Positions 1 to 40,633 of a DNA stretch of 40,633 nt are shown piece after piece. A program made the translations under genes and the position numbers. The stretch covers positions 1 through 40,633 of the forward strand of contig QKMY01000051.1 in assembly GCA_003242895.1 (NCBI GenBank), given 5' to 3'. Source of the DNA: Candidatus Margulisiibacteriota bacterium (lineage in GTDB: Bacteria > Margulisbacteria > Riflemargulisbacteria > GWF2-39-127). The notes under the pieces were generated by a model. The model had not been told where the DNA came from. It did no database searches and saw only the letters and a list, made by a program, of their open reading frames with translations. Each line of letters opens with the position of its first letter. The stretch's first letter is position 1.

Positions 1-4
1 CTGC

Positions 5-15
5 ATCTGAAACTT
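5..15 (+). repeat. Direct repeat ATCTGAAACTT, left copy (partner at 2860-2870)
   Basis: The 11-mer ATCTGAAACTT occurs here and again at 2860-2870, bracketing both Fic genes. Similarity extends loosely beyond it on both sides (TG before; AATTA and TCAA after, with a small indel). A related TCTGAAAC lies between the two genes inside the hairpin at 1441-1473. It may mark an inserted module or be a genome-wide intergenic motif. Confidence 0.4.
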
Positions 16-28
16 TTTAATTATTCTC

Positions 29-61
29 AATCTGGCCGGTTTATTTTGAATCGGCCAGATT
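29..61. repeat. 10-bp inverted repeat (hairpin) in intergenic DNA
   Basis: Arms AATCTGGCCG (29-38) and CGGCCAGATT (52-61) are perfect reverse complements around a 13-base loop. The right arm is followed by only a short AT stretch. It could be a terminator of a gene lying left of the window, or a stand-alone palindrome. The rest of 1-190 shows no recognisable gene. Confidence 0.5.
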
Positions 62-191
62 ATTCAGCAACATTAAGCCGGATTATTCTGAGAAATAACA
101 CCATGGCTCAGTTTTATTTTGCCATAACTACTTGGTACTACTGTCTTTTCTTTAACAAGAAACACTAGATTCACTTGATAACTCAAGAAAA

Positions 192-255
192 GTGTGCAGA
201 AGTGTGCAGTCGATGACGGTTATCCGTTGCACACTCTTGCACATTACGCTATAAT
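192..255 (+). promoter_or_regulatory. Promoter and four-half-site operator of the first Fic gene; predicted leaderless start
   Basis: A -35 TTGCAC (227-232) and a perfect -10 TATAAT (250-255) are separated by 17 bases. Transcription would then start at about 262, which is the ATG itself, and no Shine-Dalgarno sequence lies upstream, so a leaderless mRNA is predicted. Four half-sites overlap the promoter: GTGTGCA at 192 and 202, TGCACAC at 228 and TGCACA at 238. Each pair is spaced exactly 10 bases, and the two pairs are inverted relative to one another, as expected for a cooperatively bound repressor. The protein's own C-terminal winged helix is the obvious candidate ligand (inference). Confidence 0.65.
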
Positions 256-261
256 AACCAT

Positions 262-1386
262 ATGTTATCATACGAGATTAATCAAGATTTAATAAGAGCG
301 CTAAAAGAATTATTCTCACTCTGTCAAAGGCGATGGGACCAGGTTGACGCTTATCCTGAGCCAAAGAAAAAGTACATCAGAAAACATTCTTTAATCAGCA
401 ACATAGGGGCATCTACTCGTATTGAGAACGCCATACTTACTGATGTCGAGATTGATTGGATTGACAAGGATATTAACACAGAAAGCAATGCTACCTTTAA
501 AGACAGAGAACACGTCATTAAGGATAAGTTGTCCAAAGATAAAGAGCGTAGCATAGAAGAGGTCGCAGGGTACCGTGATGCTATCCAGATCATCAATCAT
601 GCTCCCAAAGATTTTGTGCCAATGAGAGAGTCTAATATCAAGGGTTTGCACCGAGAAATTATGAAATATTACTCGGGGGCAGTTCATTATCAGGGCAACT
701 ACAAAACTCAGATAAACAGTGTTGTCGAATCAAATAGCAGAACAGGAAGTAAAAAGACGTTACTGAGGACAGCTGACCCTGGAATTGAAACAGAAACAAG
801 CATGCATGACCTGGTTGCCTGGTTTAATGCTACACTGATGACTGATCCATGGTGTCTGCCAACTGCGGTAGAGTTTGTCTTCAGATTCCTGGCGATACAT
901 CCTTTTCAGGATGGGAACGGCAGACTGTCCCGACTGTTCTTTCAGGCTATACTCATGAATTCCGAGGATAACTATTTTTCGGCTATTATTCCATATATAG
1001 CTCTTGATCGAGAAGTAGAGAAGACAAGGCCACAATATTACTTGGTATTAAACAAGTGTTCCGGTGGCCACTTCAACCCAGATCCTGCGAAGTACAAGTA
1101 CAATGAATTGCTCGCTTATATGATACAAGTGATACGGGAGAGTTTGCCGAACATTGATCACTATGCGCAGAAATATGATTTGCTGCAAACTCTGTCCGAA
1201 ACGGACCTTAAGATCCTCGCATGTTTTAAGGAGCAGCCTGAGCATTACCTGCAAACAAAAAATATTGTGGAAATGCTTAATATCCCAAGAAGGACTGCGA
1301 TCTATTCCCTTAATAAGCTCCTAGCTGCCTCATTTGTTCAGTCTATTGGGCGTGGTGCCGGGGTAAAGTATAAGATTACCTTCTAG
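262..1386 (+). CDS. Fic family protein (AMPylase-type) with C-terminal winged helix
   Basis: This 374-residue protein carries the full Fic core HPFQDGNGRLSR (residues 213-224). That gives the catalytic His213, the acidic metal-binding Asp217 and the phosphate-binding GNGR anion hole. Fic enzymes usually transfer AMP from ATP to a hydroxyl of a target protein. An upstream STRIEN at 51-56 fits the [S/T]xxxE[G/N] inhibitory motif, so it should be a class II, self-inhibited Fic with the inhibitory helix N-terminal to the core. Residues from about 310 to 374 look like a winged helix-turn-helix, which could bind the palindromic promoter in front of the gene. The ATG at 262 is chosen because the -10 box ends only six bases before it. 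The target is unknown. It shares only the Fic core with the neighbouring Fic gene, so the pair is not a recent duplication. Confidence 0.9.
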   Translation: MLSYEINQDLIRALKELFSLCQRRWDQVDAYPEPKKKYIRKHSLISNIGASTRIENAILTDVEIDWIDKDINTESNATFKDREHVIKDKLSKDKERSIEEVAGYRDAIQIINHAPKDFVPMRESNIKGLHREIMKYYSGAVHYQGNYKTQINSVVESNSRTGSKKTLLRTADPGIETETSMHDLVAWFNATLMTDPWCLPTAVEFVFRFLAIHPFQDGNGRLSRLFFQAILMNSEDNYFSAIIPYIALDREVEKTRPQYYLVLNKCSGGHFNPDPAKYKYNELLAYMIQVIRESLPNIDHYAQKYDLLQTLSETDLKILACFKEQPEHYLQTKNIVEMLNIPRRTAIYSLNKLLAASFVQSIGRGAGVKYKITF

Positions 1387-1440
1387 TGCAAAAGCCATTA
1401 TCTGGGTGAGTTACTCAATTTTTTTTCAACTAAAAACACT

Positions 1441-1473
1441 GGGTTTCAGTTAATCTGAGTAAATCTGAAACCC
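1441..1473. repeat. 9-bp inverted repeat downstream of the first Fic gene
   Basis: GGGTTTCAG (1441-1449) pairs perfectly with CTGAAACCC (1465-1473) across a 15-base loop. Only a short T-rich stretch follows, so it is a poor intrinsic terminator. A run of eight T lies upstream at about 1417-1424 and is not attached to a good stem. The right arm contains the TCTGAAAC word seen at 6 and 2861. Confidence 0.45.
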
Positions 1474-1608
1474 TTGATTTTACTGGGATTCAATATTACG
1501 GACACACCTGTCACACAGGCGGACTCTCCCCCCAGTTAAATCACTATTACTTTTTACCTGTATTAATTTTATTTTTGTCATTTAATGTCCTTTCCTCGTT
1601 TAACTTTT

Positions 1609-1644
1609 TTGACTTTGCGGAGAATAATGTATATAATCTCCGCA
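1609..1644 (+). promoter_or_regulatory. Promoter of the second Fic gene with embedded operator TGCGGAGA-N13-TCTCCGCA
   Basis: A -35 TTGACT (1609-1614), 17-base spacer and perfect -10 TATAAT (1632-1637) are visible. The perfect palindrome TGCGGAGA (1616-1623) / TCTCCGCA (1637-1644) fills the spacer: its left arm starts two bases after the -35 and its right arm begins on the last base of the -10. A bound repressor would directly block RNA polymerase. A Shine-Dalgarno AGAAGG (1644-1649) overlaps the palindrome end and precedes the ATG at 1660. Confidence 0.75.
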
Positions 1645-1659
1645 GAAGGTGCGGTGAAA

Positions 1660-2778
1660 ATGATGTATATTTATAAAAATCAAAATTGGCCTAATTTTAC
1701 TTGGAATAATGAAAAGGTATTGGAAGTATTGCTCCCGACAAAACTTGCACAAGGTTTGTTGCTCGGCAAAATGAATGCACTTGGATTTGAATTAAAGGAA
1801 GAAGCTGTATTAAATATATTGACTCAGGATATTATTAAATCCAGTGAGATTGAAGGCGAGATACTTGATAAAGAACAAGTTAGATCGTCTGTCGCGAGAC
1901 GTTTAGGATTTGATGTCGGTGGTGGAATACATGTCGACCGCAACATCGAAGGTGTTGTAGAGACGATGCTTGATGCAACACAGCATTATAACCTAGTTTT
2001 AACTAAAGATATATTAATCGGATGGCACGCTTCTTTGTTCCCTACAAGTTATAGTGGAATGCATAAAATAGAAGTAGGGCAGTTTCGAGATGATAAAAAC
2101 GGACCAATGCAAGTTGTATCAGGTGCTATAAGTAAAGAAAAAGTCCATTATCAAGCACCGGAAGCATCCTCTCTCGAGTTAGAAATTCTTGAGTTTATTG
2201 ATTGGGTAAACGGTTCAGCGCATATCGATACTGTCATAAAAGCTGGTATAGCTCATTTATGGTTTGTTACTTTGCATCCTTTTGATGACGGGAATGGACG
2301 AATTGCAAGAGCATTAACTGATATGCTGCTTGCTAGAGCAGAAAATACTCCACAGCGATTTTACAGTATGTCAGCGCAAATAAGAAAAGAACGTAATGAG
2401 TACTATAATATATTAGAAAAAACTCAAAAGGGTTCACTTGATATTACAGCGTGGCTAGTTTGGTTTATTGAATGCTTATTGCGTGCTATCGAAAATACCC
2501 AAGGAACACTTTCTTGTATATTTAATAAAGCATTATTCTGGCAAAAATATGGAAGCATTAATTTAAACGATAGACAAAAGAAAGTAATAAATATGCTTTT
2601 TGATAATTTTGAAGGAAAATTAACTTCTTCTAAATGGGCAAAAATATGTAAGTGTTCGCAAGATTCTGCAAACAGGGATATTTTAGAATTGGTTGATAAG
2701 AATATATTAATCAAGGTTGGTGCAGGCCGTAGCACGAATTACGTTTTGATTGGTAATAATGAAAGTTGCGGAGATTAG
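1660..2778 (+). CDS. Fic family protein with DUF4172-type N-terminus
   Basis: The start at 1660 (or the adjacent ATG at 1663) is preferred to the upstream ATG at 1585. AGAAGG lies 10 bases before it, the promoter lies downstream of 1585, and the N-terminus then reads MYIYKNQNWPNFTW, typical of DUF4172 Fic proteins. That gives 372 residues. SSEIEG at 61-66 is the inhibitory [S/T]xxxE[G/N] motif and HPFDDGNGRIAR at 206-217 the catalytic loop, so an autoinhibited AMP-transferase is predicted. The last ~60 residues resemble a winged helix, a likely DNA-binding domain for the palindromes at both ends of the gene. It is more AT-rich than the first Fic gene and has different flanking architecture, suggesting independent acquisition. 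The substrate is unknown. Confidence 0.9.
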   Translation: MMYIYKNQNWPNFTWNNEKVLEVLLPTKLAQGLLLGKMNALGFELKEEAVLNILTQDIIKSSEIEGEILDKEQVRSSVARRLGFDVGGGIHVDRNIEGVVETMLDATQHYNLVLTKDILIGWHASLFPTSYSGMHKIEVGQFRDDKNGPMQVVSGAISKEKVHYQAPEASSLELEILEFIDWVNGSAHIDTVIKAGIAHLWFVTLHPFDDGNGRIARALTDMLLARAENTPQRFYSMSAQIRKERNEYYNILEKTQKGSLDITAWLVWFIECLLRAIENTQGTLSCIFNKALFWQKYGSINLNDRQKKVINMLFDNFEGKLTSSKWAKICKCSQDSANRDILELVDKNILIKVGAGRSTNYVLIGNNESCGD

Positions 2779-2796
2779 CTAGTATATTCTCCGCAA
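2766..2796. promoter_or_regulatory. Second copy of the Fic operator palindrome, overlapping the stop codon
   Basis: TTGCGGAGA (2766-2774) and TCTCCGCAA (2788-2796) form a 9-bp perfect dyad with the same 13-base spacer as the promoter copy at 1616-1644. The TAG stop (2776-2778) lies in the spacer. A -10-like TATATT (2783-2788) occupies the same position relative to the dyad as TATAAT does in the promoter, but no good -35 is present. A half-site TGCGAAGAATATA follows at 2801. Confidence 0.65.
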
Positions 2797-2859
2797 TATA
2801 TGCGAAGAATATACAATTATTAAAAATATATAATGACATTTGTAGATATTAAACGTTGT

Positions 2860-2870
2860 ATCTGAAACTT
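2860..2870 (+). repeat. Direct repeat ATCTGAAACTT, right copy
   Basis: This is identical to the 11-mer at 5-15. The two copies lie outside the two Fic genes. Between 2797 and 2931 nothing else is recognised apart from this word and AT-rich DNA. Confidence 0.4.
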
Positions 2871-2931
2871 CTTGTGAATTACTCAACATAGGAAGAGCAA
2901 TGTTTTTTCTCAAACGAATGGCAGATCGTAT

Positions 2932-3972
2932 TCAGTATACTTTGAAATATGTTTCCCATCCATTATATTTTTTTGTATGCCCTTGTTGTGGTGAGTCGTA
3001 ATGATTAAAGCTGAAAGTTGTAAATTTGTCTGCATAGGATTGTTCTGCTAGCAGTTGCCTTAGTACCCTGGATAATGGAGCTGAATTATAATCAGTTGTG
3101 AAAGTTTCAAGGACAATCCAGAATTGCGTGGCAGGACGATTTTTTTTAATTGCTGCTCTTAATGGAGAAAGCCAGGTTGCGATATCTGTTAATGTTGCAT
3201 TTCCCGCACCGATACCATCCTGTACAGCGACTATATCTATTGGAGCGCTAACAATAATTCGACCCCACATTTCTGCGTATTGTAAAGCATTTAAGTCGGC
3301 ATGTGAAACAAAATATGGCGCAACCATAACGGGTTTGTTCATATTTGTGTGAATATATGTGGCGACATCGTTATAAACGCTGATCAAGTGTTTCTCAGCG
3401 GTGCTGTCAAAATTAAGGTTATTAACTTCCATCGGCAAATAAAATCCTGCGATTGTATCACCGTAGTTAGCTCCAAAAAGCTTCCAGAGTTCTTGCGCAA
3501 TCTGTTTGCTAAGGTTATATTCTTTGGTCAGCCAGACGTCGTCATTAGCACCTTTGCTCCACCAGTCGTTTGTATAGTTTAGCCCCAGCCAGACTTTTAA
3601 TCCTTGAGTTTTGGCAGCTTCAAGAGATAATCCAACAGGATCGGTTGCTGTTCCGGTAAACTTGGCTAATTCTGTAGGGTAATAAGCTTTCATGGTTGAA
3701 GGTGTGCTGTCTACCGTCCATTGCCAGATAAAATGGTCCATATGGACGTTATCCATATATTGTAACTCGGTGGTAAAATTGCTTGATGTCCATGATTCCA
3801 CCAGCCATGGCTGAATAAAACTCCCTGATAATGGTTTTTGAATTCTGTTTGAGTTAAGTTCCTGGATATCGGTGTTTTCATTAATACTGGTATTATTTTT
3901 TGCCAGCTCCCCGCATCCAGTTAACATAAACCCGAATACAAGCAGGCAAACATACTTCAAAATATTTTTCAT
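2932..3972 (-). CDS. DUF4434-like glycosidase-fold lipoprotein
   Basis: The 346-residue product begins with a lipoprotein signal: basic N-terminus, hydrophobic core and lipobox LTGC with the lipidated Cys20. Gly at +2 predicts sorting to the outer membrane. The mature part reads like DUF4434, a TIM-barrel family related to glycoside hydrolases. It has an N-terminal SGSFIQPW strand (49-56), VWLGLNYTNDWW (127-138) and GFYLPMEVNN (176-185), whose Glu182 is a plausible acid/base. Glu289 in FWIVLETF is a possible second carboxylate. An AAGGA Shine-Dalgarno (3984-3980) is seven bases before the ATG. It is transcribed alone and away from the helicase. Its LTGC-x-E-[LF]-A-[KR] signal closely resembles that of the kelch lipoprotein at 6892. 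The substrate is unknown, though surface polysaccharide is plausible. Family assignment is by pattern only. Confidence 0.75.
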   Translation of the reverse strand: MKNILKYVCLLVFGFMLTGCGELAKNNTSINENTDIQELNSNRIQKPLSGSFIQPWLVESWTSSNFTTELQYMDNVHMDHFIWQWTVDSTPSTMKAYYPTELAKFTGTATDPVGLSLEAAKTQGLKVWLGLNYTNDWWSKGANDDVWLTKEYNLSKQIAQELWKLFGANYGDTIAGFYLPMEVNNLNFDSTAEKHLISVYNDVATYIHTNMNKPVMVAPYFVSHADLNALQYAEMWGRIIVSAPIDIVAVQDGIGAGNATLTDIATWLSPLRAAIKKNRPATQFWIVLETFTTDYNSAPLSRVLRQLLAEQSYADKFTTFSFNHYDSPQQGHTKKYNGWETYFKVY

Positions 3973-4392
3973 GTCTAAATCCTTATAAAAATTTCTTGTC
4001 TAATTCATAGCGGATTTGTTGCTTTTTTATTTGTATCTAAAAGCATCGTTTTGGGCTGAGTAGAATCAACGTCACAAGCCCATGACCGCGTCTAATAAGA
4101 AGGTGTGTCGGCATTGTCATGGGTATAAGTCTAAATGATCAAATCTTTGGTGAGTTTTTCTGCTTGAGGCGCTCCGTCCATGGGCGCTGAAGGGCCATCT
4201 ATATTGTATATCCTATGATACCATTTTGAGACTATATTGTAAGGCAAAAATATATGTGGGCGATACCGGATAAGCAAAGAAAACTTCTTTTTATAAAAGT
4301 CCATGTTCAGATGTTTATTCCCATGTTTCTGAAGTAAGTAAATTGTGAACATCCAACTCTGCTGTATTGTACCTACATATATCTAAGAGTTT
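3973..4392. other. Intergenic region with one inverted repeat and a doubtful minus-strand ORF
   Basis: This gap separates the divergently transcribed lipoprotein and helicase genes. CCCATGAC (4079-4086) and GTCATGGG (4116-4123) form a perfect 8-bp inverted repeat with a 29-base loop. An open frame of 73 codons on the minus strand (4352-4131) has no clear ribosome site and no recognisable domain; it may be chance or a gene remnant. Nothing else is supported. Confidence 0.4.
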
Positions 4393-4416
4393 CTCTTGCT
4401 GTTATAATAGCAAGAG
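4393..4416 (+). promoter_or_regulatory. Palindrome with -10 box in its loop, upstream of the helicase
   Basis: CTCTTGCT (4393-4400) and AGCAAGAG (4409-4416) are perfect 8-bp arms around an 8-base loop that contains TATAAT (4403-4408). No convincing -35 lies at the standard distance. If this is the helicase promoter, a dimeric regulator binding the dyad would cover the -10. A weak AGGG (about 4427-4430) precedes the ATG at 4438. Confidence 0.5.
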
Positions 4417-4437
4417 CCAATAAAATAGGGTTTTGAT

Positions 4438-6645
4438 ATGGATTTTATCGATTATTTAATCAAAAAGCACAATATAAGTTTAAGTGAACAACAGCAAAAA
4501 GCCGTTTTAAATATAGATGGTCCTATCCTGCTGTTGGCTGTGCCTGGTGGTGGCAAAACTACCGTTATCGTTTCCCGCTGCGCCAATTTGGTTATAAATC
4601 ATGGGGTTATACCTCAGAGTATCCTTACCTTAACTTTTAGCAAGGCTTCAGCAATGGATATGAAGCACAGGTTTCATAAGGCTTTTGGAGATAATATACA
4701 GGGAGAGGTCCATTTTTCTACGATACATAGTTTTTGTTATTTTGTACTAAAAAATTATGCTCAGAAAATGCGTTTAAGCTTTCCGATCATTATTGAAGAT
4801 GAAAAAGCCGAGGTAACAAAAAGTCAGATGTTAAGACAGCTGTATCAAAAGCGTAATAATTCTTATCTCAGCGATGATAAACTTGAGGAGCTATCAAACG
4901 CAATCTGTTATGTAAAAAATATGATGCTGTCGGAAAAAGAAATAATTCGTTATAAAACAGATATAAAGAATTTTTTCGAAATATTTCAATCTTATGAAGC
5001 TCTTAAGCACGAGAATAACTTAATTGATTTTGATGATATGCTCACAAAGACTCTGGAACTGTTTGACCAGGACAAAGATTTGGTCAATGTTTACAGGAAT
5101 AAGTATAAATATATTAATGTGGATGAGTCGCAAGATACTTCCTACCTTCAGCATCAAATCTTAAAATGTTTGGCAAATCCCAGGAATAATATTTTCATGG
5201 TGGGGGATGAAGATCAAAGTATTTATGCTTTTAGGGCAGCTTTTCCCAAAGCACTAATGGATTTCGAAAAAACATATCCTGGTGCACAAATTTATTTAAT
5301 GGAAAATAATTACCGGTCAACCCAAAGCATCGTAAATGCAGCTAATAAGTTTATTAAGCAGAATAATGAGCGGTACGACAAAAATATGTTTTCTGAGCGA
5401 AAGGACGGGACCCCGGTAAAATATATCAGCTTTCAGAATAAAAACGATCAATATATCCATCTTGTGTCTAAGTTGAAAGATAACAAGGATTTTTCTAGTA
5501 TCGCTGTTTTATACCGGAATAATGTTTCGGCAATTCCAGTGGCAGATGCATTGTCTGCCAGCGCTATTCCTTTTTACCTGCGTGAAGCAAAAACCCATTT
5601 TTTTAGGCATTGGGTAACAATGGATATTATTTCTTTTTTTGACCTTTCTAATGACGCTGCAAACACTGGAGCTTTTCGTCAAATCTATTATAAAATGAAT
5701 GCCTTTTTATCAAAAGTCATGTTTGAATATAGCGTGAAGAATAGAATGCCAAACAAAACCCTATTCGATACTTTGCTCGAATATCCGGATTTGACTGAAA
5801 AGCAATATGACAAGATTCTGGCGATAAAGAAAAACTTCCAAAAGATGTCTAAGTTGAATGCCCATGAAGCTATAGAGTTCATTGTTAATGCTCTGGGCTA
5901 TGGTGAGTATATAAATAAACAAAGCAGTGATGCAACTGATTCTACAGATGGTTTAAACCAAATTATAAGTAGTTTGAAGAGCATCGCTGCAAGAACAGAT
6001 AGCGTCCAGTCTTTTAAAGACAGACTTGAACGGCTTCAGCAAATTATGCAAAATGCAAAATTCAATAAAGGTAAAAATGCTGTAACCCTTTCTACCGTTC
6101 ACTCTAGCAAAGGTTTGGAGTTTGATTGTGTTTATATGATAGATCTTTTTGATGGTCAATTCCCTTCAGTAAACAGCATACGAGAAGCTAAGTCTGGGAA
6201 CCGATCTCTTATGGAAGAAGAAGTGCGGCTTTTTTACGTAGGAGCTACCAGGGCCAGGCATCAACTTGAGCTTATGGCTTCAAATACTCTGGATGGTAAT
6301 AGAGTTAAGCCATCTCGTTTTATCGAGTTATTCCTGGATATTCCCAAAAAAAAGCAGACTGTAATAGCTGATAGCAGTAAATGGGAAATAGAACTCGATG
6401 ATTACGTAGACCAGGGGCCCATTTCAGCAAAAAACCTTTATCTCGAAATGCCTGTTGCACATAAAATGTTTGGTTTAGGAAACATTCGTTCGATTAACTG
6501 GAAAACAGATATCTTGGAAATATTTTTTGTAGATATTGGAATCAAGATCTTTTCCTTAAGTACATGCATAAATGCCGACCTGCTGCATACACTTGGAAAT
6601 AAAAACTTAGCAAATTCTGAGCCTTTTCCGGGGTGCATCCGATAA
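4438..6645 (+). CDS. UvrD/PcrA-type superfamily 1 DNA helicase
   Basis: The 735-residue protein contains all main SF1A motifs: LSEQQQKAV (Q motif, about 15-23), Walker A AVPGGGKTT (34-42), VDESQDTS (Walker B, 228-235), VGDEDQSIYAFRAA (motif III), ENNYRST (motif IV), TVHSSKGLEFD (motif V) and FYVGATRARHQL (motif VI). Such enzymes unwind DNA 3' to 5' in repair or replication restart. A C-terminal HKMFGLGNI...DIGIKIFSL stretch matches the Tudor-like tail of PcrA-type helicases, so the protein looks complete. Its length is near that of UvrD and PcrA (about 720-750). It stands alone, with a palindrome-associated -10 box upstream. It could be the housekeeping enzyme or an extra copy; the window cannot decide. 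Codon use is AT-rich. Confidence 0.92.
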   Translation: MDFIDYLIKKHNISLSEQQQKAVLNIDGPILLLAVPGGGKTTVIVSRCANLVINHGVIPQSILTLTFSKASAMDMKHRFHKAFGDNIQGEVHFSTIHSFCYFVLKNYAQKMRLSFPIIIEDEKAEVTKSQMLRQLYQKRNNSYLSDDKLEELSNAICYVKNMMLSEKEIIRYKTDIKNFFEIFQSYEALKHENNLIDFDDMLTKTLELFDQDKDLVNVYRNKYKYINVDESQDTSYLQHQILKCLANPRNNIFMVGDEDQSIYAFRAAFPKALMDFEKTYPGAQIYLMENNYRSTQSIVNAANKFIKQNNERYDKNMFSERKDGTPVKYISFQNKNDQYIHLVSKLKDNKDFSSIAVLYRNNVSAIPVADALSASAIPFYLREAKTHFFRHWVTMDIISFFDLSNDAANTGAFRQIYYKMNAFLSKVMFEYSVKNRMPNKTLFDTLLEYPDLTEKQYDKILAIKKNFQKMSKLNAHEAIEFIVNALGYGEYINKQSSDATDSTDGLNQIISSLKSIAARTDSVQSFKDRLERLQQIMQNAKFNKGKNAVTLSTVHSSKGLEFDCVYMIDLFDGQFPSVNSIREAKSGNRSLMEEEVRLFYVGATRARHQLELMASNTLDGNRVKPSRFIELFLDIPKKKQTVIADSSKWEIELDDYVDQGPISAKNLYLEMPVAHKMFGLGNIRSINWKTDILEIFFVDIGIKIFSLSTCINADLLHTLGNKNLANSEPFPGCIR

Positions 6646-6891
6646 CGTCAAGAGCCATCTCGTTTTGCGGTAAATTTTGAATTAACGATAGAGAATTTGA
6701 CCAGCAAAGGAGGGTTTTTAAATTTAAAAATCAAAATTGGCCATTATTGTTGACAATTTCTTCTTAATCAGCCAATAATGGATTGTATTGGCATATAAGT
6801 AATTCGTTATTTGTTTAGGGTCGGATTCAATTCTCGAAGTTTTATAAATATTTTTTTTTCAACATATATAAAAAATAAAGGGGAAATTGCT
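6646..6891 (+). promoter_or_regulatory. Operon leader: promoter within an inverted repeat, plus Shine-Dalgarno of the kelch lipoprotein gene
   Basis: CCATTATTG (6741-6749) and CAATAATGG (6773-6781) are perfect 9-bp arms. A consensus -35 TTGACA (6750-6755) starts right after the left arm, and a -10-like AATAAT (6774-6779) lies inside the right arm, with an 18-base spacer. This geometry suggests a repressible promoter for the operon at 6892-15249, with a ~105-base leader. AGGGGA (6879-6884) is the ribosome site for ATG 6892. An orphan AAAGGAGGG near 6704-6713 has no associated start codon. Confidence 0.55.
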
Positions 6892-8322
6892 ATGCCTAAA
6901 ATAGTCTATCTTTTTGCTATCCTGGTGTTATTAACAGGATGCAGTGAATTTGCGAGACAACAGCCTTCCTCGATAACCGGTATTGTAAAAAATAAGGATA
7001 ATGTGCCGTTATCAGGTGTCACAGTTAATTGTCAGGAGAAGTTTACAGTCTCCGGAGCAAACGGAATGTTTCGGATCGATGATATTGATCCTGGTGTTTT
7101 TATTGTTAAGGCGCTGAAAGACGGATACGTACAATATTCGCAATCAGTTAAGCTGGAAAGCGGAGATAACCTTGTAGACCTGGAATTACAGTATTCTTAT
7201 TACAATTATTCTTTGTCAGGAACTGTAAGTGACCAGGCTGGAAACCCTATCAACGATGTCTATATATACTATGTAAGCAGCGACTCTCCTTCATCCACAA
7301 TCTGGGATAAAACTGATATAAGAGGCAGCTATAAGATTCCTTACGTTCCCCGGGGGGACGGAATTATTACTTTTCAGCATACAGACTATGTAGTAGCTAC
7401 AACTAATTTATATTTTTATAATTCTGACAAAACTTACAATATTAAATTAGTTGCCAAAACAAAAGGACAAGGCTGGACCAGAGCTGTTGAAACTGCTGCC
7501 TGGACCGCCCGGGATGGGCATAACAGTATGGTATATGATAATAAAATATGGGTGCTTGGCGGAAACGACGGTTCTCCGAAAAATGATGTCTGGAGCTCTG
7601 GTGATGGCAGTCACTGGACCAAAAAAGTAGAAAATGCTGCCTGGACAGCTAGAACAGGTCAGTCAAGTATTGTTTTTCAAAATAAGCTATGGTTAATGGG
7701 CGGTAATGACGGTGTCCTGAAAAATGATGTCTGGTATTCGAGTGACGAAGGAATGTCCTGGCACATGGCAACTGCTAATGCCGAATGGTCGCCCCGTTCC
7801 GGACTGGCAACTGTTGTAACTGACAATAAGATCCTGGTGATCGGTGGTAATGACGGTGCTTACAAGAATGACGTCTGGAGCAGTTTAGATGGTATAACGT
7901 GGGTCAAAAAAGTAGAAAATGCTGCCTGGACAGGTAGAGAGGGTCATAAATGCGTATTTTTTAATAATAAAATCTGGCTTACCGGTGGCAATAATAGTTT
8001 TGGTAATGCCGGTGATATCTGGTACACTGCCGATGGTATTGAATGGAAATCGGTGAACGCAATAAATTCGTGGGCTGGCCGGTATCTGCACACGTCGCTG
8101 GTTTATGATAGCAAGCTTTGGGTGCTTGGCGGTACAAACGGGACCAAGAAAAACGATGTCTGGTATTCTGAAGACGGTACCACGTGGACCCGGTCTGCCG
8201 GAACAGCTGAGTGGCCTGCACGGAGCGGACATACCAGTGTTGTGTTCGATAGCAAGCTGTGGGTGCTGGGCGGTAGTGACGGTGCGGGGACCAGGTTGAA
8301 TGATATCTGGAATGCCAAGTAA
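6892..8322 (+). CDS. Lipoprotein with two carboxypeptidase-regulatory-like domains and a kelch propeller
   Basis: The ATG at 6892 is chosen over upstream in-frame codons because AGGGGA lies seven bases before it and the product then begins with a lipoprotein signal (LLTGC, lipidated Cys17; Ser at +2 predicts the outer membrane). The 476 residues continue with two ~90-residue beta-sandwich modules of carboxypeptidase-regulatory type (GIVKNKDNVPLSGVTV and GTVSDQAGNPINDVYI). Six kelch-like units follow, each with a W(V/L)xGGxxG...NDxW core, filling a six-bladed propeller to the C-terminus. The units are similar to one another (NAAWTAR-type linkers recur), indicating internal duplication. It is the first gene of the adaptor/SecA operon, 21 bases before the next. 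An outer-membrane receptor, chaperone or tether for the exported giant protein is plausible but unproven. Confidence 0.88.
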   Translation: MPKIVYLFAILVLLTGCSEFARQQPSSITGIVKNKDNVPLSGVTVNCQEKFTVSGANGMFRIDDIDPGVFIVKALKDGYVQYSQSVKLESGDNLVDLELQYSYYNYSLSGTVSDQAGNPINDVYIYYVSSDSPSSTIWDKTDIRGSYKIPYVPRGDGIITFQHTDYVVATTNLYFYNSDKTYNIKLVAKTKGQGWTRAVETAAWTARDGHNSMVYDNKIWVLGGNDGSPKNDVWSSGDGSHWTKKVENAAWTARTGQSSIVFQNKLWLMGGNDGVLKNDVWYSSDEGMSWHMATANAEWSPRSGLATVVTDNKILVIGGNDGAYKNDVWSSLDGITWVKKVENAAWTGREGHKCVFFNNKIWLTGGNNSFGNAGDIWYTADGIEWKSVNAINSWAGRYLHTSLVYDSKLWVLGGTNGTKKNDVWYSEDGTTWTRSAGTAEWPARSGHTSVVFDSKLWVLGGSDGAGTRLNDIWNAK

Positions 8323-8343
8323 TTTATTGATAAGGAAAAAAAG

Positions 8344-9186
8344 ATGAGTTACATTATTTTAAATAAAATTGGATTCAAAAAAAACACTGCTGTCTCGATA
8401 ATGGCAATCTTGGTGCTTTTTGCTTTTAATTATCCGGTAGCTGCGATGGTGGTGCGAGGAATAACTGAGCCGTTTATTGATGCAACTTTGAGTGCTACAG
8501 TGCAGGGCCGTATTGCTTCGATCAATATTAATGACGGGATGTATGTTACAAAGGGCTCGGTCATATTATCTCTGGCAAGTGAGCAGGAAGTCTTAGAAGT
8601 AAACAGAAGGAAACTTATTTCTGAAAGCCGGGCAGAACTGAATGTAGCTGTTAGCCGTGTGGAATTATTGCAAGCAGAAAAAAAAGCTACCCAGGAACTT
8701 TATAACAAAACGCAATCGGTAAGCAAGGAAGACCTTCATAAGAAGATACTTGAATGCAAGACTGCGGAAGAAGAACTTGAGAGTATAAGGACAAATAAGA
8801 TCAAGGAAGATTTGGAATATAAAATAGCTGCTGTTCAGTTGAATGAACGTAATATAGTTGCTCCTTTTAACGGAACTGTAGTTAAACATTTTCTCCAGAT
8901 TGGCGAAAACTGCAATCCGCAGCAACCGTTAATAAGATTGGTTGATGCCTATAAATGTCGTTTTACTGCGTTCATTGCGGATGGTTTGACACATCGTTTA
9001 AAGGTAGGGGCCAAAGTTTATTTGAATATCGGCGATTCAAGATACTGGATAAGAAAAATTGGCTCCGTTGAACATATCTCTCCTGTAGTTGACCCGGCAA
9101 GTGGTTTGAGAGAGGTAAGGGTTTTGTTTGGTAACGAGGATGGCAGAGTTAACCCAGGTGTTCCTGGATCAATGATTCTGGAGTGA
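8344..9186 (+). CDS. HlyD-type periplasmic adaptor (membrane fusion) protein
   Basis: The 280-residue product has an N-terminal hydrophobic segment (about 18-36) serving as a signal or membrane anchor. A biotinyl/lipoyl-like half follows (TVQGRIASININDGMYVTKG), then a charged coiled-coil hairpin (about 75-155), the second lipoyl half (IVAPFNGTVVKHFLQIGENC) and a beta-barrel domain. This is the standard adaptor layout, but shorter than the 350-450 residues of RND or type I adaptors, with a short hairpin. AAGGA (8332-8336) is seven bases before the ATG. It lies four bases before the GAF-HlyD gene, whose Shine-Dalgarno overlaps its stop codon, so the two are translationally coupled. Such proteins bridge an inner-membrane pump to an outer-membrane channel; here it probably pairs with the next two adaptor-containing proteins. 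Confidence 0.85.
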   Translation: MSYIILNKIGFKKNTAVSIMAILVLFAFNYPVAAMVVRGITEPFIDATLSATVQGRIASININDGMYVTKGSVILSLASEQEVLEVNRRKLISESRAELNVAVSRVELLQAEKKATQELYNKTQSVSKEDLHKKILECKTAEEELESIRTNKIKEDLEYKIAAVQLNERNIVAPFNGTVVKHFLQIGENCNPQQPLIRLVDAYKCRFTAFIADGLTHRLKVGAKVYLNIGDSRYWIRKIGSVEHISPVVDPASGLREVRVLFGNEDGRVNPGVPGSMILE

Positions 9187-9190
9187 TGCT

Positions 9191-11092
9191 ATGAAAAACA
9201 CGGATACTTCTGCTAGTCAAATTAATCAGCCGGACCATTTTTATTATATTAATTTTGAAAACGAGCCGCTGGGCGACGAGGTTCTTAATGGTAGCCTGGA
9301 ACGTCTGCAAGCTTTACGGCAATTTGATGGTGAACCTGCAAAATTCTGGACAGCTTTTATCGAAGTTCTGGTTGAGGTGTTGTATGCGGATGCCGGAGTA
9401 ATTTCACTTAAAAACAATAATTCCAATAACTGGAATATCATTGCTGCACAACCCCGGAATCCAAATCTTAATGTCACCGCCGGAGCTCTGCAAAATTATT
9501 TAACTGAATTCGCCGATACCCTATCGTCAAAAAAGATAGGAATAATTCGTGAAGCAAAGCTGATTATGCTGTCAGCCGTTTTGGAAACAAGTATTGATAA
9601 TGGAATTTGTCTGGCAACTTTTTTTATTAATGAAGAAAACCTCAGTACTGCAACCCGCAGGACGCCTTTTCTAAAAATGGCAACTGATGTGCCGGCCAGT
9701 TACCAGCAGTTTCGCGCTTCCGCTGAATCAAAATCCCGGGTTGAGCATTTTTCCAGTGTTTTGGATTTGATGGTCATCCTGAATGCGGAAAAACGTTTTT
9801 TAGCTGCCGCTATGAATTTTTGTAATGAAATAGCCTCAAGACATAAATGCGACAGGGTTAGTCTGGGCTGGATGGCTAATGGATATATTGCAACTCAGGC
9901 TATAAGCCATATTGATGCCTTTGACCGTAAATCTGATGCAGTACAGAAGCTGGAAGCTGCTATGGAAGAAGCTATTGACCAAAACAGCGAGATTATTGTT
10001 CCGGTTAAGGATCGGACTTCCATTTCCAGATTACATGAAGTTTATGCTGATTCCCAGGATATTCCCAACCTCTGTTCCCTTCCTTTGAGATGTGAAGGAC
10101 AGCCTGTTGCAGTTCTAACCTGTGAGAGGGCCTCTTCGACATTCTTAGAGCTGGAACTTGGGCTTCTTCAACTGGCTTGTGATCAGGCAACCCGGGTTCT
10201 GGCTGATCTGAAGCTTAAGGACCGCTGGTTTGGCGCAAGACTAGTTACGTATACCAGATCAAAAATCGCTAAAGTTTTTGGCTTTGATCATGTCTGGACA
10301 AAGCTGCTGGCAATACTAATAACTATAGCGCTTGGGGTGATATGTTTCGGAAAGATAACATACCGGGTCCAGTCGCCTGTTATTGTCAGGACTGATAGTG
10401 TAGCTTATCTTTCAGCACCTTTTGACGGACATATAGAAAAAGTTAATGTACGTCCCGGTGATAGTGTTGTAACGGCTAATGACTTACTGGTATTTGATCG
10501 GAGCAATCTGCTGCTCGAAAAAGCATCCCGGCAAGCCGAACAAATAAGGTACGAGCGGGAATATGAAAAAGCTATGGCTCGTAGAAATCTGGCTGATATG
10601 CGTATAGCTGAGTCCCAGCTGGCACAAATTGTTGCTCAGTTATCCCAGATAGATTATCGGCTGGATAGGTCTCTGATCCGTTCTCCGATTGATGGCGTAC
10701 TTATTGAGGGCGACCTGTTGGAACGTTTGGGTGAACCGGTTAAACAGGGCGATGTGCTTTTTAAGGTCGCGAAAGTTGAAGATCTCTATGCCGAACTGGA
10801 AGTCGATGAGTCGGATATCCATGATTTGAAAATCCCGATGGATGGGGAAGTTGCTTTTGCCAGTCGTCCTCAGGATACCTATAAAATAGATATTTTTCGG
10901 GTAGAGCCGGCTGCGGTAGCAAAAAAAGAGGGAAATGTGTTTGTTGTGCATGCCAGGTTTCAGACCGGGAGCAAACAATGGTGGAGACCGGGCATGACCG
11001 GAATCTCTAAAATTAATATAGGTAAACGTACTATACTCTGGGTATTCATGCACCGCACTGTTGATTTCCTACGCTTACGTTTGTGGTGGTAA
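9191..11092 (+). CDS. GAF-domain / transmembrane / HlyD-type adaptor fusion
   Basis: The 633-residue protein starts with a ~370-residue cytoplasmic part. Its segment from about 195 to 350 (EIASRHKCDRVSLGW...LPLRCEGQPVAVLTCER) looks like a GAF domain, and residues 40-190 may hold a second, degenerate one. A single membrane helix (about 370-390, LLAILITIALGVICFG) leads to a periplasmic adaptor: lipoyl half (APFDGHIEKVNVRPGDSV), coiled-coil hairpin, second half (RSPIDGVLIEGDLLERLGEPV) and beta-barrel. GGAG (9180-9183) overlapping the upstream stop serves as ribosome site. The topology puts a small-molecule sensor in the cytoplasm and an adaptor in the periplasm in one chain, which could gate export. 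Neither the ligand nor such gating is established from the sequence. Confidence 0.85.
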   Translation: MKNTDTSASQINQPDHFYYINFENEPLGDEVLNGSLERLQALRQFDGEPAKFWTAFIEVLVEVLYADAGVISLKNNNSNNWNIIAAQPRNPNLNVTAGALQNYLTEFADTLSSKKIGIIREAKLIMLSAVLETSIDNGICLATFFINEENLSTATRRTPFLKMATDVPASYQQFRASAESKSRVEHFSSVLDLMVILNAEKRFLAAAMNFCNEIASRHKCDRVSLGWMANGYIATQAISHIDAFDRKSDAVQKLEAAMEEAIDQNSEIIVPVKDRTSISRLHEVYADSQDIPNLCSLPLRCEGQPVAVLTCERASSTFLELELGLLQLACDQATRVLADLKLKDRWFGARLVTYTRSKIAKVFGFDHVWTKLLAILITIALGVICFGKITYRVQSPVIVRTDSVAYLSAPFDGHIEKVNVRPGDSVVTANDLLVFDRSNLLLEKASRQAEQIRYEREYEKAMARRNLADMRIAESQLAQIVAQLSQIDYRLDRSLIRSPIDGVLIEGDLLERLGEPVKQGDVLFKVAKVEDLYAELEVDESDIHDLKIPMDGEVAFASRPQDTYKIDIFRVEPAAVAKKEGNVFVVHARFQTGSKQWWRPGMTGISKINIGKRTILWVFMHRTVDFLRLRLWW

Positions 11093-11098
11093 TTACAC

Positions 11099-13255
11099 AT
11101 GGCAAATGATACCAAGATATTTCATGAATCATGGTACAGAATCGCAAATGAAAAACTTTGTTTGCGGTCAAGTGTTAAAGTGCATCGCCAATTATTTCGG
11201 GGAGCGCGCTGGTATGTGCTCTCAGATCCTTTTAATAACCAGTTTTACAGACTCCGGCCCGAAGCTTATGAATTTGTTATAAGGCTTGGCCTTGACCGAA
11301 CTGTCGAAGAAGTCTGGATGGAAATGATTTCTGCTGCTCCTGAGTCAGCGCCTGGTCAGGAAGAGGTTATAAACCTGCTGGTACAATTGTATCAATCGAA
11401 TCTTTTGCATTACGAGATGCCTCCGGACAGCGCAAAACTTTTTGATCGGTATAAAAATAAAAAGCAAAGGATTATGAAATCCAATTTATTAAATATTATG
11501 TTCTTCAGGATACCGTTATTTGATCCTGACAGTTTTCTTAAAAATATACTTCCGCTAATACGGTTAATAATGAATCCTCTGGGTGCGATACTTTGGCTGA
11601 CAGTTGTTGGCTCAGCTATCAAAATTGTGATAGACAGGTTTGCGGAAGTATCAGTTCAAACACAAGGGATTATTAACCCTTCCAATTTGTTTCTTCTATA
11701 TATAGCAATGTTGCTGGTGAAAACTTTTCATGAATTCGGACATGCCTTCGCTGTGCGCAGGTTTGGAGGAGAAGTTCATATAATCGGTGTTATGTTTCTG
11801 TTGTTTAGCCCGGTTCCATATATGGACGCGACAGCTGCCTGGGCATTTAGAAACAAATGGCAGCGAATACTGGTAGGTGCTGCTGGTATGATTACCGAAA
11901 TCTTTGTCGCGGCATTAGCTGTATTTGTGTGGGCCAATACTTCGGGAGGATTGCTGCATTCACTAGCATATAACATGATGTTTGTTGCTTCTTTGTCAAC
12001 TGTCGTATTCAATATCAATCCGTTGTTGCGCTACGATGGTTATTACATGTTGTCGGATTGGCTGGACATTCCTAACCTGCATACAAAGGCAACACAACAA
12101 TTAACACACCTAGTTGAAAAATATGCGTTTGGTTATAAGCGGTCCACAAGCCAGGCCTATAGTTTGAAGGAGGCTTTTTGGTTAGCAATTTTTGGCGTTT
12201 TGAGCGGCATATATAAGCTGATTGTTTTTGCTTCAATAATATTTTTTATTGCTGACAGGTTCTTGCTTGCCGGCATTATTATGGCTCTTATCTGCTGCAT
12301 AACCTGGATAATCGTTCCACTGGTTAAACTTATAAAGTATTTAAGTTCAAGCCCGAAGCTGGAGCGAATCAGGCTCAGGGCTATAACTGTTGTATCCATC
12401 CTTCTACTTTTTGTTGTCGGGTTCTTTTATTATTTCCCTTTTCCTAACAGCTTCAGGGCTTCCGGGGTATTAAAGGCTTCTGAATATTTTGTCGTGAACA
12501 GTAAAGTTTCCGGCTATGTAAAAAAGATCGAAATCGAACCCGGATCACAAGTCAGTGCAGGTCAGCCTTTGATTATCCTTGAGAATAAAGAGATCGACCT
12601 ACAGATTAATGAGGCAATGGCTTCTCTTCAGGAATCTTATGCTATGAGACAACTGGCACTTGCCGAAAGGCCAGAGGATTTAGCTACGGTGGAGGCAAGG
12701 ATACAGGCAATTCAGACTAGACTTGATAGGTTGCAGCATGATCGGGAAGAGCTGGTCGTAAAGGCTGAGATTTCAGGCGTCTGGGTGGTTGGTAATGTAG
12801 CAGACTATTTGGGAATGTGGATTCGTCGGGGGGCGCCAATAGGTCAGATCATTAATGAAAGTGCATATTATTTCGCTTCGGTTATTCCAGAAGTCCATAC
12901 CTCTAGAATATTCGATAACGAAGTGAAAAGAGCTTCCGTGAAATTGGTCGGGCAGGCCGATACGGAAGTTCCGGTATTCAGGTACGTTAAAATTCCAATG
13001 GAGCAAACCATCCTTCCTTCTGCAGCGCTTGGCTGGAAAGCCGGTGGGGATGTGCCGATTGATCCTAACGACGCTCAAGGCGTTCACTCGACAGAACCTT
13101 TTTACGAAGTGAGAGCATATCTGGATAATAATAATGGTATGAAAATGTTTCATGGACGAACAGGGAAGATCAGGTTCGAGCTAACCAGCGAACCTCTGCT
13201 CCGGCAATGGTGGCGAAGTTTTCGTCAGCTAGTACAGAAACGATATCACTATTAA
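11099..13255 (+). CDS. PqqD-like / M50 site-2-protease-like / HlyD fusion membrane protein
   Basis: The 718-residue protein has a PqqD-like N-terminal domain (about 5-105; WYVLSDPFNNQFYRLRPEAYE), which in other systems binds a leader peptide. A multi-helix membrane domain follows with the M50 zinc motif HEFGH (211-215, inside a helix) and a distal NPLLRYDG (307-314) whose Asp313 is the expected third ligand. After the last helix (about 435-455) comes a periplasmic adaptor module: lipoyl half GYVKKIEIEPGSQVSAG, hairpin, second half, and a beta-barrel to the C-terminus. All catalytic positions are intact, so proteolysis is possible, though some such fusions may act only as transport scaffolds. 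It starts six bases after the GAF-HlyD gene and ends five bases before the SecA-like gene. With no ABC transporter nearby, it is the best candidate for the inner-membrane core of an export complex. Confidence 0.87.
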   Translation: MANDTKIFHESWYRIANEKLCLRSSVKVHRQLFRGARWYVLSDPFNNQFYRLRPEAYEFVIRLGLDRTVEEVWMEMISAAPESAPGQEEVINLLVQLYQSNLLHYEMPPDSAKLFDRYKNKKQRIMKSNLLNIMFFRIPLFDPDSFLKNILPLIRLIMNPLGAILWLTVVGSAIKIVIDRFAEVSVQTQGIINPSNLFLLYIAMLLVKTFHEFGHAFAVRRFGGEVHIIGVMFLLFSPVPYMDATAAWAFRNKWQRILVGAAGMITEIFVAALAVFVWANTSGGLLHSLAYNMMFVASLSTVVFNINPLLRYDGYYMLSDWLDIPNLHTKATQQLTHLVEKYAFGYKRSTSQAYSLKEAFWLAIFGVLSGIYKLIVFASIIFFIADRFLLAGIIMALICCITWIIVPLVKLIKYLSSSPKLERIRLRAITVVSILLLFVVGFFYYFPFPNSFRASGVLKASEYFVVNSKVSGYVKKIEIEPGSQVSAGQPLIILENKEIDLQINEAMASLQESYAMRQLALAERPEDLATVEARIQAIQTRLDRLQHDREELVVKAEISGVWVVGNVADYLGMWIRRGAPIGQIINESAYYFASVIPEVHTSRIFDNEVKRASVKLVGQADTEVPVFRYVKIPMEQTILPSAALGWKAGGDVPIDPNDAQGVHSTEPFYEVRAYLDNNNGMKMFHGRTGKIRFELTSEPLLRQWWRSFRQLVQKRYHY

Positions 13256-13260
13256 AACCC

Positions 13261-15249
13261 ATGAATATACTTAAAAGAGATTATCAGCGAACGTCTATCA
13301 GGAAGCATTCTCGAATTTATGACGGGCTGGATGCAAAATTTCATAATTTGTATCATTTATTCAAACATGGTCCGCATGTGCGTATAGAATTATTGTCGCG
13401 CGCAAGAGATGTAGATGGTCGCGCTGCTGAGTGGAGTAAGCTCAGCGATAAACATCTTAAATTAAAATTGGAAGAATTAAGGGAGCTTTTTCGTAGGGAA
13501 AAAGCAGATCAAAAAGTAGTTTTGCCACAAGCTTTTGCGGCTATAAGAGAAGTTGCCGGCAGAGAGCTTGGCTTGATTCCTTATCCCGTTCAAATTGCCG
13601 GGGCATGGGCCTTGTACAGGGGATACGTTTCTGAGATGGCGACAGGAGAAGGGAAAACTCTCGTTGCTGGCATGGCGGCTGTCCTTAACGCCTGGAGTGG
13701 TAATCCCTGCCATATTATTACTGTTAATGATTACCTGGCTGAGAGAGACGCTGCTTTACTCTCGCCTTTATACAAATATTGTGGATTGACGTGTGGGTGC
13801 GTTACCGGGGAGATGGACCATAATGCCAGAAAAACCGGATATAACCACGATATTGTTTATACTACCAGTAAAGAAATTGTTGCTGATTTTTTGAGAGATA
13901 GATTATGGCTTGGACCCAGGCAGCTCAGCGGGCGTCGTTTGATTAGTTTTTTATTGGGCAAGCGAGCTGAAATAGAACAGGGAGTCGTAATGAGAGGTAT
14001 TCACACTGCTATTGTTGATGAAGCGGACAGCATCCTGATCGATGAGGCAGTAACTCCGCTGATTATTTCCAAATCACAGGTAAATCAAGATTTTGTCCGT
14101 GCATGTGAAGTCGCTAATAGTATTGCAGCCTCATTAATTCCAGGGATTGATTATAAAATTGATCACCGCTATAAAGATATAGAACTCAGTCCGGGGTTTG
14201 AATCGAAACTGTCAGGAACGGGCAATGGTACCTCAGATTTCTATAATTCGCTCGAAAGGCGCATGGAACTAATAAAGCAGGCCATAACGGCTCGGGAATT
14301 CTTTCATAAAGATAAACAATATATTGTTCAGGACGGCAAGATCGTTATTGTTGATGAATTCACCGGAAGAATGATGCCTCAACGAACCTGGCAATCCGGT
14401 TTGCAACAGTTAATTGAAGCGAAAGAGAACCTGGAGATTAGCGGTACTTCAGAAACACTGGCCCGTTTAAGCTTTCAGCGGTTTTTCAGATTTTTTCATA
14501 AATTATCAGGAATGACCGGTACTGCTAAGGAAGCTGCTACGGAGATGTCTGGTATATACCATTTGCCGGTAGTCCCAATACCAGTAAATAAACCATGCAA
14601 GAGAAAAGTATATCCTGCAGAAGTATATCCGGATAACGCTTCCAAGTGGCGTGCAATAGTTGAAGAAATACGACAGCTTCATGTGAAGGGCAGGCCGGTT
14701 CTGATTGGTACCAGAAGCGTACAGGCCAGTGAACAACTGGCTGCGATGTTGCAGGAGCGTGGACTGGTATTCCGGTTGCTGAATGCGGTCAAGCACAAAG
14801 AAGAGGCTATGATAGTGACTCATGCCGGTGAGCCTGGGATGATAACTGTAGCTACAAATATGGCTGGTAGAGGTACTGATATTATCCTGGCAAGAGAGGT
14901 TGTCGAATTGGGTGGACTACACGTCATCGGTACCGAATGCCATGAGTCAAAGAGAATCGATCGGCAATTATTTGGCAGGGCAGGGCGGCAGGGAGACCCA
15001 GGCAGTAGCCGTCTGTTTGTCAGTATGGAAGACGAACTTCTGGTTCGTTATGTGCCTGGGTTCGTGAGGAGACTAGTAACCGTTTTGATCAAAAACAATC
15101 TCCCCGGAGGCAGGTTGGTAGCTTTGCAAATTGTAAATATCGCGCAGAATAATGCGCAGCGAATCGCATACAAAAGAAGAAAATCCGTGGTGCGTATGGA
15201 TACCTGGCTTGATGATTCTTTATCTTTTGCCTATGCGGATGTTGAATGA
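13261..15249 (+). CDS. Shortened SecA-like translocase ATPase
   Basis: From ATG 13261 the product is 662 residues. An in-frame ATG at 13207 overlapping the upstream gene is an alternative, and neither has a clear Shine-Dalgarno, so translational coupling is likely. SecA signatures are plain: ATGEGKT (Walker A, GEGKT at 129-133), DEADSILIDEA (253-263), a preprotein-crosslinking region ending QDGKIVIVDEFTGRMMP, SGMTGTA, TNMAGRGTDI and FGRAGRQGDPG. The chain stops soon after motif VI, at the beginning of the helical scaffold. Most of the scaffold/wing region and the C-terminal zinc tail are missing (housekeeping SecA is ~830-900 residues). It is therefore an accessory motor, not the general SecA. 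Its position between the M50-HlyD fusion and the LEPR-XLL giant suggests it powers export of that giant. Confidence 0.88.
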   Translation: MNILKRDYQRTSIRKHSRIYDGLDAKFHNLYHLFKHGPHVRIELLSRARDVDGRAAEWSKLSDKHLKLKLEELRELFRREKADQKVVLPQAFAAIREVAGRELGLIPYPVQIAGAWALYRGYVSEMATGEGKTLVAGMAAVLNAWSGNPCHIITVNDYLAERDAALLSPLYKYCGLTCGCVTGEMDHNARKTGYNHDIVYTTSKEIVADFLRDRLWLGPRQLSGRRLISFLLGKRAEIEQGVVMRGIHTAIVDEADSILIDEAVTPLIISKSQVNQDFVRACEVANSIAASLIPGIDYKIDHRYKDIELSPGFESKLSGTGNGTSDFYNSLERRMELIKQAITAREFFHKDKQYIVQDGKIVIVDEFTGRMMPQRTWQSGLQQLIEAKENLEISGTSETLARLSFQRFFRFFHKLSGMTGTAKEAATEMSGIYHLPVVPIPVNKPCKRKVYPAEVYPDNASKWRAIVEEIRQLHVKGRPVLIGTRSVQASEQLAAMLQERGLVFRLLNAVKHKEEAMIVTHAGEPGMITVATNMAGRGTDIILAREVVELGGLHVIGTECHESKRIDRQLFGRAGRQGDPGSSRLFVSMEDELLVRYVPGFVRRLVTVLIKNNLPGGRLVALQIVNIAQNNAQRIAYKRRKSVVRMDTWLDDSLSFAYADVE

Positions 15250-15255
15250 ATCAGC

Positions 15256-15645
15256 CTATTTTTTCTTGTTTAGGAAGATCCCCCATCGTTTCCCAACCCT
15301 AGGTATATCCATTTCTTCAGGTAAATAGCGTCCCGCATACTGGTTAATATCAAGGTCAAAAAATGAAAAAAATGATCTGGCAGCTACTGATAGATTAACT
15401 CCTTTTGTGATTTTATATGAACCGGGAGTATCTCCGTCATTTGTAAAATTCAGAATAAGAGCATTGTTGCTTTTTGAATAAGATAAAACAATGTGTGTGG
15501 CAAACTTAATGTTTTTGTCAGCTTTTCTAGCAAAACTAGCACTTAAAGTTATTGCATGAGATTTTGATATTGATACAAAAATTTCTCCTTTTTTAATTCC
15601 AGAGCTTTCGAATGTAACTAAATCATCCCAAACTTCATTGTTCAT
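15256..15645 (-). CDS. Conserved-looking small protein of unknown function
   Basis: The 129-residue protein is preceded by a textbook GGAGG seven bases before its ATG and by a -35/-10 pair, so it is very probably real. No catalytic motif, signal peptide or membrane segment is seen. It begins with WDDLVTFESSG, continues with alternating beta-strand patterns (FVSISKSHAITLSASF, HIVLSYSKSNNALILNF) and ends with a basic KRWGIFLNKKK. I recall similar small WDDLxTFE...SISKSG proteins from other, little-studied bacteria but cannot assign a function. It converges on the SecA-like gene with six bases between the stop codons, and its promoter is back to back with that of the giant gene. A regulator of the giant is one possibility; there is no direct evidence. 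Confidence 0.8.
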   Translation of the reverse strand: MNNEVWDDLVTFESSGIKKGEIFVSISKSHAITLSASFARKADKNIKFATHIVLSYSKSNNALILNFTNDGDTPGSYKITKGVNLSVAARSFFSFFDLDINQYAGRYLPEEMDIPRVGKRWGIFLNKKK

Positions 15646-15683
15646 AATGATACCTCCAGTAAATTATATTGTATGTATTATAA

Positions 15684-15731
15684 ATTATATTGCAACAAAT
15701 ATATAAATGCAATTTGTAAAAATATTTGTTG
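15684..15731 (-). promoter_or_regulatory. Promoter of the 129-residue gene with an inverted repeat around the -35
   Basis: On the minus strand a -35 TTGCAT (15712-15707) and perfect -10 TATAAT (15689-15684) are 17 bases apart. CAACAAATAT (15693-15702) and ATATTTGTTG (15722-15731) are perfect 10-bp inverted arms flanking the -35. AAATTATATTG is repeated directly at 15661 and 15682 (21-base period). The rest of 15732-15960 is AT-rich DNA in which I see no gene. Confidence 0.6.
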
Positions 15732-15964
15732 AATTAATTGTATTTACTCATTGCCAGCATCAGCTGCATGAAAATAAACGGATATCTTTATGAAGTCTGT
15801 AATAATTATTGCAATAGTGCCATGAATAAATTACTGAAATTAATTATATGATCAGGTGTGCCGGTTATAGTATTCTTTGGAAGAATTGAAATAAATAATT
15901 AATCATTACGATATTTATATCAGAGTTTCATGTCCGTGTGATAAATGAGAAATTAATTATTCTT

Positions 15965-16010
15965 TTGACATAAGTGTTTTTTTAATGATACTATTTTATT
16001 CTGGAGAAGA
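15965..16010 (+). promoter_or_regulatory. Promoter and ribosome site of the giant gene
   Basis: A consensus -35 TTGACA (15965-15970) is followed after 18 bases by TACTAT (15989-15994), preceded by TG (15986-15987) as in an extended -10. Predicted transcription start is near 16001, giving a leader of about 20 bases that contains GGAGAAGA (16003-16010), nine bases before ATG 16020. The giant gene can therefore be transcribed independently of the upstream operon. Confidence 0.7.
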
Positions 16011-16019
16011 AATATATAT

Positions 16020-19000
16020 ATGGGTAGTGAATCCAAATATCAATTAGAATCGTTAGAGCCAAGAGTTCTACTGTCGATAGATACGACGGGAGCAGGACTG
16101 ATTGTGTCTTCCGGAACTTCTGTTACGAGCAGCATTGAACAACAATGTTTTCTTGATAATTCCCAGAATGATTTTCATGATAATACCTATAATGTAATGA
16201 GCAGTGCTGATAGTCTGTTTGATCAAACACTATATCAGAACATTTTTTCGGTTGTTGATAATGACCAAAATACTCCGGTTGCAGATGATAGTCTTGATTC
16301 ACAAACTGTAACTTCAGATCGGTCTGTCGAGGAAGTTCAGCCAGTTCTTAACGCTTCAACTTCGAGTGCTTCCAGTATCGTTTTGGCTACTCAATGTGTG
16401 GCCCAAGCAGTTTCCGAGTCGATTCTTAATAATAGTGAAACTCGAGTTATAACACTTGACGCCGCAAATGCTCCGCCAAAAGTGAGTGTTATGGATAGTG
16501 CAGCGATGCGTGTTCTAACGCTTGACGCATCAAATGCACCGCCAGCCCAGGTAGTCAGTGGGTCGGGCTCTATAGTTGATAGTCAAGAATCCCAATTGCA
16601 GGAAGGTAGTAACCCTGGAGTTGGTAATGTGTTATCTATAGAATTACCACGTATACCCCTTCGCTCAGCAGTTGTTTCAACGAAAAGCACCGTGAATTTC
16701 AATCCTAATAAGCCAATTATCAATGTCAATGAATTACCCTCAAATAATGAAAATATTATAATAGGCAGTCCTGATTATAATTCCATAATCGAAATAGGGT
16801 CTCCTGATCAAAACGATAATAATCCGTTTCTGTTAACTGGCAATGTAACAATTATGGCTCCAATGCCTGGTGGTGAGGTTCATATTAATAGTCCTATTGT
16901 TGGCTCTGCTGGGGTTTCTTTTGTGATATATGGATCTGGGCATACAACAACCTATAGTGCTGGCATAATTACTGGTGGCGATATTATTATTAACGATTCG
17001 GTGATTATCGACGGAGATGTAACCTTAAGAGCAACGGGTAGCGTTTATATCTCAGGCTCAATAACTGGTAAAAATGATGGTATTGTTGATAACTTAATTA
17101 TTGAAGCTGGAACTACGGTTGAGCTCTTAGGTGATATCGGTGGCTCTGGTCTTTCGTCTGTTTCAGTTGATGCGGCTGGGGCGGTGAATGTTGGTGGTAA
17201 TGTTGCTGTTGATGGCAATGTTGTTTTTGCTAGTCGTGGTGCTAGTCTTGTTCTTGGTGGTAATATAGCCTCTCTTGGTGGAAGTGTAAACTTGGTTTCT
17301 GGTTTATTGCTTAGTATGGATTATGATATATCTTCTGGCGGAGGCGATATCTCTATTGTCTCTAGTGCGGGTATAGCTTCTTCGATTGGGGGATATATCT
17401 CGTCAGCTGGTAGTGGTGGGCTGACTGGTGTGTCTGGTGGCGAGATTCTTATAAAGAATGCCGGGGTTGGTAATATATTATTGCTTGGCAATATTGATTT
17501 TTCTGGCGGTAATTCATCGGGCGCTGGAATAGCCGGAGCTTCCGGTGGAGTTGCTACGGTTGTTAATGATTCTGGATCTATTTCTGTTGGAAATATAATT
17601 GGTCTGGGCGGTCTAAGTACTGGTGGTGGAGTTTCTGGAGCTTCTGGCCTGTTTCAGGTGTCTTGCGCTGGCGGTGCAGGTCAGTCTGTCGGTTCATCTA
17701 TTTTGACTGGCAAGTTAAAGGTGATGGCTAGCGGTGGTAATATATTGCTTGATAATCAAGCTAATGATAGTGATTCTGTGGCTTTCAATATGAATGGTGG
17801 CGGTAGCGTTGTTTATGTTGATTGCGATGATGTTGTTGTTGATGTAATTGGTGTTGCTGGAAGCATGGGTGAATCTCTGCCTTCTGTGGCTGGCGTAGTA
17901 TTGTCCGGTGGTAGCGATGATGTAGATGTGAGATCTCTCAATGGTAATCTATCTGTTAGTGGTGATGTCGTTGTTGGCGGGATTGGTCTGGGTGATTTTC
18001 TTGGGCTGAATTTAGAGAGTTACTTGTTACAACTATTTTTAGAGCTGGATAATTTGGGAGGGATGATCAATGGGTTTACTCCATTTGACAGTAGCATCCC
18101 TGTTATTAATAAAAGCATCAATGGACTGTTTACTTCAGCCGGATACAAGATTGGCGATCTGCTAAAATTCCATGATGCTTTGGCTACATATTTCGCATTA
18201 CCTGATGAGCCTGAGATTAGCGGGATCGTCAATGCGATTAAGGCTGAGATCAATCCTAAATTAGCCGGTTCTAATCTGGGAGCATCTCTTACATATATTA
18301 ACGGCAGTCCACAATTGATTTTTGATGTCTCCTTCGATATAAACCCTCAATTTGGAGTAAATTTTGATCTGGGACCGTTTTTGACTGCACTAGGTCTGGA
18401 GTCCGATGGAGTTGCTTCTGTTTCCCTGCAATCTGGCATTGCGATTGATATAGCCTTTGGCATCGATCTAAACAAATTGCTTGATGGTGGTATCCCTATT
18501 GCAGAAACAGTTTTTTTCATATTACGTAATATGGATATCGATGTCCTGTTAGACCTTAATAATATTAATATCGGAATGGATACAGGTTTTCTTCAAACTG
18601 ACTTGAACAATGCCTCGATCGATGTGAATACCGGCGCAAATATCAAGCTTAACGGGATTGATCAAAAACTATATTTGTCAGATATTAGCGGTAAGAGTTT
18701 TGATGAGATATTTACAGTACAGCTTTCAGATGCCGAGATAGAACTTGTCGTTGAAGATGTTTCGATGTTTGCCGGACAGCAGGGTACCGGTTTGCTGATG
18801 ACTGTTTCAGACCTGGGGTTAGTTATGTTGGGCCATTTTGCGCAGGATGACACCACCGGGGAGCTGCTTGCTCCGAGCTGGACGTACGCAATGACCGGAA
18901 TTGGCACAGGTTCTTTGATAGGAATTAATGATATTAGTCTTCAGGGTAATGTAAAGATAAGGAAGAATACTACCGGTCAGGAGCTTGATAAGACATTAGG

Positions 19001-22000
19001 GGTTTCTGACCAAATAGCGGTTAAGTTTTTGGCTGATGAGGGTAATCTGGAGAACATAGAGCTTACCGGGCTATTAAGGTTACATGATTTCATATTTATC
19101 TGCGGAACTTTCGTTTACCAGAATAATGGTGCCGTCGATATTACGCCGGTCGGCAGCGAGACTTCTACAAATGTAAAAGTAATTCAGATCGGGGCAAATT
19201 CAGTTCATGCTTTTGCCGGAATCGGCGGGCCATATTGGGATAGCAATGCTGACGGCATAATAGATGGTTCTGATACTCCTGATGCTAATTCTCTGGGTGT
19301 TGCTTTTGGCAATATAAGTTTTGGCTTAGCAATTATGACCCCAACTGCCGCACTTAATAATTCCAGGTATTACGCTCTCAAGGCTACCGGAAATGCGGCG
19401 CTGGTCGGTTTGAATAATCTAACGCTTGCTTATGCCAATGCAGAAATGACGGTGAATAAGGCGTTTGATAAGGTGAGCGGGGATCCTGTTGCCGTCGTTG
19501 ATTACACAAAGTTAACCGACGGCAAAATGTTGGTGCCGGTCGGATCCGGACTTGATGATATGGAGTTGGACTTTGCCGGAGAAATGCTGAAGACGAGCGG
19601 GAATGCAACGATTGGCATCTCCGAATACCTGTATATTAGCGGTAAAGTCGCTTTTGAAAAAGGTGATAATCAAACGGTTACTCTTGCAGATAATACGACT
19701 AAAGAAGTGAAAGTAATTAAGATCGGTGGTCATGGTATTTATGCTTTTGCAGGAATAGGCGGGCCATATTGGGTAGATAATAATAGTGACGGTGTTTACG
19801 AGACGCAGTCTGCGCAAGCATTGGGAGTTGCCCTGAGTAACGTGGCCTTTGGATTGGCCTTAATGAGACCGTCTGCTGACGCTGATACTAAACGGTACTA
19901 CGCTCTTAAGTCAACTGGTAGTGTAAGTGTGGTTGGGATACCTGATATAACAATCCAGGCAGATGATTTTAATCTTGAGGCCAACGGAGCTAGCCTGGGA
20001 GATGCAGTAGATTTTACTAAACTGGTTGCTGGTAAGCTAATTGTGCCGACAGGAACAGGAACTCCTGAAATAGAGCTGGATTACAGTTCTTCGGTATTGC
20101 GAGCTAGCGGTACCGGCAGTCTTGGTCTAAGCAATTATATATATATAAGCGGCAGTCTGGCTTTTGAAAAAGGTAGTGTAGAAGCTGTTACCCTTGCAGA
20201 CAATACAACAAAAGACGTGAAAGTTATTAAGATCGGTGGGCATGATATCCACGCATTCGCTGGGCTAGGTGGTCCGTACTGGAGAGATAGTACCGGTAAT
20301 GATGTCATTGATGGAGCTGATACTCCGATGACCGGATCAATGGGGCTAGCCTTGAATAGTGTTACCTTCGGACTGGCTTTAATGCGGCCTTTGGATGCGG
20401 CTGACACTAAGAGATACTATGCGCTCAAAGCCAGCGGCAATGTAAGTCTGATTGGTATCTCTGATATGACTATTCAGGCAGACAAGGTCAAGATTGATGT
20501 AAACAGTGCCAGCGCCGGACCAGTAATAGATTTTACCAAACTGGCAGGTGGTAATCTGCTTGTTCCGACTGGTAGCGGTTCCCCTGATATAGCACTGGAT
20601 TATAATGTAGCCATTATTAAAGCCAGCGCTTATCTTACTCTTGGGATCAAGGATTATGTATATTTAAGTGGTAATTTTGCATTTGAAAAAGGTGCGGTTG
20701 AGTCTATTAAACTTGTTGGAGATACCGCCTTTACTGAGATGGGTGTAGTCAAGATCGGCGGCAATAATATCCGTGGTTTTGTTGGAGCTGGCGGGCCGTA
20801 CTGGGTAGACAGTAATCATGACGGTGTTATCGATGGCACTGATACCCCTGTATCAGGTGGTGCTATCGGTTTGATCTTTAACAATATCAATTTTGGATTG
20901 GCCTTATTAAAGCCAACTGATTTGCTCAATAATAACAGGTATTACGCGCTTAAGTCAGAAGGCAGCGCCGCGGTTGTAGGCATTAGCGGACTGGACCTCG
21001 CGCTGAATGAAATGACGATAGAAGTTAACAAGACTTACAATACTCAAGGCGAAGTGATTACCAACGTAATAGATTTTACTAATTTAACTGACGGTAAGAT
21101 GCTTGTAACTACAGGCAGCGGGTCTCCGGATGTGGAACTTGATTTTGATAACGAGTTGTTAAGAGCGGGCGGGAATGTTACTCTCGGTATCCAGAATTAT
21201 ATATACGTTTGCGGAGATTTTTCGTTCGAGCAGGGAACTGTGGAAACCGTGACCTTGAGTGATAATTCAACTAAAGAAGTAAAAGTGTTAAAAGTCGGTG
21301 CCAGTAACGTTTATGGCTTTGCCGGTATTGGCGGACCGTACTGGGTGGACAGTGAACCGGATGGTGATATCGATAACGATGATACCCCATCTGCAGCCGG
21401 TGCAGTTGGTTTGATACTTAATAATGTGGGATTCGGTCTGGCTTTAATGAGACCAACAGACAGTGCTGATCTTAAAAAATATTACGCACTCAAAGCCACC
21501 GGAAGCGTATCTCTGGTAGGTATACCGGGGTTGACGCTTCAGGCTGATGAAATGTCTTTTGAAGTTAACTCAGCGAGTGAAGGTCCGGTAATAGATTTTA
21601 CTAAACTGGCTGATGAAAAAATGATTGTGTCTACAGGTAATGGGACTTCTGAAGTTGAGCTCGATTTTAGTTCGCAGCTGCTTCGTGCCAGGGGTAACGT
21701 GACCTTAGGAATAAGCGACTATATATATGTAAGCGGTAATTTTACTTTTGAAAAAGGCAGTATTGAAACTGTAACGCTGACTGATGCAAGCACAAAGGAT
21801 GTGTCTGTCATTAAGGTCGGCGGAAGTTCGATTTATGGTTTTGCCGGAATCGGCGGACCGTACTGGGTGGATAGCAATAATGACGGGAAGATCGACGGAG
21901 ATGATGCTCCGGCAGCTGATACAGCATTAGGTCTTGCCTTAAGTAATGCAAGTTTTGGCTTGGCATTAATGCGCCCGACTGATGCATCTGACATCAAGAG

Positions 22001-25000
22001 ATATTATGCACTTAAGTCAACTGGTAACGTGGCCATGGTCGGTTTGACTAATTTTACTTTGCAGGCAAAAGAATTGACCCTGGAAGTTAACAAAGCAAGC
22101 CTTGGTGCCGCAGTAGATTTTACTGAGTTAGCCGGTGGTAAGATTCTAATTCCTACAGGTAATGGGACTTCTGAAGTTGAGCTCGATTTTAGTTCGCAGC
22201 TGCTTCGTGCCAGGGGTAACGTGACCTTAGGAATAAGCGACTATATATATGTAAGCGGTAATTTTACTTTTGAAAAAGGCAGTATTGAAACTGTAACGCT
22301 GACTGATGCAAGCACAAAGGATGTGTCTGTCATTAAGGTCGGCGGAAGTTCGATCTATGGTTTTGCCGGAATCGGCGGACCGTACTGGGTGGATAGCGAT
22401 AATGACGGGAAGATCGACGGAACTGATACTCCGGCAACCGCAGGAGCGATGGGACTGGCCTTAACGAATGTGAGCTTTGGCCTGGCATTAATGAAGCCGA
22501 CTGATGCCGAGGATGTAAAAAAATATTATGCGCTAAAAGCCAGTGGTGGTGTATCCCTGGTTGGGATGTCCGATATCACCTTGACTGCAACTTCGATCTC
22601 GCTGGAAGCGAACGGAGCGAGTGCCGGTGACGTGGTGGATTTTACGGAACTTGCCGGAGGGAAGATGTTGATCCCGACGGGAGCAGCTGATATCGAACTT
22701 GATTATGATGAAGCCGTGCTTCGGGCAAGTGGGACGGTAACCTTGGGCATTTGTGAATATATTTATTTGTGTGGAAGTTTCGCTTTTGAAAAGGGTGGCA
22801 AAGAATTTGTGACCCTTGAAGGGAGCACGACTAGTACGGAAATAACTGTACTTAAGATAGGTGGCTCAAATATCTATGCGTTTGCAGGAGTAGGCGGGCC
22901 GTACTGGGTGGATAGTAATACTGACGGGAAAATTGATGGTGCTGATACTCCGGTAGAAGGTGCTCTCGGTGTCGCGCTTAATAATGTTGCGTTTGGGTTA
23001 GCTTTGATGCGACCAACAGATGTTGCGGACGTTAAAAAGTACTATGCACTCAAAGCGACTGGTGGGGTCTCACTTATCGGTATATCCGATATCACCTTAA
23101 CGGCAAACTCAATTTCTCTGGAAGTGAACGGAGCGAGTGAGGGCGCTGTGATAGATTTTACGAAGCTAGCCGATGGAAAGATGTCAGTTCCGACTGGAGC
23201 AGGAAATCCGGAAGTTACCTTGGATTATAGTAGCTCCCTATTGCGTGCTAGCGGCAACTTAACACTTGGAATAAGCGAATATGTTTACATTGCCGGTGAT
23301 TTTGCGTTTGAAAAAGGTGGGGTTGAGCTCGTTACCCTCGCTGATAATACTACGAAGAATGTTACGGTTATCAAGATCGGTGGAGCTAATATCTATGCGT
23401 TTGTTGGTCTAGGTGGACCTTATTGGTTTGACAGTAACCACGATGGTAAAATTGATGGCACTGATACTCCAACAGGAAATAATGCTATCGGGTTAGTACT
23501 TAACAACGTGTCCTTTGGACTTGCACTGATGAAGCCAACTAACGGGGCTGATGCAGAGAAGTATTATGCACTGAAAGCTACTGGAGCCGCCGCTCTACTC
23601 GGTATTCCTGATATAACATTGCAAGCTGATTCGTTACAGATCGATGTAAATGGAGCGAGTGAGGGATCTGTTGTTGATTTTACCAAGCTAGCCGGTGGGA
23701 AGATGACTGTTCCGACAGGAACGGAGACTCCGGCTGTTGATCTTGATTATGCTGGGGCGTTGTTGCGGGCCAGTGCCAATGTTACCATTGCCATCAGTGA
23801 TTACGTTTTTGTGAGTGGAAATTTTGCGTTTGAAAAGGGTGAAATTGCGACTGTAATTCTGAGCGACAATACGACGAAAGAAGTTAGTGTTCTCAAAGTC
23901 GGTGGCAGCCATGTGTATGTCTTCGCCGGAATCGGCGGCCCGTATTGGACAGATACAAATAATGATGGTACCTATGAGGCCAATCCTACAGGTGCAATCG
24001 GTATTGCTTTAAGTAACGTAGCATTTGGACTTGCGATACTTAATTCAACTGCAAATGACGGTAATAAATATTATGCTCTTAAAGCTAGCGGAAGCGCTGC
24101 TCTTGTAGGGGTAGATTCTGTTACCATCCAGGCTGATAATTTGCTGGTTGAGGTTAATGGGACCCGGGCTGGCCCGGATGTCGTTGATTTTAGCAAGCTA
24201 GCCGGGGGGAAGATGTCAGTCCCGACCGGAAGCGGTACCCCGGATGTTGATCTTACCTATTCAACATCATTACTTAGGGCATCAGGTAGCATAGCAATTA
24301 CCATCGCAGGTCAGACACTCAGCGGTAATTTTTTCTTTGAAAAGTCTGTTAATGATAATGGCGGGAATATAATAAAGGTTGGCGTTTCCGATATTCATTT
24401 CTCGTTTTTAGATGGGGCCGAAGGAGCAGCTCAGAATGTAATCAGCCTTACTAATGGCAGTGGCGTCATGGTTATAACCGATAAGGGTATTGCCGCCCAG
24501 ATTAGTATGGATGTCGCGTTAACCATTCCTAATCCCGATCCGGTATTCTCATTCAACTCAACAGTTTCCTTAGCGATTAGCAATAGTACTAGTGCTATAA
24601 AGGAATCTTTTGAGTTCAATGGTGATCCAATAGAATTAGATCTTCCTGAAGGTCCTTATGTCAGGATTTTATTAGACAATACTACGTTAACGATAGCGGG
24701 CATTGCGTTGACTGGTACGTACCAGATTGAACAGGTAACTCTGGATGATGGGACTAAGATCATCAGGGTTGGCGCAACCGATATTGCTACTAACATTCTT
24801 GGTGAAGGCGCGATCAGTGGAGGATATGGCGGGTTTATTTTTTATCAGACCGGTGTTGCCGGAATACTCAAAGGCAATATTGTTCTTGATGTAGGGAATG
24901 TTATTTCTTTTGAGGGTGAGTTGGCGTTCAGGATCAATACTACAGGACAGATTATTGATCAGACCATAACCGTAAACAGCAAAGAAATCCGGGTTAAGTT

Positions 25001-28000
25001 TGAGACCGGCGAAGGTAACCTGAAAGGTTTTTCAGGTACCAATGCAACTCTTACCATAGGTGATTACCTGCGGTTAAGCGGTGATTATTCTATTGCGAAG
25101 GTAGATACTGGGCTCGCAACTGAGCGTACTTTGATCGGAGCTAAAAATGTCGAGCTTTTCTTAGGTAAAGGTCCTGCGGAACTTGAAAGCGGCGATCGTA
25201 ATCCGGATGCAGTTGGAGTATTGGTAACATGTAGTTCGTTGGGAATTGTTAAGTTTCTTGATGGGACCTACGCTATTATGGCTACCGGTAATGCCGGTGT
25301 AATTGGGCTTGGTGCCGGGTTTGTTATTTCCGGTCAATTAAGTGTAAAGATTAATACCAGTGGAAGAATTGTAAATGATACGGTTAATATCCCTGATTCA
25401 GGTTCGGTCGTTGTCGCCTTTGCTTCAAATAACCGAATCGAAATGTTTGAAGGTCAGGTTAGCATCAATATCGGTAATGTATTTAAGCTGGAGACTTCGG
25501 CTGAGAAGAATGTTACATTTACACGTAAGCCAACCGGAGAAGTTGATGTTGCAGTACCAGAAGCAACCGTTTCGATAAACATACCCAGGGCAGATGGCAG
25601 CGAGCAGGAAATTTTTTCCATAACCGGATCTGCTAATTTTTCCTTAGGTGGAGGACAGGGTTTCCGTTTACAGGATATTAAGGTTAGCGGGTTTTCGATT
25701 TTTGGTATAGGCGCCACAATGGCAGCCCCGGCTATCGAGAAAAGGACACCTACTGCGGACCTGAGTCTTCCTTATGACGGTGGAGTTTTTGACAGGGCTG
25801 AATTAAACACCAGAGGATATATCGATGTTGTTTTTAATGATCCCAATAGTGTTGGGATAAAAGAATCCTCAATTACTGATGATACTTCCGAGTTCATATT
25901 AACACTGAATGGTGCAGCGCCGGCCGGAGTGACAATTAACGGGCGTGCAACAAAAATCGCAACAAATATTTTCAGATATACTTTCTCCGGGCAGTTTGCT
26001 GAGGATGGGCAGGTTGCGCTGAAGTTTCTTCCGATGGCATTTGCTGATGAGTCCGGTGTTAATAATGTTGTTGAAACCGAGCGATTTACCTTGGCTACAA
26101 AGGCTTCTGAAGCTGATCCTCTTCCTTCCATCGTTCCGGTAGCTATTCTCAGCAATCCTACTAGCGGTGCGCAGGTCAACCTTACTGTTATCCGGGCAAA
26201 GAGTTATGTTGATGTGACTTTTATCGGACCGGACGGGTATGCGCTGGATATTGCCAGCATTGATGGAACTGAGCTAACTATTACAGGTGCAGGTGCCGGA
26301 GATGCCAGATTCAGCGGTTACAAGAAACTATCTGAAACTACTTACCGATATACGATTACCGATAAAAACACGGCTAATGAAATTGATGTTTTTGCCAGCG
26401 GCGAAGTGACAATAAAAGCGCTGGTTAATACTTTTTCTTTTAAAAAAATCAGCGATCCTACTCAGGTATTAGCAAATATTGAATCGGAGTATCAGTTCAC
26501 AGTGCAGAGTGACGCTCAGGATATGGGCGCGGCCAATACTGAGCATTCTATAGGTCCTCTGGTTATTGTAGGACCATCCATTGGCATTGCAGGGGTAACT
26601 TTTAATAAAGGTAACTTAGTGTTGACCATAGCTATTGGAGCTGATGAGGCCAGACTAGCTTTTGGCGGTGCAGATAGTGCGGTTTCAACTACTTTGACAG
26701 GGATCCTCGGTACATTTGACATGGAAGTGGACGTCCTTAAATTGCTAAGTGGCAATGTCGGTTCAGCGCTTACTGTTCCGGGAAATTTTGCGGTTAAGAT
26801 TGAGACACTGGAAATTAAGATCTCTGATATTGTCAGGGTTAATGCTAAGGGAATTGAGTTTGGTTATGATCCTAATTATGATCCGGCTGCTAATGGTGGA
26901 GAAGCCCAGAAGATTTTTGAAGTCAAAGATTTTATCGGGATCAGTTTTGACAGAATTAAGGTTGCTGGAGTTATTACCTCTACTGCCGAACTTCCAGCGC
27001 TAACAGTCAGGACAAATGGGTTTAAGATCGGGTCGGCTATATTGGCTTATGGCGTTACACTCAGCGGCGCTGGGGAATTGACACATGATGCCAGTGATGG
27101 TCCGGCAATAAAACTTGGCAGTATTCTGGAATTTGATGATATACGTATCGGGATTACCAATTTTGAGGTTGTTTATGGATCTGCTGTAGATTTTAACGGT
27201 GAAATATTCATAGCTTCCGGCGGGGCGAAATTTTTCCCTGGCAGTCCTGTGAGCGTAATAATTAAGGACAGGCTGACCGCGGAAACTACTGATGTCAGTG
27301 GAATAGCTGACACCGAGGCGTTACGTGCTACGCTGGAATTTGAGCATGGTCAAGTTAAGGCGTTTAAGTTCAGCGTGGATACTATAGAAGTAAAATTGAG
27401 TAAATTTGTTACGCTTAGCGGCGTCGACATTATTCTTGATACCGGTGCAGCTGACAATGAAGAGATGCTCCATGTAGGATCAGTGTCGGCAACAGTTGCT
27501 TTCGGGTCAGTAGTAATTGGTGGAGAAGGCCGTAACTTTGCGTTTCTTGGAGATGGTTCTTTCAAAGCTTTACCGGGATTCGGCGTTTTTCTGATTTTAG
27601 GTGGAGCTACTGCTGATAGTTTTGTCTGGCCAAGCTGGCTGCCGATAAAGATATCCAAAATAGGTATCGAGTGGGCTGATATTGAAGCTGACCCGGATGA
27701 TTTTGTTTTGACTTTGTCTGCTACGGTTACAGGTATAAAAGGGGTATCCGGGCTTAACTTTTCCGGTACTGTTGACGATATAAAGATTGACCTTGGTCTG
27801 CTTATGGCCGGCCAATTCCCAATAGTAGATATAGGTGCGATAGGTGTTGGTGTTAAGGGTAGAATGTTTGGCGGCGAAATCGATGCGGCACTGATCGGCG
27901 GTATCCTCAAGCTCGATGCTCTAGGCAATATTATCGATTCTTTTGATACAGTTACTAAAATCGATGCCCGTATTATGTTTATGGGCCTTCAGGGCGGATT

Positions 28001-31000
28001 TAAGTTCGCGGGAATGGGCGGGTTTTCTATCAGGTTGGCACTCTCTGAGCTCGGGCCTTTAGGTGTATTCATTAATGTAACCTTGCCTGCCGGGATTCCT
28101 ATCGGTGCCCAGACAGGGATTGCGATAAATGATTTTTCTGCCGGGGTAGAATTTTTTACGACCCTTCCTTCAATTGATGATCCCTTCAAACTCCGGGACC
28201 CTGTGTTCGGATTGCCGACAGATGTTACGGTAGATACATGGTTATCACAGGTCAAGCAACAGGTAGCGACACAATACTTGACTGTCAAAGCAAATCCTGG
28301 GTTGGGTGGATTTTTAGCAGCGTTTACCTCCCCGATGACCATAACTGGAAGCGGTAAGATATTTGACAACTATACTTCTAAGGAAACGTTTAATGGGCAG
28401 GTCATGATCAAGTTCAGTACTGACGGTAAATTCCTTGTTGTCGGTAAGCTTAATTTTGCCGCAGATAATATAAGTATCAGCGGCAGATTATATGCTGATC
28501 TTTCTAAGATTGCAGCTGGGGATATAACTATTCTCTTCCTGGCAGATATTCCCGACCAAGTTAGAGTTTTTACTGCCTATGGCAAATTGAAAATGGGTTT
28601 TAAGGATGCTAGTGGTAATGAAGTAGAGTTTACTACTGTTGATCTTCCCGGTGAAAATCCTGAGGCCGCTCTGTCTGGCCCTTATAATGAAGCCACTGTA
28701 GGCATCGGGACTTTGAATAATCGTGGATATCTTGATGTCAGATATATTGTTGGTGCCGGATGTACTTTGGATAAAGATTCCATCCTTGACCTTCAATCTG
28801 AATTCGATGGAGCTACCGGAGCAGGTGGCAGTATTATTACCCCAGATTTGAGCCAGCGTCCTGTACTAATTAGTGAAGACCTCAATGCAAACACATATGT
28901 TTTTCGTTATTGGATTAATGGAAATTATGAATCCGAAGATACGGTTGTTTTGACTTTTAAAGATAATAGCTGGTTCTATATAGATGCGAGTGGAACTCAG
29001 GTTGGTAATGTTGGAGGTACTGTTACTGTACTTGACTACACTACTGCTAATGTTGGTTATATAGACATTAAATACCGTGCATCCAAAAATAATTCACTTA
29101 ATGAATCTTCCATAACCGACCTCGAACAGGAATTTGCTATAAATGGTACCGGCAAAGGTTCGATACAGTTTAAGAATGCCGCCCCGTTAAAATTGCCTGG
29201 AACTGATATTTACAGGTATTACCTGACCGGTGATTTTATAGCTGGTGATATCTCTATAGTATTTAGCCAGAATACCTGGGGAGATAATCTGAAGACTAAT
29301 TCTGCCTATACTGAAAGTTTTACTATTGTTGCACCCGTCGCGAGCATTTCTGATCCTTTTACCGGAGCAGTTACTGATGTAAGTGTGCTTAATGGTAAGG
29401 CAAAAACCATCGACATAATATATACTCCGACTCCTGGAAGTTCACTTGATTATGCTTCAATTTTAGATGCGGCAGCTGAATTCACTATGGATATGGGCGG
29501 TATAAGCATTACAGTTGGGACTGCTCCTGTTCCAGTTGTTCTTGAGGATAAACCATTTGAAGCTATTATAAGGGAAGTTGGAGAGAGCGATGTTGCTTTT
29601 AATGCGCGATTGGCCAGCTCAATCAACTCATATGTAATTATTACAAAAATTGGCGATGAAACTGATTCTGAATTCTACACGCGGTTAAGCAATGCCGGGA
29701 TTACGAGGTTCAGGTATACCCTTACTCTTCCTGATGATAAATATGTTCCAGGAATAGTAACACTCAGTTTTATTGAGGGTAGTTGGCAGGATACCAATAG
29801 TTCGGTCAGTGCCGCTGAAATACAAGTGAAAGTTGAAGGTCCGACGGCTCAGCTGAATGGACCTTTTGAAGGTGGTACTATTGATATTAATACGCTTAAT
29901 AACAGGCATTATATAGATGTGGAACTGCCCGCACCACCAGCAGGTTATCTGATCGATCCTGCATCTATAACTGATACCGGTGCAGAGTTTAAATTGAGCG
30001 GACCGGGACTAGGTACAGTTGCACTTGATAGTATTCAGGCTCCTATACTTGTCTCAGGTGAGAGAACTTATCGTTATTGGTTAAATGGAGTTTTCTCTGC
30101 TGGGGATGTAACTCTGTCTTTTGTACCTGGAAGCTGGTCATACGTTAATCCTAACGCTACCGACAATATTGTTGTTACGATTTCTAATGCGATCCTTCTT
30201 AATGTAACGATACCAACAGCTCCAGCCGGGTACGAGCTTGATCCTGTTTCAGTCACTGACCTTTTGCCAGAAATAACCTTGACGCATAATAGCGGTAAGA
30301 CCATTGAACTATTAGATACCGAAGCACCTGTAAGAATAGGTGGAACAAATACCTTTAGTTACAGGATCCGGGGCAATTACGCTTATGATGGTACAGAGAC
30401 CGTGACCGTTAGTTTTATTACCGGGTCCTGGTCATTTATTAAGACAGGCCAGACCTTTGATCCAATAACTATTGTTAATCCTGCTCAATACAACGAAAAG
30501 ACTTATCTCGACGTTATCTATTATCCGACATTAAATAATACCTTAAAACTTACCAGTATAGACGGCGATGAATTTGCTTTTGATCCGGCGTGTACTGCCA
30601 GTGATGATGTTACTATCAGTGGACTGTTTACCCGGTTACCAGGAACAAATGTGTTCCGGTATTATGTCAGTGGAAAGTTCGCCACAGGAAATGTTTCAGT
30701 TAATTTTGTACAAGGCAATTTTGAAGATACACTTTATTCTAATCTGACCAGTTCTCAAGTATTTACTGTAGAGGGAACAACTGCTAATTTAGCCGATTCG
30801 CTTTATGGCTCGATCGTTGGATTGAACCAGCTTAATAACCGGGGGTATATTGATGTTTCGCTGAATGTCCCTGCAGGGATGATCCTTAATTCAGGATCGG
30901 TTACCGATCTTGATCCTGAGTTTGTTTTGAGTGGCGCTGGAGCTGCCAGTGTCCTGCTGGATAGTACGCAGGCTCCTGTCCTTATTGATAATACAATGAA

Positions 31001-34000
31001 TAAGTATCGTTTCTGGGTGAAGGGTTCATACACTTCCGGGGATGTAATTATTACTTTTATTTCCGGGGCCTGGAGTTATGCAAATGATGCCGGAGTAACA
31101 GCCGATAGCACTTTTGCCGGAACGGCATTTGTTGCTACTCCTTCAACAATTAACAGACATTACATAGATATCAGTTATAAGCCTTCCTCCGGGGAAGAAC
31201 TCGATGCTTCTTCTATTATAGACGGAGCTCCTGAGTTTAGTCTTAGCGGTGCTGGAACGGCTGGTGTTGTGCTATCAGGCAATATTCCAACACTACTTCC
31301 GGGAACTATGATCTATCGTTATTATTTTGATGGGGCATTCACTGAAGGTGCCGTAAATATTGATTTTATTGCCGGGACCTGGCAGGATATTACGACAACG
31401 AATCTAGCCCAGACCAAGGGTTTTACTATAGTGGCATTGACCGCCTCAGTAGTTGATCCTGGTGCAGTTTCTTCTATTGATAGAACTACGCTTAATACCA
31501 GAAAATATATTGATATCAGTTTTAATACTATTGCCGGAACAGCACTGAACGCGGCTAGTGTTATTGACGCAACTCCAGAGTTTATACTATCAGGTACGGG
31601 CAAAGGTACGGCTGCACTTGATCCGTCTGTTGCTCCTGTACTGGTTGACGCAGCGACAAATACCTACAGGTACACGTTTACAGGTGCTTTTGTTACCGGG
31701 ACAGTTGCTATTGAATTTATTGAAGGCAGTTGGTCGGATTCATTAGGAAATACTGCAAGTTCCAGCACTCAGTCGTTTAATGTAATGGAAGAAATAGGGA
31801 CTGCCGATTCTTCCGGTCGTTCTTTCATGATAATGATACAGGGCGGAATTGAACTGCAAGCCCTTGGTCTTCTTGAAGAGCCTTTACTTGAAATCCGAGG
31901 CCAGGTTATTTTCGATCTTAATTTTGAGCGTAAAGTATTCGCAGTTGATATGTCCGGAACTGTTAAGGTCTACAAGCTAGGCAATATTGCTTCCGGTGCA
32001 GGCAGGTTTATCCTTGATGCTTCTGACAAAACCGATGGTACTCCACAATTCTGGGGCGTAGTAAAATTACAGACAAATTTTGCTTTCCTTGAGCAGTATG
32101 GTGTTTTTATCACCGGAGAAGCTCTTTTACAGATAAATACGACATCTGTAGAAAAGGTTGAGGCTTTAACTTTTGAAGGAATACCTGGAGACGTTCTTTT
32201 TCAGCTTGTAGACCTTTCATTGATAAGTTCCCTGCCGATAGTACAATTGCAACGTAATAATGTTAGTCAGGCATGGAAAGATTTATTCGCGCTGCCTGCA
32301 AATGGTGGGATCATTCTTGGGGCAGGTGCAACTGTAGAGTCGACAGTGGCTGGTCAAAAATGGCGTATTATTGATGGGCAAAAACAATATTTTATTCAAA
32401 AAGAACTAGTCAACGGAAATTATGTTCTTAATGTGCGTGGTGAAATCCAGTCTTTTAACCTGGCCCCTAAGAGTTTCTTAATTCAAGTGGTTGGTACAAT
32501 GCTTGTAAAAGATCCGGTACATCCGGCGGCTGATCCGATTTTTGTCCTTGGCGGCGGGTTTGTCCTTAGTATTAATACTGAGAAAATAGAGATTTTTGTA
32601 ACGGCAACATTGAGTGTTGGCGGAGAATCGGGGATTAATGCTGAGGCAACAGGTCTGTTGGTTATTGTTATGTCCGGAGCTAATACTGGTGTAGCCGGAA
32701 TGCTGGATATTTCTGCCAGTTCATCAGTAATACCTGGATTGCCTCCCCTGCCTGGTATTTTTGAAATGACCGGCAAAGTTAAGGTAATGTTTAATACAAC
32801 TATGAAGGATCAGGTTTTTATTATGCCTGATGCCTTTATTCCTTTATTGTCAGCAGGCCAGTCAACACGTGTTGAAATATATAAGGCCGCACCTAATGAC
32901 AATGGGACCCCGACAGCAGATCCGGCTGCAATTTATATCAAGCTTACTCTCCTTGCCGAAGTCAAACTTATGAATCTCATTTATTTATATGGGTTTGTCG
33001 GTGTAACAATCAATTTAGACGGGGAAGGCGCTCCGATCGACACAACAGTTACCGGTGCGGTTGGTACTAATATCAGTTTTCTCGGCGCCATGTCCGGGAC
33101 AATTTATTTTAGAATTTTTACCGGAGCTGATCCCGGTGTTGTCGGACGGGTCCAATTGACCCTATCCAGTAAAGGGATCATTCCAGGGATCAATCTCAGT
33201 GGAGAATTCGTACTGGAATTTAATACCTATGCGACGGACAAGACCGTTACTACTTTTATGATCGATCCTGAGACCGGGCTTCTTGAGCGTAACTCAACTA
33301 CTGGTGATCTTGAACTCGGTCCTGCTACTTTGCATTCTGGTATGAAATTATACCTTAAGGGCGATCTGGCTATCGCGGGGATGGTAACTCTACATGGATT
33401 ATTTGTTTTTACGATTAGTGACAGTCTGGAGATCTATGCTGAGGCGTCTCTTGATATGTCGCCTTTTGCCAGCTTGAATGTGGTTGGATATTTGTATGTT
33501 GGAGCTCCAGGGCTTGTTGCCAGCCTCCAGGTAGATGTCGGTGTCGATTTTGGTGCTGCGCTTGGTTTAGAGTTTAGCGGTTCGGCACTTATCCAGCTGA
33601 ATACCACTGGGGTCAACAAGACTGTGCCGGGGAATGCGACAGTTATTGCTCCTGGGTTCAGGTTCCATATTGACGCGGCAATTAAGTTCAAGAATTTTGC
33701 TACCGGGTCGGGTTCTCTTGATATCCTTATAACTAATAGTCAATTCGAAATGCAGTTTGCCCTTAGTTTTTCAATTGGCGGTTTCTGTTTTGATGCTAGT
33801 GGCGGGGCTGGGGTCTATAGTGACGGTATTGTATTATGGGTGAATATTTCACTTAATGCCAATCTTGCAATAATAGATGTTACAGCTGCCGGTAAACTGC
33901 AGATCAATACGACGGGATCTGTCCATACCTATAACAAGGTATCAATCAAAGCTAATTCGTTTTATCTCTCACTGACCGGGGAGATCTCATTAATTAAAGT

Positions 34001-37000
34001 CCTTAAATTTAATGCTTCTTTTAAAGTAGTAGTAACTGGGGGTGAATGGCGTTTCGATTTTATTGCCAGTATTGATTTTTTTGGGATTGTAACCCTTAAC
34101 GGTTATGGCTATGTTGATTCCGACGGTAATTTCAGTGTGGACCTTAGTGGCAGGATGACTCTAGGGAGTTCCAGCTTCGGGTTGGTAGGCGATTTCAATT
34201 TTCATCTAAGCTCTGAGCTGATCAAGTCACCTCCACCATCTCAGGAAGAACATTATAAGTTTCTTTTGAGTGGTTCGGCCTCAGTAGAGGCGAGGGTGTT
34301 TGGTATCACACTTGGCGGCATTGGCCTGGGTTTTTCCTTTGGGGCTGAAGGTTCCGGTACTGTCAAAATTGAGCTAAGTGTTACTGTAAGTATTAAGATC
34401 CTTTTCGTTAGAATAAGCAAAACTGCTTATTTCACCATTGGTTATATGGAATTGCCAAAGCCTGTGTATCTGGCTGGTGATGCGGGCAATACGCCGGTGG
34501 CGGCGCATTCGTGGAGCGGAGGTAACCTTTATCTTAATATGGGAGATACCCGAGGACAATACAGGGATCTGGCAAATAGCGCACTCGATGAATCATATTT
34601 TATTGAGCAGGTTGCAGGGACTGCTCAGAATGCGACTATTAAGGTTACTGCCATGGGCCGCAGTAAAATATACGAGAATGTTACTGCGATCTATGCCGAT
34701 GGCGGCAATGGTAATGATTCGATAACTATTAAAGATAGTGTGAAGATCCCCGTATACATAAACGGGGGAGCCGGTGATGACATAATAATTTGTGATAGCA
34801 AAGGCCTTGTATCTATAAGTGCTGGTAGCGGGTCTGACTATATACATGCGTCCGGCAACGGTACTATTTATATTGAGGGTGGGGATGGCGATGATTATAT
34901 CGAATATACCGGGACAGGTACAACGACGCTGAAGGGTGATGCAGGCTCTGACCGTATTATCGGCGGCAGCGGAGCTGATACTATTTACGGTGGAAATGAT
35001 AATGATGAAATTGATGGTAATGGCGACGCAAATACTATTTATGCGGGCGCCGGAGATGACAAGATCAATCTTAATACTCTTGGTTTGGGCAGCACGATCT
35101 ATGGTGAAGGTGGGAACGATATTTTCGCACATTTCGCAACGGTCAATGCTGATAATATAGTGATTTCAACGCCGGCACAGGATAGAGTTTTAGCTCAATA
35201 TGTTAATGGGGGATCTATTAATTGCTACAATGTAGAGCAAATTGTTCTCGATGCTATGAGTGGTTCAGATAATATTACTGTTCGAGACCTGAGAAATTCC
35301 GGCTTGAACAAATTAACCGTTAATCTGGGGCAACAGGTAGTTACTACCGGATATGAATATGTTCTTGAAGACCTTGATGGCGATTCGGCAACAACAGGTG
35401 ACATCGTCAGCGTGTATACCCCGATTAGATCTGTATATAACGATGGAGCAACGGACACGATAACGATCGAAGGAAATGATACCGAGGATTCCTTTCTAGG
35501 ATATCTGATCAACTCTGATCCACTCACTGGCAAGATGCAGGATGTCAGGGTCGTTAACCAGGGAGTCAGTAATATCATCATTTCGGGCAGTGTCAGGTCT
35601 GAAAGCGATCGAGTGGTAATTGACGCCAAGGGGGGCAATGATACTCTTAACTTTTCTGGGTTTGGGCCAATCAGCGCAACAGATACAAAAATATATCCGG
35701 ATATAATAATTGTAGACCTTCGAGGCGGAGCGGGAAATGACCGGCTGATAGGAACTCAATATAGCGATATCCTTAACAGCGGGGACGGCGATGATCTTGT
35801 TACCGGAGGAGAAGGTAAAGACTATTTCTTTGATTCCGGCGGCAACGACACCTTACTGGAAACTAATAATAAAGATATGTCCTTATTCAATAATAAATTT
35901 GTTGTAGGTACTATCCTCAATAATTCCGGCGGAGTGTTCCTTAAAGAGACGTTTAAGAGTGATAGCGAGCTTGCAGCGATAATTAATAATAGTGATGATC
36001 CTGAGTTGACGCTAGCTGTTCTTGGTGATTGGTATTCCTCCGGTGCCGTAGTCGAAGATTTGAATAACATTTTTGATATCGCTATGATCTATGGTGGCAA
36101 AGGCAATAATACGATTGTTGTCGGGGACCTGGATAATTCGATCCGGGTAGGGGCAACGTCTATTTATGTCACTCCGTGGATCGGGACGGTATATATCGAT
36201 ACCAAAGGCAATGAAGCAGACATCTATGCGGAAAATATAATCCTGAATATGAGAGGTGCCAGCGGGTCTTATTACAATCTCGACAATAACGGAACCTCAG
36301 GCGTGTGCCAACTGGTTGTGAACGGCACTAACAAGTCGGATACCTATACTATGAACGCGTCCGGCAGCGGAGCTTATAGTGTCGGTAATCTTGTTGTCGG
36401 TGATGCAGGTAGTGTTTCTTCCGAAAAGATAATCTTCAGGGCGATGGATAGATTGATGATCAATTCTTATGCCGGTGATGATCATTTCTTATCAAATAAT
36501 ACAGCGATAATAACTATTGTAGATATGGGCAGCGGTGATGATGAAATAGTAATCGGAACAGTACCGATGATATCGGATACCGGTAATCGTACGTTAGAAT
36601 ATCCTAATGGTGTCCCGGTTGCTGATACTAATAATATGACTAATGGTAATTCGGCTCCATTGTTTATTTTGGGATCAGGTCAGAATGATCGATTTGAAGT
36701 TAATCATAATCGGGCTGCTTTGTATCTCCATGGGGGTGCAGGAAACGATATCTTTTTGCTTAAGACCTTTCTTGTTTTAAAAGAAAACACAACTAACCCT
36801 GATCAGATAACTAACTTGTCAAATGTTTTTGGTGGTTCAGGTATGAATCGCTATAATTACCTGCAGAATGCTCCGGTATCGATTAATGGCGGAACTGGTG
36901 TTGATACTATCGTAATTGTCGGGACCCCTATTGGCGATGTGTTCGTAATAACGGATACCTATGTTGCCGGTGCCGGTAGAATAGTTAATTTTAAGGGTAT

Positions 37001-40000
37001 AGAGCGTATCGAAGTAGACGGCGGCGGTGGGAACGATGATATCTACGTTTTAAGCACTCTGGCTACGCTAGAGGTTTCTGTTACCGGCGGTTCAGGTGAT
37101 GACACTATTCATTTAGGCGGCACACCTCCTCCAATGGTATTTGATCCTCCTTCTTACACCTATACGCCTCCTGCATTTATTGTTCAATTGCCTCCGGAAA
37201 TAGTATATGACAGCTATCACTATACTTTTAATAATTTTAGTTTTGAGATCAGCTGGGACCAGTGGTGCCAGGATGGAATGAATCCAAATGTTTCTATTCA
37301 GCGGTATATAAATGATCTTGTTAGTTTGTGCAATTGGTTAATTCCTTACTTTAGATTCGATAGTAGTTCCTATTCAGGTGTGAGCTGGGAGGAGATAGGT
37401 TCATGGTGGTCCTGGTTGTGGTGGTATGACGATACGATCTCTATTAATGTAGGTGCACTAAACTTTAATTACAGCGTAGGACATCCTGAGGCGCGTTCCA
37501 AAATAGTCCAGCCTCCTTCAGTTGTTGTTGATCCGCTGGCATACGCTTTCAAAGCTGAAGGCAGTTATGACATATCAGATATCAAAGGCAGGGTGACTAT
37601 TGATGGCGGTGGTCTTGAAGAAGATAAAGGAGACCGGTTGATTGTTCATAATCAGAGCGGGTCATCTCTACCAGGTCTTATTACTAACCGGTCTTCCAAA
37701 AGGATGGTCCAGGTAGGAGAAGATCAGCAGGGCAATCAGATATTTAAACAAGATTCGGATGAGCACGGGTTGATGGTAGACAATTACCAGAGCCTTGAAG
37801 GTCTAGGGCTACCGACCGGGACCAGGGTTGATACCGAGGCATATCGCGGAATTGAGATCTCCGGGATTGAAGAGTTGGAGGTAAGGCTGAGTGCCGGTAA
37901 TGACGATATATATATAGCTCAGGGAGAACTTCATCGATACGCTAATGGGGGGGATGCTTATATAAATGTAACCCCGGTTACCGGTATGAATAGCACTATA
38001 ATCGGTGGCGATGGTAATGATACCGTCTATGTCAGGCAGATCGGCGGGAAAGTGAATATACTTGGCGGCAGCGGAGATGATACGGTCTATATAAGTAGTA
38101 ATAATACACTAAGCGCAATTCACGATAATGTTACGTTCTTAGGTAATGATGATCTGGTCGAGAATGTTTATCAGGTAACAACCGTAAGTCTGGGAAGCTT
38201 GATGGACAATTTGCCGGAAGTTCTGGTAAATACGACTCCTCATTCCAATTTGTTTTACACTGATGCCAGCAATAACAAAGTATACTACGAATTACCACAG
38301 ACATTGCCAATCCTGCAGGATGATGGGCATGGTAAGGTAATTATGCATGTCGTGACCATAAACAGCAGCGGTGAGCTGGTAATGGATATGGTTCAGGAGA
38401 AGGCGATTCATGAGCGTGGCGTGCAGGAAAGAGGGGTTCAAAAAGAGGTTAACAATGTCTTAATCTATTTAGATGAGAGTGGGCAGGAAACCTCTGATAA
38501 TACCGGAATTCCATGTATTATTGATACGGTGGACGGTAGCCTGGTCTACTACAATTCAGATGGTCAGAAAGTGTTCACGAATACAGGCATTCGGGTAATC
38601 CTAACCGATGCTTCGGGCGCTTTGGTCTATCTTGATAATCAAAACCGCAAAACGTTTACCAATACCGGATTGCCATCGTTGATCACAGATTTTGTTAATG
38701 GGTCGCTGTTATATATTAATAATAATGGCTATAGGGTTTTTACGGTGACGAGCAAACCGGCATTAATCCCGGCCAACAGGACCCATACCGTTGATTACGA
38801 ACGTACTGAAATAATACACTCTGAAGGTGCAGGTAATGATACTTTATACATTATAGATACGAGCAATAACCTCGCGGTTAATGCAGTTCTTGATACCTAT
38901 CAATTATCAGAACTTGCCTATGATGGTACCGGCAGACCTTTGGTATATGAAGGTACCTCAAACCCAACTCAAAAAACATATTTTGGTGGTGAGCAGAAGG
39001 TTGACCTCGTAAGCGGTGAGCTCCTTTATTACACTGCTCAAGCACAAATTGATCCGTATACATTAGCTATTTATCAAGCAGGGGATCCTGTAAAAGATTC
39101 ATTTACCGGGGCTGTGATCTATGATCTATATGGCCAACCTGTCGTACACAAGGTAGGCGATCCGTTGCTTCATCTCAAAGGAGAGCCAGTTAAGCACATC
39201 AATGGTGAAAACCAAAAATATCTTGGTGGAGAACTTGTTTATGATGAAAATGGGCAGCAGGTATTTAACGCAGACGGTTCTGCTTTTACATATTTGCCCG
39301 GCCAGGTAAAAATGCACAACAGGCATGACGCCGTGGTGGACAAGAATGGAACTCAATTAACCTATTCCGGTGGAGAAGCTTATTATTATTACGGCGATGA
39401 AGCAGTCCAGATCGGTCAGCCGATGGTAGACGGCAGTGGTGCTCTGAAATTGGATTCAAACGGGAAGGTGCTCAGGTATACCATTACGACTATTAAGGAC
39501 CAGTTTAATAATTCTGTATTACATAGTCGCGGTGAGTTGGTATATCGACTAGTTGGTGGAGACGCGACCTTGATGTCGAATTGGGCGATCAAGACTCATG
39601 ATTCCGGAGATTTGAGATATTATCTCGGCAACGAAGTGAAGACTTATTTCGGAGGAGAACTGGCTTATTATGCTCAAGGTGAACAGGTACTGAACAGTTA
39701 TACATATAATCGAGTTACTGTATCTAACGGTATGAGCGGCTCTGTTTTCTATAAAGGTCTGGAAAACGTATACCTCTTATTGGGTAATGGGGCTGATATA
39801 GTAACTATAATGAGTACTCATAGCACACAGACGACGATAGATAGTGGAGACGGTAATGATAAGATAAATGTCAGGGCAATTTCCGGACAAACAACTATCA
39901 ATTCCGGTAATGATAATGACCTGATCAATGTTGGTAGTTATGCGGGGAACTGGGATATAGCTGGGAATCCGCAGCTGCTCAATGTTAATGGGCGCGTAAA

Positions 40001-40633
40001 TAATATATCTGCTTCTTTAACTGTAAATGGTCAGGCAGGGATAGATATGTTGACCCTCGATGATACCGGAAATAATACAGCCAGTGTTTGTACTCTGACC
40101 AGTAATCAGATCACCGGTTTAAATATGAGTACAGGTATTAATTATAGTACTCTGCAAATTTTGGACATAAATCTGGGATCAGGAAACGATACGGTTACGA
40201 TCACTTCAACCCATACGAATGTAACCAATCTGGATAGCGGGACCGGGAACGATGTGATCACGATAGAATCGATCAGTGGCGTGAGTACGATCAGCGGAAA
40301 CGCAGGCCCAGATACAATTAATGTTAAAACTATAGCAGCCCATACGACGGTCAACGGGAATGCCGGAATCGATACGATTAATGTGGGAAATGCCGCGAAC
40401 ACAGCTGACGGAATCCAGGCGTATTTAGAGATCGAAGGCGGTAGTGAATCAGACCAGTTGAATATAACAGAGACCGGAGAAACGAGCGATAATAGCGGGA
40501 CTCTGACCGGGACGACGATTAACGGACTGGATATGCATGCTTCTGGAATTAGGTATGCTGGATTTGAGACGCTCAATATTAACCTTGGATCAGGAAACGA
40601 TACGGTTACGATCACTTCAACCCATACGAATGT
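16020..40633 (+). CDS. Giant LEPR-XLL, RTX-repeat surface/secreted protein (3' end beyond the window)
   Basis: One frame stays open from ATG 16020 to the window edge: at least 8,204 codons. I sampled the translation at a dozen points and found it in frame throughout. Residues 9-18 (LESLEPRVLL) are the LEPR-XLL motif, an N-terminal signature of very long repetitive proteins in Planctomycetota and relatives and presumed to be a sorting signal. There is no hydrophobic signal peptide. Modules in order: variable leader; haemagglutinin-like beta-helix (~16740-17960); ten GGPYW/Ca-loop repeats (~19060-24430); Ig-like units (~25770-31790) split by a unique block; beta-rich region with INTTG words (to ~34450); RTX repeats; Pro/Trp island; 27-residue and octapeptide repeats; start of a 137-residue RTX-like array. 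An adhesin or surface fibre is the likely role. GGAGAAGA precedes the start. The operon just upstream probably exports it. Confidence 0.93.
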   Translation, partial: MGSESKYQLESLEPRVLLSIDTTGAGLIVSSGTSVTSSIEQQCFLDNSQNDFHDNTYNVMSSADSLFDQTLYQNIFSVVDNDQNTPVADDSLDSQTVTSDRSVEEVQPVLNASTSSASSIVLATQCVAQAVSESILNNSETRVITLDAANAPPKVSVMDSAAMRVLTLDASNAPPAQVVSGSGSIVDSQESQLQEGSNPGVGNVLSIELPRIPLRSAVVSTKSTVNFNPNKPIINVNELPSNNENIIIGSPDYNSIIEIGSPDQNDNNPFLLTGNVTIMAPMPGGEVHINSPIVGSAGVSFVIYGSGHTTTYSAGIITGGDIIINDSVIIDGDVTLRATGSVYISGSITGKNDGIVDNLIIEAGTTVELLGDIGGSGLSSVSVDAAGAVNVGGNVAVDGNVVFASRGASLVLGGNIASLGGSVNLVSGLLLSMDYDISSGGGDISIVSSAGIASSIGGYISSAGSGGLTGVSGGEILIKNAGVGNILLLGNIDFSGGNSSGAGIAGASGGVATVVNDSGSISVGNIIGLGGLSTGGGVSGASGLFQVSCAGGAGQSVGSSILTGKLKVMASGGNILLDNQANDSDSVAFNMNGGGSVVYVDCDDVVVDVIGVAGSMGESLPSVAGVVLSGGSDDVDVRSLNGNLSVSGDVVVGGIGLGDFLGLNLESYLLQLFLELDNLGGMINGFTPFDSSIPVINKSINGLFTSAGYKIGDLLKFHDALATYFALPDEPEISGIVNAIKAEINPKLAGSNLGASLTYINGSPQLIFDVSFDINPQFGVNFDLGPFLTALGLESDGVASVSLQSGIAIDIAFGIDLNKLLDGGIPIAETVFFILRNMDIDVLLDLNNINIGMDTGFLQTDLNNASIDVNTGANIKLNGIDQKLYLSDISGKSFDEIFTVQLSDAEIELVVEDVSMFAGQQGTGLLMTVSDLGLVMLGHFAQDDTTGELLAPSWTYAMTGIGTGSLIGINDISLQGNVKIRKNTTGQELDKTLGVSDQIAVKFLADEGNLENIELTGLLRLHDFIFICGTFVYQNNGAVDITPVGSETSTNVKVIQIGANSVHAFAGIGGPYWDSNADGIIDGSDTPDANSLGVAFGNISFGLAIMTPTAALNNSRYYALKATGNAALVGLNNLTLAYANAEMTVNKAFDKVSGDPVAVVDYTKLTDGKMLVPVGSGLDDMELDFAGEMLKTSGNATIGISEYLYISGKVAFEKGDNQTVTLADNTTKEVKVIKIGGHGIYAFAGIGGPYWVDNNSDGVYETQSAQALGVALSNVAFGLALMRPSADADTKRYYALKSTGSVSVVGIPDITIQADDFNLEANGASLGDAVDFTKLVAGKLIVPTGTGTPEIELDYSSSVLRASGTGSLGLSNYIYISGSLAFEKGSVEAVTLADNTTKDVKVIKIGGHDIHAFAGLGGPYWRDSTGNDVIDGADTPMTGSMGLALNSVTFGLALMRPLDAADTKRYYALKASGNVSLIGISDMTIQADKVKIDVNSASAGPVIDFTKLAGGNLLVPTGSGSPDIALDYNVAIIKASAYLTLGIKDYVYLSGNFAFEKGAVESIKLVGDTAFTEMGVVKIGGNNIRGFVGAGGPYWVDSNHDGVIDGTDTPVSGGAIGLIFNNINFGLALLKPTDLLNNNRYYALKSEGSAAVVGISGLDLALNEMTIEVNKTYNTQGEVITNVIDFTNLTDGKMLVTTGSGSPDVELDFDNELLRAGGNVTLGIQNYIYVCGDFSFEQGTVETVTLSDNSTKEVKVLKVGASNVYGFAGIGGPYWVDSEPDGDIDNDDTPSAAGAVGLILNNVGFGLALMRPTDSADLKKYYALKATGSVSLVGIPGLTLQADEMSFEVNSASEGPVIDFTKLADEKMIVSTGNGTSEVELDFSSQLLRARGNVTLGISDYIYVSGNFTFEKGSIETVTLTDASTKDVSVIKVGGSSIYGFAGIGGPYWVDSNNDGKIDGDDAPAADTALGLALSNASFGLALMRPTDASDIKRYYALKSTGNVAMVGLTNFTLQAKELTLEVNKASLGAAVDFTELAGGKILIPTGNGTSEVELDFSSQLLRARGNVTLGISDYIYVSGNFTFEKGSIETVTLTDASTKDVSVIKVGGSSIYGFAGIGGPYWVDSDNDGKIDGTDTPATAGAMGLALTNVSFGLALMKPTDAEDVKKYYALKASGGVSLVGMSDITLTATSISLEANGASAGDVVDFTELAGGKMLIPTGAADIELDYDEAVLRASGTVTLGICEYIYLCGSFAFEKGGKEFVTLEGSTTSTEITVLKIGGSNIYAFAGVGGPYWVDSNTDGKIDGADTPVEGALGVALNNVAFGLALMRPTDVADVKKYYALKATGGVSLIGISDITLTANSISLEVNGASEGAVIDFTKLADGKMSVPTGAGNPEVTLDYSSSLLRASGNLTLGISEYVYIAGDFAFEKGGVELVTLADNTTKNVTVIKIGGANIYAFVGLGGPYWFDSNHDGKIDGTDTPTGNNAIGLVLNNVSFGLALMKPTNGADAEKYYALKATGAAALLGIPDITLQADSLQIDVNGASEGSVVDFTKLAGGKMTVPTGTETPAVDLDYAGALLRASANVTIAISDYVFVSGNFAFEKGEIATVILSDNTTKEVSVLKVGGSHVYVFAGIGGPYWTDTNNDGTYEANPTGAIGIALSNVAFGLAILNSTANDGNKYYALKASGSAALVGVDSVTIQADNLLVEVNGTRAGPDVVDFSKLAGGKMSVPTGSGTPDVDLTYSTSLLRASGSIAITIAGQTLSGNFFFEKSVNDNGGNIIKVGVSDIHFSFLDGAEGAAQNVISLTNGSGVMVITDKGIAAQISMDVALTIPNPDPVFSFNSTVSLAISNSTSAIKESFEFNGDPIELDLPEGPYVRILLDNTTLTIAGIALTGTYQIEQVTLDDGTKIIRVGATDIATNILGEGAISGGYGGFIFYQTGVAGILKGNIVLDVGNVISFEGELAFRINTTGQIIDQTITVNSKEIRVKFETGEGNLKGFSGTNATLTIGDYLRLSGDYSIAKVDTGLATERTLIGAKNVELFLGKGPAELESGDRNPDAVGVLVTCSSLGIVKFLDGTYAIMATGNAGVIGLGAGFVISGQLSVKINTSGRIVNDTVNIPDSGSVVVAFASNNRIEMFEGQVSINIGNVFKLETSAEKNVTFTRKPTGEVDVAVPEATVSINIPRADGSEQEIFSITGSANFSLGGGQGFRLQDIKVSGFSIFGIGATMAAPAIEKRTPTADLSLPYDGGVFDRAELNTRGYIDVVFNDPNSVGIKESSITDDTSEFILTLNGAAPAGVTINGRATKIATNIFRYTFSGQFAEDGQVALKFLPMAFADESGVNNVVETERFTLATKASEADPLPSIVPVAILSNPTSGAQVNLTVIRAKSYVDVTFIGPDGYALDIASIDGTELTITGAGAGDARFSGYKKLSETTYRYTITDKNTANEIDVFASGEVTIKALVNTFSFKKISDPTQVLANIESEYQFTVQSDAQDMGAANTEHSIGPLVIVGPSIGIAGVTFNKGNLVLTIAIGADEARLAFGGADSAVSTTLTGILGTFDMEVDVLKLLSGNVGSALTVPGNFAVKIETLEIKISDIVRVNAKGIEFGYDPNYDPAANGGEAQKIFEVKDFIGISFDRIKVAGVITSTAELPALTVRTNGFKIGSAILAYGVTLSGAGELTHDASDGPAIKLGSILEFDDIRIGITNFEVVYGSAVDFNGEIFIASGGAKFFPGSPVSVIIKDRLTAETTDVSGIADTEALRATLEFEHGQVKAFKFSVDTIEVKLSKFVTLSGVDIILDTGAADNEEMLHVGSVSATVAFGSVVIGGEGRNFAFLGDGSFKALPGFGVFLILGGATADSFVWPSWLPIKISKIGIEWADIEADPDDFVLTLSATVTGIKGVSGLNFSGTVDDIKIDLGLLMAGQFPIVDIGAIGVGVKGRMFGGEIDAALIGGILKLDALGNIIDSFDTVTKIDARIMFMGLQGGFKFAGMGGFSIRLALSELGPLGVFINVTLPAGIPIGAQTGIAINDFSAGVEFFTTLPSIDDPFKLRDPVFGLPTDVTVDTWLSQVKQQVATQYLTVKANPGLGGFLAAFTSPMTITGSGKIFDNYTSKETFNGQVMIKFSTDGKFLVVGKLNFAADNISISGRLYADLSKIAAGDITILFLADIPDQVRVFTAYGKLKMGFKDASGNEVEFTTVDLPGENPEAALSGPYNEATVGIGTLNNRGYLDVRYIVGAGCTLDKDSILDLQSEFDGATGAGGSIITPDLSQRPVLISEDLNANTYVFRYWINGNYESEDTVVLTFKDNSWFYIDASGTQVGNVGGTVTVLDYTTANVGYIDIKYRASKNNSLNESSITDLEQEFAINGTGKGSIQFKNAAPLKLPGTDIYRYYLTGDFIAGDISIVFSQNTWGDNLKTNSAYTESFTIVAPVASISDPFTGAVTDVSVLNGKAKTIDIIYTPTPGSSLDYASILDAAAEFTMDMGGISITVGTAPVPVVLEDKPFEAIIREVGESDVAFNARLASSINSYVIITKIGDETDSEFYTRLSNAGITRFRYTLTLPDDKYVPGIVTLSFIEGSWQDTNSSVSAAEIQVKVEGPTAQLNGPFEGGTIDINTLNNRHYIDVELPAPPAGYLIDPASITDTGAEFKLSGPGLGTVALDSIQAPILVSGERTYRYWLNGVFSAGDVTLSFVPGSWSYVNPNATDNIVVTISNAILLNVTIPTAPAGYELDPVSVTDLLPEITLTHNSGKTIELLDTEAPVRIGGTNTFSYRIRGNYAYDGTETVTVSFITGSWSFIKTGQTFDPITIVNPAQYNEKTYLDVIYYPTLNNTLKLTSIDGDEFAFDPACTASDDVTISGLFTRLPGTNVFRYYVSGKFATGNVSVNFVQGNFEDTLYSNLTSSQVFTVEGTTANLADSLYGSIVGLNQLNNRGYIDVSLNVPAGMILNSGSVTDLDPEFVLSGAGAASVLLDSTQAPVLIDNTMNKYRFWVKGSYTSGDVIITFISGAWSYANDAGVTADSTFAGTAFVATPSTINRHYIDISYKPSSGEELDASSIIDGAPEFSLSGAGTAGVVLSGNIPTLLPGTMIYRYYFDGAFTEGAVNIDFIAGTWQDITTTNLAQTKGFTIVALTASVVDPGAVSSIDRTTLNTRKYIDISFNTIAGTALNAASVIDATPEFILSGTGKGTAALDPSVAPVLVDAATNTYRYTFTGAFVTGTVAIEFIEGSWSDSLGNTASSSTQSFNVMEEIGTADSSGRSFMIMIQGGIELQALGLLEEPLLEIRGQVIFDLNFERKVFAVDMSGTVKVYKLGNIASGAGRFILDASDKTDGTPQFWGVVKLQTNFAFLEQYGVFITGEALLQINTTSVEKVEALTFEGIPGDVLFQLVDLSLISSLPIVQLQRNNVSQAWKDLFALPANGGIILGAGATVESTVAGQKWRIIDGQKQYFIQKELVNGNYVLNVRGEIQSFNLAPKSFLIQVVGTMLVKDPVHPAADPIFVLGGGFVLSINTEKIEIFVTATLSVGGESGINAEATGLLVIVMSGANTGVAGMLDISASSSVIPGLPPLPGIFEMTGKVKVMFNTTMKDQVFIMPDAFIPLLSAGQSTRVEIYKAAPNDNGTPTADPAAIYIKLTLLAEVKLMNLIYLYGFVGVTINLDGEGAPIDTTVTGAVGTNISFLGAMSGTIYFRIFTGADPGVVGRVQLTLSSKGIIPGINLSGEFVLEFNTYATDKTVTTFMIDPETGLLERNSTTGDLELGPATLHSGMKLYLKGDLAIAGMVTLHGLFVFTISDSLEIYAEASLDMSPFASLNVVGYLYVGAPGLVASLQVDVGVDFGAALGLEFSGSALIQLNTTGVNKTVPGNATVIAPGFRFHIDAAIKFKNFATGSGSLDILITNSQFEMQFALSFSIGGFCFDASGGAGVYSDGIVLWVNISLNANLAIIDVTAAGKLQINTTGSVHTYNKVSIKANSFYLSLTGEISLIKVLKFNASFKVVVTGGEWRFDFIASIDFFGIVTLNGYGYVDSDGNFSVDLSGRMTLGSSSFGLVGDFNFHLSSELIKSPPPSQEEHYKFLLSGSASVEARVFGITLGGIGLGFSFGAEGSGTVKIELSVTVSIKILFVRISKTAYFTIGYMELPKPVYLAGDAGNTPVAAHSWSGGNLYLNMGDTRGQYRDLANSALDESYFIEQVAGTAQNATIKVTAMGRSKIYENVTAIYADGGNGNDSITIKDSVKIPVYINGGAGDDIIICDSKGLVSISAGSGSDYIHASGNGTIYIEGGDGDDYIEYTGTGTTTLKGDAGSDRIIGGSGADTIYGGNDNDEIDGNGDANTIYAGAGDDKINLNTLGLGSTIYGEGGNDIFAHFATVNADNIVISTPAQDRVLAQYVNGGSINCYNVEQIVLDAMSGSDNITVRDLRNSGLNKLTVNLGQQVVTTGYEYVLEDLDGDSATTGDIVSVYTPIRSVYNDGATDTITIEGNDTEDSFLGYLINSDPLTGKMQDVRVVNQGVSNIIISGSVRSESDRVVIDAKGGNDTLNFSGFGPISATDTKIYPDIIIVDLRGGAGNDRLIGTQYSDILNSGDGDDLVTGGEGKDYFFDSGGNDTLLETNNKDMSLFNNKFVVGTILNNSGGVFLKETFKSDSELAAIINNSDDPELTLAVLGDWYSSGAVVEDLNNIFDIAMIYGGKGNNTIVVGDLDNSIRVGATSIYVTPWIGTVYIDTKGNEADIYAENIILNMRGASGSYYNLDNNGTSGVCQLVVNGTNKSDTYTMNASGSGAYSVGNLVVGDAGSVSSEKIIFRAMDRLMINSYAGDDHFLSNNTAIITIVDMGSGDDEIVIGTVPMISDTGNRTLEYPNGVPVADTNNMTNGNSAPLFILGSGQNDRFEVNHNRAALYLHGGAGNDIFLLKTFLVLKENTTNPDQITNLSNVFGGSGMNRYNYLQNAPVSINGGTGVDTIVIVGTPIGDVFVITDTYVAGAGRIVNFKGIERIEVDGGGGNDDIYVLSTLATLEVSVTGGSGDDTIHLGGTPPPMVFDPPSYTYTPPAFIVQLPPEIVYDSYHYTFNNFSFEISWDQWCQDGMNPNVSIQRYINDLVSLCNWLIPYFRFDSSSYSGVSWEEIGSWWSWLWWYDDTISINVGALNFNYSVGHPEARSKIVQPPSVVVDPLAYAFKAEGSYDISDIKGRVTIDGGGLEEDKGDRLIVHNQSGSSLPGLITNRSSKRMVQVGEDQQGNQIFKQDSDEHGLMVDNYQSLEGLGLPTGTRVDTEAYRGIEISGIEELEVRLSAGNDDIYIAQGELHRYANGGDAYINVTPVTGMNSTIIGGDGNDTVYVRQIGGKVNILGGSGDDTVYISSNNTLSAIHDNVTFLGNDDLVENVYQVTTVSLGSLMDNLPEVLVNTTPHSNLFYTDASNNKVYYELPQTLPILQDDGHGKVIMHVVTINSSGELVMDMVQEKAIHERGVQERGVQKEVNNVLIYLDESGQETSDNTGIPCIIDTVDGSLVYYNSDGQKVFTNTGIRVILTDASGALVYLDNQNRKTFTNTGLPSLITDFVNGSLLYINNNGYRVFTVTSKPALIPANRTHTVDYERTEIIHSEGAGNDTLYIIDTSNNLAVNAVLDTYQLSELAYDGTGRPLVYEGTSNPTQKTYFGGEQKVDLVSGELLYYTAQAQIDPYTLAIYQAGDPVKDSFTGAVIYDLYGQPVVHKVGDPLLHLKGEPVKHINGENQKYLGGELVYDENGQQVFNADGSAFTYLPGQVKMHNRHDAVVDKNGTQLTYSGGEAYYYYGDEAVQIGQPMVDGSGALKLDSNGKVLRYTITTIKDQFNNSVLHSRGELVYRLVGGDATLMSNWAIKTHDSGDLRYYLGNEVKTYFGGELAYYAQGEQVLNSYTYNRVTVSNGMSGSVFYKGLENVYLLLGNGADIVTIMSTHSTQTTIDSGDGNDKINVRAISGQTTINSGNDNDLINVGSYAGNWDIAGNPQLLNVNGRVNNISASLTVNGQAGIDMLTLDDTGNNTASVCTLTSNQITGLNMSTGINYSTLQILDINLGSGNDTVTITSTHTNVTNLDSGTGNDVITIESISGVSTISGNAGPDTINVKTIAAHTTVNGNAGIDTINVGNAANTADGIQAYLEIEGGSESDQLNITETGETSDNSGTLTGTTINGLDMHASGIRYAGFETLNINLGSGNDTVTITSTHTN
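16044..16076 (+). other. LEPR-XLL N-terminal motif of the giant protein
   Basis: Residues 9-19 read LESLEPRVLLS, an exact match to the LEPR-XLL pattern. It sits in a short polar N-terminus (MGSESKYQ before it) with no hydrophobic core. This argues against ordinary Sec signal-peptidase processing and for a dedicated recognition system. Confidence 0.92.
16440..16545 (+). repeat. Duplicated TLDAxNAPP segment in the leader
   Basis: RVITLDAANAPP and RVLTLDASNAPP occur about 20 residues apart, separated by a Ser/Ala-rich linker, within an otherwise low-complexity Ser/Asn/Asp-rich leader (residues ~30-230). They could be paired recognition or processing sites. Confidence 0.6.
16740..17960 (+). other. 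Haemagglutinin-like beta-helix module
   Basis: Translated sequence is dominated by short Gly/Ser/Val/Ile-rich strands such as GGDIIINDSVIIDGDVTL and NVGGNVAVDGNVVF. These resemble right-handed beta-helices of filamentous adhesins. Repeats are too degenerate to give a fixed period by eye. Confidence 0.6.
19060..24430 (+). repeat. Ten tandem ~174-residue repeats with GGPYW and EF-hand-like loops
   Basis: The GGPYW codons start at 19224, 19758, 20268, 20790, 21330, 21852, 22374, 22893, 23412 and 23934, a period of 510-540 bases (most often 519-522). Each unit contains a VDFTKLxxGKM-like start, a SGNFxFEKG strand, GxGGPYW, a Ca-loop DSNxDGxIDGxDTP, FGLALM(R/K)PT and YYALKATG. Eight of the ten loops keep the DxNxDGxIDxxD pattern; units 2 and 10 have the shorter DG(V/T)YE form. 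An eleventh, degenerate partial unit follows to about 24430. Sequence reading supports Ca-dependent folding of a rod. Confidence 0.9.
21631..21899 (+). repeat. 269-bp segment nearly identical to 22153-22421
   Basis: Bases 21631-21899 match 22153-22421 at an offset of 522 with only two differences (21833 T versus 22355 C; 21876 A versus 22398 G). It lies inside units 6 and 7 of the ten-repeat array, whose other units have diverged far more. Recent duplication or gene conversion is indicated. Confidence 0.88.
24430..25770 (+). other. Beta-rich linker region with INTTG-type words
   Basis: Following the ten-repeat array, related strands appear with the words INTTG (24933) and INTSG (25350), also present as KNTTG at 18963. 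Each is followed by a (D/N)-x-T-x-x-V strand and an xVxFxxxxGN segment. This looks like a second, older and more divergent repeat family. Confidence 0.55.
25770..31790 (+). repeat. Ig-like ~110-residue repeats, interrupted by a unique block at ~26500-28640
   Basis: Units share LNxRxYIDVxY...LDxxSITD...EFxLSGxG...YRYxxxGxFxxGxVxxxFxxGSW. Anchor Tyr codons of the clearest copies start near 28728, 29058, 30504, 30846, 31161 and 31506, giving spacings of about 315-345 bases. Weaker copies lie near 29406, 29910 (after an insertion of ~50 residues) and 30195, with two more at ~25815 and ~26200 before the block. The block has no internal repeat that I can see. The fold is inferred as Ig/cadherin-like. 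Confidence 0.7.
31790..34450 (+). other. Long beta-rich region with scattered INTT words
   Basis: Amphipathic strands alternate with loops containing [IFL]-N-T-[TEY]: 32133, 32571, 32790, 33219, 33597 and 33903. Each word follows a G-x-(A/F/V)-x-(L/V) strand, as in GSALIQLNTTG and AAGKLQINTTG. Intervals are irregular (about 220-440 bases). No known domain is recognised. Confidence 0.5.
34698..35130 (+). repeat. RTX-type calcium-binding repeats
   Basis: The translation contains a run of GGxGxDxxx nonapeptides: GGNGNDSIT, GGAGDDIII, GGDGDDYIE, GGSGADTIY, GAGDDKIN and GGNDIF, with some degenerate units between. This is the beta-roll that binds Ca2+ outside the cell and is typical of proteins secreted unfolded. 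Further isolated RTX-like units occur near 35725-35830, 36735, 37020-37110, 37890 and 38000-38090. Confidence 0.85.
37120..37545 (+). other. Pro/Tyr-rich linker and Trp-rich island
   Basis: After an RTX unit the sequence turns to PPPMVFDPPSYTYTPP and then to SWEEIGSWWSWLWWYDD (about 37386-37430), with eight Trp counting nearby ISWDQW. Two Cys (WCQDG and LCNW) lie just upstream. The composition is unlike the Gly/Asp/Thr-rich surroundings. Confidence 0.7.
38475..38750 (+). repeat. Three ~27-residue repeats
   Basis: Three consecutive units begin NTGIPCII, NTGIRVIL and NTGLPSLI, continue with DGSLVYYNSDG-like strand-turn-strand and end in (K/R)xFT. The period is 27, 27 and 28 residues. They merge into the octapeptide region downstream and may be its longer-turn version. 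Confidence 0.7.
39111..39422 (+). repeat. Thirteen consecutive octapeptide repeats
   Basis: Read in frame, the protein divides into exactly 24-base units with consensus [E/D/Q]-x-[V/L]-x-[H/Y]-x-x-G. Examples are QPVVHKVG (39135), EPVKHING (39183), ELVYDENG (39231) and TQLTYSGG (39351). A further short run is seen near 39610-39690 (DLRYYLGN, EVKTYFGG, ELAYYAQG). A narrow beta-solenoid or beta-roll is implied. Confidence 0.85.
39840..40633 (+). repeat. Start of a 137-residue RTX-like repeat array, cut by the window edge
   Basis: INLGSGNDTVTITSTHTN occurs at 40167 and again at 40578, a period of 411 bases. The DNA of the two copies is identical for 47 bases (40176-40222 and 40587-40633) and the identity runs off the window. 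Each unit also holds NSGxGND and NGxAGIDTxNVG motifs. More copies probably follow. Confidence 0.8.

Follow-up and report, generated by a model that had tools for sequence, protein, structure and literature searches.

Kamneva, Poudel and Ward (2015, PMC4452313) described “secondary SecA_DEAD” proteins that lack the scaffold/wing region and are encoded in a conserved neighborhood with M50, HlyD and GAF-HlyD proteins. They proposed a division of labor in which the M50 protein provides the route across the membrane and SecA acts as the ATPase, called the biological role of the locus “completely unknown” and did not mention giant proteins, LEPR or PqqD. The stretch of DNA analyzed here (the window, 40,633 nucleotides) carries a further member of this locus. 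As in the 2015 description, a second SecA_DEAD protein occurs beside a canonical SecA, lacks SecA_SW, has M50-HlyD, HlyD and GAF-HlyD neighbors, belongs to a clade apart from canonical SecA and is not accompanied by an ABC transporter. What differs is the range of hosts, with the window's own phylum and the Fibrobacterota as new ones, and the addition of a likely LEPR-XLL cargo and a PqqD-like domain.

Like canonical SecA (SecA1), the short SecA of the window contains NBD1, PPXD, NBD2 and all motor motifs, but it has no wing, two-helix finger or zinc tail, retains only the first scaffold helix and falls on a separate branch. Its domain content is nearly that of SecA-N68, a laboratory truncation of Escherichia coli SecA (PMC5603524), which is artificial, whereas the natural short SecA retains a conserved tail at its C-terminus and belongs to an operon. 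Accessory SecA2 proteins are likewise second SecAs in their genomes, presumably with selected cargo, but the known ones retain an altered scaffold/wing, of which the short SecA has none, and no SecY2 is encoded in this genome. A SecA2/SecY2 system was rejected because a genome search found one SecY, a normal one, and because SecA2 models scored 396-515 bits on the short SecA, far below their cut-offs of 725-1100. Type I secretion (HlyB-HlyD-TolC) of giant RTX adhesins shares with the locus the HlyD adaptors, the TolC genes found at several loci and a huge RTX cargo; it differs in that a SecA-type motor and M50-HlyD would take the place of the ABC transporter and in that the proposed leader is N-terminal.

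The window cassette consists of four tightly packed genes on the plus strand, for HlyD, GAF-HlyD, M50-HlyD and the short SecA (Table 1). Counterparts of the HlyD adaptor are found in locus L003 and most other loci, and those of GAF-HlyD in nearly all.

Table 1. Features of the cassette and the adjacent giant gene in the window
Feature	Position	Strand	Details
HlyD-type periplasmic adaptor, 280 aa	8344..9186	+	HlyD_D23, HlyD_3; RND_mfp above cut-off
GAF-HlyD fusion adaptor, 633 aa	9191..11092	+	GAF and HlyD domains
M50-HlyD membrane protein, 718 aa	11099..13255	+	Peptidase_M50 29.6 bits, above cut-off
Short SecA-like ATPase, 662 aa	13261..15249	+	PPXD 283-386; final confident helix 617-642 = scaffold start
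Walker A GEGKT (residues 129-133) of short SecA	13645..13659	+	Invariant in 26/26 aligned short SecAs
Truncated scaffold helix and family-specific C-terminal tail AQ..A.R...R....D.WL..SL.F	15109..15228	+	Common end in all relatives
Giant ORF, ≥8,204 aa, open at contig end	16020..40633	+	Proposed cargo; RTX HemolysinCabind repeats 1.3e-9
LEPRVLL, N-terminal LEPR-XLL motif of giant	16053..16073	+	NF012209 19.5 bits, cut-off 17
RTX calcium-binding nonapeptide repeats in giant	34905..35009	+	PF00353, 38.3 bits

The open reading frame of the short SecA runs from its first ATG at 13207 to 15249 (680 aa). The start at 13261 is better supported because the closest homologue, also 662 aa long, begins at the equivalent place (MNPIAADYIRT, aligned with MNILKRDYQRT in the window) and because the M50-HlyD gene stops at 13255. 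Pfam models for SecA_DEAD (317 bits), PPXD (85 bits) and P-loop_SecA (196 bits) matched the protein, while SecA_SW and SEC-C did not. DEAD (residues 253-256), GMTGTA and NMAGRGTDI are intact in addition to Walker A, and the motor motifs are strictly conserved across the 26 aligned short SecAs, all of which keep the motor and PPXD and lack SecA_SW by Pfam. The window protein is thus a scaffold-less SecA-type motor. The first-pass annotation of this DNA had claimed as much, with intact ATPase motifs, a chain that stops at the start of the scaffold, and the rest of the scaffold/wing and the zinc tail missing; each of these points was borne out, the end lying about one helix into the scaffold.

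The distribution of the short SecA closely follows that of M50-HlyD. Full-length M50-HlyD was found in 33 of 168 Fibrobacterota genomes, with one copy truncated by the end of its contig. A short SecA was present in 31 of these 33 genomes and in none of the 135 others, and the two M50-HlyD-positive exceptions are contig-end fragments. With the short SecA as the query, short forms in the Fibrobacterota scored 594-782 bits and canonical SecAs at most 442 bits. The two genes are 5 bp apart in the window, and their spacing is tight across phyla. M50-HlyD, which the first-pass annotation had picked as a candidate partner, is therefore the most consistent genomic partner of the short SecA. This partnership had already been proposed in 2015 (PMC4452313), and the annotation reached it independently. 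No other of the 55 genomes from the window's own phylum contains full-length M50-HlyD, so the locus was probably acquired there; no relatives were found in viral contigs. Some short SecA matches in the Fibrobacterota contain an in-frame stop, genuine or due to sequencing error (L106, L107, L110, L116, L206 near 1330).

M50-HlyD consists of a PqqD-like N-terminal domain (residues ∼20-105), an S2P/M50 membrane core and a C-terminal HlyD barrel-sandwich. It contains HEFGH at residues 211-215 and D313, the HExxH and second-motif Asp by which its sequence resembles active M50 (site-2) proteases. Since H211, E212, H215 and D313 are invariant in 27 family members, the protein is probably an active protease. 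The PqqD similarity emerged only in a family-wide scan, in which PF05402 matched 18 of the 27 members (best E value, 1.6e-6); the match on the window's own protein was below threshold, and its N-terminal fragment alone had no Pfam match. In peptide-maturation systems, PqqD-type domains bind the leader peptide. AlphaFold2 models were made for single chains from input alignments without plasmid rows. The model of M50-HlyD (mean pLDDT, 80) shows an N-terminal domain of three strands and three helices (beta3-alpha3), and a Foldseek search with the HlyD part returned MacA/MexA. No ABC ATPase or transporter was found among the window proteins scanned, and no TolC gene is present in the window. Elsewhere in the genome there are 17 OEP matches (TolC-type outer membrane factor), and a TolC gene adjoins the cassette in L003, Methylosinus and Thalassospira.

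Downstream of the short SecA lies the start of a giant open reading frame whose N-terminus reads MGSESKYQLESLEPRVLLS. It scores above the cut-off for LEPR-XLL proteins (NCBIfam NF012209) and, like them, is very long and bears the motif N-terminally. Among the 55 genomes of the window's phylum, this genome alone contains an NF012209 match above the cut-off, and it is likewise the only one with the cassette. In the Fibrobacterota, LEPR-XLL giant frames of at least 3,700 aa occur in 19 of 33 system-positive and 1 of 135 system-negative genomes (Fisher p = 2.7e-15, a value that ignores ancestry and overstates independence because of related Fibrobacter genomes). One of the 19, G145, scores slightly below the NF012209 cut-off. 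In G168, the sole M50-HlyD-negative genome with a LEPR giant, a cassette-type HlyD gene adjoins the giant. At least 17 giant frames end no more than about 1.6 kb from an M50-HlyD gene. NF012209 matches in short Fibrobacterota frames (27-250 aa) were set aside as noise or fragments. The cassette contigs of G075, G098 and G204 yielded no LEPR giant, and the motif was not seen at the readable start of the giant in G071; in G132 the motif is at the giant's start and the frame is broken by one in-frame stop.

On alphaproteobacterial plasmids, all nine cassette-associated giants whose start could be read, from Rhizobium to Thalassospira, carry [LFIM]EPRx[LM]L. The leaders are mostly basic and continue with [FY]x[IVL]ExLEPRx[LM][LMF]; none reaches the hydropathy of a typical Sec h-region, the best 12-residue mean being 1.8. 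One alphaproteobacterial leader matched Pfam Planc_extracel below threshold (E = 0.26), and a tie of LEPR leaders to this planctomycete motif may be regarded as a lead. The link between the cassette and LEPR-XLL giants is thus seen in three unrelated lineages, making these proteins the likely cargo, which is new relative to the 2015 description. No export route for the LEPR-XLL motif was found described in the literature searched. On plasmids of Thalassospira and Tistrella, M50-HlyD occurs together with a LEPR giant, yet no SecA match was found there; this suggests that it is M50-HlyD that recognizes the leader and that the motor can be substituted or has its gene elsewhere.

A Pseudosulfitobacter plasmid (L058, L177) contains two complete cassettes, each with its own ∼38-kb giant gene, and four Fibrobacterota genomes (G123, G130, G152 and G191) have two cassettes each, mostly with both adjoining giant LEPR-XLL frames.

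From gene content, linkage, the conserved truncation, the intact motor and M50 motifs, the PqqD similarity and the LEPR leader, we consider it fairly probable that the short SecA serves as the ATP-driven motor in a dedicated type-I-like exporter, with the neighboring giant LEPR-XLL surface protein as its cargo. In this model, cytoplasmic reading of the giant's N-terminal LEPR-XLL stretch would fall to the PqqD-like domain of M50-HlyD. The M50 membrane core would act as the inner-membrane passage or as its gate and possibly cleave the leader, and the short SecA motor with its PPXD clamp would drive the unfolded chain forward. The connection to a TolC-type channel would be made by HlyD, GAF-HlyD and the HlyD portion of M50-HlyD, with folding of the RTX-containing cargo on the outside. 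We infer the physical contacts, the recognition and cleavage of the leader, the direction of transport and passage through M50-HlyD rather than SecYEG. The exporter model is supported by the co-occurrence and tight spacing of the short SecA and M50-HlyD genes, the linked LEPR giants with leaders that are not Sec-like by hydropathy, the PqqD matches in the M50-HlyD family, the invariant M50 residues, the TolC neighbors, the RTX repeats and the lack of an ABC ATPase in the window. Against it stand the Thalassospira and Tistrella plasmids without a SecA match, the cassette contigs of G075, G098 and G204 without a LEPR giant, the giant of G071 without the motif at its readable start, the subthreshold PqqD match on the window protein and the lack of a TolC gene in the window.

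A bolder version of the model is that this is a distinct secretion pathway, in which a scaffold-less SecA would drive giants through a PqqD-M50-HlyD protein that replaces the type I ABC transporter and that recognizes, and maybe cleaves, the N-terminal LEPR-XLL leader. We regard this combined reading as plausible, though somewhat short of probable. On the exporter model, the motor half of SecA would be able to function apart from its scaffold, and the model may account for the export of single 5,000-13,000-residue proteins by some bacteria. The link between cassette and giant supplies a defined cargo along with candidates for the leader and its reader, so that the role called completely unknown in 2015 is now testable.

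The first-pass annotation had also held that a SecA without a scaffold could not couple to SecYEG in the usual way. This was too strong. SecA-N68, which is E. coli SecA truncated at residue 610, is missing these domains too; it is unable to translocate, yet its affinity for SecYEG is high and its ATPase is constitutively active (PMC5603524). The single-chain AlphaFold2 model of the short SecA (mean pLDDT, 80) comprises the SecA motor and PPXD, a last helix at residues 617-642, corresponding to one scaffold helix, and a low-confidence tail. Foldseek returned only SecA structures as top matches, with TM scores of 0.75-0.76 to SecY-bound 6itc/5eul and mostly 0.59-0.69 to free SecA; the predicted structure thus matches SecY-engaged conformations no worse than those of free SecA. 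Together with the motor and PPXD retained in all 26 aligned short SecAs and the single normal SecY of the genome, these results are compatible with a short SecA that acts as a substrate-specific accessory on the housekeeping SecYEG, starting or regulating export of the giant, and with HlyD and M50 proteins that take part at the outer membrane in a later step. We consider such a role unlikely, given that N68 is incapable of translocation, that hydropathy gives no evident Sec signal peptide in the giant and that the short SecA gene is linked to M50-HlyD and not to sec genes.

The short SecA might instead be a cytosolic holdase or unfoldase that prevents folding of the giant, or a regulator of the operon, with M50-HlyD and HlyD/TolC carrying out transport alone. 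The GAF domain encoded in the operon suggests regulation, and in Thalassospira and Tistrella M50-HlyD and a LEPR giant occur with no SecA on the same replicon. This is a distinctly improbable reading, however, as the window cassette encodes no other ATPase and the motor motifs of the short SecA are under strict conservation.

The other SecA of the genome, on contig C21, is full-length (SecA_SW, 218 bits; SEC-C, 32 bits), 220 aa longer than the short SecA and 38% identical to it; the short SecA ends opposite residue 635 of its 855. None of the 26 aligned short SecAs extends past the C-terminus of the window protein, and the relatives are all of similar length. The mean frequency of the commonest residue is 0.60 in the final 30 residues versus 0.29 in the linker before them. 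The shared end column and the conserved tail in all 26 aligned relatives indicate that this C-terminus is a family feature. From 15249 to the start of the giant at 16020, the plus strand has no ORF of at least 60 aa, so no frame is available to restore a 200-aa wing/scaffold. In a quick tree, made without the sequences of the 2015 set, one branch with an SH-aLRT of 100 separates 31 short from 11 canonical SecAs. A frameshift, the outcome that the first-pass annotation had set against its own reading, is ruled out by the ORFs and the alignment, and the truncation stands; for the family, a frameshift or pseudogene origin was rejected on the conserved length and tail. That the short SecA is simply a broken or frameshifted SecA is hardly credible: ∼220 aa are missing relative to the canonical protein, but all relatives share this endpoint and a conserved tail, a canonical SecA is encoded separately in the genome, and the short and canonical forms lie on opposite sides of a fully supported branch.

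A small DUF3467 protein is encoded between the giant and the HlyD-type genes in most alphaproteobacterial loci (L057, L058, L059, L162, L163, L164 and L166). It is a steady cassette partner, also found in some Fibrobacterota loci (L121, L122, L124 and L125) and absent from the window. SapC-family genes lie in or beside the cassette on two Rhodobacterales plasmids (L177, 16866-17687; L157, 3558-4355). In the window, two consecutive Fic-domain proteins are encoded at 262-1386 and 1585-2778, the second with DUF4172, and a 129-aa ORF with no family match (15256-15645, minus strand) lies between the short SecA and the giant. A Kelch/carboxypeptidase-regulatory-like protein (6811-8322) ends 21 bases 5' of the HlyD gene, and L003 encodes, downstream of its cassette, a protein whose sequence includes a comparable regulatory-like stretch. 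A DUF4434 protein is encoded at 2932-3972 on the minus strand, and in Thalassospira a DUF4434 gene (L059, 24557-25519) adjoins the cassette TolC.
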